64,000 bases of DNA from Alkalinema sp. RU_4_3. Its GTDB lineage: Bacteria > Cyanobacteriota > Cyanobacteriia > Leptolyngbyales > Leptolyngbyaceae. Position 1 is the first letter of the stretch. Each line of letters begins with the position of its first letter. This document shows, one piece after another, positions 1-64,000 of this stretch. The stretch lies in NCBI GenBank assembly GCA_012031975.1, contig JAAUSA010000001.1, positions 1 to 64,000 of the forward strand. Reading direction: 5' to 3'. Both the position numbers and the translations under genes were made by a program. The notes under the pieces were generated by a model that made no database searches, was not told where the DNA came from, and was given only the letters and a program-made list of their open reading frames with translations.

Positions 1-259
1 ATTCTTCTCCTGAGATAATTACAAATCACTAAATATAGGGGTTAAGGAGTGATTCATATCCCTTGCAGCGCTAGAAGTGGCTTATGAGTTAGGGGAAGGC
101 AGGAACTTTCAAAGTTGCACATCGCCTTTACATAGTACGTTTGGGCTAAATGGAGGCTATGACCCCAAACTTCCCATGCCAAAGCGGTCAACAGGTACTA
201 CAGTGATAAATGGCAAAAAATACCCCCGATCGACAAAGCTTCCAGCAGGTACCTCCTCC

Positions 260-1231
260 ATGGCAAAAAAAGCACTCATTACAGGATTAACTGGCCAAGA
301 TGGCTCCTATTTAGCTGAGTTGCTATTGGAGAAGGACTATGAGGTCTATGGTCTGGTGCGGCGATCGAGCTCCAGCAACCTCAATCGCATCCAGCACCTC
401 GGCGGCAAACTGGAGATTCTCTCGGGCGATCTGCTCGATCAGTCCTCCCTGATGGACGTGATCACCGAGGCCCAGCCCGATGAGATCTACAACCTGGCCT
501 CCCAGAGCTACGTGCCCCTCTCCTGGACCCAGCCCGCCCTGACCGCCGAATATACGGCCCTAGGGGTGTCCCGTCTACTCGAATCAATCCGCCGCTGCAA
601 ACCCGATGCCCGATTCTACCAGGCCTCCAGTAGCGAAGTCTTCGGCCAGCCCGACGAATCCCCCCAGACCGAACGCACCGCCTTCCGCCCCCGCAACCCC
701 TACGGCGTCGCCAAAGCCTACGCCCATTGGATGACCATCAACTATCGCCAGCAGTACAACCTCTACGCCTGCTGCGGCATCACCTACACCCACGAATCCC
801 CCCGCCGGGGCGCAGAATTCGTCTTCCGCAAGATCACCCAGGGAGCCGCCCTGGCAAAACTGGGCCAACTGACAGAACTCCGCCTCGGGAACCTGGACGC
901 CAAGCGGGACTGGTGCTTTGCCAAGGATGTGGTGCAGGCCATGTGGATGATGTTGCAACAGGAGCAGCCCGACGACTACATCATTGCTAGCGGTGAGGTT
1001 CATTCCGTGAAAGACCTGGTGCAGTATGCCTTTGACCATGTGGGGCTGGCCTGGCAGGACTATGTGCAGGTCGATCCGACCTTCTATCGCCCCGATGAAG
1101 CGGTGCAGTTGGTGGGATCTATAGACAAGATCCACAAGCAGCTCACCTGGAAGCCCGACCACTCCTTCAAGCAACTGGTAGAAGTGATGGTCGAGCATGA
1201 CCTCAAGGCCCTTACTGACGAGGGGAAGTAG
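260..1231 (+). CDS. gmd: GDP-mannose 4,6-dehydratase
   Basis: Converts GDP-D-mannose to GDP-4-dehydro-6-deoxy-D-mannose, the precursor of GDP-fucose and GDP-rhamnose used in surface polysaccharides; a cytosolic NADP-dependent extended short-chain dehydrogenase. The Rossmann motif GLTGQDG is at residues 9-15, and the catalytic region shows ASSSEVFG followed by NPYGVAKAY with the Tyr-x3-Lys pair. At 323 residues the length is normal for Gmd. The frame is open back to 77, but the 61 extra codons look like non-coding DNA and the family begins at this MAKKALITG, so ATG 260 is preferred. The stop lies 4 bases before the next glycosyltransferase start, so the two are co-transcribed and this is the end of a nucleotide-sugar/polysaccharide locus. 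Confidence 0.95.
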   Translation: MAKKALITGLTGQDGSYLAELLLEKDYEVYGLVRRSSSSNLNRIQHLGGKLEILSGDLLDQSSLMDVITEAQPDEIYNLASQSYVPLSWTQPALTAEYTALGVSRLLESIRRCKPDARFYQASSSEVFGQPDESPQTERTAFRPRNPYGVAKAYAHWMTINYRQQYNLYACCGITYTHESPRRGAEFVFRKITQGAALAKLGQLTELRLGNLDAKRDWCFAKDVVQAMWMMLQQEQPDDYIIASGEVHSVKDLVQYAFDHVGLAWQDYVQVDPTFYRPDEAVQLVGSIDKIHKQLTWKPDHSFKQLVEVMVEHDLKALTDEGK

Positions 1232-1235
1232 CGCC

Positions 1236-2384
1236 ATGCTGCGGGTCACCGTCGATGCCAGCCCCATCCTGCCCAAGCCCAGTGGAGTCGGCTTCTATGT
1301 GGTCAAGCTCCTAGAGGGTTTGACCCGGCTTGCCTTGGAAGAGCAGGATGTGGCGATCGAGCCCCTCTACCAAATTAGTTTGAAAAATGCCCTCAAAGGC
1401 AAGTTCAGTGCGCCCGAGGTCTTGACGCAATATTCCAACCTGCGCTATTTTCCGCTGCCTGTGAAGGCGACGAACTTGTTTTTGCATTATCCCTGGTTGT
1501 TTTTGCCGATCGTGGAGCGGAGTTTTGGGCTGGCGGATATTTTTCATGGGACGAACTATACGGTGTTTCCCTGTCGGAAGTCGCGGAAGGTGATGACGAT
1601 TTATGATTTGACCTTTCTTAAATATCCGCAGTTTACGGATAGTGTGGTGGCAAAGTATGGCGATCGCGTCCGCAGATGTTTGAAATGGACGGACTTGGTG
1701 CTGACGATTTCTGAAAGCTCGAAGCGGGATATCGTCGAGTATTTGGGGTACAGCGCCGATCGGATTGTCGTCACACCCCTCGCCAGCCGCTACGACTTGG
1801 ATTACAAACTTAGTCTGGATCAAAACATCGGCTACAACCTTGGTCAGCCCTATATTTTGTTTGTTAGTACGATCGAGCCCCGTAAAAACATTGTGGGTTT
1901 AATTGATGCGTTTGACGAGTTGAAACGCAAGCAAAACATCCCCCATAATTTGGTGCTGGTGGGACAGAAAGGCTGGCGTTATGAAGCAATTTTTGAGCGG
2001 ATTGCGCGATCGCCCTATCGAGACAATATTTACCATCTCAACTATCTCTCCAATGATGCCGTCGCAATGCTGTACCGTCAGGCGGCGCTGTTTATCTATC
2101 CCTCACACTATGAGGGCTTTGGGCTACCAGTGCTAGAAGCCATGACCCTTGGAACTCCGGTGGTTTGCAGCGACAATTCTTCTCTACCAGAGGTCGCGGG
2201 AGATGCTGCTTTATATGTCAACTGCGAAGATATTTCTGGAATGGCAGAAGCTATGGAAAAGATTATTGGTGATTCACAACTGCGGCAATCATTAATCGAT
2301 CGCGGTAGACAACAAGCCGCCCAATTTTCCTGGATGCGCACCGCAAAAGAAACCCTACAGGCTTACCGCACCCTCAGCCCATGA
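1236..2384 (+). CDS. GT4-family glycosyltransferase (mannosyltransferase-like)
   Basis: Transfers a sugar from a nucleotide-sugar donor onto a growing surface glycan; donor and acceptor cannot be read from sequence. GT-B fold: the C-terminal half has EPRKNI (donor domain start), then YEGFGLPVLEAM with the E-x7-E signature and a GTPVVCSDNSSLPEV loop typical of family 4. It begins at MLRVTVDASP, 4 bases after gmd; the longer open frame from 1197 would overlap gmd and lacks family similarity. At 382 residues it is full length. Adjacent Gmd suggests mannose or a mannose-derived deoxysugar as donor (inference). Confidence 0.9.
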   Translation: MLRVTVDASPILPKPSGVGFYVVKLLEGLTRLALEEQDVAIEPLYQISLKNALKGKFSAPEVLTQYSNLRYFPLPVKATNLFLHYPWLFLPIVERSFGLADIFHGTNYTVFPCRKSRKVMTIYDLTFLKYPQFTDSVVAKYGDRVRRCLKWTDLVLTISESSKRDIVEYLGYSADRIVVTPLASRYDLDYKLSLDQNIGYNLGQPYILFVSTIEPRKNIVGLIDAFDELKRKQNIPHNLVLVGQKGWRYEAIFERIARSPYRDNIYHLNYLSNDAVAMLYRQAALFIYPSHYEGFGLPVLEAMTLGTPVVCSDNSSLPEVAGDAALYVNCEDISGMAEAMEKIIGDSQLRQSLIDRGRQQAAQFSWMRTAKETLQAYRTLSP

Positions 2385-3442
2385 GCAATCTTTTAATCAA
2401 TCTCGCCTTTGTCCCGACAAAACCCACTGGCCACGCCGTCTACGCCAACAATCTGTTTCCGGCCTTGCGCGATCGCTCTCCCATCCTCCTATCCCCCTAC
2501 GAAACACCGGGGTTTCGCACCCACCGAATTAGCGACAAGATGAACCCCGACCACGGCAGCAAGGGCCACCTGCGTCGCCTCCTGTGGAACGAATTTCGGT
2601 TACCGCAGTTGTGTAACCAACTCCAGGGAAATCTGTTGTTTTCACCCATTCCTGAGATGCCATTGTTTTCGCGCTGTCGATCGGTTGTGACGCTCCATGA
2701 CGTAATTCCGCTGAGGTTCAAACGGCGATCGCCCCTCACGCCCTATTTCCAGCATTATATTCCCCAGGTTCTGCGCCGCGCCCAGCATGTGATTTGCAAC
2801 TCAGAAGCCACCGCCCGCGACGCCGTGGATTACTACCAAATCCCTGCCTCAAAACTCACGGTCATCCCCATGGCCTACGACCGGGACCACTTCCGCGTCC
2901 TGAATCTTCCCAAGGGCAACTATTACCTCTTCCTCGGTCGCCCTGACGCCTATAAAAACATCGGTCGAACGATCGCCGCCTTCGCCCAGCTTAAAACCAC
3001 ACTCCAACTCTGGATCGCTGGTCCCTACGATGCCCGTTATAGCGAACATCTGGTTCAGCAGGCGACGGAACTGGGGGTAGGCGATCGCGTCAAATTCCTC
3101 AATTACGTCCCCTACAGCGAACTGCCGAAATTGATTAACAGTGCCGTTGCACTTGTGTTTCCCAGCCTTTGGGAAGGGTTTGGGTTCCCGGCCCTAGAAG
3201 CTATGGCCTGTGGTACGCCTGTGATTACCTCTGACCTGGCTTCCCTGCCTGAAGTTACGGGGGATGCTGCTATTCTTGTCGATCCCTATAGTGTGGAAGC
3301 GATCGCCCAAGCCATGGCTGTGATCGATCGCGATCCTTCGCTTTGTGCGGAACTCAGGCAGCGGGGATTGGTGCGATCGCAGCAGTTTAGTTGGGAGAAG
3401 ACGGGAGCGATGACGGTGGCGGTGCTCGATCGGTACTTGTAG
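2381..3442 (+). CDS. GT4-family glycosyltransferase
   Basis: Second GT-B, family 4 enzyme of the gmd unit; its ATG overlaps the previous stop as ATGA, indicating translational coupling. The N-terminal part carries [12 protein letters not shown] and the donor domain contains GRPDAYKNI and [18 protein letters not shown], the E-x7-E region. 353 residues, full length. Together with gmd and the preceding transferase it probably adds successive residues of one oligosaccharide. Substrate is not predictable. No clear hairpin terminator follows. Confidence 0.9.
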
Positions 3443-3865
3443 TTTGATGCTACAAGCAGGGGGAGAATCCTGCATCGGTATAGGTGTTATGTCAATGGTT
3501 CAGACATCCCCACTTCGAAAATCCGCTACCTTCGCGATCTCTCCGTTAAAAAATGGCGATCGGCTGACGCCTGAACGCTTATTAACAGCTTAGTTATATT
3601 ACCAGTCGCATCCATCAGAGATGTTTCCTGGGAGGATATTGCAGGGCTGACTGCTGCTGTTAAGTCGGTGAGCAGGGATTCAGCGCGAAGCAGGGACTCT
3701 ACAGCAAAAATTATGCCCACCGTTGGTTAAAAATAGGTAATTAAAAGGTTAAAATTACTTTCTGATAGAGCGATCGAATCCCAAGACTGTAAGCTACATA
3801 ACATCGATCTCGCACATATCATTGATAGAATTTCTCTGGCCAAATATTTACTGTAGTAAAACCAA
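3443..3865. other. Intergenic region, 423 bases, with candidate PHO box
   Basis: No convincing gene. A 34-codon frame at 3489-3593 and a 64-codon minus-strand frame near 3526-3720 have no recognisable similarity and look like chance or eroded coding DNA. The only clear structure is the three-copy 11-base-period repeat at 3724-3753, annotated separately, which lies upstream of the secreted-protein/phoX pair. Confidence 0.5.
3724..3753. promoter_or_regulatory. Candidate PHO box (PhoB/SphR site)
   Basis: Three 8-base units, TGGTTAAA, AGGTAATT and AGGTTAAA, are separated by 3-base AT spacers, giving an exact 11-base period. Read on the minus strand they are TTTAACCT-like, matching the cyanobacterial PHO box (tandem CTTAACCT units with 3-base spacers). 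The site lies about 110 bases upstream of a secreted-protein gene that precedes phoX, a classic phosphate-starvation target. Orientation relative to the downstream gene is inverted compared with most described boxes, which lowers confidence. Confidence 0.55.
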
Positions 3866-4371
3866 ATGCAACATATTTTAGGAGGTGTGTTGGCTGGTTG
3901 CGTCTGGGGAACAATTTTCTGGCCGTCCAAGCCAGCCTTAGGTCAGGTAGTTTCCCCTCAGGGCCTGGAATTTGCTTCCACGTTGACCAGCAATCAGTCG
4001 ATTCAATCATTCCCATCCGAACCGATTCAACGCTATATCGATCCGACTGGCATGTCTGCTGCGATGGTTTTGGTCCAGGCCAAAGTACTTGCCCAGGATG
4101 CTGTTGCTCAATTTTTTGCACAAAATCCGACGGCTCGTCAGGTTAAGGTTTACGTGTTTGCTGACTATGCGGGGCAATTGGTGCCTGTGCTTTCCGGTGC
4201 GATCGATCGAACAGTTGGCAAGCACAACCGAATATTGAGCGCTATAGTCGAACCTTTGCGGCAGGAGTTAACCTACTCAGCCTAAACCCCGTTCAACGAA
4301 CCGTTCAATCGACTAATGCATCTATGGGTCCCGTACACAATCGCGATGATATTGCCTTTCGCGATGATTAG
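3866..4371 (+). pseudogene. Secreted conserved hypothetical protein, frameshifted near the C-terminus
   Basis: Function unknown. An N-terminal hydrophobic stretch with a small-residue end (about residues 1-26) looks like a signal peptide, so the protein should be exported. The frame from 3866 runs to a stop at 4285. Around 4205-4220 the sequence becomes coherent in another frame, reading SWQAQPNIERYSRTF and ending at TAG 4369-4371; adding one base near 4212 joins the two parts into about 168 residues. The region VFADYAGQLVPVLSG just before the break resembles small secreted cyanobacterial proteins of unknown role. An AGGAGG at 3880-3885 could instead drive a TTG start at 3890. It lies directly upstream of phoX and behind the candidate PHO box, suggesting co-regulation. 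Confidence 0.6.
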
Positions 4372-4427
4372 TTGCCGGGTTAACTGGCAGTTTCCTTAAA
4401 TCCATCACAATAATTTAGACTAAAACT

Positions 4428-6779
4428 ATGTCACAGGTCACTCGTCGTCAGCTCCTAGCGTTTTTTACAGGTAGCGCTGCTGCTACTGTCCTTGGCCCTC
4501 AGGTCGTCGATCTATTGACGGGGACTAATTCCAGTGGTGCGATCGCCACGCCAGGCAAGCCCTTCAGCTTTACGCCTGTTCGTCTGCCCCATCCCCTGCC
4601 CATCTATCAGCAGACCAGCAGCTACCTCGCCACAAATATCAATCAAGGTTCCACCTTGCCACAGGTGCTGGCCTTTGAGCAGATGAATTTGAACAGCTAT
4701 ACACCCATTGACGATGTGGTGGTGCCGCCGGAGTATGAGCGCTATGTGATCGCGCGCTGGGGCGATCGCTTTTTCTCGAATTCCGAGGAATACGTGGGCT
4801 ACAACTGCGACTATACGGGGTTTGTCCCGCTGAACGGAAATGATAAGGATGGCTATCTCTGGATTAACCACGAATATGTGGGCTACCCGATTTCCCGCCT
4901 TGCTCCGGAGGTGCCCGCCGATATCGATGCTAGTTTCCCAGAGTCTGGCCCCCAGGTGATCCCCGACTTTCCAACGGTGATGGGTCGCGCCCTCTTAGGT
5001 GAATTTCTCTATAACATGGGCGGCTCGATTCTGCGCCTCAAGCAGCAAAACTCCGGGCGCTACCAGGTCCAAACCGACAGCCGTAACCGTCGCCTCCATG
5101 CCCTCTCAGGGTTGGGGATTAACGCCGATCGCCGCGATGAATACAAAACTGTCACCCAATGGGGCAGCAAGTCCTACCAAAAGGGCGATCAAAACTACCT
5201 GATTGGCACAGGGCCTGCCGCGACGGAGGTCTTTACCAAGAGCAGCGATGGTCTGGGCAATCGGATCATCGGCACAGGCTACAACTGTTCCGGCGGCACC
5301 ACGCCCTGGGGCACGATCCTATCGGCGGAGGAAAACTTCCAAGGCAGTTCGGTCTTCTTTGTCGGGGTCACAGAAGGTGTCAAGCCCGATGGCACCCAGA
5401 CAGGCTATACCAGCGGCACCACCGGGAGCGAATTCGGTTTAGTCGGTGAGAAATATGGCTGGATGGTGGAAGTCGATCCCGCTAATCCCAATGTGCGATC
5501 GCGCAAGCACACCGCCCTGGGCCGTTTCCGCCATGAGAATATTGCCTTCAGATCGGATACGGGTAAACCTCTCGTTGCCTATATGGGTGACGATCGCCGG
5601 GGTGGTCACACCTGGAAATATGTGAGTCGCGATCGCGTTAGCAATCCCAACAATAAGGACAACAGCAAGCTCTTTGAAACAGGAACGCTGTATGTTGCTA
5701 AATTCAACGAGAATGGAACCGGAGAATGGATTCCGCTGCAACTGGGCACCAAAACGAACCCGAACGTTCCCAGTCAAATCGCCTCCGTGGAGATTTCCCG
5801 TCTAGGTGTCGCTCAACGCAATGGCCGGGTGCCTCTACCGCGCCGCCAAGGCATCGCTGCCCAAACCTCATCCGGCGGTAGTTTTAACTGCGAGACGACG
5901 AATGAAACCACGGCATTGCCGGGCTACCGCAACAAGACACTCGCTGATTTCTATCAGTCCCAGGGGGCAATTCTTTGTGATGCTTTCCTCGCGGCTAATC
6001 TAGTCGGTGGTACGCCCTCGGCCCGTCCGGAGGATCTGGAGGTAAATCCGCGCACCAAGGAAGTGTTTATTGCCTATACAGATGGGGCTCCAGGGGGAGA
6101 TGGCTATCCTGATTCGCGCATTTTTGTGGTGGCCAAATACAGCGGCGGTAACAATGACACGCAGCAGTCCGGCGGCATCTATAAAATCATCGAAAATAGC
6201 GCCGATGGGACAGGTTTGACCTTCCGTTGGCAGCGCCTAGTTCAGGGGGGTGAAGCTGGCTCCATCAATGGAGCAGGGTTTGCTAGCGTGGACAACTTAG
6301 CCTTTGATGACAAGCTCAACCTGTGGGGTGTCACCGATATGTCTACCAGCACCCACAATGGCTTTGATATCGGTGCCAAAGGTGCTGAAAATCGGATTAG
6401 CCATGCTGACGCGGGCAACGTGGCCAGCTACACAGGCATTTTTGGCAACAACTGGCTGTTCTATATTCCCACCACGGGAACCCAGGCCGGACAGGTTGTG
6501 CCCTTTGCCTATGGTCCCCCTCGCTCGGAAATGACGGGTCCGACTTTTGTGGACAATACGCTGATCATTTCGGTTCAGCATCCCGGTGAGGACTGTCCCT
6601 ATAGCCCTCGGGTCACCCTGAAGCGGCAGATCGAGATGTTAGCCCTGAATGGCTCTCTTTTCTATCAAACGCGATCGGTAAGTCGAGGCAGCAACTGGCC
6701 CAGCAACATTGAAGGTCGCCCCGAGGGTCCCCCCGGCCTCACGGTGAGTCGGCATCCGCCCGAAAAACGGCCAAAATAA
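4428..6779 (+). CDS. phoX: PhoX-family alkaline phosphatase, Tat-exported
   Basis: Ca/Fe-dependent phosphomonoesterase that releases phosphate from organic esters outside the cytoplasmic membrane during phosphate starvation. The N-terminus has a twin-arginine signal (TRRQLLAFFTGSAAA, residues 5-19). Family landmarks follow: WINHEYVG, GYNCSGGTTPWGTILSAEENF with the metal-ligand Glu pair, DDRRGGHTWKYVS, RPEDLEVNPR and, near the end, ISVQHPGEDC. 783 residues, in the upper range for PhoX. ATG 4428 gives the complete Tat signal. It lies about 55 bases after a small secreted-protein gene and behind a candidate PHO box. Substrate specificity cannot be read directly. Confidence 0.93.
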   Translation: MSQVTRRQLLAFFTGSAAATVLGPQVVDLLTGTNSSGAIATPGKPFSFTPVRLPHPLPIYQQTSSYLATNINQGSTLPQVLAFEQMNLNSYTPIDDVVVPPEYERYVIARWGDRFFSNSEEYVGYNCDYTGFVPLNGNDKDGYLWINHEYVGYPISRLAPEVPADIDASFPESGPQVIPDFPTVMGRALLGEFLYNMGGSILRLKQQNSGRYQVQTDSRNRRLHALSGLGINADRRDEYKTVTQWGSKSYQKGDQNYLIGTGPAATEVFTKSSDGLGNRIIGTGYNCSGGTTPWGTILSAEENFQGSSVFFVGVTEGVKPDGTQTGYTSGTTGSEFGLVGEKYGWMVEVDPANPNVRSRKHTALGRFRHENIAFRSDTGKPLVAYMGDDRRGGHTWKYVSRDRVSNPNNKDNSKLFETGTLYVAKFNENGTGEWIPLQLGTKTNPNVPSQIASVEISRLGVAQRNGRVPLPRRQGIAAQTSSGGSFNCETTNETTALPGYRNKTLADFYQSQGAILCDAFLAANLVGGTPSARPEDLEVNPRTKEVFIAYTDGAPGGDGYPDSRIFVVAKYSGGNNDTQQSGGIYKIIENSADGTGLTFRWQRLVQGGEAGSINGAGFASVDNLAFDDKLNLWGVTDMSTSTHNGFDIGAKGAENRISHADAGNVASYTGIFGNNWLFYIPTTGTQAGQVVPFAYGPPRSEMTGPTFVDNTLIISVQHPGEDCPYSPRVTLKRQIEMLALNGSLFYQTRSVSRGSNWPSNIEGRPEGPPGLTVSRHPPEKRPK

Positions 6780-6890
6780 CTTCGTGTAGGGTGGCGATCG
6801 TCCCTGCTGCTGGAACTCCTCGGATTTCAGTGGCAGGGGCGATAGACCATCGCGCTAGAATAAAAGCGCTATCCAACGTACCACCCAGCC

Positions 6891-7616
6891 ATGCCATCTC
6901 CCTTCCCTGGAATGGACCCCTATCTAGAACAACCCATCTTTTGGTCAGAGTTTCACAACCGACTAATCGTGGCGATCGCCGACGCGATCGTACCAGACCT
7001 CCTGCCACGCTACTACGTGGGTGTCGAGACTAGAACCTACCGCGATAGTGAAGATGGCGAATTACTCATTGGCATTCCTGACGCCGTGATCCTATCCGCA
7101 AAAACTCCCCTCCCAAGTTTACCTGCAAAAGATTCAAGCGCCATCGCTACCCGACCCAAACCCCAAGAAGTCATCCTACCCCTATCCACTCAGAGAAAGG
7201 AGCGCTATTTAGAAGTCCGCGAAGCCGGAACAGACGCCGTGATTGCCGTGATCGAAGTTTTGTCCCCAAAACATAAACGCAAGGGGGATGGTCGGACGGC
7301 CTACGAAGCCAAACGCCAGAAAATCCTAGACAGTGCCTCCCACCTAGTAGAAATTGACCTCCTGCGGGCGGATTTACCCATGGCAATGCAAGGAGCAGCC
7401 GGGTCAGATTACCGAATTATTGTCAGCCGATCGGAGCAACGGCCCAAGGCCCAGTTGTATGGGTTCACCCTCCAAGAAGCCATTCCAAGTTTTCCGCTGC
7501 CCCTAAAATCGGCTTCAGAACAGGTGATCGTCGATCTTCAAGAGATCGTTCAAGGGGTCTACGATCGTGGTGGCTATGCGATCAGAATTGACTACAACTC
7601 TAAGCCAACCGTCTAG
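6891..7616 (+). CDS. DUF4058 family protein
   Basis: Member of a large cyanobacterial family of unknown function. The hallmark N-terminus MPSPFPGMDPYLE and the following WSEFHNRLI are present. The middle has AVIEVLSPKHKRKGDGR, which resembles the acidic/lysine core of PD-(D/E)XK nuclease-like folds; that link is inference. 241 residues, near normal for the family. Single gene with its own hairpin terminator immediately downstream; no operon partner. These genes are often multicopy in cyanobacterial genomes. Confidence 0.85.
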   Translation: MPSPFPGMDPYLEQPIFWSEFHNRLIVAIADAIVPDLLPRYYVGVETRTYRDSEDGELLIGIPDAVILSAKTPLPSLPAKDSSAIATRPKPQEVILPLSTQRKERYLEVREAGTDAVIAVIEVLSPKHKRKGDGRTAYEAKRQKILDSASHLVEIDLLRADLPMAMQGAAGSDYRIIVSRSEQRPKAQLYGFTLQEAIPSFPLPLKSASEQVIVDLQEIVQGVYDRGGYAIRIDYNSKPTV

Positions 7617-7624
7617 ATCCAACA

Positions 7625-7656
7625 AAAAAGGATCGCCCATCCGGACAATCCTTTTT
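7625..7656. terminator. Bidirectional intrinsic terminator
   Basis: AAAAAGGAT (7625-7633) pairs with ATCCTTTTT (7648-7656) around a 14-base loop. It ends the DUF4058 gene on the plus strand and, because the A-tract mirrors the T-tract, can also end the tRNA-Leu transcript coming from the minus strand. Confidence 0.7.
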
Positions 7657-7663
7657 CATCCTA

Positions 7664-7743
7664 TGGGCGAGGCGAGACTCGAACTCGCACACCTAAGTAC
7701 CGCATTTTGAGTGCGGCGCGTCTACCAATTCCACCACTCGCCC
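7664..7743 (-). tRNA. tRNA-Leu (anticodon CAA)
   Basis: The minus strand reads GGGCGAG at the 5' end, pairing with CTCGCCC before an A discriminator base. The D-arm holds TGGTAGACGCG; the anticodon stem CCGCA/TGCGG frames the loop CTCAAAA, anticodon CAA, decoding UUG. The variable region is long, as expected for a class II leucine tRNA, and GTTCGAGTC forms the T-loop. 80 nucleotides without an encoded CCA. Confidence 0.95.
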
Positions 7744-7804
7744 TTGAGTGCTTAGACAATATAACCCAAATCTTCCCCAGATCGCAATCCCTTTTTTAAG
7801 CCAC

Positions 7805-9476
7805 CTAATCCACTGTCCGCCCCCTTGCCCTCGCCACCTTCTTCGGCATCGCCAGCGGAGCCTCCTCAATCTGCCGCACCGCCACCCGATGGCCCTGGAA
7901 ATACTTCTGCCACATATCCGGCGCATCCAGCGTCTCCCCACCATGCTTCGTCAGACGACTGCGCACCTTACAAAGCACCGGCGCATTCACGCAAGCCCCC
8001 GACAAAATCACCTGCCCCTTCGTCAGCGAAGGCAACTCCTTCAGCAGCTCCCGCCCCGCCGACTCAACACCATGCTTCAAACTGTCCTGGTCCACCGGAT
8101 TAATGATCCGCATAATGAACTGACTCATACATTGCGACAGCACATCCGCATCAATCTTCCCAGGCCGCTGCGTAATCAACCCCACCCCAATCCCAAACTT
8201 GCGCCCCTCACTCAAAATCGTCCGCAGCACCTGCTTACACCGCGAAGGCTCATGGGCCGGGGCAAACCGATGGGCCTCCTCCAGCAGCACAAACAGCGGA
8301 AACGGCACATAGCTCTCATCATCCGGCTCCACCAACTGACGATGGGTATTCATCCTGGCCTGATTCGCCGATCGCAACACCGCCGTACAGATCACCTGCT
8401 GCTCCTCCTGACTGATCTCATTCATCTGCAACACCGTCACCTGCCCCGGCTCGAACAAGTCCCTCGGCGAAATCGAATGCTCAAAGGCATGGAAATACTG
8501 CGATCGCTCCAATCTCTGCAACTTCCACTCCAAGGCCTGGGCCGAACTGCCCTGGGTAACATTGCCCTCATCGTCTTCCTTCTGGTCTGCCTCATTCACC
8601 GCCGCGATCAGGTCCTGAATATTCCAGCGGTACTCCGATCGATGCTTCCGCAAGACACCAAACCCCTTATCTAGGATCGCCTGCTGCCGCTCACTCATCT
8701 GGGGCAACAGCGTCACCATGTCGTAATAGTCCAGGGATGAATAGCGGATCCGAATATCATCGGGCGTCAGCACCTGTACCCTCGGCGAATAGCCATCGAC
8801 ACAAAACTCCGGATGTCCCTGGATCTCCTGCAACGTCCCATACTCTCCATGGGGATCCAAAATCAGCACCGCCGCCCGGTTGTAAGGCCGCATCAATTCC
8901 TCGATCAGCACCCCCGCCGTGTACGACTTCCCCGATCCCGTCCCCGCCAGAATAGCCATGTGGGTACTGACCAACTCCTTTACGTCTAGGGCGATCGGAA
9001 CCTCCCCCTTCTCCCGCAGCAGCAAATCCCCAATATGGGCGGATCCCACCGTCTGGCACTGCTTCCGATTCAGCGACAGCCGCAGCATCTGATTGCTGGC
9101 CAAAAACACCTTCGCCCCCGGATCGCCGCGTCTTACGCGGGTTCATAAACCCTAACCCCGGCTCAAAGTAGCCGATCACCTCCACCGCCACCTCATAGAT
9201 CTCCGGCGCATCCGCCGCCAACCCCACCAGGGCCGTCACCGCCCTCGGGTCCAGATTCGCATCGGCAAACAGGCGATCGGGCAGGTGGTCAATCAGCTTG
9301 CGCTCGGAGATGTTGCCCAGGATATGGCGCTCCTTGTCTCCCTCCATCACCTTATAGAAGACATACTCGCCGATCTTCACATAGCGATTGTCCGATGTAA
9401 TAAAGACGTATTGGTTGCCCGTCTCGCCGGGGCCTTTGACTGTGCCAACCACCGAAGGCAAAGCAGTATCCGCCAT
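7805..9476 (-). pseudogene. HerA-like DUF87 ATPase, split by one frameshift
   Basis: HerA-type hexameric DNA translocase/ATPase; in archaea and some bacteria it works with the NurA nuclease in DNA end resection. The N-terminal barrel begins at MADTALPSVVGTVKG (ATG 9476) and runs in one frame to about 9130; the ATPase domain continues in another frame (GDPGAKVFLASNQML onward) to 7805. It shows LAGTGSGKSYTAGVL (Walker A), AAVLILDPHGEY, LLEEAHRF (Walker B) and GLITQRPGKID. Joining the two parts gives about 556 residues, a normal single protein. The break lies in a CG-rich stretch around 9128-9135 and needs one base removed or two added. No nurA gene is nearby. Probably intact if the indel is a sequencing error. 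Confidence 0.85.
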
Positions 9477-9798
9477 AGGGTTCCCTACACTCCAAAAAAC
9501 TTGACCACAATGGATTCCGTTCAAGTGTACTATGCTTCCTTTGAAAATAGAATTTTCCTCTGTCGCTCCTTGGCACCTTCTAGGGAATGTTTAGGTAATC
9601 GTAGGGAAATTACGGATACGGTCTAGGATTTAACACGGTAATCTAGTAGCCATACGGCAGATATCTCATATATCTTGAGCCCGTATCTCAGTCCAAGTTC
9701 CCCAATTAGTCCTCGCTGGTTCATCCAAATGTCGTTAAGTTCCTTGACTACTAAGGATTTTATCCAGTAAGGTTTATCTCCATCGGCAATCAGGCAGG
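9477..9798. other. Divergent intergenic region, 322 bases
   Basis: Separates the minus-strand HerA-like gene from the plus-strand histidine kinase, so it must hold both promoters. I see no RNA gene, repeat or confident -35/-10 pair here. Confidence 0.4.
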
Positions 9799-11388
9799 AT
9801 GCAAGTGAACCTCTCTCGCCCCAAAGCGAATCCCTCAGAACTCATTGAGCAGGTGCCCAATAGCACTCACTCAGTTGAGCTACCGGATGCTGTGAGTTTT
9901 TCCCAGCTTGAACCCGTGGCCCTTGAGCTATCCGATGATCCCGTCGTACTGCGTCGCCAAGTCGAGCGCCAGGCCCGCTACCAAGCCCTGCTGCGCCGCC
10001 TCACCATGGCCATTCAAAATGCCAAAGAACTCACCGAAGTCGTAGAAATTGCCGCCGAAGGAATCGCCCAGGTTCTGGAGGCCGATCGCGCCATGATCCT
10101 GCGCATGAAATATTGGGATCCCCGCCATAGCGTCCGTTCCCAGGAGCGGATCCCCAAGGCACGTGTGATTATTGACGCCCAGTGGGTCAGGGGCAGTGAC
10201 AGCAATGTTATAGACCTGACCGAAGCGCGCGATCGCAACCAACATCCCCCCGCCAGCCAGTCCTTCTGGGTCGCCGACTGTGGCCTTTGCCAGTACGCCA
10301 TGACGGGCTCCTCCCAGCCCCTGATTTTCCACAATGCCCAGCAGTTCACCGATACCCTGACAAACCCCGCCACAGAACTGCTGTCCGAGCAGGAAATGCC
10401 CGCGCTGCTGATGGTGCCCCTGGAGAGCAAGAATAAGGTCCTCGGCTTCCTGACCGTGCAGCATCGATCGAGCCATATGTGGCGCATCGAAGAAGTGGAA
10501 CTGGCGGAACTGATGGCCGCCCAGCTTAGCTCCGCTATTATTCAAACCGAAACCCTCCGCCAGGTCGAATCCCTGGTGGAAGAGCGCACCGCCCAACTCC
10601 AGCAGAGTCTAGAACTCCAGGCCAAGCTCTACGAAATCACCCGCAAGCAGATTGAAAAGCTACGGGAAATGAACCAGCGGATGGACGAGTTCCTAAGTAC
10701 CTTGAGTCACGAGCTTCGCACGCCCTTGACCAGCATGATGATGGCCATCCGCATGCTGCGCCAAGCCACCCTCACCCCCGACAAGCAAGAGCGCTACCTG
10801 AACATCCTCGAAGAGCAATGCGCCCAGGAAACCAGCCTGGTCAACGACCTCCTCGCCCTCCAGGAGTTGGAAACCAAGCAGGTGGCCATGCAGGTTCAGC
10901 AGGTGAATCTCCAGCAGATGGTGGAGGGCCTGTCGATTTCCTTTGACCAGCGCTGGGGCATGAAGGGCTTGACCTTGAAAGTGGATGCGCCCCCAGAGGC
11001 GATCGTCCTGTCTACCGACCAGAGCAGCGTCCAGCGGATCCTCCTAGAACTGATGACCAACGCGGGCAAATATTCCGACCCCAGCAACGCCATCGAACTC
11101 AAGCTCAAGCCGATCGCCAATCGATCGGTCGAAGTCACCATCACCAATATTGGTCCAGGGATTTCCGCCGAGGAGCTGCCACAGATTTTCGAGAAGTTCC
11201 GCCGTGCCCAGGGCATGACCCAGCAGGCGGTCCCCGGCACAGGCCTAGGGTTGGCCCTGGTGAAGAGTCTGGTTCAGCACCTCAATGGCACGATCGAAGC
11301 CATCAGTGAACCCATAGACGACAGTGCGATCTACCTCACCACCTTCATCGTCACCCTGCCGATCAACCTCGAAACCGTAAAATCGTAA
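9799..11388 (+). CDS. GAF-domain sensor histidine kinase
   Basis: Cytosolic sensor kinase: a stimulus at the N-terminal GAF domain would control autophosphorylation and transfer to an unidentified response regulator. There is no transmembrane segment. GAF occupies roughly residues 70-255 (ending FLTVQHRSSHMWRIEEVEL), then a coiled coil rich in Gln/Glu, then HisKA with LSHELRTPLTS (phospho-acceptor His near residue 304) and HATPase with LMTNAGKYS (N box), IGPGISAEELPQIF and GTGLGLALV. 529 residues. No response regulator gene adjoins it, so it is an orphan kinase. A Cys-containing DCGLCQYAM stretch in the GAF is notable but does not match a known bilin or haem motif that I can assign. Confidence 0.9.
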   Translation: MQVNLSRPKANPSELIEQVPNSTHSVELPDAVSFSQLEPVALELSDDPVVLRRQVERQARYQALLRRLTMAIQNAKELTEVVEIAAEGIAQVLEADRAMILRMKYWDPRHSVRSQERIPKARVIIDAQWVRGSDSNVIDLTEARDRNQHPPASQSFWVADCGLCQYAMTGSSQPLIFHNAQQFTDTLTNPATELLSEQEMPALLMVPLESKNKVLGFLTVQHRSSHMWRIEEVELAELMAAQLSSAIIQTETLRQVESLVEERTAQLQQSLELQAKLYEITRKQIEKLREMNQRMDEFLSTLSHELRTPLTSMMMAIRMLRQATLTPDKQERYLNILEEQCAQETSLVNDLLALQELETKQVAMQVQQVNLQQMVEGLSISFDQRWGMKGLTLKVDAPPEAIVLSTDQSSVQRILLELMTNAGKYSDPSNAIELKLKPIANRSVEVTITNIGPGISAEELPQIFEKFRRAQGMTQQAVPGTGLGLALVKSLVQHLNGTIEAISEPIDDSAIYLTTFIVTLPINLETVKS

Positions 11389-11437
11389 TCTGGGTTCCAT
11401 GCGATCATGGGAGACCTGAACCTCCATTCTCCTCCCC

Positions 11438-12691
11438 ATGAAAGTTGCAGAACTGATCAGCGTCGGCACAGAGCTTCTCCTCGGCGACATCCTCAATTCC
11501 AACGCCCAATACCTCTCTAAGCAACTCGCCAGCCTTGGCATTGCCTGCTACTACCAAAGCACCGTGGGTGACAATCCCGATCGCCTTCAAAAAGCGATCG
11601 AGCTGGCCGCCAGTCGGGCCAATTTGCTGATTTTCACCGGGGGGCTAGGTCCGACGCCCGATGATCTGACGACAGAGACCATTGCACGAACCTTCAACAC
11701 CCCGTTATTTGAAGACCCGGCGATCGTGGCGGATATTGCGGCGAAGTTTGCCCAGCGCAGTCGGCAGATGACGGATAACAATTTGAAGCAGGCGATGCGG
11801 CCAGAGGGCGCAGAGGTTTTGCCCAATCCTGTGGGAACGGCTCCAGGGATTATCTGGTCGCCCAAGCCCGATGTGGTGCTGATGACCTTTCCAGGGGTGC
11901 CCACGGAAATGAAGCGGATGTGGCAGGACACGGCGGTGCCCTACCTGCGATCGCGCCAATGGGCCACGGAGGTGATCGCCAGCCGAACCCTGCGTTTTTG
12001 GGGTGTTTCAGAATCGGCCTTGGCGGAGAAGGTGGGGGATTTGTTTGACTCGACCAATCCGACGGTGGCGCCCTATGCCAATTGGGGGGAGGTGAAGCTG
12101 CGAATTGCGGCAAAGGCGGGGACGGAAGCAGAGGCCTTTGCTGTGATCGCGCCTGTGGAGGAACATCTGCGATCGATCGGCGGCATCGACTGCTACGGCA
12201 CGGATGAGGAAAGTTTGGCCAGCGTGGTCGGTCAGTTGCTGGCAAGCCAAGGCGAGACGCTTTCGGTGGCGGAGTCCTGCACGGGGGGTGGCCTTGGATC
12301 CCTGCTGACGGCAGTGCCTGGGAGTTCTGGCTATTTTCTGGGGGGCGTGATCGCCTATGACAATCGGATTAAGCAGGCGTTGCTGGGTGTCGAAGCCGAG
12401 GTGTTGGAAGCCCATGGGGCGGTGAGTGCGGCGGTGGCCCAGCGGATGGCCGAGGGGGTGCGAGATCGTACCGGATCCACCTGGGGATTGGCCATTACAG
12501 GAGTAGCAGGTCCGGGGGGTGGCACGGCGGAGAAACCCGTGGGGCTGGTCTACATCGGCATTGCCGGGCCACAGGTTTCGGTCGGGCTGCCCCAGCGCTT
12601 TGGCGATCGTGGGCGGGAATGGGTGCGGCAGGTGAGTGCCTGCACCGCCCTTGACCAACTGCGACGACGGCTGATTGTCCGTCTAGGGTAA
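11438..12691 (+). CDS. cinA: CinA family protein, nicotinamide-nucleotide amidase
   Basis: CinA recycles pyridine nucleotides: its C-terminal domain deamidates nicotinamide mononucleotide and its N-terminal domain is an ADP-ribose pyrophosphatase-like MoCF fold. N-terminal motif ISVGTELLLGDILNSN and FTGGLGPTPDD are typical; the C-terminal amidase domain has VAESCTGGGLGSLL and ITGVAGPGGGTAEKP. 417 residues, full-length two-domain form. It follows the histidine kinase by about 50 bases on the same strand and may share its transcript, though the functions are not obviously linked. Confidence 0.95.
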   Translation: MKVAELISVGTELLLGDILNSNAQYLSKQLASLGIACYYQSTVGDNPDRLQKAIELAASRANLLIFTGGLGPTPDDLTTETIARTFNTPLFEDPAIVADIAAKFAQRSRQMTDNNLKQAMRPEGAEVLPNPVGTAPGIIWSPKPDVVLMTFPGVPTEMKRMWQDTAVPYLRSRQWATEVIASRTLRFWGVSESALAEKVGDLFDSTNPTVAPYANWGEVKLRIAAKAGTEAEAFAVIAPVEEHLRSIGGIDCYGTDEESLASVVGQLLASQGETLSVAESCTGGGLGSLLTAVPGSSGYFLGGVIAYDNRIKQALLGVEAEVLEAHGAVSAAVAQRMAEGVRDRTGSTWGLAITGVAGPGGGTAEKPVGLVYIGIAGPQVSVGLPQRFGDRGREWVRQVSACTALDQLRRRLIVRLG

Positions 12692-12824
12692 GGCAAATAT
12701 AAAGGTTCGGCTATCCTCTTGGACAGTCCCTGAAATATTAGCTATCCTGAATATCACAGCCCGTTTGCCGCTCGATCGACCCTTGAGTATCAGTGAAATT
12801 CGGTAACAAAGTGATTAACTTCTG

Positions 12825-12853
12825 TTGGTTTTCACCGCCGACTCTGTTACGAT
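12825..12853 (+). promoter_or_regulatory. Putative sigma70-type promoter
   Basis: TTGGTT (12825-12830) and TACGAT (12848-12853) are separated by 17 bases, about 85 bases upstream of the small-protein gene at 12939. Element match and spacing are good; no operator recognised. Confidence 0.45.
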
Positions 12854-12938
12854 AAAGTCATGAAGAGCACATTTGTTGGTTAAACGTTTCGTTCCATCAC
12901 GGTTTGGTTCCCTTCACCTTTAGAGGAGCTTTTGATTA

Positions 12939-13079
12939 ATGGACTATATTGACCAGATTCTCGACAAGCTTAAAGACTGGGCGCAGCGCTTGATTGAAGT
13001 CCTTCTTGGACCTGATGCTCAACCTGAAGCTGAGTTGATTCCGATTCCGGTGGAAGATCGCTACCGCCGTCGTCCCTAG
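12939..13079 (+). CDS. Conserved small cyanobacterial protein, 46 residues
   Basis: Function unknown. The N-terminal half is an amphipathic helix ([20 protein letters not shown]), followed by a Pro/Glu-rich acidic linker with IPIPVED and a basic RYRRRP end. Small cyanobacterial proteins with the same helix-acidic linker-RRR layout are familiar to me, so I consider it real. AGAGGAG at 12922-12928 is a good ribosome-binding site, and a putative promoter lies upstream. It is followed by aroQ after 29 bases. The charge layout suggests a membrane-surface or protein-binding peptide (inference). Confidence 0.75.
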
Positions 13080-13108
13080 GGCATGGGTCCGCCAAGGAAT
13101 TCAGAAAA

Positions 13109-13555
13109 TTGTTAAGTATACTAGTACTACATGGGCCGAATCTAAACCTCCTGGGACTCCGTGAGCCAGAGGTTTATGGTTCGGCTTCCTTGTTGGATGT
13201 TAATGCGATGTTGGTGATCGAGGCGGCCCAGCTAGGTGTCGAGGTGACCTGTCAGCAGTCGAACCATGAAGGGGTTTTGATTGATGCGATCCAGGCGACG
13301 CGCGGCCAGCATCAGGGTTTGGTGATTAACCCAGGGGCCTATACCCATACCAGTGTGGCCCTGCGGGATGCAATCGTGGGCGTTTCTATCCCTACGGTGG
13401 AAGTTCATCTGAGCAATATCCATCGCCGCGAAGAATTTCGACACCATTCTTATATTGCGCCTGTGGCTGTGGGCCAGATCTGTGGGTTTGGCACTGAGAG
13501 CTATCGATTGGGGTTGCGGGCGATCGTGGCCCATTTGCAGCAGCTAGCTGGGTGA
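13109..13555 (+). CDS. aroQ: Type II 3-dehydroquinate dehydratase
   Basis: Third step of the shikimate pathway: dehydrates 3-dehydroquinate to 3-dehydroshikimate; cytosolic dodecamer. Signature [18 protein letters not shown] at the N-terminus, with the catalytic Tyr in [19 protein letters not shown] and [17 protein letters not shown] supply the anhydroquinate-binding residues and catalytic His. 148 residues, normal. The start is TTG at 13109, with CAAGGA upstream at 13093-13098; no in-frame ATG precedes the conserved N-terminus. Probably co-transcribed with the 46-residue protein. Confidence 0.95.
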
Positions 13556-13602
13556 TTTGTAGAATACTAAATTCCAAGTTCAGCGTCCTACCGACCAATG
13601 AG

Positions 13603-13639
13603 AGTCCTGTAGGGACGGCCCGACTAGCCCGCAATTCAT
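13603..13639 (+). repeat. Partial copy of MITE-like terminal repeat
   Basis: AGTCCTGTAGGGACGGCC followed by TAGCCCGCAATTCATG matches the terminal inverted repeat of the element at 35509-35683 in order and spacing, with scattered substitutions. No matching right end was found within 300 bases, so this appears to be a truncated or eroded copy. Confidence 0.6.
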
Positions 13640-13826
13640 GATTCTGTTGGCGAATCCCCCACTGCGCTGCTGCCCCGCCTTGGGTTAAAACCCCGATCTT
13701 CTGTGGAGAACAAATTCCTGTAGGAGAATTGTTGAATTTGGAATTGTTGGCAGAAACCTCCGGATTCACCCCCCGAACCCAGGTATAGGGAAGTGGTAGA
13801 TGCACCCTGACTTACCCCCGGAAATT

Positions 13827-13850
13827 AAACCTTCTGGGGTTTACTTTTTT
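13827..13850 (+). terminator. Weak candidate terminator after aroQ
   Basis: AAACC (13827-13831) and GGTTT (13838-13842) can form a short 5-base-pair hairpin followed by ACTTTTTT. The stem is short, so only a tentative call. Confidence 0.35.
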
Positions 13851-13859
13851 AAATCGGGT

Positions 13860-14747
13860 TCAAACTTCTCGCTGGCTAGTGCTTTCAGCCACCACATCGG
13901 GGAGCGATCGCTTCAACCCATACAGCCACCCTAGCCCCACAAGGCCGATGGCGATCGCCCCTAAGCTAACCAACCGGGCCACCTTAAGCCCCCCAAACAT
14001 CAGGCTATCGGTTCTCAGGGCCTCGATCCAGACTCTTCCGGAGCCATAGGCCACCAGGTAGAACAGAAACAGCGTCCCCACCTTTAGCTTTGGCCGACCC
14101 TTGAGATCGCGCACAAACAACAGCATCAGCATGCCGAACACCATCAGGTTCCAGATTGACTCATACAGAAAGGTCGGATGGTAGTAGGCCACGTTTTCCA
14201 AGCCCGCAGGCCGTAGGTAGATGGGAAACCCCTTCTCTACTACATAGGACGGGATAAATAACTTCCAAGGCAGGTCCGTCGGGGATCCAAAGGCTTCAGA
14301 GTTGAAGAAGTTGCCCCAGCGTCCGATCGCCTGACCCAAAGCTAGGGAGGGCACCACTAGATCGGCCAGTTGCCAAAAAGAAACACGCTTGAGCTTGGCA
14401 AAGATGATGGCGGCGATTGTTGCGCCGATGATCGCCCCATGGATCGCAATGCCGCCGTTCCAGATCGCAATGATTTCCTGGGGATGCTGGGCATAGTTGG
14501 ACCATTGGAACAGGACATAGTAGAGCCTGGCCCCAGGGATGCCGCCAAGGACCAGCCAAATGGATAGATCGCTGAGTAAATCCGGATCCACCCGTCGCCG
14601 CTTGGCCAGGACCTGGGATAGACTTGCACCGACTAAAACTGCGATCGCGATTAAGAGTCCATACCACCGCACCGTAATGGGACCGATCTCAAACAGAATT
14701 CGACCGGGGGAGGTGAAGGTGAACGCTAGAAGATCTCGTAGCAGCAT
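13860..14747 (-). CDS. lgt: Prolipoprotein diacylglyceryl transferase
   Basis: Integral membrane enzyme that transfers diacylglycerol from phosphatidylglycerol to the lipobox cysteine of prolipoproteins, the first step of lipoprotein maturation. The family signature is present as [13 protein letters not shown], with RWYGLLIA near the N-terminus and [12 protein letters not shown] further on; about seven hydrophobic segments. 295 residues from MLLRDLLAF at 14747. The open frame reaches back to 14837, but that extension crosses the inverted repeat at 14786-14824 and is unlike the family. Monocistronic. Confidence 0.95.
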
Positions 14748-14785
14748 GGTGGTTTTGCTAAAGGGTTGGGGTTTTGTTAAAGGGT

Positions 14786-14824
14786 TGCTGTACTTTGCCT
14801 CCCACAGTACAGCAAAGTACAGCA
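14786..14824. repeat. Inverted repeat with tandem AGTACAGCAA unit
   Basis: TGCTGTACTTTG (14786-14797) pairs perfectly with CAAAGTACAGCA (14813-14824); the right arm contains AGTACAGCAA twice in tandem, so two alternative hairpins are possible. It lies just upstream of lgt and downstream of the PAS histidine kinase, and may be an operator, an RNA structure in the lgt leader, or a processing site. Confidence 0.55.
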
Positions 14825-14906
14825 AAAAATACCCCACAAAATGCCCAGTCCGAGGATTAGACCTTGACTGGGCAACTGTTTAGAGTAATTCAATCAACCG
14901 ACTGCC

Positions 14907-16007
14907 CTAGCGCGCCGGGCTGAGGGGGAGCTCAATGCGGAACTGACAGCCTTCTCCGCTGCTCGATCGCACCGAGATTTGGCCGCCGTGGAGTTCCACC
15001 AGATGTTTGGTCAGGGCCAGGCCCAGGCCTGTGCCTTGGTGGTAGTACTCGGGATGGAACTGTTGGAAGGGCTGGAACAGGCGATGCTGCTGTTCCTTGG
15101 GGATGCCGATGCCCTGGTCCCAGACGAGGAGTTCGAGGGTGTCCGCCTGAATGTTGACCTCCAGCCCGATGTTGCCACCTGCTTCAGAGAATTTCACTGC
15201 ATTGGAGAGGAGATTGAGCAGGATCTGCTTAAGACGGGCATCGTCGATCAGCATCTCTGGCAAATCGGTCGGTAGATGCTGCACGAGACGCAGCCGCTTC
15301 GATCGAATCTGCTCACTCATGCTGTCAATGGCCCCTTGGCAGACCGAGACCACGGAGGCTGGCTGTAGATCCAGCAGCAACTGACCGACTTCGACCTTGG
15401 AAAAATCCAACAGATCGTTAATCAAGCCCAGCAGATGCTGGCCGCTGCGGTGAATCTGCTCCACATACTGCGCCTGTTTGTCATTGAGGGCGCCAAACAA
15501 TTCCTGCCCCAATATCCCCGAAAACCCCAAAATTGAGGTCAAGGGTGTCCGCAACTCATGGGACATCTGCGTCACAAACTCTGCTTTGGTGCGTTCCCGG
15601 TGCTGCTGCTCCAGTTGCTCCTGCTGGCGGGCGGTGACATCCCGCAGCATGAAGGAGACCCCGGTCAGCCGCTGGTGGCCATCCCGGACGGGGCTGGCGG
15701 TGGCTTCTAGCAGGCGGACGGATTCCCCGACGCGGTAGCCGGACAGCGAACCCGACCAGCCACCGAGCATGGCATGGCGGAGTACTCCTGGAATCTCGGT
15801 TCTGCCTTGGTCAAAGAGTTGGGCAATAGGACGATGAAGCAAATCATCCTCCGGCACCTGGAACAGTTTGTGGGCAGACAAATTAGCGTAGAGGATACGG
15901 CCCACGCGATCGGTGACCAGCACCGCATCTTGGGCATAGTCCAGCACATTGGATAGAAGGCCATCCGAGAATGGGGCTGGGGGGGAGGAAAGGGCAGTAA
16001 GATGCAT
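14907..16007 (-). CDS. PAS-domain sensor histidine kinase
   Basis: Soluble sensor kinase with no membrane segment. N-terminal PAS (about residues 15-125: VLDYAQDAVLVTDRVGRILYAN is its start region), HisKA with QMSHELRTPLTSI carrying the phospho-acceptor His, and HATPase with LLNLLSNAVKFSEAGG, WDQGIGIPKEQ and GTGLGLALTKHLVELHGG. 366 residues, all boxes intact. No response regulator adjoins it, so it is another orphan kinase. It reads away from rlmN across a 325-base gap. Confidence 0.9.
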   Translation of the reverse strand: MHLTALSSPPAPFSDGLLSNVLDYAQDAVLVTDRVGRILYANLSAHKLFQVPEDDLLHRPIAQLFDQGRTEIPGVLRHAMLGGWSGSLSGYRVGESVRLLEATASPVRDGHQRLTGVSFMLRDVTARQQEQLEQQHRERTKAEFVTQMSHELRTPLTSILGFSGILGQELFGALNDKQAQYVEQIHRSGQHLLGLINDLLDFSKVEVGQLLLDLQPASVVSVCQGAIDSMSEQIRSKRLRLVQHLPTDLPEMLIDDARLKQILLNLLSNAVKFSEAGGNIGLEVNIQADTLELLVWDQGIGIPKEQQHRLFQPFQQFHPEYYHQGTGLGLALTKHLVELHGGQISVRSSSGEGCQFRIELPLSPAR

Positions 16008-16332
16008 CAGTGACGATTTTCAGACAAACAACATTCGGCAAATTTCATGGATCAGCTTAAAAAGTGAATCCACGGAACAATCAAGAACTTGAGAAAATAT
16101 TCTCCGAGAAACCCCTGATCTGGGTAGTGGGGTTTCTACGGATAAACTAAAGGCTTCCCAAATTCCTGGGGCAAATCTACGTAGAACTACGGAATCTTTT
16201 CTCCGTTCGAGGCCGATCGACCCCAACAAACCTCAAAGAGAACCTAAAGAGAAGGCCAAAAGCCGACCCATCGGCCCTATGATTTGTCTGCTGCGCCCCT
16301 TCAAAGCCCGTTGAATTTCAACCCCCAATCCT
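16008..16332. other. Divergent intergenic region, 325 bases
   Basis: Lies between the PAS kinase and rlmN. It contains short palindromes such as CTACGTAG near 16170, but no gene, RNA or confident promoter that I can support. Confidence 0.4.
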
Positions 16333-17403
16333 ATGATTGCCGCCGCTTCAAAATCCACGCTCCAGACTTCGTTCCCGCTCGTTGGAGCCTCCTTGGCCGA
16401 ACTGACCGAATGGATTCAGACCCAGGGCCAGCCCGCCTACCGTGGCAAACAGCTCCACCAATGGCTGTATGAGCGGGGGGCGCGATCGCTGATGGACATC
16501 TCAGTGTTTCCCAAAGCCTGGCGGGAGACAATGGCGGACTATCCTCTGGGGCGATCGACCATCCACTACCGAGCGGAGTCTCGCGACGGCACCATCAAGT
16601 TTTTGCTCAAACTGGTGGATGGCAGCATCATCGAGACCGTAGGAATTCCTTCGGAAAAACGCCTGACGGTTTGCGTCTCTTCCCAGGTGGGCTGTCCCAT
16701 GAATTGTGACTTCTGCGCCACGGGCAAGGGTGGGTTTACGCGGAATCTCGATCGCCACGAAATCGTAGACCAGGTTTTGACCGTCCAAGAGGAGTTTCAA
16801 CAGCGGGTCTCAAACGTCGTCTTCATGGGTATGGGGGAGCCTTTGCTGAACGTCGATAGCGTCCTTGCCGCCCTGCAATGCATGAACCAGGACATCGGCA
16901 TTGGCATGCGGATGATGACGGTTTCCACCGTGGGGATTCCCGGCAAGATTCGCAAGCTGGCGGAGCTTCAGCTCCAGGCCACCTTGGCTGTGAGTATCCA
17001 TGCCTCCAACCAGCGGGTGCGGGAGCAGTTGATTCCCAGTGCGCGGCAATACCCGATCGAAACCCTGATCCAGGAATGCCGAGACTACGTGAAGATCACC
17101 GGGCGCAGGGTCAGCTTCGAGTACATCATCCTCTCCGGCACCAACGATCTGCCCGAACATGCCAGGGAGCTGGCGAGTCACCTGCGGGGCTTCCAGTGCC
17201 ATGTCAATCTGATTCCCTACAATCCGATTACTGAGGTGGACTACAACCGACCCACGGATCCACAGCTAGCGGAGTTCAAACATATCCTGGAAGATCGCAA
17301 TATTGCGGTGAGTATTAGGCGATCGCGCGGTTTAGACGCCGATGCGGCCTGCGGTCAATTGCGGGCCTCGCGCTCTGCCGCTGAGGCTTTGACGGAGGTT
17401 TAG
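16333..17403 (+). CDS. rlmN: 23S rRNA (adenine-2503-C2)-methyltransferase
   Basis: Radical-SAM enzyme that methylates C2 of A2503 in 23S rRNA and A37 of some tRNAs. The cluster motif CPMNCDFC (C-x3-C-x2-C) follows GCPMN; the N-terminal accessory domain has [26 protein letters not shown] is the SAM-binding GEP region. The catalytic C-terminal cysteine is in [10 protein letters not shown]. 356 residues, full length. The stop overlaps the convergent xseB stop by 3 bases. Confidence 0.95.
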
Positions 17404-17636
17404 AACTCCGCTTCGGCGTCATCGCTAGTGGCGAGGGTCTCGATCAGCAGGTCTACCTGGGAACGGCGATCGCCCAGAAAGCTCTCACACTGCTTCAAAT
17501 GCTCGACCGCGACCCCAAACTGTTCAAACACCTCGGATAACCCCATGTCCCCGGATTCAATCAGGGCCAGAATTTCCTCGATCTGGGTGACAGTGGCTTC
17601 GTAGTTCCATTCGGAGGCTTTGCGTTTTGCAGGCAT
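17400..17636 (-). CDS. xseB: Exodeoxyribonuclease VII small subunit
   Basis: Small helical subunit of ExoVII, which degrades single-stranded DNA with the large XseA subunit in repair and recombination. 78 residues; the core [26 protein letters not shown] matches the XseB family, followed by a long helix with [10 protein letters not shown] and an acidic end. xseA is not in the window; separated xse genes are common. It ends tail-to-tail with rlmN with a 3-base overlap. Confidence 0.9.
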
Positions 17637-17711
17637 TTGTCAGGAATTGGTGAATCGAGGGCTCTATAATTGTCAATGCAATCGCTACATTTCCACCCCT
17701 ATATTTGGCCT

Positions 17712-18173
17712 ATGGAAAGTACTTCCACGCAGATTGGTTTGAGTCGGCAGCAGCACCTCTGGATCGCAGGGTTAATCTGGACTGTGGTAGGAGCCGGATT
17801 GCTCACCATGGGATCGGTGTTTTGGTTCCATTTGCCCTACCTGGGGGATCTCGATACGCGCCATCTGGGCATCGGCATGGCCGCCATCGCCGTCGGCCTC
17901 GCCAAGGGTCGTTTCGTCCTTGACAAAACCGCCAATCGGGTGATCGATCGCGCCAATCATCTCCAGGAAGCCAACCCCTTGAAGAGCATTTTCCAGATGT
18001 TTGGGGTCAAGACGATCGCGCTCATCGCTTCGATGATGGGCATTGGTCTGGTCCTGCGCATGGCGGGCATGAGCTACGAAATTCGCGGTTTGATCTATCT
18101 CGCAGTCGGGACGGCCTTGCTTTGGAGCTGTGTTCGCTACTGGTCCGCTGCGGTCAAACCCCCTGAGGTATAG
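17712..18173 (+). CDS. Conserved membrane protein of unknown function
   Basis: Unrecognised. About four hydrophobic segments: WIAGLIWTVVGAGLLTMGSV, HLGIGMAAIAVGLAKG, TIALIASMMGIGLVLRMAG and GLIYLAVGTALLWSCV, with a cytosolic-looking charged loop (KTANRVIDRANHLQEANP) between the second and third. Start chosen at ATG 17712 (MESTSTQ), giving 153 residues; an upstream in-frame ATG at 17670 would add 14. The stop abuts the cysQ start, so the two are almost certainly co-transcribed; a role near sulfur or inositol-phosphate metabolism is only guilt by association. Confidence 0.7.
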   Translation: MESTSTQIGLSRQQHLWIAGLIWTVVGAGLLTMGSVFWFHLPYLGDLDTRHLGIGMAAIAVGLAKGRFVLDKTANRVIDRANHLQEANPLKSIFQMFGVKTIALIASMMGIGLVLRMAGMSYEIRGLIYLAVGTALLWSCVRYWSAAVKPPEV

Positions 18174-19004
18174 ATGTTCGATCGACTCCCGGCATTGTTA
18201 GACTTGGCCCGCAGGATCGGCTGGGGTGCAGGTGACATCCTCTACCAGGCCGAACAGACCTTCAAAATTGAAAAATCCGGGGACAGCCCCGTCACCAGCG
18301 CCGATTTGGCGGCCAATCAGCATATTCTCTCGGGGTTGGTTTCAGCCCTGGGTGACGCTGACTTTGCCTACCTAACGGAAGAAACCTATAGTCCAGACCA
18401 GACCGATCGCCTCAATCATCCCTGGGTCTGGGTGATCGATCCCCTAGACGGCACCAAGGACTTCATCAATCACACCGGGGACTATGCCGTCCACATTGCC
18501 CTGGTCCACGAGGGCCGACCCGTTTTGGCTGTGGTGGCTGCGCCTGCTAAGGGGAGACTTTATAGCACGATCGCCGGACAAGGCAGCTATGTGGAAACCA
18601 AAGGAAACGCCCGTGAGCGTGTGCAGGTTTCCGATCGAACCGACCCCAGCACCATGGTCCTCCTGGCCAGCCGTAGCCACCGCAACGAGGCCCTAGAAAA
18701 ACTGATCGAACATCTGCCCCATGGTTCTACGGAATCGGTGGGCAGTGTGGGGGGGAAGGTGGCGGCGATCGTCGATCAGTTCGCGGATATCTATCTCTCG
18801 ATCTCGGGCAAATCAGCCCCCAAAGATTGGGACTTTGCGGCCCCAGACCTCATCTTGACCGAAGCCGGAGGCCAGATTACTCACTTTGACGGCACACCGC
18901 TGATCTATAACCGGGAGGATGTCCAACAATGGGGTGGCATTCTGGCCACCAACGGCCAATGCCACAGCCTACTCTGTGAAAAAGCCATGGCGATCGGCAT
19001 TTGA
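18174..19004 (+). CDS. cysQ: 3'(2'),5'-bisphosphate nucleotidase / inositol monophosphatase family
   Basis: Mg-dependent phosphatase of the IMPase superfamily, most likely hydrolysing 3'-phosphoadenosine 5'-phosphate from sulfate assimilation. Metal-site motifs: TEETY, DPLDGTKDFIN and WDFAAPDLILTEAGG. The GTKDFIN form favours CysQ over true inositol monophosphatase. 276 residues, normal. Starts immediately after the membrane protein's stop (TAG then ATG), so translationally coupled. Confidence 0.88.
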   Translation: MFDRLPALLDLARRIGWGAGDILYQAEQTFKIEKSGDSPVTSADLAANQHILSGLVSALGDADFAYLTEETYSPDQTDRLNHPWVWVIDPLDGTKDFINHTGDYAVHIALVHEGRPVLAVVAAPAKGRLYSTIAGQGSYVETKGNARERVQVSDRTDPSTMVLLASRSHRNEALEKLIEHLPHGSTESVGSVGGKVAAIVDQFADIYLSISGKSAPKDWDFAAPDLILTEAGGQITHFDGTPLIYNREDVQQWGGILATNGQCHSLLCEKAMAIGI

Positions 19005-19014
19005 TCCAAACCCC

Positions 19015-19662
19015 CTACAGCATCCGCCTTGCCATCACCGCATAAAACGGATCGCCCCCACCCATCCCCAACATCTGGAAAAAACCCGCCGCCGGACTCG
19101 TCTTCTCCACCACCTCCGGCGTACTAAACCTAGGCACCGAAGAAAAATAGGACTTCACCAGATTGACGTGATCGCGATCGCTACCATCTCGCCAAGCCGC
19201 GATCGCCTTCTGATAAAACATCCGATTCGAGAAACTAAAGATCGCTATCCCATCGGTCTTCAACACCCGATAGACCTCACTAAAAATCGCCTCAGGATAC
19301 TGAAGGTACTGCACCGACACCGTACAAACCACCGCATCAAAACTCTGGTCCTCCAAGGGCAGTTGCAAATCAGTATTGAGGTTTTGGACAAAGTAATGGT
19401 TGAGCCGCTTGTTCCGGGCCAGCTCTTCTTCGTTCATCCCATGACCTTCAACATGGCTAAATTCTGTGTCCGGCAGATGGGATACCCAGCTACTCATCAG
19501 ATCGAGAATCCTTCCCCCCTCCGGCAGCTTCTCCTTATACAGCGCCGTCAACTGCTGGATAAACCCCTCATCCACATGGGTGACTAACCTTGGGCTGTTG
19601 TAGAAGAGGCGATCGTTACTTCCATCCAACTTATCCCGCTGCTCAGGCTTCAACAACTGCAT
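19015..19662 (-). CDS. Class I SAM-dependent methyltransferase
   Basis: Methyltransferase of unknown substrate. The Rossmann core shows GGRILDLMSSWVSHLP (motif I, unusually Gly-poor), GHGMNEEEL, FDAVVCTVSVQYLQYPE (motif IV region) and EVYRVLKTDGIAIFSF. This form of motif I (DLMSSWVSHLP) marks a distinct bacterial/plant subfamily that I cannot name functionally. Start chosen at ATG 19662 (MQLLKPEQRDKL), giving 215 residues; the frame is open to 19710. Ends tail-to-tail with cysQ about 10 bases away. Confidence 0.82.
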   Translation of the reverse strand: MQLLKPEQRDKLDGSNDRLFYNSPRLVTHVDEGFIQQLTALYKEKLPEGGRILDLMSSWVSHLPDTEFSHVEGHGMNEEELARNKRLNHYFVQNLNTDLQLPLEDQSFDAVVCTVSVQYLQYPEAIFSEVYRVLKTDGIAIFSFSNRMFYQKAIAAWRDGSDRDHVNLVKSYFSSVPRFSTPEVVEKTSPAAGFFQMLGMGGGDPFYAVMARRML

Positions 19663-19779
19663 AGATCTCACTCGCTTTAAAACAGAAAGACAATGGATGC
19701 CCTCACCCATTGTCCCCTTATCAGTTTTATTTTTCCAAGCTGAGTTTTACTTCACCCTTCACCCTTCAGCCTTCACACT

Positions 19780-21612
19780 TTAAGTATGGGCCGGTTCCGG
19801 CGCCTGCATCCCTAAGACCACCTCTTCATAGGTCCCCGACTTAACCACCTGGCCCCGCTCCATCATGTAGATGCAGTCACAGTGCTCAATGGTGCTCAAT
19901 CGGTGGGCAATGATGATCAGCGTCTTCGTGCCGCCAAGGGCCTTCACCGCATCACTAATCAAGACCTCGGTTTCGTTATCGAGGGCCGCCGTAGCTTCAT
20001 CGAGGACCAGGATTTCGCGATCGTGGTACAGCACACGGGCAATCCCCACCCGCTGACGCTGACCGCCCGAAAGCCGAGTTCCCCGTTCCCCCAGCACCGT
20101 CTTAATGCCCTGGGGCAACATCTGCACCATATCCCCCAACTGGGCCGCCTTCACCGCCTGGGCCATGCGTTCAGGATCGATCAAATGATCCGGCACGCCC
20201 AGGGCAATATTGCGCTCCAGGGTGTCATCGGTCAGGAAGATATTCTGGGGCACGTAGCCGATCATGTTCTGCCAGGCCCGAATCTCCTGGTCGTAGATCG
20301 ACTTGCCATCGACGAGGATGTCGCCGCCTTCCGGGGTCAACAGGCCCAGCAGCACATCCACGAGGGTGGTCTTGCCCGCGCCCGATCGCCCGATTAGACC
20401 GATCGACTGCCCCTTCTTCAACTTCAAGGTCACCCCTTTCAGTGAGGGATCATTGGCGGTGGGATAGCGATAGGCCACATGGTCCACCAGGATTTCATTG
20501 CTAAAGGGCAAGGTCCGGCGGGCGGCGCCGTAGACGGTGTTTTCCTCCAGCTTAAGGCGTTCTGCCTGGGGAAGGATTTTCTCCAGGTCCTTCAGGTCCA
20601 TATACATCTTGTCGAGGCAGTGGCTGGCATAGCGCAGGCTGCTGATCGAAGAAACCACCATGGACACGGCGGGCAGCATGCGGATGGAAGCCATGGCAAA
20701 GATGCCCAGAATCGAACTCAGGCCGTCCGCGCCCTTGTTGAACATCAAGTAGGCAAAGGTAAAGCCCACCAGGAAGGTAACCATGAAGGCTTCAATGGCG
20801 TAGCGTGGCAGGTTGGAGAAGGCGATGTAGGAGGCCCCGGACACCGCGTAGCGCCGGGCCTCCTCCGCTGCCTGCTGCTCAAAGTAGGACTCGCAGCCGA
20901 TCACCCGGACTTCCTTGAGGCCGCCTAGGGCATGGTTGATGATCCGGATGCTGCTGGCGAAGGACTCGGCCTTTTCCTGGCCCCAGTGGGAGATCCGATT
21001 CTTAAAGCGCTGGAACAGCAGGAAGGTGACACCAAAGATCCCCAGGACGACAATCAGGGCCAGGGCATTGGTCAGCACCAAAAGGCTGAGTACGGCGATC
21101 ACCAGGAGACTATTGGAGAAGACGAACAGCACAGGCATCAACACCTGGTGGGAGAACTGTTCGGTCTCATTGACCATGTTCTGAACCAGCTCCGAGGAGT
21201 TGTGATTCAGGTGATAGGTGTAGGGGGCACGGGAATAGGCCGACAGCAAGCGGCTAAACAGCCGACTGCGCTGGGCGAACCCGAACTGAAAAATATATTT
21301 CTGAACATAAAAGCTCAGGAACGACTTGATGTAGAACACCAGGACCACGGCCCCACCGACGATCGGCAAGACCTTCAGGCGACCTTCAGGCGTCAGCAAC
21401 AGATGGGCGCCCCCGAAAAACGTGATGATGTTTGCCAGGGAAGAGCCTGGTTGTAGGGCGTTAGGATTGGTGGCCACCGCGATGAATGGACCCACCATGC
21501 CGATGCCAGTCGCCTCTAGAAAAGAAGCAACGATCGCTGCACCCGTGAAGAACAGAAGTTTCTTTTTGCTGTCGGACAGAACAAACAGAAACCTGGCCAA
21601 ATATTGGAGCAT
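19780..21612 (-). CDS. ABC exporter, fused permease and ATPase (MsbA-like)
   Basis: Type IV ABC exporter half-transporter, likely flipping a lipid-linked glycan or lipid. N-terminal six-helix transmembrane domain (about residues 1-330); ATPase domain with GLIGRSGAGKTTLVD (Walker A), LSGGQRQRVGIARVLY (signature) and LVLDEATAALDN (Walker B), then the IIAHRLSTIEHCD switch His. 610 residues. Its position divergent from the Wza-like gene, in a glycan-export neighbourhood, favours a polysaccharide or lipid-linked oligosaccharide substrate (inference). Confidence 0.9.
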   Translation of the reverse strand: MLQYLARFLFVLSDSKKKLLFFTGAAIVASFLEATGIGMVGPFIAVATNPNALQPGSSLANIITFFGGAHLLLTPEGRLKVLPIVGGAVVLVFYIKSFLSFYVQKYIFQFGFAQRSRLFSRLLSAYSRAPYTYHLNHNSSELVQNMVNETEQFSHQVLMPVLFVFSNSLLVIAVLSLLVLTNALALIVVLGIFGVTFLLFQRFKNRISHWGQEKAESFASSIRIINHALGGLKEVRVIGCESYFEQQAAEEARRYAVSGASYIAFSNLPRYAIEAFMVTFLVGFTFAYLMFNKGADGLSSILGIFAMASIRMLPAVSMVVSSISSLRYASHCLDKMYMDLKDLEKILPQAERLKLEENTVYGAARRTLPFSNEILVDHVAYRYPTANDPSLKGVTLKLKKGQSIGLIGRSGAGKTTLVDVLLGLLTPEGGDILVDGKSIYDQEIRAWQNMIGYVPQNIFLTDDTLERNIALGVPDHLIDPERMAQAVKAAQLGDMVQMLPQGIKTVLGERGTRLSGGQRQRVGIARVLYHDREILVLDEATAALDNETEVLISDAVKALGGTKTLIIIAHRLSTIEHCDCIYMMERGQVVKSGTYEEVVLGMQAPEPAHT

Positions 21613-22599
21613 TCCTAAAACTTCCTCGTTACAAACATCTGCCTAGTGATTGGGGCCGCCCCCGATTCAAATACACCCGCCCCTAATTTTCTCCAACAGA
21701 ATTTTAAAATCCATTGAGGACGATCATGATGTAGGATGCCCAAGAAGTCCCATTGACATCTCCGAACATTTACTCAGCGGGGATTTCAACCATTCACGAC
21801 GTAACATCTCAGACACAAGACAGCCTAGAAAATGAACGATACCCAACTTGGGCCGTCCAGCTGTAGATTACTTGGATCGATGCAACCTTAGGGCACTACA
21901 CCGAGTAACCTAGTCAAATCAGGGAATTCACACAGTTAAACTTCAGTCAGCAACATTCGTCTGTCAAAAATGACGCTTGTAGCAGCCCATTCTATCGTAG
22001 AAGAGTGCCCGGACCTTTGGCAGTCCCTAGGGGCCGCCCTTTATTTACTCTTTAAACCTCTCTTAAAAACATATTCTTGTTGTTAGATCGCGGTGAAGAG
22101 TTGATGAAGTCAGGGCTCCAAAGTTGTGGGTCGCGGAAAATGCAGGGTAGATTCTGTCTGACAGCTCGCTTTGGGTGACAGACATTTTGAGAACTTTGGT
22201 TTATTCCAGGACCGCATAGTTTCTATGTAAGTTGTATTGGATTGCCGAATTTTGCTCTAGTTTATCCTGCAACTTGCGGAATATTGTTCCCTTGGTCTAG
22301 GCCCTGGGTAGAATAGTCGCGTTGAGATTTGTACGGAGATGTTGGGGCAAAGATGTTACATTTCATCTACGGGGTTCGTCGCCATCTAACTGACTTTTAT
22401 GTTTCTAGTCCTCAAGTTTCCACGAGTTCATGGGTCTTCGATGTCCCATTTGGGAACTCTAGCGATGAGTAGAGCATTCTTATTCTGTATATGTTGATTT
22501 CCGAGGGTTAAGCTTCCGTCAGTGTTAGTGAGCGGTTCGATCTCCTAGAGGTATGTTGCCATTGCCTGTCAGACCCTCGATACTCTTTTTCCTAGGCCT
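21613..22599. other. Long divergent intergenic region, 987 bases
   Basis: Separates the MsbA-like exporter from the Wza-like gene. No frame here resembles a protein. An imperfect inverted pair TCTGTC/GACAGA occurs near 22155-22190. The length is exceptional for this otherwise compact window and may hold regulatory sites or a small RNA, but I cannot identify one. Confidence 0.4.
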
Positions 22600-24069
22600 A
22601 TGAAACCCCGTACCCCCCTATTGTCTTTTTCCCTATTGTCCTTGCTCGTGGCCCCCTGGCATGTCTCCGTGGCAACTGCTGCCATGGGCGATCGCACCGC
22701 CCTTCCCCCAGCCCGGCCCTCTGCCCCGGCCTACCGCCGGGCGGACTTGGATGCGGCCTACACCTTGGGACCGGGCGATCGCGTCAAGATCGAGGTCTTT
22801 AAGGTACCGCAGTACAGTCTGGACACCCAGGTGCTCGTGGATGGCACCATCAGTCTGCTGCAGACGGGAAAAATTAAGGTGCAGGGGTTGACCCTCGATC
22901 AGGCTAGTGAAGCGGCCTCCGCCCAATATGCCAAGCTGCTCAAGTATCCCGTTGTGACGGTGACTTTGATTACGCCGAGACCCATTCGAGTGGGGGTATC
23001 GGGTGAGGTGACCCGCCAGGGGTCCTATGACCTTTCGGTGACGGGCGAAAACAATACCAACCCCGTTCAGTTGCCGACCGTAACGCGGGCCTTGCGATCG
23101 GCGGGCGGGACCACCCAGGCCGCTGACCTGCGGCAGGTGCAGATTCTGCGCCCCCGCTACGGCCAGCCCGATGAGAAGATCTCGGTGAACCTGCTGGAGT
23201 TTGTCCGGGGGACCCAGCCGAAGGAGGATATTTTCCTGCGCGATGGTGACTCGATCTATATTCCGACCTCGACAAACCTGGACTTAAATGAGTCCTACGA
23301 GATCGCCACCACGAGTTTTTCCGCCGATCGGATCCAGCCCTTGAATGTGACGGTGGTGGGCGAAGTGTACCGGCCTGGGACCCACACCGTGGAAAGTAAC
23401 GTGCGCACCGAATTGGCTGGGGTGCCTGGGGCGCCGCGTGATGCCTTCAACCAGTCGCGCATCTATCCCACCATCACCCGAGCGCTGCAAACCGCCGGGG
23501 GAATTAAGCCCCTCGCCGATGTGCGGCAGATTCAGCTGCGGCGGACCACCCGCAACGGGGCAGAACAGAACTTCACCATTGACCTGTGGCAGTTGCTCAA
23601 GAATGGCGATCAAAAGCAGGATTTGATCTTGCAAGATCGCGATACGATCGTCGTACCCGAGGCCCAGTCACTCCCTAACAAGGAAGCTGCCACCCTGGCC
23701 GCCGCAAGTTTTTCCCCGGACAAAATTCGGGTGAGCGTGGTCGGGGAAGTCGAGCGTCCGGGTCTGGTGGATGTGCCGCCCAATACGCCGTTCCACAAGG
23801 CCATTTTGGCAGCGGGTGGGTTTAACAACCGGGCGGATCGCAAGAAAGTCGAGTTCATCCGTCTCAACCCCGATAGCACCGTGGCCCGGCGGGAAATTGC
23901 CGTCAACTTCGCCCAAAACCTCGACGAAACGACCAATCCGCCCCTGCGGAACGAGGATGTGATTGTGGTCAAGCGATCGGCCTATTCCACGGTCAAGGAT
24001 GAAGCAGGGAATGTGTTTAATCCCGTGGGCTCGATCGTCAACGTTTTGCGAGCTATTTTCCGCTTTTAG
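22600..24069 (+). CDS. Polysaccharide export protein, Wza-like with SLBB domains
   Basis: Secreted/outer-membrane component of capsule or exopolysaccharide export. Signal peptide at residues 1-28 (hydrophobic SFSLLSLLVAPWHV). Then a poly-export domain starting YTLGPGDRVKIEVFKVPQYSL, and repeated SLBB units recognised by VTVVGEVYRPG, VSVVGEVERPG and the recurring TITRALQTAGGIKPLADVR phrase. No lipobox cysteine is seen after the signal, typical of cyanobacterial Wza relatives. 489 residues. About 70 bases upstream of the Wzc-like gene; together they form the export/chain-length pair. Confidence 0.9.
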   Translation: MKPRTPLLSFSLLSLLVAPWHVSVATAAMGDRTALPPARPSAPAYRRADLDAAYTLGPGDRVKIEVFKVPQYSLDTQVLVDGTISLLQTGKIKVQGLTLDQASEAASAQYAKLLKYPVVTVTLITPRPIRVGVSGEVTRQGSYDLSVTGENNTNPVQLPTVTRALRSAGGTTQAADLRQVQILRPRYGQPDEKISVNLLEFVRGTQPKEDIFLRDGDSIYIPTSTNLDLNESYEIATTSFSADRIQPLNVTVVGEVYRPGTHTVESNVRTELAGVPGAPRDAFNQSRIYPTITRALQTAGGIKPLADVRQIQLRRTTRNGAEQNFTIDLWQLLKNGDQKQDLILQDRDTIVVPEAQSLPNKEAATLAAASFSPDKIRVSVVGEVERPGLVDVPPNTPFHKAILAAGGFNNRADRKKVEFIRLNPDSTVARREIAVNFAQNLDETTNPPLRNEDVIVVKRSAYSTVKDEAGNVFNPVGSIVNVLRAIFRF

Positions 24070-24137
24070 GTGCTGCCAGCTACCGTCTTTCTTGTATCTT
24101 CCCCCGCCGTTGTTTGTTCGTATGAGGTCTATGGCTT

Positions 24138-26322
24138 ATGGAAACTGGATATCCTCCCCAACTCAATTCAAATCACCAAGGTAAGCGCCCGGTTTGGCTG
24201 CCGACCCATCCGGCCCAAGGGTCGGACGATAATGAGCTGCTGAACTTTGCTGATGTGATGGCGGCCCTAAGGCGGCGCGCTTGGATTTTGGTGGGGACCA
24301 CGCTGATTGGGGCCGCTGCCGCTGGGCTCTATGCCAAGACGCATCCGGTCTATCGCAGCGCCTTCCAGATGCTGATTAAGCCCACGACCGTGGAGACTAA
24401 ACTGGTCACCTCCCTACCCCAGTCCCTCGATGGGAACAAGGGCGGCGGCGAATCGACGACCAAGGGGTTGGATGACACCAAGCTGAAGCTGCTGTTCACC
24501 GAGAAGGCGATGCAGCCAGCGGTCGATAAGTTGCGGGTCAAGTATCCGGGGCTGGAATATTGGCAGCTCCACAAGGGCTTGGAAATCAAGCCTGTGCCGA
24601 ACACCGATATTTTGGCCGTGGCCTTTACGGATAAGGATCCGCAGAAGGTGAAGGATGTTTTGTTGGCCCTGGGTGAAGGCTATCGGGATTACAGCCTGGC
24701 CGATCGCCGCTCCGAGGTCCAGCAGGGCGTCAAGTTCATCGATGCCCAGTTGCCGGAATTGCATGCCAAGGTGAGCCAGTTGCAAAACCGCATGCAGGCT
24801 TTCCGCCAGCAGAATCAGTTCTTTGATCCAGAGTCCCAGAGCAAGGAAATTGGCGATCAAGTCTCCACCTTCCGCAAGCAGTTGCTCGACAACCAGGTGC
24901 TCCTGGACCAGGCCAAGGCCCGCTACGGCGAATTGCAAGCCCAAAATTTCAGTGGTTTGGGAGAAGGTAAGACGGCCCTGGCGCTGACGGAAAGTCCCCG
25001 CTACCAGAAGCTACTGGAGCAGATCAACTTGATCGACAACCAGTTGGCGGAGAAGCGATCGATCTATCAAGACGACCACGAAGAAGTGAAGATCCTCGTC
25101 GATCAGCGGGCCAAGGTGGTGCCCCTCCTGGAAGCCGAAGCCAATCGTGTCCAGGGTGAGGCCGTCAGTAAGGTGCGCGATCTAGAAGCGCGCAATGCTT
25201 CCCTGCAGCAAAAGGACGATGCGCTCAGCGTCCGCACCCGCAACCTGTCCCAGCAGGCCCGCCAATATACCGACATCCAGCGCGAACTCCAGATCGCCAC
25301 GGAAAACCTCAACCAGTTCCTCGCTAAGCAATCTACACTCAAGATCGACGCAGGCCAGCAGCTACCGCCCTGGCAGGTGATTTCCCCCGCCGCCGCGCCC
25401 CAGCCCGGTAGTTTGCCCATGAACCTGATTCTGGGGGGACTCGGTGGTGCTGACCCTGGGGGCCTTGCTGGCCCTGCTGATCGATCGCATGAACAATGTC
25501 TACTACAGCACCGAGGAACTCAAGAAAGCCTGCCGTCTGCCCATGCTGGGCAGCATTCCCCACAACAAGGAAATTGGCACGGCCCAGCCCGCGAATCTTG
25601 CCCAGGTCGCCTTCTCCGTCGGCAAAGTGCGCCGCTTTGGAAACCTGCCCTTCCTGGAGTCCCTGCGATCGCTCCAGACCAACCTGCGTCTGCTGAATGC
25701 CGACCAGCCCGTACGATCGATCGCCATTAGTTCCGCCACGCCCCAGGATGGGAAGAGCACGATCGCAGCCTACCTGGCCCAGGTGGCCTCGGCCATGGGT
25801 CAGCGGATCCTGCTGGTGGATGCCGAAATGCGCCGCCCGCAGTTGCACAACCGTTTGAACCTGCAAAATACCCGTGGACTCAGTGACTTGCTAGTGTCTA
25901 ACGCCGACAGCAGCGAGTACATCCAAAAGTCTCCCTTGGGCGACAACCTGTTCATCCTAACGGCGGGTCAATTGCCCCCCGATCCAGTCAGTCTCCTGTC
26001 TTCCGTCCGGATGCAGCAGTTGATGGAGCAGTTTGAGGCGCAGTTCGATCTCGTGATTTACGATACGCCGCCCTTGGGTGGGTTCTCCGATGCCCATTTG
26101 GTGGCGTCCAAAACCGATGGATTATTGTTGGTGGCTCGGATTGAGGGGACTGATCGCGATGGTCTAGAGCGAGTGCTGGAAGGTCTGCGGATGCTGCCGA
26201 CGAAGGTCCTGGGGATTGTGGCCAACGATTCGCGCCAGTCCCACAACCATGGCATCTATTCGGCCTACTACAATGCGCCGCCTGTGCCATCGCAGCAACA
26301 GGCCCTATCGAAGCGCCCCTAA
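24138..26322 (+). pseudogene. Wzc-like polysaccharide co-polymerase / BY-kinase, frameshifted
   Basis: Inner-membrane chain-length regulator with a bacterial tyrosine kinase domain, partner of the Wza-like protein. The first part has the Wzz domain (FADVMAALRRRAWILVGTTL membrane helix) and a long periplasmic coiled coil; the second has a membrane helix (VVLTLGALLALLIDRM), Walker A SATPQDGKST, Walker A' LLVDAEMRRP and Walker B YDTPPLGGFSDAH, with a short tyrosine cluster (IYSAYY) near the end. The frame changes around 25433-25450, in a G6 run followed by GGTGGTG; joined, the protein is about 728 residues, normal for cyanobacterial Wzc. If the break were real the kinase would be made separately, as in Gram-positive CapA/CapB, but the shift cuts inside the second membrane helix, which argues against that. 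Confidence 0.85.
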
Positions 26323-26367
26323 AAAACTAAAGAAACCTGGACTGATTTGTCAGTTCCTTTGGATTAG

Positions 26368-26408
26368 AGATCTAGGCTTATTGGATGTGTTCAGCCTAGG
26401 TCTTTTTT
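26368..26408 (+). terminator. Intrinsic terminator abutting a GT2 start codon
   Basis: AGATCTAGGCT (26368-26378) pairs with AGCCTAGGTCT (26393-26403), one G-T wobble, and is followed by a T6 run ending at 26408. The next base begins the ATG of the following glycosyltransferase gene, so the terminator occupies its ribosome-binding position. Confidence 0.75.
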
Positions 26409-27365
26409 ATGTTGATTCCCTTGGTTTCTGTGGTGATTCCCACTTGTAAGCGGCCAGAGCTGCTGCAACGGGCGATCGAGAGTGTGCTGCGTCAGACAGT
26501 GCAAAACATCGAAGTGATTGTGGTGATCAATGGGCCGGATACCGTGACCTGGGATGTGGTTTCCCCGCAGTTGGTAGACGAACCCCGGCTTAAACTGCTG
26601 CAAATCCCGGAGGCTGGGGCATCACTGGCAAGGAATGCAGGGGTACAGGCAGCGACGGCGCCTTGGGTGGCCCTGCTCGATGATGATGACGAATGGATGC
26701 CGGAGAAGCTAGAGAAACAACTGGCCTGGGCAGAGCAGTCGGAGCATCCCTGGCCGATCGTCGGCTGCCAGCTTCTGGTGCGCACCCCCCAGGGCGATCT
26801 GGTGCGGCCCAAGCGGTTCCGAGACAAGGATGAGCCCGTGAGTGAATATCTGCTGACCCGGCGGGGGCTGTTTCACAGTGAGGGGTTGGTGCAGAGTTCG
26901 ATGATTTTTACGCGGCGATCGCTGCTCCTGCGGGTGCCCTTTCCCCATTTGCCCAAGCACCAGGATTGGACCTGGCTGATTCGGGCCATGCAGGTGCCCG
27001 GTGTGGGTCTGGAATTCGTGCCGGAATGTCTGGCCGTCTGGTACCTGGAAGATGGGCGATCGGGGGTCAGCCGCACCATGAACTGGCGTAATTCCCTGGC
27101 CTGGATTCGCGAGAACCGTCGTTTGGTAACCAAGCGGGCCTTTGCGGGGTTTGTGCTGGTGGAGGTGGCGGCCCAGGCGGCGACGCAGAAGGATAAGCGG
27201 GCCTTTGTCTCCCTGCTGTGGGCGGCCCTGCGCGAGGGCAGTCCAAAACCGATCGATGCCCTGCTCTACCTCGGCATGTGGCTAGTCCCACCGGACCTGC
27301 GCCGTCAAATCCGCACCTGGCTTAGCCCAAAACCGCGATCGTCGTCTGTGGGTTCTCCTGGTTAG
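26409..27365 (+). CDS. GT2-family glycosyltransferase
   Basis: GT-A inverting transferase probably acting on the polysaccharide exported by the Wza/Wzc-like pair. Donor-binding start LVSVVIPTCKRPELLQRAIE, NVxA-like ASLARNAGVQAA, and the metal-binding LLDDDDEWMP. 318 residues. There is no Shine-Dalgarno before ATG 26409: the upstream bases are the U-tract of a terminator. The 3' end overlaps the convergent antiporter gene by 44 bases. Confidence 0.88.
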   Translation: MLIPLVSVVIPTCKRPELLQRAIESVLRQTVQNIEVIVVINGPDTVTWDVVSPQLVDEPRLKLLQIPEAGASLARNAGVQAATAPWVALLDDDDEWMPEKLEKQLAWAEQSEHPWPIVGCQLLVRTPQGDLVRPKRFRDKDEPVSEYLLTRRGLFHSEGLVQSSMIFTRRSLLLRVPFPHLPKHQDWTWLIRAMQVPGVGLEFVPECLAVWYLEDGRSGVSRTMNWRNSLAWIRENRRLVTKRAFAGFVLVEVAAQAATQKDKRAFVSLLWAALREGSPKPIDALLYLGMWLVPPDLRRQIRTWLSPKPRSSSVGSPG

Positions 27366-29606
27366 CCAGCCATGCGGCAGCGGTTCGGAGGGCTTCTAGG
27401 CGACCACAGATCAGCAGCAGATCGCCGTCCTGGAGCCTGGTGGTCGCCTCTGGCAGGCGGATGAAACGGCCTTCGCGACGGATCGCCTGGATTTCTACCC
27501 GGTACTTGAGGGGCAAATTCAGATCGACAATGGGCTGGCTGACGGCGGGACTATCCTCCGGCAAAGCCACCCACTGACAGGAGTTTTCCTTCGAGGGCAC
27601 GGCGGCTTCGCCCCTCGCCAGGGCGCCAAAGGCCTCGATTTCGGCGCTGTCGCCAATTAAAAGGACGCGATCGCCCGATTCCAGGGTTTCCTCAGGCGTC
27701 GGATAGTCAACCTCTAGGCCGCCGACGCGGCGAATGGCAATCACGCTAACGCCCGTCAAACGGCGCAAATCGGTTTCCTCTAGGGTCAATCCTAGGAGGG
27801 GCGAATCCTCGGATAGGGCGTACCAGGTGTTGTTGAGTTCGCTGGCAGCGGCCTTGAGTTCGCGGGAAACTGACGCTAGGGTGCGATTGCCGCTCAAGAA
27901 GGACAGATAGCGGGAATTGCGAATCATCTGCACCTGGCTCTGAATCAGCGGCTGGGCTATACCCATGGAGGCGAGCAGATGGGCCGATAGTTCCAAACTT
28001 GCCTCAAATTCCGACTGCACCACCTCCTTCGCCCCCAACTGGTAGAGCAGTTCGATATCCTTGGGCTGGCTGGCACGGGCCACGATGTCTAAATCAGGGG
28101 CCAGCTCTAGGGCACGCTTCACCGTTAGACGGGTGCTCATCGGGTCGGGCAGGGCCACGGCCATACTTTTGCCTGGTTGATACCCGCTTTTTCAAGGACA
28201 TGCAGACTGGTGGCGCTGCCATAGATATAGGGAATACCCGCATCTCGGAGCTTCTGAACGCGACTTTCGGATTGGTCTATCACCACCAGGGGCTGATCCA
28301 TGGCCGTCAGTAGCTTGACCATATTGCTGCCAATCCGCCCGTAGCCGCAGACCACAACGTGGTTTTGGAAGGGGATGTCTTCGGAGACAACGACGGCGAC
28401 GTCGGCCTGGGTTAGGTAGCGATCGAGCCAGGGCACGGATTCGGCCCAGTCCAATAGCTTAGGCACCGCCCGCATCACAAAGGGCGTCAACACTAAGGTC
28501 ACCGCCGTCGTGCCCAGGATCAGTAGGTAAACCCGCCGCGACACCAGACCCAGGGCCTGACCCTCACTGGCCAGCACAAAGGAGAACTCCCCAATCTGGG
28601 CTAGACCGAGGCCCACAATAATCGCGGTTTTTAACGGATAGCGGAACAAACGCACCAAAGGCGTCACGATCAAAAACTTCCCGACAAACACCAGGGCCAC
28701 CAGCCCCAGAATCAGCTCTAGGTTGTTCCAGAGGAAGGTTGGGTCGATCAGCATGCCGATCGAGACGAAAAACAACGAAGCAAAAATATCCCGAATAGGC
28801 TCCACATAGGTCAGGGTCTCATCGGCATACTCCGCCTCAGAAATCATCAACCCCGCCACAAAGGCCCCCATCTCGATCGACAGTCCCAAATGCTCCGTCA
28901 ATAGCGCAATCCCCAGACAGATCGCACAGACCCCCAGCAAAAACAGCTCCCGACTCTCCGTCTTCGCCAGCAGCCTTAGCATCGGCGGAATCAGCCAAAT
29001 CCCCGCCACCACTGCCCCAGCGGCAAATAGCATCGTCTGCAACAGCGCCCAGCCCATGGCAATGCCGATTTCTTCGACGGGGCGATCGAGCGCTGGCAGC
29101 ACCGCCAACATCAGCCCCAGGGCCAAATCCTGCACCACTAAAATCCCCAGCATCACCTGGCCGTGGGGCGCATCGGCCTCGTTTCGCTCCATCAGGGACT
29201 TGAGCACCACCGCCGTTGAAGACAGGGACAGAATGGCGCCTAAAAACACCCCCTGGGGCGGCGATGTCACCCAGCCCGTGGCAATAGACACCAGGGCCGT
29301 AATCGTAATCGTCAGAATAATCTGCAGGCCCCCGCCGCCCAGACTAATCTCCTTCACCTTCTTCAATTCTGAGAAAGAGAACTCCACCCCCAGGGCAAAC
29401 AGCAAAAACGCCACCCCAAACTGGGCCAGGGTCTCCACCTGCACCACTTCTTTGATCAACCCCAGCCCCGTCGGACCCACCAGAATGCCCGCAATCAGGT
29501 AGCCCAGCAGCACAGGCTGCTTCAGCAGCGCGGCCAGCAAACCGCCCCCCGCCGCTGCGGCCAGCACGGTAACGAGATCAATAATTAGGCGAAAGTCTTC
29601 TTGCAC
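27322..29606 (-). pseudogene. Kef-type cation:proton antiporter with TrkA domains, frameshifted
   Basis: CPA2 monovalent cation/H+ antiporter, probably K+ efflux controlled by nucleotide. The N-terminal about 390 residues are a 12-13 helix Na/H-exchanger domain (GYLIAGILVGPTGLG, FVAGLMISEAEYADE). TrkA-N follows with HVVVCGYGRIGSNMV (GxGxxG), and after the break two TrkA-C domains (LTGVSVIAIRRVGG and YRVEIQAIRREGR). The frame changes near 28162-28166: adding one base gives NQAKVMAVALPDP, a perfect TrkA-N continuation, and a protein of about 761 residues. A frame start at 28164 inside TrkA-N is unlikely to be used, so I treat this as one gene. Confidence 0.88.
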
Positions 29607-29953
29607 AGGGATCTAACGGGATGATGAGAAGAATTATTACGTTCCGTTAACATCAGCATACTCATTTTTGGAGTTGCTTGGGTCATTTAGGCTCCATGAG
29701 TTTGCGCCCGTTAGGTTTGCTAGGGGGATTTAATGAGGTATTGTAGAAAGCGGACGCACCCGCTGCCATCTGTCACCTCAGGGAAATTACTGAGCCACCT
29801 TCCCGGAATAAGCTGTATGAGTCATGTTTAAATACGTGAGTATATGCACTAGAGGATTGCCCAAATTCTATGTTGTCAAACGCACATCCTAGGGCATTAT
29901 AAATTGGGAGCTTTTTCTACAGTTCCACTGACTTCACCCTGTCACCAAGTCCT
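29607..29953. other. Divergent intergenic region, 347 bases
   Basis: Between the antiporter and comFB-like genes. A possible promoter for the latter has TTGTCA at 29873-29878 and TATAAA at 29898-29903, with a long 19-base spacer. Nothing else recognised. Confidence 0.35.
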
Positions 29954-30502
29954 ATGAGTATTGAAAAAATTGTTGAACAGGCCTTACAAGATGGCTATCT
30001 AACCCCGGCGATGGAAGCCGAGGTCGGACGGATTTGCGATACAGCGTCGGAGCTCTCCATTGAGGAGTACATGGCTCTCGATCGCCTCATGGGTGCACTC
30101 CTTACGGGTGAAGTCGTTGCTGTGCCCCGTAAACAGTTCATCAACGTGATGGAGGAGCTGGTCCTGACCGAGGCCATCGCCCGCGTTGCTGAGATTGAAG
30201 CGACCAGCGATCGGACCCTGGATCTGGGGGACATCGCCGCCTACGCCCTCAACCGACTGCCGCCGCTGTATGCCACCACCGAGGAGGGCGCCAACTACCA
30301 GCGCAGCCGAGCCAAGGAAGAGCTGCATGTGCTGATCGCCCAGTGCGTTTCCGAAGCCATCGCCACCAACCTCGATCGCCCCGAGTTCTTCCCCGAACGC
30401 CAGGCCCTGGGCAAGAACAACTCCAAGGAAGAGGTGCTCACCCAGGTCAGCGCCCTCCTGCAAGCCTATGCGCCTGCCTACGAAGCAGGTCACGCTCGCT
30501 AG
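29954..30502 (+). CDS. ComFB family protein (late competence / cyclic-dinucleotide receptor type)
   Basis: The core, about residues 58-150, contains KQFINVMEELVLTEAI, LDLGDIAAYALNRLPPLYATT and a ROxAKEEL-like YQRSRAKEELHVL stretch, which together define the ComFB family. Cyanobacterial ComFB proteins have been reported to bind cyclic dinucleotides and to affect cell size, motility or competence; whether this one does is inference. 182 residues, longer than minimal ComFB because of N-terminal helices (EKIVEQALQDGYLTPAMEAE) resembling those seen in cyanobacterial homologues. Monocistronic, with its own strong terminator. Confidence 0.85.
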   Translation: MSIEKIVEQALQDGYLTPAMEAEVGRICDTASELSIEEYMALDRLMGALLTGEVVAVPRKQFINVMEELVLTEAIARVAEIEATSDRTLDLGDIAAYALNRLPPLYATTEEGANYQRSRAKEELHVLIAQCVSEAIATNLDRPEFFPERQALGKNNSKEEVLTQVSALLQAYAPAYEAGHAR

Positions 30503-30522
30503 GGTTAGCGGTTTAGCCATCC

Positions 30523-30560
30523 AAAACGGACGGGGACTTAAACCTCGTCCGTTTTGTCGT
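30523..30560 (+). terminator. Strong intrinsic terminator after comFB-like gene
   Basis: AAAACGGACGGGG (30523-30535) pairs with CCTCGTCCGTTTT (30543-30555) with one G-T wobble around a 7-base loop; a short T-rich tail follows. It separates the ComFB gene from the ABC ATPase. Confidence 0.8.
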
Positions 30561-30610
30561 TTAAAGCCGTACTACACTGGGGAGAATAAAAATTTACGGC
30601 TGTCTCCTCT

Positions 30611-32242
30611 ATGTCTCAGACGCTCCTTGTCCTTGAGAATCTTCAAGTTGCCTATCCTTCTAGTCCCGATTGGATCGTAGATGGCGTTTCGTTGCAGGTT
30701 GGGGCGGGGGAGCGTCTCGGGTTAGTCGGGGAGTCGGGCTGTGGGAAGTCCACAATAGGACGGGCGATCTTGAAACTCTTGCCGCCGGGGTCCCGGTTGG
30801 GGGGCGATATTCTCCTCGATGGGCAATCGGTGGCCAGGTTAGAGGGCGATCGCCTGCGGAGGTTTCGCGGGGAATCGGTCGCCCTGGTGTTTCAAGATCC
30901 GATGACCAGGTTGAATCCGCTGCTGACGATCTCCCAGCATTGCCTCGAAACGCTTAAGGCCCACGAACCAAACCTGACCAAGGAAGCAGCCCAGCAGCGG
31001 GCTTTAGATTTGTTGGCGGTGATGAAGATTCCCGCCACGCGCTGGAAACAATATCCCCACGAGTTCAGCGGCGGCATGCGCCAGCGGGTGGCCATTGCCC
31101 TGGCCCTGATGCTCAATCCCAAACTGATCGTGGCCGACGAACCCACCACCAGTTTGGACGTGACCGTGGCCGCCCAGATTTTGGACGAGCTGAAACGGCT
31201 TTGCGCCGATCGCGGCATGGGTCTAATCCTGATTTCCCATGACCTGGCCCTGGTGGGGGAATATTGCGATCGGATCGCCGTGATGTACGAAGGCAAACTG
31301 GTGGAGCTGGGCGCAACCCAGGACGTATTCAACCGCCCCCAGCATCCCTACACCCAAGCCCTGGTCAAATCCGCCCTCCACTTCCAAACCGCCGAAGGCC
31401 AAACTCAGGAAAGCCAACCCGAACCGCTCCTGCAAGTCCAGGATCTCAAACAGCACTACGCCCTAGAATCCGGCTGGATCGCCAAGCTCTTCTCCGGGGG
31501 CCAGTCCAACACCATTCGGGCCGTGGATGGCATTAGTTTGGATATCTACCGGGGTGAGACTCTGGGTTTGGTGGGTGAATCGGGCTGTGGGAAAAGTACG
31601 CTGTCTCGGACGATTTTGCAGTTGATCCGACCGACCTCGGGGAAGGTGCTGTTTGAGGGCGAGGATTTGGGGCAATTGAGTCGGGCGGGCATGCAGCGAC
31701 GGCGGCGGGAGATTCAGATGATTTTTCAGGATCCGGCGGCCTGTCTCAATCCGCGTATGACAGTGGGTGAGAGTGTGCTCGATCCGTTATTGATCCATGA
31801 CATGGGCAATGCCCAGACAGGTCGTCCCCTAGTGGAAGCCGTGCTCAATCGCGTGGGCCTTGACCCCAACATCTTCTACGATCGCTATCCCGGACAGCTT
31901 TCCGGGGGACAACAGCAGCGGGTGTCTATTGCCCGCGCCTTGATTACTCGGCCCAAATTGGTGATCTGCGACGAACCCGTCAGTATGCTTGATGCTACGG
32001 TCCGTACCCAGGTGTTGGATTTGATGCAGGAACTGAAGGAGGAATATAGCTTGACTTATTTGTTCATTACCCATGATCTTTGGGTGGCCAAATTTTTCTG
32101 CGATCGGATTGCCGTAATGAATGGCGGAAAAATTACGGAACTAGGGCTGACCGAACAGGTGTTTAAACATCCCAAGGACGACTATACTCGTACCCTGCTG
32201 GAGGCCGCGCCGATGTTGAACGCGATCGATTCAGCCGCATAA
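30611..32242 (+). CDS. Dual-ATPase peptide/nickel-type ABC transporter ATP-binding protein
   Basis: Two fused ABC ATPases of the Dpp/Opp/Yej class that energise an oligopeptide-type importer. First unit: GESGCGKSTIGRA, FSGGMRQRVAIALAL, IVADEPTTSLDVT; second: GESGCGKSTLSRT, LSGGQQQRVSIARAL, VICDEPVSMLDAT. All Walker and signature residues are intact in both. 543 residues, normal for YejF-like fusions. No permease or binding-protein gene is adjacent, so its membrane partners lie elsewhere. Confidence 0.92.
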   Translation: MSQTLLVLENLQVAYPSSPDWIVDGVSLQVGAGERLGLVGESGCGKSTIGRAILKLLPPGSRLGGDILLDGQSVARLEGDRLRRFRGESVALVFQDPMTRLNPLLTISQHCLETLKAHEPNLTKEAAQQRALDLLAVMKIPATRWKQYPHEFSGGMRQRVAIALALMLNPKLIVADEPTTSLDVTVAAQILDELKRLCADRGMGLILISHDLALVGEYCDRIAVMYEGKLVELGATQDVFNRPQHPYTQALVKSALHFQTAEGQTQESQPEPLLQVQDLKQHYALESGWIAKLFSGGQSNTIRAVDGISLDIYRGETLGLVGESGCGKSTLSRTILQLIRPTSGKVLFEGEDLGQLSRAGMQRRRREIQMIFQDPAACLNPRMTVGESVLDPLLIHDMGNAQTGRPLVEAVLNRVGLDPNIFYDRYPGQLSGGQQQRVSIARALITRPKLVICDEPVSMLDATVRTQVLDLMQELKEEYSLTYLFITHDLWVAKFFCDRIAVMNGGKITELGLTEQVFKHPKDDYTRTLLEAAPMLNAIDSAA

Positions 32243-32259
32243 TCTGGACCACTACCCCC

Positions 32260-32287
32260 TTGACGCATACCAAACCCTGTGTACAAT
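32260..32287 (+). promoter_or_regulatory. Putative sigma70-type promoter
   Basis: TTGACG (32260-32265) and TACAAT (32282-32287) with a 16-base spacer, about 67 bases before the muramidase-like gene. Good consensus match at both elements. Confidence 0.55.
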
Positions 32288-32354
32288 CTTGGGCGGGTGA
32301 TTAAGTTTTCTACCGATATCATTATAAAAATCTGTGCATTAGCCCCAAACCCCA

Positions 32355-33062
32355 ATGTCCAAAGACTACCCCCTTGGAAAATTCTTGGTACATTCCACCA
32401 TCATTCTGTGGTTGGTGTTTATCTTGATGAGTCTGCGTGGTCAGAAATTTGTCTGGAACGGTGTGAGCTTTAGTAATGGGACGGCACCCCTGGTGATGAG
32501 TGGCGGTGACCCCTACATTCGCGCCCTGATGCGGACGATTTCGGCCAGTGAATCGAATGTGCCGAATCCATACTCTGTGATGTATGGCGGTGAATATGTC
32601 AGCGATCTGAGTCACCATCCCGATCGCTGCCAGAGTATTTCCGTTGGACCGAATACAGGCCGATGCAGTACGGCGGCGGGCCGCTATCAGTTTCTTTCCA
32701 CCACCTGGGGCGAGAAGGCGAGGATCTATCATCCCCAGCCCGTGCGCTTCATGATGTGGGAGAGCTACAGTTTTGAACCGCAGTATCAGGATGCGGTGGT
32801 CTATGCTTGGCTCGATGACCCGAAGGCTTGGGGTACGGATTTGCGATCGCTGCTCCAGCAGGGCAACCTGGAGGAAGTTCTACAGCATCTTTCCCCGACT
32901 TGGACCAGCCTTGGCTACGGGATTGAAAATAATTCCATGAGCGCTAATCTGCCGACCATCTACCAAAAGATGTTGCAGGAGGAATTGGCGACGGCAGGCA
33001 ATGGGGCGATGCCCGTGAGTCAGCAGTCGGCGCCCCAGGATAATCAGCCTGTGATGAATTAG
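32355..33062 (+). CDS. GH104-like muramidase (lysozyme-fold), membrane-anchored
   Basis: Likely cleaves peptidoglycan glycan strands. A single N-terminal hydrophobic segment (about residues 9-25, HSTIILWLVFILMSL) is a signal anchor. The lysozyme-like domain has ISASESNVPNPYSVMYGG, carrying the expected catalytic Glu, then STAAGRYQFLSTTWGE, and later PQYQDAVVYAWL. This order is that of GH104/phage endolysin-like proteins used by bacteria in wall remodelling. 235 residues. It has its own promoter and overlaps the convergent aldo/keto reductase stop by 4 bases. Confidence 0.82.
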   Translation: MSKDYPLGKFLVHSTIILWLVFILMSLRGQKFVWNGVSFSNGTAPLVMSGGDPYIRALMRTISASESNVPNPYSVMYGGEYVSDLSHHPDRCQSISVGPNTGRCSTAAGRYQFLSTTWGEKARIYHPQPVRFMMWESYSFEPQYQDAVVYAWLDDPKAWGTDLRSLLQQGNLEEVLQHLSPTWTSLGYGIENNSMSANLPTIYQKMLQEELATAGNGAMPVSQQSAPQDNQPVMN

Positions 33063-34243
33063 GTCTGGGAGAGGCGTTTCTTTTGCTCGCCGCCGAGGAG
33101 TTGGTGGGTTTCACCGAGGAGCTGGGGGATTTGGTCGGCGAAGGGACTGTTTTGCAGCAGGGGTTTGAGGGCTGCGGGGTCGAAGGTTTCGGCGCGGGAT
33201 CCGGGGAACCAGTGGCTGGCTTGGCCGCCGAGCAGGTTGTAGCGGGCTTTGCCGTATTCCACCATGTCGTAGGCCAGGGCTAGGTTGCGCAGCCAGAGAA
33301 TCATCGGGATGTTTAATCCATTGGGGGTTTCGTAGGTCGAGGGGAGGCCGGTGCGCCAGTTGTGCCACCAGTGATCGCCGAAGGTTTTGATGCCTTCTTG
33401 GTCGAGTCTATTGAGGATTTCTGGCAGGATTTCGGCGGCGTTTTCGATCAGGTCTAGGGTTTTGAGGTGTTCGTCGAAGTCGCTGGGTTGGGCAGCGCCG
33501 ATGCTGAGGGTGTGGACTTCGGGGTGGCTGAGGCAGAAGAGGTTGTTGAAGACCATGGGGTGGAGGGGGGCGCAGAGGCGTCGGAGTTTCTCTGGAGGTG
33601 TGTGGAGGTGGCCGCCTTTGTCGGAGGGGCTGATGATGAAGACGCCCATGTCGCGCTCTGTGGCAGCTTCGATGGCGGGCCAGTTGAGCTGGTTGATGTA
33701 GTACCAGTGGAGGTTGATGTAGTCGAATTGGTTGGTTTCGACTGTTTTGATGAGGACGTCGGTGGGGCCGTGGGTGGAGAAGCCGACGAAGCGCACCTTG
33801 CCTTGGGCTTGAAGTTTGCGAATCACGTCGAGGAGGCCGCCGGGGGCCATACAGGTGTCGATGTGATCGTTGGTGTTGATGCCGTGGATCGAGAGGAGAT
33901 CTACGTAGTCGAGGTTTAACAGTTTCAGCGATTGCTCGAAGGTTTTGAGGAAGGCTTGGGGGGTGTCTTGGATGGTGACTTTGGTTTGAATGATCAGCTG
34001 GTCCCTGGGCATTAGGGGTAGGATTTTGCCGAGCTGCATTTCGGAGGTGCCATAGGCGCGGGCGGTTTCGATGTGGGTGATGCCGAGGTCGAAGGCGCGG
34101 CGGATGGTGGCTTCGAGGTTTTGTTGATTGGCGGGGGGGATGTCTTGTGCGGGGAGGTCCTGCCAACTGTGCTGGTAGCGCATGCCGCCACAGGTGAAGA
34201 CGGGCATTTGCAGGTTGGTACGACCGAAGCGGCGATAAAGCAT
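33059..34243 (-). CDS. Aldo/keto reductase family protein
   Basis: NAD(P)H-dependent oxidoreductase of the (beta/alpha)8 barrel family; substrate unknown. N-terminal YRRFGRTNLQMPVFTCGG; the catalytic tetrad region reads HIETARAYGTSE (the usual Asp replaced by Glu, Tyr kept), IIQTKV (Lys) and LLSIHGIN (His). 394 residues, longer than minimal family members because of a C-terminal extension with WWHNWRTGLPSTYETPNG shared with cyanobacterial homologues; unlike some long relatives it shows no ferredoxin-type cysteine cluster. Divergent from rseP. Confidence 0.87.
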   Translation of the reverse strand: MLYRRFGRTNLQMPVFTCGGMRYQHSWQDLPAQDIPPANQQNLEATIRRAFDLGITHIETARAYGTSEMQLGKILPLMPRDQLIIQTKVTIQDTPQAFLKTFEQSLKLLNLDYVDLLSIHGINTNDHIDTCMAPGGLLDVIRKLQAQGKVRFVGFSTHGPTDVLIKTVETNQFDYINLHWYYINQLNWPAIEAATERDMGVFIISPSDKGGHLHTPPEKLRRLCAPLHPMVFNNLFCLSHPEVHTLSIGAAQPSDFDEHLKTLDLIENAAEILPEILNRLDQEGIKTFGDHWWHNWRTGLPSTYETPNGLNIPMILWLRNLALAYDMVEYGKARYNLLGGQASHWFPGSRAETFDPAALKPLLQNSPFADQIPQLLGETHQLLGGEQKKRLSQT

Positions 34244-34414
34244 AACTCAAAGATGGGAATGGGAGGTTCTCTGACTCCCATACTACGGGAAAGTTCGGTT
34301 AGCTGGGGGTGCTCCAGTTGTCTGTGGAGGGAAGCAGCCTTTAGAATAGATAGACGGTTCGGCGATAGGCCGCGATCGATGTTTTTTCCCTCTCCCAGTG
34401 AGCCGATTGGTTAT

Positions 34415-35497
34415 ATGCCTGTATTGCAAGTCATTTTGATTTTAGCCCTGCTGATTTTTGTCCATGAGTTGGGACACTTTATGGCGGCTCGGCTACAGGG
34501 GATCTATGCCAATCGTTTTTCCATTGGTTTTGGGCCTGTGGTCTGGAAATATCAAGGTCCCCAGACGGAGTATGCTTTGCGGGCGTTGCCCTTGGGTGGA
34601 TTTGTGGGGTTTCCCGATGATGACCCGGATAGCGATATTCCTCGGAATGACCCGAACCTGCTGCGCAATCGTCCGGTGTTCGATCGCGTCATCGTCATCA
34701 GTGCGGGTGTGATCGCGAACCTGGTGTTTGCTTACCTCGTCCTGTTGACCCAGGTGGGTCTCGTCGGTGTGCCCAGTGGGTTGAGTTACAAGCCGGGCGT
34801 AATAGTGCCAGAGGTGGTGCGTGAGTCGGTGGCGGAGAAGGCTGGGATAAAGAGCGGCGATACGATCCTGGCGATCGATGGCCAAGATTTACCTGCGGCG
34901 GAAGGAACCCGTGCGAATTTGCAGAAGGCGATCGCGGCGAGTCCTGAGAAGGCGGTGAAGTTGAGGATCGATCGAGCTGGGGAAATCCTGGAAATTCCGG
35001 TGACGCCGAAGTTGGAGCAGGTGAATGGTCAGCCGATCGGGCGGATCGGGGTGAATTTGCAGAGCAATGGCGATCCGGTGTTTGAAAAACCCAAGGATGT
35101 GGGGCAGTTGTTGACTGTGGCGGCGCAGCAGTTTGAGATTATTACGATCCGGACGGTTCAGGGGTTTGGAAAACTGATTACGGACTTTGGCACCACAGTG
35201 AAGCAGGTGGGGGGGCCGGTGGCGATCGTTTCGGAGGGGGCGAAGATTGCCAAGAGCGATCCGTCTAATCTGTTTACGTTTGCGGCGTTGATTAGCATCA
35301 ATTTGGCGGTGATTAATATTCTGCCGTTGCCGGCGCTTGATGGAGGGCAGTTGTTGTTTTTGATGTTTGAAGCTTTGCTAGGTAAGCCGTTGCCACAGAA
35401 GCTTCAGGATGGGGTGATGCAGACGGGTTTGGTGATGATGTTGGGGTTGGGGGTGTTTTTGATTATTCGGGATACGGCGAATTTGTTGCCGCGATAG
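34415..35497 (+). CDS. rseP: RIP metalloprotease, site-2 protease family
   Basis: Intramembrane zinc protease that cleaves anti-sigma factors and signal-peptide remnants within the membrane. Zinc motif VHELGHFMA (HExxH) lies in the first helix; a PDZ domain occupies about residues 115-210 (KAGIKSGDTILAIDGQ); the second catalytic motif NILPLPALDGGQLLF supplies the third ligand Asp. 360 residues from MPVLQVILIL at ATG 34415; another in-frame ATG at 34379 adds 12 residues, and the frame is open much further upstream without similarity. Followed by a MITE-like element. Confidence 0.93.
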   Translation: MPVLQVILILALLIFVHELGHFMAARLQGIYANRFSIGFGPVVWKYQGPQTEYALRALPLGGFVGFPDDDPDSDIPRNDPNLLRNRPVFDRVIVISAGVIANLVFAYLVLLTQVGLVGVPSGLSYKPGVIVPEVVRESVAEKAGIKSGDTILAIDGQDLPAAEGTRANLQKAIAASPEKAVKLRIDRAGEILEIPVTPKLEQVNGQPIGRIGVNLQSNGDPVFEKPKDVGQLLTVAAQQFEIITIRTVQGFGKLITDFGTTVKQVGGPVAIVSEGAKIAKSDPSNLFTFAALISINLAVINILPLPALDGGQLLFLMFEALLGKPLPQKLQDGVMQTGLVMMLGLGVFLIIRDTANLLPR

Positions 35498-35508
35498 GGC
35501 TTAACGAT

Positions 35509-35683
35509 GGTTCGGAGTCCTGGAGGGACGGTCCTGTGTAGCCCGCAATTCATTCGCGGGCGTCTAGGCGGTGATGGTGAAGGTTTCAATGGTGGGGTGG
35601 TTTGTAATCAGTCCGTTGGTGGCATAACCCACCCGCGAATGAATTGCGGGCTAACCAAACACCGTCCCTTCAGGACTCCGACC
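35509..35683. mobile_element. MITE-like element with 52-base terminal inverted repeats
   Basis: The left arm 35509-35560 and right arm 35632-35683 are near-perfect inverted copies; both contain GGAGTCCTG, AGGGACGGT and TAGCCCGCAATTCATTCGCG in the same order. About 71 bases separate them. No transposase is encoded, so it would depend on an enzyme in trans. It lies between rseP and nth. A partial copy sits at 13603-13639, which supports a dispersed family. The folded RNA would be a long hairpin. Confidence 0.75.
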
Positions 35684-35740
35684 CTTCGTTTGAGGCTGGA
35701 ATTGGGTAAAGTTGATTGGTGTTTTAGGGTTGGTGATCTT

Positions 35741-36436
35741 ATGCCGAGGGTTTCGTTGATCGCGCAGAAGCAGCGGGGGCTGGAAGTATTGATTCGACTG
35801 AAGCGGTTGTATCCGGGGGCGACCTGCTCCTTGAATTACGAAACGCCGCTGCAATTGATGATCGCGACGATTCTGGCCGCGCAATGCACGGATGAGCGGG
35901 TAAATAAGGTAACGCCAGCATTATTCAAACGCTATCCCGATGCAGAAGCTTTTGCCGGGTCGGACTTGGCTGAATTGGAACAGTTAGTGCATTCGACGGG
36001 GTTTTATCGCAACAAGGCGAAGAATATTCGGGGGGCCTGCCAGATGATTCTGGAGCGGTTTAATGGGGTGGTGCCCAAGACGATGGAGGATTTGACCAGT
36101 CTGCCGGGGGTGGCGCGGAAGACGGCGAATGTGGTGGCGTCCAATGCCTATGGGTTGAATTTGGGGTTTACAGTCGATACCCATGTGACAAGGTTGACGA
36201 ATCGGTTGGGGTTTACCAAGCATCCAGTGGATGCGGTGAAGATCGAGCGCGATCTGATGAAGATTTTCCCGCAGCCGGAATGGGAGAATACTTCGATTCA
36301 TTTGATTTACCATGGCCGGGCGGTTTGTGATGCGAGGAAACCTTTGTGCGATCGATGTGCGTTAGCGGATCTTTGTCCTTCGGCGGATAATCCTGTAGTG
36401 AAAAAAATAGCTGCAAAAAAGAAAGAAAAGAAATAG
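35741..36436 (+). CDS. nth: Endonuclease III
   Basis: Bifunctional DNA glycosylase/AP lyase for oxidised pyrimidines in base excision repair. Helix-hairpin-helix LPGVARKTANVVASNAYG with the catalytic Lys in ARKTA, catalytic Asp in TVDTHVTRLTNRLG, and the iron-sulfur cluster cysteines in CDARKPLCDRCALADLC. ATG 35741 (MPRVSLIAQ) gives 231 residues; the frame stays open into the MITE from 35507, an extension I reject as repeat DNA. The Lys-rich tail is typical. Confidence 0.93.
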   Translation: MPRVSLIAQKQRGLEVLIRLKRLYPGATCSLNYETPLQLMIATILAAQCTDERVNKVTPALFKRYPDAEAFAGSDLAELEQLVHSTGFYRNKAKNIRGACQMILERFNGVVPKTMEDLTSLPGVARKTANVVASNAYGLNLGFTVDTHVTRLTNRLGFTKHPVDAVKIERDLMKIFPQPEWENTSIHLIYHGRAVCDARKPLCDRCALADLCPSADNPVVKKIAAKKKEKK

Positions 36437-36874
36437 AGAAGAGAAGAGAAAAAATATAGAGAAGACAAGGGGAAATTTCTGCTAGCATACTCAATGCTAG
36501 GTTTTGAGACAGCTACCCCGGTTTTTTACATTTACTGGGTATTACAATAATTACCATGAATTAAAAATATTTAATTGCTATTCGCGATATTATTCACTGG
36601 CTGTGGGAAACATAAGATTATCTATATATCGGCACAGGGCCACTTTTATGAATGTGATTGATTCTTGCACCTAAGCATATTTCGATCGCACTTAATTTAA
36701 GGAAGCTACTTAAGCTTTGGTTGCATCTACTTTTCAAAGATCAGTTCGTATTAGCTTGTAGTCAGAAGTCAAGTTTGATAATGCTTGTTTAGTGAAAACT
36801 AGGATTTCACGAAAGAGCATGCTGAGAAAATTAGCTTGACTTTTCCATTTGCATCATCTACCCTCTAGACAAAT
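36437..36874. other. Intergenic region, 438 bases, AT-rich
   Basis: Starts with a purine-rich GAGAAGAGAAGAG stretch right after nth and is AT-rich throughout. It marks the point where base composition drops and HIP1 sites become rare. No gene or RNA identified; a promoter candidate lies at its end. Confidence 0.45.
36836..36864 (+). promoter_or_regulatory. Putative promoter of the NACHT gene
   Basis: TTGACT (36836-36841), 17-base spacer, TACCCT (36859-36864). The ATG at 36875 is only 10 bases beyond, which would give an almost leaderless transcript; the -10 match is modest. Confidence 0.35.
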
Positions 36875-39403
36875 ATGGCAAAACGATCCCTCAAAGCCAG
36901 TGCCCATGGCATTGCTAAGGCAAAACAGATCTTTGAACGCCGGGAGTGGACTCAGGAGTACCTTGCGAGTGCGGTTGGGCTTCAAACAAGGCAGTCAATT
37001 TGGAAGTTCTTCACAGGTCGTCCGATCGAGCGATATCTCTTCATTGATATTTGTTTTCAACTTGATATTGATTGGGAAGAGATTGTTGATCGACCGCAAT
37101 TCGATGCCTCTGAACCGGAATTATTGACGACGCAATTGGCGGTGCCGACTCAAGTGGTGAACGATCCTGCTGCTGCATCTGCTGCTGCTGCTAATTTTGC
37201 TGGTACTTGGCTCACACAGCGAGATGCGATTGTTGCACCACTTCAAGTACGATATCAGTCTGTCTCAGATCTGTTGGATATCTATCAGCCAGTAAATTTT
37301 TCACAACTATTTACTGATATAAAGGTAAACGTCTATCAGCAGTCACGACAATGGCTAGAGAATCAAGAGTTACAGGAGCAACTCAATTATCCTCAGCAAG
37401 CTGATTTTCGGGAAATTCCCTATCAATTCAATCAAGCTGATTATCATGGGAATCAAGACACTAGAGGCTTTGGTCATAGTAACTTCGACGGTTGCAGTAG
37501 CAGTCGTGCAACCATCAATGGCGGTCCTGAGTACAACGTGAATTTATCCCATGCCTTAGAACAGCATCGGCGGATTACCCTATTGGCTAAAGTTGGTGCT
37601 GGTAAGTCATTTTTGCTGCGATCACTAGCAGTGGAATTCAGTGCCCCGGAGCATCATGCAGGTCGATTACCAGTATTCATGACATTACCTCAGCTCGAAG
37701 TTGCCCTAGCGAACTTGGAGAATGGTGATTGTCTCGCAACATGGCTGTTTGCCTCCTGGCCTGATCGGCCCCAGGCATTAACCCAACCGCTGTGGTGCTG
37801 GCTGTTAGAGTCAGGTAAAGTTGTATTACTCCTTGATAGTTTAGATACCGTTAGCCATGCCCAGCGGCCCAGCCTTAATCAAATCATTCAGGGCTTAGCT
37901 AAGGTCTATCCGCACATAGATATCGTTATTGCGAGCCGATTTGGTGTTGCCGATGCGTTTTATCCGGGTTTCTTGCCCATGACGATCGCTGAGTTGACTC
38001 AAACCCAAATCCAGCAAATTTCTCAAAAATGGTTTAGTACATTTGCCGCTGCTACTTCCAGCGAGGTCATATTAAGAGCATTCCTGGAGCAAATTTTTGA
38101 CAAACGGCACCGACGGCTCCACGATTTAGCTCAAACGCCGTTATTCTTACATTTGCTTTGCTTGACATTTTGCGATCGCCAGCAATTGCCCCAGGGTCGA
38201 TCGCGGCTGTATGAATACATACTAGATAGTTTTCTGCAGCATCGGGCAGCAACCTCCAATTTTATATGTAACAGTGATTTACCCGTACTATCGCCAGCAA
38301 ATTTAGTTGAAATCTTCAGTCAGATTGCATTTTCTGAGTTTGCTGCTGGGCGGATGATTTTTGAGAAGTCAACAATCCTATCAACTTTAGCCAGTTATAT
38401 TGCTCAACAGTCATCTCCACCAAGTAATGCGGAGCAACTTTGGCGAGCCAGTAGCTTGATGCTTGATCAATTAATTGTTCGCTACGGACTATTGGTTGAA
38501 GAAGCAAAAGGCCTCTATACATTTTCTCAACCAGTGTTTCAAGAATATCTGAGTGCTCGATATATTGTCATTCATGCCGTTATGCCCTCGAATTCTCGAT
38601 CTCATTCACAGAAAGAGCTGCTGTATCTTGATCATCTAGCAGAACATATCATTGAACCTCGGTGGCATGAAGTCATACTGCTAGTTTTAGAAATGTTACC
38701 GCATCGCATTTGTTTCCTCCAGATGCTGCAAAAACAGCTCAGCAGCTTGATGCTACAAACAGATAGATTGAATCAATGTTTCCATTGGATTGAGCATCAT
38801 GTTCAGACTATATCCCAAGAACTAGAAGATTCACCTGCAATCTATGCCTTGCGTGCTTTTTATTTCGGGACTGTGACAAATTTAGGGCTAGATCTGGCCT
38901 ATGGATTAGATCCAAGGTTAGCTTGGCAATTGCCGACGATGCTGGCACAGGATTTGAATTGTATCCGACTTTTAGGCGATATTGAGACATTTGCTAATAA
39001 TCCAACGACTGAGCAAGGTATTCAAATTATTCTGGCAATTCAAGCAATTGAGCCTAAAATTGATAGTTCGGGCCAGCATCTATCTGCTATCTTGGCTATA
39101 CTATGGCAGAAAATTCAGCAACAAGAATTGGGACTCTGGAGCCAGGCGGACTTACTCAGATGGGTAAATTCTTGCCGATCGGCAATCAGGCAAATCATCG
39201 AAATGCCTGATCTAGGGCAGTGGACATCAGGCGAACTAACCCAATTGGAGCAGTATTATTGGGCAAATATTTTCCTGTTGGAATGCCTGAAAAAAACCGA
39301 TCAAGCTAGCGCTCAGATCAAACCGTCCTTTTATCTCAATTTTCTCAAGTCTCCTAAAGCAGATCAAGTCTACTTAATTGAGCAAGCTGCTTGTATCGCC
39401 TAG
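36875..39403 (+). CDS. NACHT-domain NTPase with N-terminal helix-turn-helix (NLR-like)
   Basis: STAND-class P-loop NTPase. The N-terminal about 75 residues form an HTH-like domain (KQIFERREWTQEYLASAVGL, then TRQSIWKFFTGRPIERYLF) found on cyanobacterial NACHT proteins. NACHT core: LLAKVGAGKSFLLRSL (Walker A, Lys about residue 244), VVLLLDSLD (Walker B, about 316-324), IVIASRFGV (sensor 1), and FSQPVFQEYLSARY (about 553-566). The C-terminal about 270 residues are helical without recognisable LRR or TPR repeats. 842 residues, intact. NACHT proteins are established in anti-phage immunity and programmed cell death; this particular role is inference. A sensor kinase gene starts about 10 bases downstream, suggesting an operon. 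Confidence 0.88.
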   Translation: MAKRSLKASAHGIAKAKQIFERREWTQEYLASAVGLQTRQSIWKFFTGRPIERYLFIDICFQLDIDWEEIVDRPQFDASEPELLTTQLAVPTQVVNDPAAASAAAANFAGTWLTQRDAIVAPLQVRYQSVSDLLDIYQPVNFSQLFTDIKVNVYQQSRQWLENQELQEQLNYPQQADFREIPYQFNQADYHGNQDTRGFGHSNFDGCSSSRATINGGPEYNVNLSHALEQHRRITLLAKVGAGKSFLLRSLAVEFSAPEHHAGRLPVFMTLPQLEVALANLENGDCLATWLFASWPDRPQALTQPLWCWLLESGKVVLLLDSLDTVSHAQRPSLNQIIQGLAKVYPHIDIVIASRFGVADAFYPGFLPMTIAELTQTQIQQISQKWFSTFAAATSSEVILRAFLEQIFDKRHRRLHDLAQTPLFLHLLCLTFCDRQQLPQGRSRLYEYILDSFLQHRAATSNFICNSDLPVLSPANLVEIFSQIAFSEFAAGRMIFEKSTILSTLASYIAQQSSPPSNAEQLWRASSLMLDQLIVRYGLLVEEAKGLYTFSQPVFQEYLSARYIVIHAVMPSNSRSHSQKELLYLDHLAEHIIEPRWHEVILLVLEMLPHRICFLQMLQKQLSSLMLQTDRLNQCFHWIEHHVQTISQELEDSPAIYALRAFYFGTVTNLGLDLAYGLDPRLAWQLPTMLAQDLNCIRLLGDIETFANNPTTEQGIQIILAIQAIEPKIDSSGQHLSAILAILWQKIQQQELGLWSQADLLRWVNSCRSAIRQIIEMPDLGQWTSGELTQLEQYYWANIFLLECLKKTDQASAQIKPSFYLNFLKSPKADQVYLIEQAACIA

Positions 39404-39413
39404 GCAAACTCAC

Positions 39414-42150
39414 ATGTTCCTGAAAGCCCTATATCTGCTTAGAATTAGCATCACCAAAATGTCACCTCTAATTAATCCAGAAACATCCTGGTTCGCCATA
39501 CATAACCAAGGAAAATCACTCGGTCAAATTTCCAATATTATCCTGCGAATTCATCAAGCCAATAACTTGACTGAGACTCTCCAAATCACTGTCGATGAAG
39601 TTCGTCAATTTCTCCAGACAGATCGCGTGATAATTTACCAACTTGATAAAGAGGGTCTAGGCCAGGTTGTCACGGAATCGGTTAGTTCTGAATGGCAATC
39701 TCTGAAAAATCAGGAGATTCAAGATCCCTGTTTCCCCGACAACTGCTGGCAATATTATTCAATGGGGCATACTAAAATTATCGAAGACGTTAATGAGACA
39801 TCGGTTGAGACCTGTTATCTGAAACTACTCAAACAGTATCAAGTCAGATCAAGTATTATTTTGCCAATTCTGTACGATCGGAAAACGCTCAGTTCACTTG
39901 ATGCTTATTTTCATGGGAAAGATGCTCTACCTAAGCATCTGAACTCACTGTGGGGATTGATGATTATCCATAGCTGTGCCGATCGGCGAAGCTGGAGCAC
40001 GCTGGATATTTCATTTTTACAAAAATTGTCTACTCAAATTGGTTCAATTATCCAAAAAAATAAATTACAACGATTGTCGGAGCGACTAATTGATAGTAGT
40101 ACGGACGGTATCATTGCATTCGATCGAGATCTCAAATGTATCACCTGGAACCGTGTGATGGAAGAAATCTCAGGAATTAGCCGCAGTAAAATTCTTGACC
40201 AAATGGTATTAGAAATGTTACCTTGGCTTTATGAAATCCGGGAAGATTATTATTTGTTGCAGGCGCTACAGGGCAAATCAGTTATTTCCAGCAATAAACG
40301 ATTTCCTTTTTTTGATGCCCAGAAAGATGGTCATGGTGGAAGTTATTTTGAAGCACACTATAGCCCATTGCTTGAAGAGACAGGTGATGTGATTGGTGGA
40401 ATCTGCATTTTGAGGAATATTACAAAACAGGAAATTACTCAACAGCTCCTAGAGCAAGCAAAAAATGTCGCTGAATCAGCCAATCGTTCTAAGACTGATT
40501 TCTTGGCTAGTATCAGTCATGAAATTCGGACCCCAATGAATGCGGTTATTGGGATGGCAGGTCTGTTACTCGATACTAACCTGAGCCAAGAACAACGGAG
40601 TTATGTTGAAAGTATTCTTCAGGGGGGAGATACCTTGTTGACGTTAATTAATGATGTGCTCGATTGTGCTAAAATTGAAGCTGGTAAATTTGAATTAGAA
40701 CAGTATCCATTTTCTCTACAGACTTGTCTTCAAGAGGCCCAGGATCTTCTCAAGGTACAGGCTTTAAGCAAACAAATTAATCTCAATGTGAGATTGTCAA
40801 GTAATATTCCCAATCTAATCATTGGTGATATTACAAGGTTGCGGCAAATATTAGTTAATTTTTTGAGTAATGCAGTTAAATTTACGACCTTGGGTGATGT
40901 CAATATTCGAGTTGTAGCCACACCAATACTATCGCCATGTAGTATTAGAGCGATCGAAGCAAAATACCTCATCCAATTTTCTGTTGAAGATGCCGGAATT
41001 GGAATTGCGCCGAATCTCATTGATCGATTGTTTCAGCCTTTTTCTCAAGCTGATTCTTCGATTACCCGGCAGTATGGTGGAACAGGTTTAGGGCTGGCTA
41101 TCTGCCGTCAACTTTGTGAGCTAATGGGGGGGCAAATTTGGGTTGAAAGTCGTGGATTTGTGAGGGGGAAAGTCCACCCGAAGATTTTATACCTGACTAT
41201 ACGGACGGTGCGATATTTTACTTTACAATCATTGCAGCTAGTTATGATAGCGCCGGTCCAATCATCGCTGATAAACAACTGGTTGAGTCTGTTAGTAGCG
41301 AATATGATGAAAACTGGGCTAAGTCCTGTCCGCTAAAAATTCTACTAGTTGATGACGTGATGATGAACCAAAAAATCCTGCTCAAGATGCTAAATTATTT
41401 TGGCTATCGGGCAGATTTAGCCAGTAGCGGTAGTGAGGCGATTGAAGCAATCCAGCGACAACCTTATGATGTGATTCTGATGGATATTCAAATGCCAGAG
41501 ATGGATGGATTAACGGCAACGCAATTGATTCGTGAGGATCCACGGATTGCCAAACAACCCTGGATTGTTGCAGTAACAGCCCATGCGATGGCTGGAGTCC
41601 GTGAAGAGTATTTAAATCAGGGGATAAATGATTATCTCTCTAAGCCGATTAAAAAATCATTGCTGATCCCCGTCTTAAAGCTGGCTAGGCAGCAAAAAAT
41701 AACGAGCTTGAACAGTTTACATCTGATCAAGCTCAACTACAAAGCTGTATTCAGCCGCAGTTAAATTCTGTTATTCCTAGTCTAGATTCCCCCAGCTTCG
41801 ATCGCATTCAATTAAGTGAACTAAGAACAATGCTAGGTGATGATGCGGATGTAATGATTCAGGAGCTATTTAAAAATTATTTAGAAGACGCTCCAAAGAG
41901 AATCGACCAGATTAGGATGGCGGTTGAAAAGCAGGATGCATCAGAAATTCGTGAATTTTCCCATGCATTACGATCGACAAGCATCAGCCTAGGTCTTGCC
42001 AAGCTTAGTCAACTTTGCAAGACCTTAGAGCTGATGGGGAAAAATCATGTTTTAGAATCGGCAAGTTTGCAACTTCAGTTAATTTTAACTGAATACCAGA
42101 ACGTTGAATCAACCATTCAACGAGATTTTGCGGTTAGTTCCGCGATCTAG
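39414..42150 (+). pseudogene. Hybrid histidine kinase GAF-PAS-HisKA-HATPase-REC-HPt, two frameshifts
   Basis: Multistep phosphorelay sensor. Domains in order: phytochrome-type GAF (about 30-215), PAS (about 220-345), HisKA with SISHEIRTPMNAV (His near 368), HATPase with LVNFLSNAVKF, DAGIGIAPNLIDRLF and GTGLGLAICRQL, then a receiver (KILLVDDVMMNQK, VILMDIQMPEMDG, VTAHAM, LSKPI) and HPt (FSHALRSTSISLG). The frame is lost near 41155-41169 and again at the A6 run 41694-41699; adding one A there restores QQKNNELEQ. Corrected length is about 912 residues. Start could be ATG 39414, ATG 39459 or TTG 39378; the last would overlap the NACHT stop. The GAF has a Cys-Tyr pair before LLKQYQVRSSIILPIL, the position of the bilin cysteine in cyanobacteriochromes. 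Confidence 0.85.
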
Positions 42151-42193
42151 ATCAGTAGTTCATCAGTAGTTCCGAGTAATGTTAGGTTATTTT

Positions 42194-42712
42194 ATGTCAG
42201 TTCAGACTTCTACCACAACAGCCTCCATGGTATCGTCATCATCCACAATCGAACTTTTTGATAAGCCAACGGTTTTAATCGTTGATGATGATCCAAATCT
42301 CCGGATGCTTTTATCCTATGCACTGGAGCAAGAAGGTTATATTACGATTGAAGCCCAAGATGGTATAGAAGCGATCCAAATTGTCAAGCAGCATGGTCCT
42401 CCGACTGTAATCTTGATGGATGCAGTTATGCCTCGACTAGATGGAATTGCCTGCTGTACAAAATTGCAGAGCTTTTATCAGGAAAAATGTCCACCAATCA
42501 TATTCATTACTGCATTAGCTGACGTGAAATCGATTGATCAAGCATTTCAAGTAGGTGCCCGTGATTTTGTCACAAAGCCTATCCATTGGCCTATTTTGAG
42601 AGAAAGGCTCAAACGAATTCTTGAATTTGTCAAGTTAAAGCAAGATATAAGGCTAGCACAGGTGGAGATTCAGGATCTCCGGAGACGTCTGTCCAGTGAT
42701 GGATTAGCGTAG
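42194..42712 (+). CDS. Single-domain response regulator (receiver)
   Basis: CheY-like receiver, probably the output or shuttle of the hybrid kinase encoded just upstream. Phospho-acceptor in VILMDAVMPRLDG, acidic pair in VLIVDDDPNLRML, switch Thr in IIFITALAD and Lys in FVTKPIHW. A short Ser/Thr-rich N-tail precedes and a coiled C-terminal helix follows (KLKQDIRLAQVEIQDLRRRL); there is no DNA-binding or enzymatic domain. 172 residues from ATG 42194; ATG 42179 is an alternative. Tail-to-tail with the polysaccharide locus, overlapping its last gene by 9 bases. Confidence 0.88.
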   Translation: MSVQTSTTTASMVSSSSTIELFDKPTVLIVDDDPNLRMLLSYALEQEGYITIEAQDGIEAIQIVKQHGPPTVILMDAVMPRLDGIACCTKLQSFYQEKCPPIIFITALADVKSIDQAFQVGARDFVTKPIHWPILRERLKRILEFVKLKQDIRLAQVEIQDLRRRLSSDGLA

Positions 42713-43465
42713 GCTTGCTTCAATCAATCGGGCTGATAAAATCATCTCAGCGATCATCCGTTGGAATGCATAGAACCAGCCATGCCAACCTGATAAAATA
42801 CCCTTTCTCAGAATTAAGCAGTAGATCAGTACCGCGAAAGGAGCGATGACTTTAGCTTGACGAATCCGATCGTTAAGTCCCAGTGCTTCAGTTGGGCAGT
42901 TCATTAGTTTTTGAACTTCTAATGTTGCATAGCGATCCTGTGCCCATAGCCACCGACCAAGGGATTTACGATCGTCATGATAAATGGCTGCTTGAAGCTG
43001 TCCTGAGTTTCCTTCAGACTGCAACAGTTGTGTGTGCCCATCGTCAATATAAATTGCTTTGGATCGCCGAAATAACGCTTCTCGCGGGGGCAAGATCGCA
43101 TCCCGTAATGGCTTGCCAAAAATACAAAACTTAAAGTTAATCCAGTAACTATCTACCGCAACGCTGGGTTCGAGCTGCGCTAGCTCTGCGACCAATTCAT
43201 GGCTGACAGCATAATCAGCATCAAGGGACAACACCCATTCGGTTTTGACCTGGGCTAAGCCATAATTCCACTGCTGGGCGTGGGTGTCAAACTGACGGTG
43301 AAAGAGTCTGACCTGGGGATATTGAGCAATAATCTGAAGCGTTCCGTCATCACTGTAGCTATCAATAATCACGATCGAATCCGCCCAGGTTAAACCTTGC
43401 AAGGTGCGATCAATATTAGCAGCTTCATTATAGGTTAGAATGACGGGTGTAATTTGGTTTAGCAT
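42704..43465 (-). CDS. GT2-family glycosyltransferase (LPS core WaaE/LpsA-like)
   Basis: GT-A transferase similar to lipopolysaccharide-core beta-glucosyltransferases. N-terminal TPVILTYNEAANIDRTLQGL, IIDSYSDDGT, and LSLDADYAVS for metal binding; the end has WYAFQRMIAEMI-like helices as in that subfamily. 253 residues. Last gene of the long minus-strand polysaccharide operon; its start overlaps the previous gene by 7 bases, so it is translationally coupled. Confidence 0.87.
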   Translation of the reverse strand: MLNQITPVILTYNEAANIDRTLQGLTWADSIVIIDSYSDDGTLQIIAQYPQVRLFHRQFDTHAQQWNYGLAQVKTEWVLSLDADYAVSHELVAELAQLEPSVAVDSYWINFKFCIFGKPLRDAILPPREALFRRSKAIYIDDGHTQLLQSEGNSGQLQAAIYHDDRKSLGRWLWAQDRYATLEVQKLMNCPTEALGLNDRIRQAKVIAPFAVLIYCLILRKGILSGWHGWFYAFQRMIAEMILSARLIEASLR

Positions 43466-44712
43466 GGTTGGTCGGCGGATGGAGTAGAGGACGAAATGGA
43501 TAATTCAGCGGTGGGCTGGATGATGGTTGCATAGCGATCGATCAGTTGTCGGACCACCGATGGCCAGGTAAATTGCGATCGGACGTTTTGAATTGCCCGT
43601 TCGCCCATTGCCTGGGCTAGGGTGGGGCATTGGATAAAGTCTTGGAGCGCTTGGGCTATGGCTCTAGCGTCCTGCGGGACAACCCAGCCAACTTGTTCCG
43701 TTTTGACCCAGTCGGCCAGCGCCACTTCGGGCGTGATCAGAACAGGCAATCCTGCTCCCAATGCTTCGAGTACGACAATGCCAAAGTTTTCCGAATGGGA
43801 CGGTAAGGCAAATAGATCAGCACCTTGCAGCAGAAGTTGTTTACGATCGCCAGTGACGAAGCCGACTCGATGGGTACGGGCTTGAATTCCAGCCATGGTA
43901 ATGCAGCGATCAATTTCCGTTTCATATTCCAAGGAACCACTACCAGCGATCACCAGTTGGAAACATTGATCACCTCGCTGTTTATTCAACTGTTCCAGTG
44001 CCTGAATTAGGACCTCAAGACCTTTTTTGGGATGTAGCCGTGATAGAAATAAAATAACGGGATCACATGGAGGAAGATTCAACCAATCGCATAATTGAGT
44101 TTTTGCATCGGACATCACCGCCGGAAAGGTCAAGCCATGGGGTAGGATGAAATTCGAACTAGCCAGATTCAGAGCAGCGGCTTCTTGTTGTTCCTGAATT
44201 GAGGTAAAATGCATGCCGCTTGTTTGCTTCAACTCACGGCTAATTAATCGCAAATACAACTGTTTTTTCCTTGCGCCTTGCCGGAGTGACCAATGGGCTA
44301 GGGAACCAAGTGGGCGAATGATATAGGGAACATGAAATGTCCGTGCCAGGGTCATGGCAATGATCGATGGATAGGAAAAAACGGCGTGAATATGGATTAG
44401 ATCATATTCCTGGATATGCTGAAACAGCCAGTTGGTCAGTGAAAATGAGAAGTTAAATTCCTGAATTGAGGCAATCGGTGAAGAAAATTTGGGGAAAACA
44501 AAAACTGGAATGGTTTGATTATTTTCTGCCGTACCTACGGGATAATCAATCCACTGATGCAATGCTACATCTAACATTGTATCTCCCTGGTCATTAGTCG
44601 TAACGATCGTCGCATCAACACCCTGCTGCCGCAACGCCCAAACCATTTCTAACACGGCTTGGCTGGGACCCCTCGGAGGGCGAATCGAAGGAATGACATG
44701 TAGGATTTTCAT
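43459..44712 (-). CDS. GT4-family glycosyltransferase
   Basis: GT-B transferase of the polysaccharide operon. The N-terminus MKILHVIPSIRPPRGPSQAV includes the Gly-rich acceptor loop; donor domain RLHPKKGLEVLIQALEQL and HSENFGIVVLEALGAGLPV, with the E-x7-E motif (ENFGIVVLE). 417 residues. The preceding gene overlaps it by 4 bases. Sugar specificity not predictable. Confidence 0.9.
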   Translation of the reverse strand: MKILHVIPSIRPPRGPSQAVLEMVWALRQQGVDATIVTTNDQGDTMLDVALHQWIDYPVGTAENNQTIPVFVFPKFSSPIASIQEFNFSFSLTNWLFQHIQEYDLIHIHAVFSYPSIIAMTLARTFHVPYIIRPLGSLAHWSLRQGARKKQLYLRLISRELKQTSGMHFTSIQEQQEAAALNLASSNFILPHGLTFPAVMSDAKTQLCDWLNLPPCDPVILFLSRLHPKKGLEVLIQALEQLNKQRGDQCFQLVIAGSGSLEYETEIDRCITMAGIQARTHRVGFVTGDRKQLLLQGADLFALPSHSENFGIVVLEALGAGLPVLITPEVALADWVKTEQVGWVVPQDARAIAQALQDFIQCPTLAQAMGERAIQNVRSQFTWPSVVRQLIDRYATIIQPTAELSISSSTPSADQPC

Positions 44713-45890
44713 GGATTCACTGTCGCGATCGAACCGATCGGAGATGATTGAAGTAGATTTGCTAGTCGATCACGAAAGGCAGTTGTGCCAAAGCGCTGAA
44801 TGGTTTCACACCGCAATGCCTGTGGATCAAATAACAACTGACTGAATGATTCCGTCGATCGTCTCTGCAAGATCTCTGTCAGATGATTGGCTAATTGGAA
44901 AATATTTTTAGGATCGAGATTCACTCCTAAACGGCCTTGAGCCAAAGCATCTACTCCCCCATCTAATCCTGCGACCACAGGTTTACCACAGGCGAGGGCT
45001 TCGAGATAGACAATGCCAAATCCTTCCAAGGTGCTGGGCATGGCAAACACATCACATAGATTGTAATAGTCTACTAATTCTGCATCAGGAATGAAGCCAG
45101 CCAGGGTCACGCAATCAGTTAAATTCTGATGCCGAATCAGTTCCTCCAAACGTGGGCGATCGTCACCCTGACCTACGATTAGATAATGCACATCCGGAAT
45201 CCGCTGACGAATCAGCGGCAAAGCCTTGAGGATTTGGTCATAGCTATGAAATGACTCACCAGCCGCCAGCCGATTGACCGTTAAAATAATTGGCTGATGG
45301 GGCTGAAGCTGGTGTCGCGTTAACAGATGGGCGGGTTTATCGGCAATGTGAAATCGCTCCGGGTGAAAGGTATTTGGTAGAATTTTAACCCGATCGGGAT
45401 CAATTATGGGATTTTCTAACAGCCGATCGCGGGTATAGCTGCTCACAGCTAAGATCCGATCGGCATTAGCCAATGCTTCTAGAACCTGAGGCCGCTTAAT
45501 ATCCCAGGCTTCAAATCCATGGGCAATTGTCCAGTAGGGAATCTGCCGCAGGCGTTTGAGTTGATAGGCAGCAATGGTGAAATTAAGGTGTGTCGTGACG
45601 ACCAAATTTGGTTTTTGGATTAAGCCATAGCCTAAAACTTGAGTCGCAAATGCTTGGGTCCGCAAGCGCAAAGGCATTTGACCCATATAGTGAAAGGTCG
45701 TACGCTCATGGGAGTATTGCGGCGGTTTTTTTCTCGGGCGATCGTGCATCATAAATGCCTGACAATCAACCTGGGGATACAGATCCTGTAGTGCCTTTAA
45801 CAGAAAGCCAGAAAATACCTGAATTCCACCTTTAAAGTCAAATAAACCTGGTGACCAGAAGTGTATGCGCGGTTGGGAGGGATAAAACAT
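44709..45890 (-). CDS. GT4-family glycosyltransferase
   Basis: GT-B transferase. IHFWSPGLFDFKGGIQVFSG at the N-terminus, VNRLAAGESFHSYDQILKAL at the start of the donor domain, and STLEGFGIVYLEALACGKPV with E-x7-E. 393 residues. Overlaps the next gene by 4 bases; 50 bases separate it from the WecA-like gene upstream. Confidence 0.9.
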   Translation of the reverse strand: MFYPSQPRIHFWSPGLFDFKGGIQVFSGFLLKALQDLYPQVDCQAFMMHDRPRKKPPQYSHERTTFHYMGQMPLRLRTQAFATQVLGYGLIQKPNLVVTTHLNFTIAAYQLKRLRQIPYWTIAHGFEAWDIKRPQVLEALANADRILAVSSYTRDRLLENPIIDPDRVKILPNTFHPERFHIADKPAHLLTRHQLQPHQPIILTVNRLAAGESFHSYDQILKALPLIRQRIPDVHYLIVGQGDDRPRLEELIRHQNLTDCVTLAGFIPDAELVDYYNLCDVFAMPSTLEGFGIVYLEALACGKPVVAGLDGGVDALAQGRLGVNLDPKNIFQLANHLTEILQRRSTESFSQLLFDPQALRCETIQRFGTTAFRDRLANLLQSSPIGSIATVNP

Positions 45891-45940
45891 AGAGATCTGT
45901 TCAAGGAATAATTGGGTTTAGACTTGGGCAGAAAAATAGA

Positions 45941-47014
45941 TTACTGCTCTACAGGATTGACGACGGCATTATTAATAGGTGCTGCCGCTGTTTGTAATGC
46001 AGTCCGATTCACAAAGATCATCACTATGGCTAGGGCCATAACATTGATCCAGCTCCAGTAGCTCGCCTTATCCAGTAGATTTCCAGCCAAACCAGCCCAA
46101 GCCATTAGGGCATAAATCAGGTTCACAACCGTCTGCTTTGAGAGTTTCAGCCGGAGGAGACGATGGTGGAGATGACGCTGGTCTGGAAAGAATGGGGACT
46201 TACCATCCATCTGTCGGGAGATAATGACCAAGACCATATCAATGATAGGTACTGCCAAAATTATGTAGGGCGTCGCATTAAGATTAAATGCATCACTACT
46301 TCCAATACTAAGAATGCCCAGACCAGCCAGCATTCCCCCAATCAAGTAGGAACCACCATCACCCATATACATTTGAGCCGGCAGTGCGTTATAGCGCAGG
46401 AAGCCTAAGGTTGCTCCGGCCAAGGCCAGCGCCAGAATAACGATCGTCAGATCGCCTTGCTGCCAACCAATCAGCCCAAACATCACGGACGCAATCAAGC
46501 TAATACCAGTTGCTAAACCATCCAAACCATCCAGCCAGTTAATGGCATTGGTTACACCCGCTAACCAGAGAAAGGTAATAGGTAAGCTAAATAAGCCTAA
46601 CGCAATTGCCCCGATTCCGGGAATGGGCAGATAGTGAATCTGTAAGCCTAGTGACCAAGCAATCACGGTAACGATCGCCTGTAGTCCCAACCGTAACTTT
46701 GGCGAGATACTCCACCGATCGTCGGCTAAGCCAATGGTAAAAGAGCCAACACCCACAACTAAGACGCCAATCACGTTCAGCCAAGGTTGAGTTGCGGTTT
46801 GCCCCGTCAGCGCTAGACCTGCTAGACCCAGTGTGGCGGCAAAAACCGTACCGATCGCAATGCCAACCCCGCCAATCCGCACCATTGGTTGATGGTGTAG
46901 CTTCCGCCCATCGGGATAATCAACAATACCGAGTTGCAGCCCGAGTTGTTTAATCCTAGGTGAAATGAGCAGTACTGTGAACAGTGCACTAGCAAAGACT
47001 ACGAGAAAAATCAT
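45941..47014 (-). CDS. WecA/MraY-type polyprenyl-phosphate sugar-1-phosphate transferase
   Basis: Integral membrane enzyme that would start glycan assembly by moving a HexNAc-1-phosphate from UDP-sugar to undecaprenyl phosphate. Motifs: KLHHQPMVRIGGVGI, GLADDRWSISPKLRLGLQ (Asp pair), NAINWLDGLDGLATG, YMGDGGSYLIG and DQRHLHHRLLRL (HHR motif marking the WecA/TagO branch rather than MraY). About ten helices. ATG 47014 is chosen; an in-frame TTG at 47029 would overlap the upstream gene. Good candidate initiating enzyme for the whole locus. Confidence 0.9.
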   Translation of the reverse strand: MIFLVVFASALFTVLLISPRIKQLGLQLGIVDYPDGRKLHHQPMVRIGGVGIAIGTVFAATLGLAGLALTGQTATQPWLNVIGVLVVGVGSFTIGLADDRWSISPKLRLGLQAIVTVIAWSLGLQIHYLPIPGIGAIALGLFSLPITFLWLAGVTNAINWLDGLDGLATGISLIASVMFGLIGWQQGDLTIVILALALAGATLGFLRYNALPAQMYMGDGGSYLIGGMLAGLGILSIGSSDAFNLNATPYIILAVPIIDMVLVIISRQMDGKSPFFPDQRHLHHRLLRLKLSKQTVVNLIYALMAWAGLAGNLLDKASYWSWINVMALAIVMIFVNRTALQTAAAPINNAVVNPVEQ

Positions 47015-47021
47015 ATCAACA

Positions 47022-48283
47022 TTAGCCAAGGAAAGGGATATCTCTAGTCTCGGTTAAGTCTATTGCCGATCGCGTCTGTGCCATGCTGGCGATCCCGTAT
47101 AACTTATCATCGAGGCTGACTAACGCCTGCTTTAGTCCTGCAGTGAATTGATCATAACTATGGCGCGCAATGATCCGATGACTATTTTGGCCCCAGGTGG
47201 TGAGCACCTCAGGAGATTGGAACGCCTGTTGAAGCGCCGCTTGCAAGGCGGTAATATTACCAGCTGGAAAGATCAGGCCATTTTGATACGGTTGAATCAA
47301 ATCCTGGGCACAGCCCACATGATCACTAACAATGATCGGTTTACCCAAACACATTGCCTCATTCACTGCCAGTCCCCAGGTTTCGCCATTACCATAACTC
47401 GGTAATACGAACAAATCGCCAACCGCGTAGGTCCGGGGCATCAGACTTTGGTTTTGAAACGGAGCAAAAAAGATATTGTTGTGGTTCGTTGCCCGTGATC
47501 GCAATTCGGTTTCTAGCTGACCAGAGCCAACAAAGAGCAAGGATGTGTTGGGGATAGCCGCCCTGATGAATGATTCTAGCAGGTCGATCGGGCGTTTTTT
47601 GGGAATGAGTTTGCCCGCAAATAGCACCACTCGATGCGACGCAGGAATTCCCAATGTTTGCTTCCATTGCTGGGCAGCCATCGTCGCATTGTCAATTTGG
47701 CTAGTAAAACGTTGGTTCTCGATCGCATGGGGCGCTAAGTATAATTTATCAGCATCCACCTGGTGATAGCGGAAATACTCATAGTTTGCCTTACCCACGT
47801 ATAATATTCGATCAAAGCGTTGATATACAGCACTAATCCATTGCCTTCGAATCCAAGCCTTAATGCCTCGCTCGGCAACTAAGCGATGGGAATCACCCCG
47901 GAATAGCACCGGACAGTCTCGCCAATGCCAGAGGAATGGTAAATACTGGCATAGTTATAATTCATCAACAGCACGACATCGGGCTGATAGGCTTGAACTT
48001 GGGCGATCAGGGTTGGGTTTTGTAAGCCCCGAATGTGGTGGGTGCCGGGTTGATTACTCGTATTGGTCACCCATTCATAGTCGTACCCATCGAGCATTGG
48101 CACATCCCATTCAATTGTCTGGCCAAAGTCTCGATCGACGCTGGCCGCCACACCACTGGCGGCCACGCCAAAGTTCCATAAATAGAAGACGCGCAGTTGA
48201 ATTTCTGGGTCAGCGTTTAAAGCTTGAAACCAGGGTGCATAGTATTGGATCGGATGGGAGAGAATAATTGCTAGCTTTTTCAT
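47022..48283 (-). pseudogene. GT4-family glycosyltransferase, frameshifted
   Basis: N-terminal part starts MKKLAIILSHPIQYYAPWF (ATG 48283), C-terminal part carries FAGKLIPKKRPIDLLESFIR and GETWGLAVNEAMCLGKPI with E-x7-E. The frame changes at about 47935. Restoring one T on the coding strand yields YHFLWHWRDCPVLFRGDSHR, exactly the conserved acceptor-binding loop of this GT4 subfamily, and a single protein of about 420 residues. Loss of one base from a short homopolymer explains it. Close to a WecA-like gene; probably an early transferase. Confidence 0.85.
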
Positions 48284-48315
48284 GGATCAAGGAGTTAAGG
48301 TGGATACCGATCACA

Positions 48316-49874
48316 CTAATGATAGGGTGGATGCCTGAAATGGCCAGTTAGCATTTGTACTAATTCTGGGTTTGCTTGCAAAAATTGAATTTCCTCAGCG
48401 GTAAATGTCAATGTCGGGGATGGATCCGAGTCTAGAGGCACTGACTTCCGACGCATTTTACGAAAACGGCGCATAAACACTAACCGCATCCCAATCAAGG
48501 GCATCGACGATTGCTGCAAGGTGGCTGCATAGACTCCAGCTGTCCATTCGGTTGAAGCGAGGGCAAAGCTAATGACCAAAATCCCAAACAAAGTCCGAAA
48601 GGAAAATGTTGGTGCTCCAACGCCTTGCAGCGTCACAAAGCCATAGAATGCCCCAAGACTACCACCCACAATAAAGGCTCCCATAAAGCCAAAATTGGCA
48701 TAGGCTTCAGGTAGCAAACCCCAAGCAATCACAGTTTTAAAAGTTTGCTTATAGGTTTGACGTCTAACATGGACATTCAACATGTGGGTGCCTTCGTGAC
48801 TCCGAATCTTATTGGGAGACAAAAATCGCGGTAGCATGAGCTGCGGAATAATCGCATAGGTTGCCCCATTCATCGTGGGATAGAGGCGCGGAATCTTATC
48901 CTGGGCCATCATCAGCATATGAATCACGCTCGATCGTTCCACAAAAGATTCCTTCTTCTCCTTGGGCGGATCCCATCGCTGCGGCTTTTCAAACAGCGTC
49001 GTCCCCGCTTGTCCGGCCCATTCCGCAAACCAAGCGGGATATTCCCAGGGTTGCACATGCTTGGTCACAGGGCCTTCCCAATATTTATGCCGCATCGGGT
49101 GTTTGCCATAGTGCAGTGGTAGCAGACAAATTAAGCCAATCACGAGGGGAATGGTGGGGATTTTGCGTCCGCCAATTACATAGGCGATCGTGGACATCAA
49201 AAATAAGGTCAGTGCAGTCTTCAGGATTAATGTAGCTGCACTGGTTAAGATGATTCCTGCTAGGAAAAAGAGAAGTAATCCCGATCGAAATCGACTTAAA
49301 TACCCACCTCCACAACGATAGGATAAGACAAAGATGCCCAAGGTACTTAGACCAATGACGATGCCCCGCACCAAGGAAAATAGACTCTCCGGCACCGGAA
49401 ACCACTGGCCCAAGAAGTACATATTGAAGACGAAAGCAATCCCCAATATCCAAAAGAAAAAGGTCTCAGCGGGCTTGGACTGCAAGGCCAAAAATGAGTT
49501 TTCCACATCCCGCGCCCCTTTGACAATTTCCCACCACACGAGCGTCCCTGAACCCAGAAACGTCACGACCATGGCACTGGCGTATAAATGAGCCTCAGGC
49601 GAATATTGCAAAACATTCGGATTTTCACTCAACAGCGGCAGGCAAAATGTCCACAGATAAGTCAACGAAAAAAATGGGAAATCGGCATTCCCTTCACTTT
49701 ATTAGCGCACCAAAGGTACATCGGGAACATGCAAGCAATGCCAATTAAAATAGCCCCGATCGCCGTCTGGGGTGCCACATGGAGTAAACCTTTGCGGTTG
49801 CCTAGGAGCAAGGCCCCCATTCCAAACCAGAAGACCTTGGTCATTTGGTTTTTGGGTTGAGCGGCGGCGTTCAT
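48316..49874 (-). pseudogene. Wzy/O-antigen polymerase-like membrane protein, frameshifted
   Basis: Polytopic membrane protein, about 10-12 helices, with the long central extracytoplasmic loop typical of polysaccharide polymerases; it includes QLMLPRFLSPNKIRSHEGT and later AYANFGFMGAFIVGGSLGAF, seen in Wzy relatives. The ATG (49874) overlaps the upstream GT4 stop as ATGA. An A7 run on the plus strand (49668-49674) breaks the frame; one more base gives PISHFFSLTYLWTFCLPLL and about 519 residues. Polymerase function is inferred from topology and context, not from a unique motif. Confidence 0.7.
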
Positions 49875-51187
49875 ACGGCCCCCACCGGCGATTGATCCGC
49901 CACTTGATCAACGGCCCGATCGAAGACTGCGCACATTTTTCGCGTCATTTCCCGTCCCGTATAGGGCGCAAAGGCTTCCCACTGAGTTGTCAAGGGCTTG
50001 GTTGGTTGAACAAAGGCTTGCAAAATCGGTTCAATTGCGATGGGTTGATTGGTTTCATTGAAAGTCACAACTTCACCGACCTGACAATCCTGCAAAATAT
50101 CCACTACCGAGCTGTTTTGGTGGAAGATTGCTAAAATTGGACGTTGCGCCAAGATACAGGGATACAATTTGGAAGCCGTATAGCTGGGATCATCGGAGCC
50201 GATCATCAGAATCACATCACTATCAACTAAAAGTTGCTGGGCGGCGAAATAGGGAATCCGACTGGTATGCTCCACCACCATGTCGCCGATTCCGCAGGCA
50301 GCAGCGATCGGTTCGATACTTTTAACGGCTAAATGGGGCGGCGCATAGCTCGTGCCAACAAAATGCAGTTGTACCGTTTCCCAGGCGGCAGGATTAGCTA
50401 ACCGAGCCGATTGAATTCCCGTGAATAAAATCTGTAAAGCGCGATGCATATCTGCCCCGCCCCGTCCGACATAAACCCAATGCTGTCGCCCATCCTGGGG
50501 ATCGAAAATCGGCTGTTTGACCTGAAGCTGAGGCAGTTGCTCAAAATCCTTTTCCGGCGCACCAAACGGTAACACCATAAATTGTTCGGGACTTAACCAC
50601 GGATACCGACTTTGCAACACTTCGGGATAGGTCGGCGAAACGCTGATGATCTGCTGCACCGATCGCATTGCCTGGGGTTCCGAGCATCGGGCTAGCAATT
50701 GGGTAAGGCCATATTTGAGACGTCCCCCCGGTGGTTGGGCTTGGGGCTTACCTGTCTGAGCCTTGTGATAGTCACTACGCCAGGGGTCTTGAAAATCAAG
50801 CACATAGGGCACTTTAAACTTCTGCCACCAGCGTTTCCCTAATAACATCACCGGGAAAATTGTAGTAGAGAAAAAGACTAAATCGAATTGCTGCTCTGAC
50901 AATAACCGATCGCCGATCGCTTGCATCTGTGGCAAACAGCGCCAACCCACATTCCCCAATCCCACTAACTTGGTATAGCGACTCGACAACGCATCGACGT
51001 AAATGATCGGCACATGTTCGGGCAATGCCGCAGCTAACATTGGATCCTGGGGATGCGGCACATGTTCGGGTTTGACAGCCAACACCGTTGCTTCCCAGCC
51101 AAAGGCTTCCAAGTAAGGCAGCGCCACCCGAATGCGTTGATGATCCGGGGCATTCGTCGGTGGGAAATGAGGACTAATAATCAACAT
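49871..51187 (-). CDS. GT4-like glycosyltransferase
   Basis: GT-B protein: LIISPHFPPTNAPDHQRIR at the N-terminus, VPYVLDFQDPWRSDY in the acceptor domain, and WVYVGRGGADMHRALQILF then PYFAAQQLLVDSDVILMIGSD in the donor domain. The E-x7-E motif is not obvious, so this belongs to a divergent branch. Start placed at ATG 51187, which has GAGG 6 bases upstream; the frame remains open to 51283 with another ATG at 51250. 438 residues. Coupled by ATGA overlap to the polymerase-like gene. Confidence 0.85.
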   Translation of the reverse strand: MLIISPHFPPTNAPDHQRIRVALPYLEAFGWEATVLAVKPEHVPHPQDPMLAAALPEHVPIIYVDALSSRYTKLVGLGNVGWRCLPQMQAIGDRLLSEQQFDLVFFSTTIFPVMLLGKRWWQKFKVPYVLDFQDPWRSDYHKAQTGKPQAQPPGGRLKYGLTQLLARCSEPQAMRSVQQIISVSPTYPEVLQSRYPWLSPEQFMVLPFGAPEKDFEQLPQLQVKQPIFDPQDGRQHWVYVGRGGADMHRALQILFTGIQSARLANPAAWETVQLHFVGTSYAPPHLAVKSIEPIAAACGIGDMVVEHTSRIPYFAAQQLLVDSDVILMIGSDDPSYTASKLYPCILAQRPILAIFHQNSSVVDILQDCQVGEVVTFNETNQPIAIEPILQAFVQPTKPLTTQWEAFAPYTGREMTRKMCAVFDRAVDQVADQSPVGAV

Positions 51188-51339
51188 CCGTCGCCTCGAT
51201 CGGGACGAATTATCCGGCTGACAATGGTTGGGCAGATTGGCAATCAGCATAGGAAGATGACAAATAAATCTCTCATCCCCCATGATATTAGGCTTATATT
51301 TGCGATCGTGTTTGCGATCGTGTGGCCTAAGATATAAGA

Positions 51340-52404
51340 TTACTCAGTTGATACCATCGTACTTGTAGAAATGACTTGGGCGCAAAGCTTGTGGTAAAGC
51401 AATTCATACTGATCAACAATCACCCGATCGGAAAAATGACGTTCCGCCCTTTCCCGGCAGTGGCTTCGATCGATTTGATCGAGCTGCTGCACCGCCGCGA
51501 TCGCCTCTTCCACTGAGTTCACCAAGAAGCCATCTATCCCCGGTCGAACGATTTCTGGCAGTGATCCACGGGGCGTCGAAATCACTGGTGTTCCACAGGC
51601 AAGCGCTTCGGCAAACACAATGCCAAAGGGTTCATCCCATTCGATCGGGACAATCATCGCCGCTGCTTGGCCGAGCAATTCATTTTTCTGCCGATCGTCA
51701 ACGGGGCCAACGTATTCAATCCCATTTTTATCCAGATGGGGCGCGATTTGAGTGCACCAATAGGCTTCGCCTTCGGCACTGGACACCCGGTTTCCTGCGA
51801 TTAACAACCTTCGGCCCGTGGCTTCGGCAACCGCGATCGCATTATGCACACCTTTAATATGTTCTAATCGACTCAAGAAAACCAACGGCGCGTCTGCACT
51901 CACCTGGGGCTGAAAGGTATAACGATCGAGTTCAATGCCATTATGAATGCCCAACCAATTACCGCCCGCTTGCCGTCCTTGTCGCGCAATATGCTCACTG
52001 CATCCCGTAAAGGTCAAATGCTCACCGCCTAACTTCGCGGCCCAACCGACGGTACGGGCTGTGGGTTGACGCTGGTAGGACATCACTTTCGGCAAACGCC
52101 CCGGCAATAACGGCAGCAAATACTGCAACCGCGAGAAACTGTGCAACACATCCGGCTGAAATTGCTGGGTTGCCCGCCAGAGGGCAGCGGTATTGACGAT
52201 CGTATCGCCAGTGGATTGCGATCGTAATCCCGGCCAAGCAAATTGTCGATCGACAGAACAGGTGGAATCGCGATGGGCGACTAAACCGACAGTATGACCC
52301 CGTGCTCTTAGACCTCGCGCAATAAAATCAATCACCCGCTCAATACCACCGTACAAACTCGGTGGAACAGGTAGTTCGGGATCGGCTGTCAATAGAATTC
52401 GCAT
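51340..52404 (-). CDS. GT4-family glycosyltransferase
   Basis: GT-B transferase. MRILLTADPELPVPPSLYGG has the Gly-Gly acceptor loop (YGGIERVI); LSRLEHIKGVHNAIAVAEAT begins the donor domain; WDEPFGIVFAEALACGTPV gives E-x7-E. Start at ATG 52404, where similarity begins; the open frame runs back to 52578 into the upstream gene. 354 residues, complete. Confidence 0.9.
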   Translation of the reverse strand: MRILLTADPELPVPPSLYGGIERVIDFIARGLRARGHTVGLVAHRDSTCSVDRQFAWPGLRSQSTGDTIVNTAALWRATQQFQPDVLHSFSRLQYLLPLLPGRLPKVMSYQRQPTARTVGWAAKLGGEHLTFTGCSEHIARQGRQAGGNWLGIHNGIELDRYTFQPQVSADAPLVFLSRLEHIKGVHNAIAVAEATGRRLLIAGNRVSSAEGEAYWCTQIAPHLDKNGIEYVGPVDDRQKNELLGQAAAMIVPIEWDEPFGIVFAEALACGTPVISTPRGSLPEIVRPGIDGFLVNSVEEAIAAVQQLDQIDRSHCRERAERHFSDRVIVDQYELLYHKLCAQVISTSTMVSTE

Positions 52405-52433
52405 GGTACTGTGCTCACAGATAATGAATGAAA

Positions 52434-53707
52434 CTAAATTTTGACGCATGCTGGCACCGATAATGCGACTGCCGCTTGCTGAATTAACCGATCGGCCTGG
52501 GTTTCCCAAGCCAATGTGGTGCTTACTTGCATTGCCGCCTGCTTGGCGATCGCTAATTGTCCCGGATGCTGTACCCAATGGTTAATCACTGTGGCCAACG
52601 ATCGGGCATCATCACTGGCAATCAACTGCCCCGCCTGCGGATAGACTTGCAGGACTTCCCGCTGACCTGCCGTATCGGTGGCAATCACCGCTAGTCCCGC
52701 TTCGAGATATTGAAACAACTTGTTGGTCACCGTTAGATTGCGGCTGGGAATTGTTCTTGTCTCTAAGGCCAAGCCGATATCATGTTCAGCAATGCGAGCA
52801 GATAATTCCTGGTTCGCTACCGGAGCGTGGATAAATAACCGATCGTGCCAACCCTCTGGCACCTGATCCATCAACCAAGTGCGGTATGCGGGCGGACAAT
52901 TACCTCGTAAATGGACTTGTACCGATCCTTGCACAGATGGGAGTGCCGCCAATAAGGTTTCTAAGCCTCGCCCTGGCCCGATCGTTTGAGAAAACCAATG
53001 TAAGGATGGTGTGATTCGATCACTACGATCGTGAGCTGCCAAGGAGCCTGCAATCCCATGATCCGGGGGGAAGACGTTATAAATTACCGTTGGCGTTGGG
53101 CTTTGATATGCCATTGCCATTGCCGTTGCCATTGCCTGTGATGGGGCTAAACAATAGTGACAATTTTGGGCGAGTGTTGCTTCGAGTGATTTAATCCAGC
53201 CGATCGGACGGTTTGCCTGGGCTGCTGGTAATAAATCCTGGGAAAACCAGTCTTCAAAATCGACACCGACGCGATAGCCCTGTTGCTGGAGCTGTTGGCC
53301 GACCCAAAGCCCTGCTTCCGAATGAACAATCGTTAAATCTGCACGATAATTCTGGGCAAACCGGAGCATCGCCTTTGCCCCATAGCCTAACAGCGCTGGC
53401 AATAGAATCTGTGCCCTTTGGAAGAGCAGCCGAGCCAGTTTTGCCTGTACACGAATCCTCGATCGTTGATATTTCTGTTGCCAATTCCGCCCCCGGAAAT
53501 CAATTAAGGGCTGAAACTGCCAAGATTGAGATTGATCTAACGACTGAATCGCTGCATATAGTTGCTGATCGCGATCGACTAATGCCGCATCAAACCATAA
53601 ACCCACGACCAAAACATCATGTCCGGCGGCGGCTAAAGCGGCGGCTTCTTTCTGGGGCCGGGGGGCTGTGCAGAGATGCCCCCAATTAAGATTAAGATTC
53701 GAGCCAT
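52434..53707 (-). pseudogene. GT4-family glycosyltransferase, frameshifted near the N-terminus
   Basis: The true N-terminus MARILILIGGISAQPP starts at ATG 53707, but the frame is lost at a G6 run on the plus strand (53660-53665). One extra base gives RPQKEAAALAAAGHDVLVV, joining smoothly to LVVGLWFDAALVDRD. Corrected length is about 424 residues. The donor domain has FSQTIGPGRGLETLLAALP and LTVTNKLFQYLEAGLAV. It contains a hexanucleotide repeat encoding Met-Ala dipeptides. Start overlaps the upstream GT2 by 16 bases. Confidence 0.85.
53110..53138 (-). repeat. Hexanucleotide tandem repeat (GCCATT) inside a glycosyltransferase gene
   Basis: About five units of GCCATT/GCCGTT in tandem, encoding an Ala-Met run (ATAMAMAYQ) after SQAMA. 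In-frame 6-base units could expand or contract without frameshift. Confidence 0.6.
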
Positions 53708-54717
53708 GATGGGAGTCCTGAAGTTTGCGATTGACGTAGTTTTTGCTGCTGCTGAGTTTTCCAGCGGCGATAGCCGATCAAATAAATGAAATACTGAATT
53801 CGCTTTGCCATCCGCCACCCGAAGCGTTTACTCAATTTCTCGAAGCTGGGGCTGCCCGATGGCGGTAGCGTCCAGCCACCCAAGGCTTGCACTTGACGTT
53901 CTGCCTGACATTGCAATGCAGCCACGGCAGGATAGGTTTCATAAATAAAGCGCTGAAACAGCATCGAACAAACAGCTTGAGTCCTGGGAGTAGATTCAAC
54001 TTGCAGCAAATGCTGGGTACAAAGTTCAATGGCCCGATAGGCGGATTGATACGCCGCATCGGATTTACGATCGCTCAGACTACCAGAAATGCCCGATCGG
54101 TAAAAACTCTTGGCATGGCCACAGAATTGCACCCCCTGACTCGCCAGAATCACTCGACAAAAATATTCACCATCATCATTTAACGATAGACCTTCATCCC
54201 ACTCACCCGCCGCGTCAATGATCGATCGTGGCACGAGCCAAGCTGCCGGATGCATCATCAAGTTCTCCTGCCAAGCCGCAATCAACCAATCCATCGGTGA
54301 CAAATGCTGCCACAGTGCATCGAGGGTAAAAGCCGCTTCTCGTGGGTGATGATAGAACCGGGACCAAGCACCAGAGGCAATACAGTTTGGTGGGCTAGCT
54401 TGTAACAGCTTAATTTGTTGGGAAATCTTATCCGGTGCCAGCAAGTCGTCGGCATCAATAAATTGAATATAATCTCCCTGCGCTTTGCGGATTGCATGAT
54501 TGCGGGCTGCTGCTGCCCCTTGATTCGGCTGAGTGAACACCTGAACTCGATCGCTGGCAAAAGTTCGCGCGATCGCTAAGGTCTGATCCGTCGATCCATC
54601 GTCCACGATAATGATTTCGAGATTAGGCCAGGTTTGGGCTAGGACCGATTGAATTGTTTGGCCAATCCAATTGGCGGAGTTATAAGCGGGAATGAGAACT
54701 GAAACAAGAGGTTGCAT
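53692..54717 (-). CDS. GT2-family glycosyltransferase
   Basis: GT-A transferase: VSVLIPAYNSANWIGQTIQS, IIIVDDGSTDQTL, AAARNHAIRKAQGDYIQFID and the DADD metal motif right after it. The end has KRFGWRMAKRIQYFIYLIGY, a membrane-associating helix. Start at MQPLVSVLIP (54717); the open frame from 54750 adds a hydrophobic stretch lacking family similarity. 341 residues. Confidence 0.9.
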   Translation of the reverse strand: MQPLVSVLIPAYNSANWIGQTIQSVLAQTWPNLEIIIVDDGSTDQTLAIARTFASDRVQVFTQPNQGAAAARNHAIRKAQGDYIQFIDADDLLAPDKISQQIKLLQASPPNCIASGAWSRFYHHPREAAFTLDALWQHLSPMDWLIAAWQENLMMHPAAWLVPRSIIDAAGEWDEGLSLNDDGEYFCRVILASQGVQFCGHAKSFYRSGISGSLSDRKSDAAYQSAYRAIELCTQHLLQVESTPRTQAVCSMLFQRFIYETYPAVAALQCQAERQVQALGGWTLPPSGSPSFEKLSKRFGWRMAKRIQYFIYLIGYRRWKTQQQQKLRQSQTSGLPSWLES

Positions 54718-54737
54718 GATAATTAACAGTAGAAAGA

Positions 54738-55697
54738 TTAAACTAAACAATTTTGCCAGCCATAGCGGAAATACCAGGGCTTAGAGTCTGCTACGTAGTG
54801 ATGCATAACGGCTTGGGGCGTTTGAGCTTCGGACTGACTTGGCATGAGGATATAGTCCTGGGCTGGCGCGATCGCACTCGGTTGACGAGCCATCAGCATC
54901 GCCGCGATCGCCTGTTCCTGGTAATAATGGGTACCCTCTAATTCAATCATTGTTTTGCACCAATATTCCAGCTCATCCCAATCGATCGACTCACTTTGCA
55001 AGCCGCAGATCCCGACGTTGATTTTATCGGGAATGCTCACGCCTGCGAGTCGCTGCATCAGTTGCGCCGAATAGCCATAGGCCGTTTCTACATCGACCAT
55101 GTAGCAGGATTGCTGCGGTGATGCTAGCCAGTTTAAGAGGAATTCTGGCTGCCGGAAAAATAGCATATCCGAGTCTAAAACCAACTTCCAGCCCTGGGAA
55201 TTAACATGAATATCCGTCAGCTTTCGCAAGTTAAAATATTCTAACCGTCGCGATCGTAAAGTCGGAAACTGCCCGATCGGCAAATACTGATCTAATGTTG
55301 CCTCTGTTACTGCTGCTGCAATAATTTCCGCATCGGGAAAGATCCGCCGAATCGCCGCCGTATCAGCCTGGGTCAAACTGCCATCGTCATAAATTACAGG
55401 ACGGATATAAGTTCCCGATCGAGTAATCAGCGAATAGGCACAAAAGCAAGTTTGATACCAAAACTTTCGTCCGCTGAGAAAGTAAATCCGATCGGGATGG
55501 GGCGTTGGCGTCAGCGTTGGCAATTGGTGGGCCGCTGCTTCCATTTGGCGTTTGGCCTGTTGATCACCAATTTGATTAATCACGCCCCGTTTGAGTGATT
55601 TTTGCAACCGCCCTTTCGGTGCATAATAGCTCCAGTAGGCAATTTTTCCCAGCGATAATCCCTTTGCAAAATTCTGCATCTGATTCAACTTCAGCAT
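54738..55697 (-). CDS. GT8-like glycosyltransferase
   Basis: Putative GT-A transferase with the D-x-D-like LVLDSDMLFFRQPEFLL, preceded by EYFNLRKLTDI, and later GICGLQSESIDWDELEYWC and YYQEQAIAAMLM, the layout of family 8-like nucleotide-sugar enzymes. The N-terminal 55 residues are basic and helical. 319 residues. Family assignment rests on the DSD context and predicted fold only; specificity unknown. The upstream gene ends 3 bases before its start. Confidence 0.72.
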   Translation of the reverse strand: MLKLNQMQNFAKGLSLGKIAYWSYYAPKGRLQKSLKRGVINQIGDQQAKRQMEAAAHQLPTLTPTPHPDRIYFLSGRKFWYQTCFCAYSLITRSGTYIRPVIYDDGSLTQADTAAIRRIFPDAEIIAAAVTEATLDQYLPIGQFPTLRSRRLEYFNLRKLTDIHVNSQGWKLVLDSDMLFFRQPEFLLNWLASPQQSCYMVDVETAYGYSAQLMQRLAGVSIPDKINVGICGLQSESIDWDELEYWCKTMIELEGTHYYQEQAIAAMLMARQPSAIAPAQDYILMPSQSEAQTPQAVMHHYVADSKPWYFRYGWQNCLV

Positions 55698-55700
55698 CGG

Positions 55701-56642
55701 CTATTCCACTCCTGAGGCCAAGGCCTCGTATAGACCACAGGCTCCCCGCCAGCGCACATAGGCTGCGGCATTACGCCAAGCACCATAGGCAAAAAAGGCT
55801 TTAACCTTACGTGGCAGCACCGTCCAAGGCGAGATTGATGGCCACAACTGCACATCATGGATACCCAATACCTGCACCCAGGATCGAGTTGCTGCCTTGT
55901 TCAATCGGGCTAAATAATTCCATTTCAAGCGATTGGCTGCAATTAAATGCACCACTTCTAACTTAGGAAAATACCCGACCTGCCAGCCCTGACGCATCGC
56001 CGTCAGTACAATATCGTTATCTTCCCCAGATGTCAGTTGCTTCCCTGTCCGACCTAGGGCCAGGCGAGCTAGAACATCCTGAGTCTGGGCCACGTAGGCA
56101 CCAAACACCTCTCGCCGAATCGCCAAGCCAATTCCCGCTGGAGCAAAATCGGGATAGACAATCGGCTCATCCGATCGCAAAGCCTCACTCACCTGAACCA
56201 ATTCTCCAAAGTCACGTATCGCTAAGACTTTATAAAACTCAGCCATCCAGGGTTCTGGCGTAATCTCGAACCTGGGCACCGACTTACCGCCGATCGCCCC
56301 TATCTGCAGATGCTGCTGGAACACACCTTGAACTTCGAGTAAATAGTTCGAACTCAGCAGATTATCATCATCGACAAATACCAAAACTTCACCTTGGGCT
56401 GCTTGAAATCCGCAGAGTCGAGCCGCAGTTAAGCCCACCTTCTCCTCACGGATAATCTGCCCTTGGGGATGCCAATCGATCGACCATTCCCAGGCGATGG
56501 GCGTCTCACTGGCATTATCAATCACCAATAGTTCCCAGTCGGTGTAGGGCAAATTCTGATCCTCAAGGGCTTTGATCACCAAGTGAAGATAGTCGCGGCG
56601 AGGATTATGCGTACAAATAATCACACTAATGAACGGTTTCAT
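55701..56642 (-). CDS. GT2-family glycosyltransferase
   Basis: GT-A transferase: FISVIICTHNPRRDYLHLVI, ELLVIDNASETP, LTAARLCGFQAAQGEVLVFV and VDDDNLLSSNYL metal motif; a downstream TSGEDNDIVLTAMRQGW carries the catalytic Glu-Asp region of this subfamily. Start at MKPFISVIIC (56642); the frame is open to 56741 without similarity. 313 residues. Confidence 0.9.
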   Translation of the reverse strand: MKPFISVIICTHNPRRDYLHLVIKALEDQNLPYTDWELLVIDNASETPIAWEWSIDWHPQGQIIREEKVGLTAARLCGFQAAQGEVLVFVDDDNLLSSNYLLEVQGVFQQHLQIGAIGGKSVPRFEITPEPWMAEFYKVLAIRDFGELVQVSEALRSDEPIVYPDFAPAGIGLAIRREVFGAYVAQTQDVLARLALGRTGKQLTSGEDNDIVLTAMRQGWQVGYFPKLEVVHLIAANRLKWNYLARLNKAATRSWVQVLGIHDVQLWPSISPWTVLPRKVKAFFAYGAWRNAAAYVRWRGACGLYEALASGVE

Positions 56643-56667
56643 AAATCTAGTGAATGTGGTGGATCGA

Positions 56668-57906
56668 TTACAGTCTGATGGTTGTGCGAATTGTCTGCCG
56701 ATCGATGGTCGATCGATAGCTCGCTTCCTGAATTTGGCCAATGTATTCCAAGCTATAGTGACTCAGAACACGGGCACGGGCGATTGTGCCATACTGCTGT
56801 CGGCGATCGGGATCTTGCAGCAGTTGGAGAATCAACTTTGCTAGCAGTTTTGGCTGCTGGGGTGGGGTCAGCAATCCCGCCTGTCCTCCATCGAGCAATT
56901 CCACCATTCCCCCCGCACTACTGCCCACCACCCCCCGTCCAGCCGCCATTGCCTCCAAGCAAACCAAGCCAAAACTTTCCCAAATGCTTGGGAAAACGCA
57001 AATATCTGTTTGGGCTAAATATCGTGGGACTTGATCTAGGGGTACAGCACCGATGAATTCCAGGGCGTGGATATGGCGGTGGAGTTTTTGACAAATATAT
57101 TCCTGCATATTCAAATGCTTTACGGGCGAAGGCCATGCTGGCCCCACAAAGCGGAATTTGGCTGCCGGGTATTGCTTGAGCACCAGGGGAATCGCCCGCA
57201 TCAAATCAAGAATTCCTTTGCGAATTTCCAAGCGGCCAATGAAGGTAATCCGCTGTGTCTGAGTATCGAGGGGGATTTCGAGGAGCGCTGGGGTAGGAAT
57301 GTAAGGATAGGGGACGGGATCGATGATGGCTCGATCGAGTTGCCAATCTACATAGACTTGCTGACCAATCGCTGTGGAAGGTGCCGCAATGGTTTGGGCC
57401 TGTAAGGCGTGATGATATTCGGGATCGGACTGCCGATCGTAGATTGGCTGGGCCGGTGGTAGCTTGGGCCATTGACCCCGGCGTAGGGCACCCAGGATAA
57501 ACCGCAACTTGGCGGCACCGTCCAATGGGGTATGACCGACCTTTTGCAAAATATAACTGGGGGTATGGAGCTTGAGCACTAACGGCAATGCGGGAAATTG
57601 GGTCGCAATCACCGCCGCATCTGCCCCACAGTCAGGCCCTTCCAGCAGATCGAACTGAACCAGTTGATGGCGCTGCGCGAAGATTGGCGCAATTTCCTGG
57701 GCAAAGCTGGTCCGATCGCGCGGTTGAATCCGATGGATTGTGAGTCCAGGCATGGTTTCATAGCCAGAACGGGAAGGACTCGCCGCAAAGACTTCCACAT
57801 GATGCCCCCGTTGGGCCAACATCTGGGCCGCCTGACGAACATAGGTGGCAATTCCGCCGATCGCGGTATCCGGCGGATACTCATAGCTGACAAATGCAAT
57901 TTTCAT
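56668..57906 (-). CDS. GT4-family glycosyltransferase
   Basis: GT-B transferase, first in the run after Wzt. MKIAFVSYEYPPDTAIGGIATYV has the acceptor loop; FIGRLEIRKGILDLMRAIPL begins the donor domain; WESFGLVCLEAMAAGRGVVG carries E-x7-E. 412 residues, complete. Starts 4 bases after the Wzt stop, in the same operon. Confidence 0.9.
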   Translation of the reverse strand: MKIAFVSYEYPPDTAIGGIATYVRQAAQMLAQRGHHVEVFAASPSRSGYETMPGLTIHRIQPRDRTSFAQEIAPIFAQRHQLVQFDLLEGPDCGADAAVIATQFPALPLVLKLHTPSYILQKVGHTPLDGAAKLRFILGALRRGQWPKLPPAQPIYDRQSDPEYHHALQAQTIAAPSTAIGQQVYVDWQLDRAIIDPVPYPYIPTPALLEIPLDTQTQRITFIGRLEIRKGILDLMRAIPLVLKQYPAAKFRFVGPAWPSPVKHLNMQEYICQKLHRHIHALEFIGAVPLDQVPRYLAQTDICVFPSIWESFGLVCLEAMAAGRGVVGSSAGGMVELLDGGQAGLLTPPQQPKLLAKLILQLLQDPDRRQQYGTIARARVLSHYSLEYIGQIQEASYRSTIDRQTIRTTIRL

Positions 57907-57910
57907 AGGG

Positions 57911-59194
57911 CTAACCTCGGGTTACTACGGACGGTTGATAGTAACGTAGTTCGCAACCTTGGGCCAATCGCATAATGCCATGGTCACTGCGATAGGCCCA
58001 CATTGAGTCTTGAATAATCGACGGCTGGACCTCAAATTGCAGTACATCTTCAGCCGCGAGGTAGGTAATCGGATCGTTCGATCGATATAAGAAAATGCTC
58101 ATACGATAGGAACCTGGAAAGAGGGATATCCGGCCCAGATCAAACCGAATTTCCACCTCGTCTTTGAGTGCAAATGGCGTAATTCCTTCTTCCACTGTAC
58201 AAAGGCTAGATACCAACGTTCCAATGTCATCATAGATCCGCACTACCACTGCACAATCACTAAGCGGACTATGGGCATGAAGCTGAAGTCGTAGGCTATG
58301 CTCGCGATCGAAGATTGGCGATCGGGTCGGACAACGATCCAGATCTTCCAATGCCGCATCAGTTAAGGCGATCCCATAGGAGCTTACAGTCCCAATCGCA
58401 TCTTGATTGGTCGTTGCACTATTGAGGTAATGTTTTACCCCCGCTTCAGCGCTACCGGAAAAGACGAGTTCTCCCCGCTGCAACATGATCGCTGAGTCAC
58501 ATAACTGACGAATCGCCGCCATATTGTGGCTCACGAATAATACGGTCCGCCCCCCTTGGGCCACATCCTTCATTTTACCCAAACACTTATTTTGAAATTG
58601 AGCATCACCAACCGCAAGGACTTCATCCACAATTAAGATTTCTGGCTCCAGATGAGCCGCCACTGCAAAAGCTAACCGCACATACATCCCGGAGGAATAG
58701 CGTTTTACAGGCGTATCGAGAAAGCGTTCAACTTCGGCAAAGGCAACAATCTCATCAAATTTCCGCTGAATTTCCGCTTTACTCATGCCTAAAATGGCAC
58801 CATTCAGAAAAATATTTTCCCGTCCGGTCAATTCTGGATGGAATCCTGTACCTACTTCCAATAGGCTCGCCACCCGACCCCGTAAACCAATCCGACCCGA
58901 GGTTGGCTCGGTAATCCGGCTAAGCAGTTTTAGTAGCTGTCGATTTACCCGCACCATTACGCCCAATCACACCCATCCGATCGCCTTGCTTAACTGAAAA
59001 TTCGACATCTCGCAATGCCCAAAATCATCGGATCGCACCGATTTCATGGCTTTACGTTGACTCGATCGCCAGCGCCAAATTTGTCTAGCTTGTGTCGATA
59101 GAAGATCCCGAAATGATTGGTATTGGCCTTGGGATTTTGGGCCAAGGGAGTAACGTTTACTCAGGTTCTCGACTTGGATGGCAATGTTTGACAT
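57911..59194 (-). pseudogene. wzt: Wzt-type polysaccharide ABC transporter ATPase with two compensating frameshifts
   Basis: ATPase of the Wzm/Wzt exporter. In one frame: MSNIAIQVENLSKRYSLG (start 59194) and, after a TGA at 58967-58969, [54 protein letters not shown] (signature), [12 protein letters not shown] (Walker B) and VSHNMAAI. The missing Walker A segment, [18 protein letters not shown] then [10 protein letters not shown], lies in a different frame between about 59021 and 58937. One base lost at an A4 run (59021-59024) and one gained near 58937 explain this exactly, leaving the total divisible by three (427 codons). A C-terminal Wzt_C-like carbohydrate-binding domain (about 240-400) suggests export of a terminally modified O-antigen-type chain. 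Confidence 0.87.
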
Positions 59195-59257
59195 GGTAAA
59201 CTCGAAAGTGAGGGGACGGTGGAGGTAAGGTGCAAATTAAGGAGCCAAACAATATAG

Positions 59258-60091
59258 CTAAATGACATCGGCAAACGATCGCTCATAGGCCCGGAAGTAA
59301 CGCACGCCTGTGATGAGCAGCAATGAAACAAACACGATCGACAGGCTAAATCCTGGCCAATATAGCTGCGCATCTCCACCCAGAATCGCCCAGCGAAACC
59401 CATCAATCACTCCCACCATGGGATTCAGACAATAAAGCCACCGCCATTGCTCGGGCACAATGCTGCTGCTGAATCCTACGGGCGAAATATATAGACCAAA
59501 TTGAATGATAAACGGGACAACGTAGCGAAAATCTCGGTATTTCACATTCAGTGCCGATAGCCAGAAACCTGCTCCCATTGCGGCTCCAAAGGCCACTAGA
59601 ATAAAAAAAGGTAAGGTAATAATTCGCCAGCTAGGCATGAAGTGATACCATGCCATCAGCCCTAATAGAATAATTCCCGAAATCATAAAGTCAATAAAGC
59701 TGACAATCACTGCGCTCGTCGGCAGCACCAGCCGAGGAAAATAAACCTTGGAAAGTAAGTTCGCATTGCTAATCAGACTATTGCTCGACTCTGATAGGGA
59801 GTTGGCAAAAAACTGCCAGGGCAGCATCGCGGCAAAGACCAAAATGGGATAGGGAACACCTTGCGTGGGCAATTTAGCCAAGGTGCCGAACACGACTGTA
59901 AATACAACCATCGTCAGAAATGGCCGGAGCAAAGCCCAAGCCACCCCGATCGACGTCTGCTTATAGCGCACCAAAATATCTCGCCAAGCGAGAAAGTAGA
60001 ACAATTCGCGATAGCGCCAAAGGTCGCGCCAATATTGCCGATCGGCGCGACCGGATTCGATCGAGAGAAACTGAGGGAAGGAGGACATCAT
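59258..60091 (-). CDS. wzm: Wzm-type polysaccharide ABC transporter permease
   Basis: Six-helix permease (ABC-2 type) partnering the Wzt-like ATPase. ELFYFLAWRDILVRYKQTSI and GVAWALLRPFLTMVVFTVVF are characteristic, as is WLSALNVKYRDFRYVVPF and the conserved end NPMVGVIDGFRWAIL. 277 residues, intact. The gap to Wzt is 63 bases. Wzm/Wzt would flip the finished undecaprenyl-linked chain across the inner membrane. Confidence 0.92.
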   Translation of the reverse strand: MMSSFPQFLSIESGRADRQYWRDLWRYRELFYFLAWRDILVRYKQTSIGVAWALLRPFLTMVVFTVVFGTLAKLPTQGVPYPILVFAAMLPWQFFANSLSESSNSLISNANLLSKVYFPRLVLPTSAVIVSFIDFMISGIILLGLMAWYHFMPSWRIITLPFFILVAFGAAMGAGFWLSALNVKYRDFRYVVPFIIQFGLYISPVGFSSSIVPEQWRWLYCLNPMVGVIDGFRWAILGGDAQLYWPGFSLSIVFVSLLLITGVRYFRAYERSFADVI

Positions 60092-60206
60092 TGAGCCTAT
60101 CGAGGTTGTAAACCAAGGAGAAATAACCTGATAGTCTTAAGCTGCCCAGGAACTGTCGATGATCATGTATACGCGCATGTATACGATCGTCTCCCCAGTT
60201 TCACGG

Positions 60207-62645
60207 TTATTGTGTTGCCAGCAAGTAGTAAGTTTGTCCGGCGATCGTGACAGGTACTTTTTGGGTCACGGCTTCCCCTGTTGTCGAGATCGGCGGCTGG
60301 ACATTCGATAGCATGCCTAGAGTATTCCCGATCGGTACAGCGTTGGTAATCGTTACTGGGGTTGGCTTCAAGCGCTCAATGTCCATGCTAACCGTATGTA
60401 ACCCAGCCAGAGAGTTCACTGAGAGTAAGAAACTGCGGTGAAAATCCGTTGGTAGAGTATTGCACTTCACTACAAGTTCAACTTCCGTAAACTGTGTGTT
60501 ATAAAAGTTATTGCTTCGGGAGATCTTGGCCAATAACTGAATTTTTGACCCGAGCAGTTGATCTGAGGCACAGAACATTGGCAGGATATAGTAATCAGCG
60601 GTATTCATCCACTGGGAACCAGTATAGATAAATGAAACCGAATCCATGGCATTATTGTTCAGCGATAGCGTAATCAACACTGGGCCGCGCAGGTTTTTTA
60701 GCCGTGCCACCTTAGATTGATAATCAACAGTCAGAAGATTATTGTTCTCAGAATGGATCACCCGCGAAGTCGCGTTTGAATAGACCTTATTCGAATACTG
60801 AGCCAATTGAGTACTTTTAACGCCCGCAAACGTTGGGGTTAGTAGCATGACCGACTGTAGTGGTCCTGAGTTAGTAGGTGCATCGATCGTGTTGGCCGCA
60901 CCCACAGTAATCGACCAGTCAGTTGACGCAATATAAATGGGACAGGCTAAGGTACTAAACCGCACGGGTTGACTGTAGATATTGTTACTCAAGGGAAGGT
61001 AGTTAATTCGATTGATCGCGTCACTATAGGTTCGGCAGAAGCGACAGAGATTGGAGCTCGTAGAATCAAAGCTCAAATAAGCCATACGGGGTAACCCCAT
61101 GGTCCCCCCCGACATTACGGTAACAGCTTGACCTGGCACAAAGCCATGGTTATTGAGCAAGGTTACTGCGGCAGTTGTAAAGTCGATCGCTGCCGCTGGC
61201 ACTTCAAACTGTACAAAGCCCGATACGTCTTGAACAAAGTCATCTGTATAGGCAAATGGCTTACGATAGCCAAACAGACATTGTTCAATTAACGCATTTT
61301 TTCCCGTTGTTGCGATCAACTCGTAGGGATATCCACCCGCCGAATAGTAGTGGACTCGTAGACTATCACCCGCTGCGATCTTACTATTGCGCAGGGCAAA
61401 GATTGTTCCGGCAGCCACCGCGATCGAACATCCTGCAATGGTTTTATCCGACTCAAATCGAATATTCTCCAGCGTCACACTCCCCTCACAGATTCCCGTT
61501 TGGAGGAGCCGACCAGAATGTTCGGAATTATGGCCGATGATCGCTACATGATTCGTCGTGTTAGCAATGAAGAAATCCGTATACAAGTTCTCTGTCGCAA
61601 AGCCGTGATACCATTTCAAAAATGCCGGACTGCCGTATAAACCGATGTTGTTATATGCCATTGAGCAATGCTCAAAAATAATGTCATGGCAGTTAAATCC
61701 GGTTAAAACATGGGCAATATGGGTATGGGTAACCCGTACATCTTGAAAAACTGCCAAGTCATTATTACGATCATTTTCCTGCCCCCCGCTATTAAAGAAA
61801 ACCCCAAAATTCACTGGTTTGCCATTGAAGGGTCCAGTTGTTACGTAGGAAGTCAAAAGCAATCGTGTTAACCTGAGGCCCGTAGCGGTCGGTCCACCCA
61901 AATCATTAATCAACTCAATAAAGCCGCGAGCCATATTGGTATTAATCAGTTGTAAGTCGCGGATTTCGCTATTTTTATAATTAGACAGGCGCATCATTAC
62001 TTTGGTCGAATCGTTGCCAGTCCAGAAAATCTGGGTCCGCTCACCATAGCCCTTAATCACCAGATCCGTTGCACCTGAACCATTGGCTCCTGTGTTTTGA
62101 TTCGAGGCGATCGGCAACTGTAAGGGGTTCTTGATCTCATACTTACCCGGATCAATTTCCAGCGTAATCCCTGGATTGAAGGATGTTGCCCCACCGCTAG
62201 TGGCATTGTAGGCTAAGGTACAAGCCCGCTTAATTGCCAGATTAAACCGCTCTGACAAATCGGTGCCTTGACTCCGATTTGAGATAATACCAAACCAGAT
62301 TGTATGTAACACTCCACCATCAAACACCCGCACCCAGCGGCCCACTTGGGCGGGGCTACTAACAGTTGAGGGGGCTAAGACAGTCCCACCAAAGTCATCC
62401 ACAGCCTCATCCACACCATCGCCATTGCGATCGATGGCGATGGTCATCTGCGCAGACCAAACAAACATTCCACCGCCATGGTCACCGGGCTGATAATAGC
62501 CCTTCACATAGATCGCATCAGTATTTACCACAGTATTCGGATCAATTTGCCGAAGGTCATCCATGGTATTTACTGATCGGACTGCATCAATCGATGGAGC
62601 CACAGTTTGTAAGGGTAAGGAAGGGGATTCAACTTTGAGTAGCAT
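60207..62645 (-). CDS. Beta-helix protein, pectate-lyase superfamily / tailspike-like
   Basis: Unidentified function. The N-terminus has an entry domain (VNTMDDLRQIDPNTVVNTDA, YVKGYYQPGDHGGGMFVW, GRWVRVFD) shared with bacterial and phage right-handed beta-helix proteins; the middle, about 150-450, shows short Asn/Gly-rich turns with repeating hydrophobic rungs (IRDLQLINTNMARGFIEL, DVRVTHTHIAHVL, NIGLYGS). The last 300 residues are beta-rich with no assignable fold. 812 residues, no signal peptide or membrane segment. Its place at the head of the ABC polysaccharide operon suggests a glycan-modifying or glycan-binding product, possibly exported non-classically or acquired from a phage tailspike; both are inference. 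Confidence 0.72.
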   Translation of the reverse strand: MLLKVESPSLPLQTVAPSIDAVRSVNTMDDLRQIDPNTVVNTDAIYVKGYYQPGDHGGGMFVWSAQMTIAIDRNGDGVDEAVDDFGGTVLAPSTVSSPAQVGRWVRVFDGGVLHTIWFGIISNRSQGTDLSERFNLAIKRACTLAYNATSGGATSFNPGITLEIDPGKYEIKNPLQLPIASNQNTGANGSGATDLVIKGYGERTQIFWTGNDSTKVMMRLSNYKNSEIRDLQLINTNMARGFIELINDLGGPTATGLRLTRLLLTSYVTTGPFNGKPVNFGVFFNSGGQENDRNNDLAVFQDVRVTHTHIAHVLTGFNCHDIIFEHCSMAYNNIGLYGSPAFLKWYHGFATENLYTDFFIANTTNHVAIIGHNSEHSGRLLQTGICEGSVTLENIRFESDKTIAGCSIAVAAGTIFALRNSKIAAGDSLRVHYYSAGGYPYELIATTGKNALIEQCLFGYRKPFAYTDDFVQDVSGFVQFEVPAAAIDFTTAAVTLLNNHGFVPGQAVTVMSGGTMGLPRMAYLSFDSTSSNLCRFCRTYSDAINRINYLPLSNNIYSQPVRFSTLACPIYIASTDWSITVGAANTIDAPTNSGPLQSVMLLTPTFAGVKSTQLAQYSNKVYSNATSRVIHSENNNLLTVDYQSKVARLKNLRGPVLITLSLNNNAMDSVSFIYTGSQWMNTADYYILPMFCASDQLLGSKIQLLAKISRSNNFYNTQFTEVELVVKCNTLPTDFHRSFLLSVNSLAGLHTVSMDIERLKPTPVTITNAVPIGNTLGMLSNVQPPISTTGEAVTQKVPVTIAGQTYYLLATQ

Positions 62646-62855
62646 GACTTAATCCTGATTAGATGCAACTTGGACAAAAAGTAAGCGAAAAACCCACTGC
62701 TGAAAGTGGCCCTATGAATTTAACCACCAATGGAGAAAAAGCGGAGTAGACAGATTGTCCCTCGTTTTTTTTCATTCTTCTCCATTTTTTTACAATTAAT
62801 TGACTAGGCTACTAGTAGAAACGGATAGATCCCTCGATTTAGTGGTTATAGCCCT
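62646..62855. other. Intergenic region upstream of the polysaccharide operon
   Basis: About 210 bases between the beta-helix gene and the small membrane-protein gene. Contains a perfect-arm inverted repeat TAATC/GATTA at about 62650-62661 close to the beta-helix start, and T-rich runs near 62767-62795. Promoters for both directions must lie here; none is convincing. Confidence 0.35.
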
Positions 62856-63026
62856 ATGAAACCTGTGTTCCTTGCTTCGCTTATATTCAGTATCACGATC
62901 CCTCTATTCACAGTATTTATGATTGGCTTTCGTCAGTCCTATCTCATGAGCCAGGCCCCAAGCTGTCCCAACGGTCATGTCTTCCGGGTAAGCGATAATA
63001 GCTGTTATGCTTTGCAGGGAGAATAG
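62856..63026 (+). CDS. Small secreted or membrane-anchored protein, 56 residues
   Basis: Unrecognised. N-terminal hydrophobic segment (VFLASLIFSITIPLFTVFMIG) followed by a short soluble tail with two cysteines in PSCPNGHVFRVSDNSCYAL. The Cys-x4-His and later Cys spacing is suggestive of a disulfide-stabilised external loop. No strong ribosome-binding site; coding potential rests on the membrane segment and clean Cys-rich tail. Transcribed away from the polysaccharide operon. Confidence 0.5.
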   Translation: MKPVFLASLIFSITIPLFTVFMIGFRQSYLMSQAPSCPNGHVFRVSDNSCYALQGE

Positions 63027-63133
63027 TGAGCTTGACCTATGAGGATATCCGTAAATTCACGCTAGGCTAATGCTCCGGGACAATCTGCTGCGAAAATGCG
63101 ATCGTAATTTCACAGTATGATAGTTTGGGAGAT

Positions 63134-63139
63134 TATACT
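63134..63139 (+). promoter_or_regulatory. Candidate -10 element TATACT
   Basis: TATACT at 63134-63139 lies about 65 bases before the GTG start at 63205; a -35 is not clear (TTCACA is 19 bases upstream). Confidence 0.3.
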
Positions 63140-63204
63140 ATGATTTTTTGAGATGCAGGGTTAATTGATTGGGTACTGAACAATTCTAAGGAGATTAGCA
63201 TTCT

Positions 63205-63657
63205 GTGTTGAAACTCAATTTTGGATCATCTAAGGCAAGATCCATTCAGCGACAGGTAGATTTTAATAATCCTAATTATCTAGAGGGAGTTCCGACTTCC
63301 CTTCTTGAAACATTTGACGAAATTCAGTTAGATGTGATCAATCAAATTCTGATAGCAGTTAAGCCTAAGCCTACGCCTAAGCTGGTTGACCTAAGATTAG
63401 ATGTAAATCTTTTATTGGGTCGATTTTATATTGTTATTTTAGTCGGCAGGGATCAACGAAAACAGCGGCGTCAGTACTTTGTGACGAAGATTACGAAAAT
63501 TGGCAATTTTTTGACGGCGATCGGATTGCTGGTCGGATTTAATCTATTCATCAGTATACTTATATTTTCGGTTTTATATGTCATTAAAAGCAACCTAGGA
63601 ATCAATATTTTTAAACAGATGCATTTAATTGATGTCCTCAATCGTCTCCTTGGCTAA
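63205..63657 (+). CDS. Hypothetical membrane protein
   Basis: Unrecognised, 150 residues. The first 90 residues are polar and helical (EIQLDVINQILIAVKPKPTP), then a basic stretch RDQRKQRRQYFVTK, and one long hydrophobic region (IGNFLTAIGLLVGFNLFISI plus following residues) that could form one or two helices near the C-terminus. GTG start at 63205 with AAGGAG at 63188-63193. AT-rich like its neighbourhood. No operon partner visible. Confidence 0.6.
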   Translation: MLKLNFGSSKARSIQRQVDFNNPNYLEGVPTSLLETFDEIQLDVINQILIAVKPKPTPKLVDLRLDVNLLLGRFYIVILVGRDQRKQRRQYFVTKITKIGNFLTAIGLLVGFNLFISILIFSVLYVIKSNLGINIFKQMHLIDVLNRLLG

Positions 63658-63832
63658 GTATAGTCTAAACTAGGAACTGCCATGGTTGCCGGGATGTATA
63701 ACTTGAGGTATAAGTTTGTCGGAACCTGCTAGAAGCAGAGTGGAGAACGGGAATAGTAATAATGGATTTTGATGGTGCTGATTCAGCCACAAAATCTGAA
63801 CTGATCGCCCCGCCTTCTACCGCCCCTCTCCC

Positions 63833-64000
63833 ATGAATCTGACCTCCTACCGTGCATTATCGATCGGGTTATGCTTTTTTATTGGACAAGCATCCCCATC
63901 CGTGACGATCGCGCAAACGCCCTATCCACCAGCAGCATCTCCTGCTTCGGGGGCAGTACCGATCATCGTTCCAGCACCTACGGCAGCAGCATCTCCTGTG
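63833..64000 (+). CDS. Partial secreted protein, Pro/Ala-rich, runs off the window
   Basis: Starts at ATG 63833 with a signal peptide (ALSIGLCFFIGQASPSVTIAQ, cleavage likely after AQ), then a low-complexity tract rich in Pro, Ala and Ser with repeated AASP units. The 3' end is beyond the window. Cyanobacterial outer-membrane and cell-wall proteins often begin this way, but the family cannot be told. Confidence 0.6.
   Translation, partial: MNLTSYRALSIGLCFFIGQASPSVTIAQTPYPPAASPASGAVPIIVPAPTAAASPV

Follow-up and report, generated by a model that had tools for sequence, protein, structure and literature searches.

The PHO box in the window (the whole 64,000-nt stretch of DNA analysed here) is best explained as a true SphR box left within a conserved Pho module that is disrupted here, its control region having been rearranged so that its promoter points leftward; we put the probability of this reading at about one half. 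By descent, the box would belong to a module made up of the box itself, a small secreted protein with a ...FRDD tail, and the alkaline phosphatase PhoX. Rearrangement of the control region would have left a sole remaining box, reversed, with its -10 element on the minus strand and a scrap of another gene as its left flank. Phosphorylated SphR at this box should recruit polymerase, with transcription starting near 3703 and running leftward; the product would be a short, apparently non-coding or antisense transcript, not directly an mRNA of the small gene and phoX. The small gene, its frame broken, would be evolving fast. The orientation of the box, the placement of its -10, the lack of a second box and the break in the first gene all argue for a disrupted copy (coordinates in Table 1).

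Table 1. Features of the region around the PHO box, with the basis of each assignment
Feature	Position	Strand	Basis
Three-unit PHO box, reads leftward	3724..3753	-	Matrix score, exact 11-bp period
PHO-box octamers 1/2/3	3746-3753, 3735-3742, 3724-3731	-	3-nt linkers
-10-like hexamer CATAAT, 8 nt past third octamer	3710..3715	-	-10 matrix
Scrap of unrelated gene, under predicted leftward transcript	3614..3704	-	86% identity to C340
Small secreted-protein gene, first part, 139-aa open frame	3866..4285	+	Homology to ~4213
Small gene, second part, other frame, ends ...DDIAFRDD + stop	4195..4371	+	tblastn
phoX, alkaline phosphatase, 783 aa	4428..6779	+	Open over full length

The box and its predicted promoter

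The first-pass annotation had described three PHO-box-like octamers at an exact 11-bp period in inverse orientation, and this is what is found: on the minus strand the box reads TTTAACCT-ttt-AATTACCT-att-TTTAACCA, while the plus strand over 3725-3757 is GGTTAAAAATA / GGTAATTAAAA / GGTTAAAATTA. An independent repeat search paired 3725-3735 with 3747-3757, at a spacing of 22. The arrangement of three 8-bp direct repeats with 3-bp linkers is that of the consensus, YTTAAYYW three times over with 3-nt spacers (Suzuki et al., 2004, as quoted in PMC9846622). Of the three octamers the middle one is weakest, with a core of ATTA and not TTAA. In EMSA experiments on Synechocystis, a TTAA core in all three repeats was required for binding (PMC11126600); the window box has it in two of the three. 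Degenerate octamers are present in published sites too (Table 1 of Su et al., 2007; PMC1906773).

An octamer matrix was built from the same published table, using 27 distinct sites of its 30, since three PCC 7942 rows repeat those of PCC 6301 (PMC1906773). The window box scores 23.4, the highest value on either strand of the 64-kb window and within the 8.2-27.5 span of the sites behind the matrix; this score was reached in none of 60 Markov windows and in none of 5000 simulations of the local intergenic stretch (3443-3865), and is above background. The runner-up in the window, at 22040-22069 on the plus strand (18.7), has a weak -10 at offset 8 and lies about 530 bp before an ORF (22600-24069) that looks polysaccharide-export-like by eye. 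Pattern searches of the 5.25-Mb genome, allowing up to 3 mismatches and run with a control pattern, gave 4 rows at 3 places with a strict pattern (control, 0), with 2 mismatches in the window box and 1 in the box on contig C168. A looser pattern gave 13 rows (control, 3), among which the window box alone had 2 mismatches and the remainder 3; by matrix it ranked fifth of these 13, below sites on C317 (26.0), C168 (25.9), C253 (25.3), and C227 (24.5). In sequence terms, the 30-bp element is a real PHO box and part of a conserved Pho module.

SphS/SphR-type control is probably at work in this organism. The best PhoB match of the genome, on contig C1, scores 251 bits against a curated cut-off of 296, and adjoins a PnpS/PhoR-like kinase that is also under its cut-off; among 14 control genomes, 12 match the PhoB model, Synechococcus elongatus included, and 2 pass the cut-off. 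Forward boxes precede 2 of 10 pstS-like genes (C227, 24.5; C156, 19.5), and together with the PhoB/PhoR-like pair they make SphR-type control probable. The C168 box (10402-10431; L166, L177) lies between two minus-strand ORFs and points away from the nearest ORF start, making it a second reversed box in the genome. On C253 (28878-28906; L183) a forward box with TATTAT 8 nt downstream lies ahead of a 356-aa ORF, membrane acyltransferase-like by eye and a possible unexpected Pho target, while the C317 site (16622-16651; L167, L185) is about 30 bp before a gene that looks AMP-ligase-like by eye and is itself apparently split over two frames.

The direction of transcription can be predicted from the position of the -10. 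The 40 nt past each box were scanned with a -10 matrix written by hand. Among 90 forward boxes at named phoX loci, 46 had their best hexamer 8 nt downstream (the next commonest offset had 9 boxes), and among the 39 left after removal of near-duplicates, 17 did (next, 4). The minus-strand CATAAT holds this position at the window box; at 5.0 bits, its level is met at 0.6% of intergenic positions and 0.2% of the window. No -10 was found at the matching offset on the plus strand, and when box and -10 scores are combined the window site ranks first (28.5 vs. 19.1 for the next). Offset 8 is no more than a tendency: among PhoX- and PhoX-like-linked loci, taken as a second set, it is the commonest but accounts for just 4 of 16 non-redundant cases (next, 3), and among five strong sites elsewhere in the same genome it carries the best hexamer at C253 alone, and not at C227, C156, C317, or C168. 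For the reverse boxes of relatives, offset 7 is commonest (5 of 17). The position of CATAAT on the minus strand predicts a promoter directed leftward, away from phoX.

To the left of the box, the scrap corresponds to C340:893-980, which lies within a 142-aa ORF that is intact there and adjoins an HNH-like ORF; in the window the scrap is fused to other sequence. No box of score at least 17 is found at the intact C340 copy. The intact pair, HNH-like ORF and upstream 142-aa ORF, spans L164:234-1074, and with the scrap beside the window box it suggests that the gene pair exists in several copies and may be mobile. A leftward transcript would meet no evident gene before entering, antisense, a glycosyltransferase gene ending at 3442. 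An Rfam search of 3300-4500 gave two chance-level matches (E 0.36 and 0.52), far under the gathering score, so no known RNA lies beneath the leftward promoter. Inverted repeats of at least 10 nt, which might have mediated an inversion, do not flank the box, and in 42 genomes of the window's own family the intergenic DNA has matches outside its own genome only of less than 50 bp (best E 0.0037).

A conserved module and its apparently broken copy

The identification of phoX stands: its product matches PF05787 (E 2.6e-123, 413 bits, profile positions 12-515 of 515), with an N-terminus that we take to be twin-arginine-like. When the 1 kb ahead of phoX was surveyed at 80 named loci, counting as boxes all scores of at least 15, there was a forward box at 68, a reverse box alone at 6, and neither at 6; five of these loci have less than 650 bp of upstream sequence, where boxes or small genes may have been cut off. 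A further 29 phoX relatives from the window's own family had a forward box in 14 cases, a reverse box alone in none, and neither in 15. Strong reverse boxes were inspected at eight loci for divergent genes: at five (L096, L097, L098, L102, L103) a divergent gene for a secreted-protein-like product is nearby, at L083 the nearest divergent ORF is more than 1 kb off, and at L104 and L110, where the reverse box is alone, no divergent ORF of at least 90 aa was seen. At L096, L097, L098, and L102 an ORF that is presumably PhoD-like follows. The nearest phoX relatives (L115, 75%; L034, 74%) have neither small gene nor box, so the reversal is not datable from these. For Nodularia, the authors of a published account report that they found no conserved box before P-induced genes (PMC9846622).

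In 22 of the 80 named loci, a search with a profile of distant homologues places a small-gene homologue immediately ahead of phoX and on the same strand. The same 22 were found by phmmer with the window read-through, and, together with the window, by a cleaned profile from which a wrong-strand ORF (L009) had been removed. At each of the 22, one forward box (score at least 15) precedes the small gene and another stands between the small gene and phoX. Among these 23 loci the window is the sole one with a reversed box alone and with no box between the genes; the best forward score upstream of its phoX is 5.5. Members of the small family linked to PhoX or PhoX-like genes show the same orientation (29 members; forward box before the small gene at 22, reverse box alone at none). 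The first-pass annotation had proposed a two-gene Pho unit under the control of the window box. Its arrangement of box, small gene, and phoX is indeed conserved, but the proposed control finds no support as worded: boxes face the genes in 22 of 22 relatives and here the box faces away, the sole well-placed -10 is on the minus strand, and the box before phoX is absent. Neither the shared orientation nor the coding-strand -10 expected of a box that activates adjacent genes is found.

That the product encoded ahead of phoX is uncharacterised and probably secreted holds good, but the ORF at 3866-4285 is not the whole of it, the conserved C-terminal part lying in another frame and running to 4371. 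By tblastn the small protein is matched in two pieces (3866-4213 and 4195-4368), with the stop of the second frame at 4369-4371 and the switch of frame within a short GATC-rich repeat near 4195-4213. The core and the ...FRDD end are kept, the tail being in the other frame; RDD, the last three residues, is invariant in 21 aligned relatives, mostly as NDPxFRDD. Relatives have intact copies. Read through the break, the protein matches phoX-linked relatives by phmmer at E values down to 8.5e-13, and in 42 genomes of the window's own family it has matches in 25 (its own included), mostly weak, with a best other match of 1.4e-8 (limit 0.01); the N-terminal part alone found no homologue beyond its own genome in these 42. 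In a 111-row tree, the end branch of the window protein, with its two frames joined by hand, is 1.93 long against a median of 0.27, and is exceeded by one wrong-strand row. A branch of this length fits a relaxation of constraint. The frame break may also be an assembly error (the assembly is in 362 contigs).

Other readings of the reversed box

It is possible, though we think it rather doubtful, that the box works in its reversed orientation, with bound SphR activating a rightward promoter and inducing the small gene and phoX. From the box it is 112 bp to the small ORF and 674 bp to phoX, each a part of the conserved Pho module, and phoX has no other box in the window; that so strong a box should lie less than 150 bp from the phoX unit by coincidence is unlikely, which favours some function for phoX and speaks against the explanation we prefer. 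So do the reverse-only boxes of L104 and L110, two of the six such cases among the 80 named loci, which have no nearby divergent ORF of at least 90 aa, and the reversed box on C168, which suggests that reversed boxes are perhaps tolerated. Against a rightward reading, however, there is no -10 at the usual plus-strand place, and forward boxes stand at 68 of the 80 named phoX loci, at all of the module loci, and at 14 of the 29 relatives in the window's own family, where reverse-only boxes do not occur. PhoB-type effector domains bind their repeats head to tail (PMC4415409), by which the polymerase-facing side should point left. That the box drives the small gene and phoX here is doubtful. The leftward -10 and the scrap on the left flank would also suit a box that once served, or was shared by, a divergent gene since lost, as in loci of Nostoc and Spirirestis with a reverse box between phoX and a divergent secreted-protein-like gene; the reverse boxes of L096, L097, L098, L102, and L103 adjoin such genes. 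A reverse box alone occurs at none of the 22 module loci, however, and the gene from which the scrap comes is the neighbour of an HNH gene and, where intact, has no box scoring 17 or more; we consider such a loss unlikely, and rearrangement the more plausible cause.

SphR might instead act here as a repressor. In Synechocystis, activating boxes overlap the -35 region or sit further upstream, while at urtA, a described repressed case, boxes near the -10 repress (PMC13226834). A consensus scan puts a rightward promoter (TTAAAA-17-TAAAAT, 3727-3755) exactly under the window box, but finds 2 promoters where shuffled sequences give 1.6, and a phosphatase unit shut down by phosphate starvation makes little sense; the idea has very little probability. 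Nor do we give much credence to chance, that is, to a triplet repeat, AT-rich and PHO-box-like, to which no protein binds: its middle octamer is weak, and it points away from the genes to the right, with none evident to the left, but its location before phoX and its score, unequalled in all of the Markov windows and local simulations, tell strongly against this.

A phosphatase-linked protein family, compared with known systems

Beyond the box itself, the most interesting result is the family to which the small, probably secreted protein belongs, many of whose members are linked to phosphatases. A profile search found the family in 204 of 388 genomes of the class, representing 85 of 160 genera. 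Pfam and NCBIfam gave no convincing match for the family and none for its first member; PF16525 (Haemophore MHB) matched 12 of 21 members weakly (best E 9.3e-4), with no match for the window ORF at E 0.001. The AlphaFold model of the relative at L059, from a 21-row alignment, has a mean pLDDT of 74.6 and consists of a signal-like helix, a strand-helix-two-strand core, and a very-low-confidence tail (under 50). Foldseek found no match to it at E 0.001 or better; the best VIA-align match, to a staphylococcal sex-pheromone precursor domain, has a Z of 6.2, a level that the notes of the tool describe as common. No description of the family was found in a literature search with poor coverage of subscription journals, so this is weak evidence of absence.

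Genomic neighbourhoods were compared over 112 stretches, comprising the 32 matches listed for the read-through outside the window and 80 from the class-wide search (20 of the 25 best-match loci not already included, L242 and L244-L247 being left out, and the next 60 listed rows, skipping loci already included). After removal of ORFs cut by the end of a stretch and of repeats of the same last 60 residues, 105 of the stretches held 109 distinct small ORFs, or 108 with the cleaned profile, which loses the L009 copy in L188. Of the 109, 41 are followed within 1.5 kb by a phosphatase gene on the same strand (40 of them within 0.8 kb; 41 of 108 with the cleaned profile); within 3 kb there are also two upstream on the same strand and one on the opposite strand. 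The identity of the phosphatase varies with the C-terminal tail, in classes defined by regular expressions after the sequences had been viewed. Members with a [FY]RDD tail (13) are linked to PhoX in 7 cases and to no phosphatase in 6; those with an EPNFY-like tail (13) to a PhoA-type enzyme in 12, all 12 with an upstream CDF gene, and to none in 1. All 13 with an LxxLD tail have a PhoX-like neighbour, and none of 9 with a TPGxIGK tail has any. The other 60 include 9 linked to PhoX-like genes, 7 of which end in ..VD, ..ID or ..WD (L201 and L263 do not), and 51 with none. On the tree the neighbour labels are strongly clustered (11 changes, against a shuffled mean of 46.1), so that labels and tails belong to orthologous groups and do not count as independent events. 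The PhoX-like group, presumably what was once called DUF839 in Pfam, was found using as query the ORF of L186, which is about 30% identical to the window PhoX and has no NCBIfam match. The genome of the window has a second member of the family, on C312, in a run of CDF transporter, small gene, second small ORF, and PhoA-type phosphatase; the CDF gene is above its cut-off, the phosphatase (E 4.8e-30) below. The 12 PhoA/CDF members have no box of at least 15 directly before the small gene, the region before the CDF gene having been scanned for some only. Four other members (L249, L250, L253, L323) have forward boxes (18-22) and acidic ..LIDALD or ..LVDAVD tails, and the queries used detected no phosphatase nearby; there may be further Pho genes among their neighbours.

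A family present in about half of the sampled genomes, lacking a convincing model and lying repeatedly upstream of phosphatases, suggests an unrecognised part of phosphorus acquisition from organic matter in cyanobacteria. Tentatively, its members could be dedicated partners of secreted alkaline phosphatases, with separate groups going with PhoX, PhoA-type and PhoX-like enzymes and the group-specific tail (..FRDD, ..EPNFY, ..LxxLD) marking the enzyme served; possible roles include export, loading with metal, anchoring at the surface, and inhibition. If so, the window would amount to a natural experiment, with the partner lost and the PHO promoter flipped while PhoX remains intact. PHO boxes are already known, but a strong one facing away makes the polarity rule for SphR activation directly testable.

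Like the cyanobacterial PHO boxes bound by SphR, the window box has three octamers with 3-nt linkers and TTAACC cores, upstream of a phosphatase unit, and a score inside the published range (Su et al., 2007; PMC1906773); unlike them, it is opposite in orientation to the adjacent genes, with its -10 on the other strand and a degenerate middle octamer. The module loci, in Microcoleus, Oscillatoriales, Lyngbya, Symploca, and Chroococcus, share with the window their gene order and strand, a homologous small gene with an RDD tail, and a homologous phoX, but have the small gene in one frame and two forward boxes, where the window has a broken gene and one reversed box. For Nodularia, there is a published table in which an alkaline phosphatase and a CDF transporter appear together as a single operon, strongly P-induced (PMC9846622). 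The PhoX-like and PhoA-type/CDF operons resemble the window in having a small secreted protein encoded directly upstream of the phosphatase, with a forward box frequent ahead of the small gene in the PhoX-like operons, and differ from it in their C-terminal tails (..LxxLD or ..EPNFY) and in the type of phosphatase.
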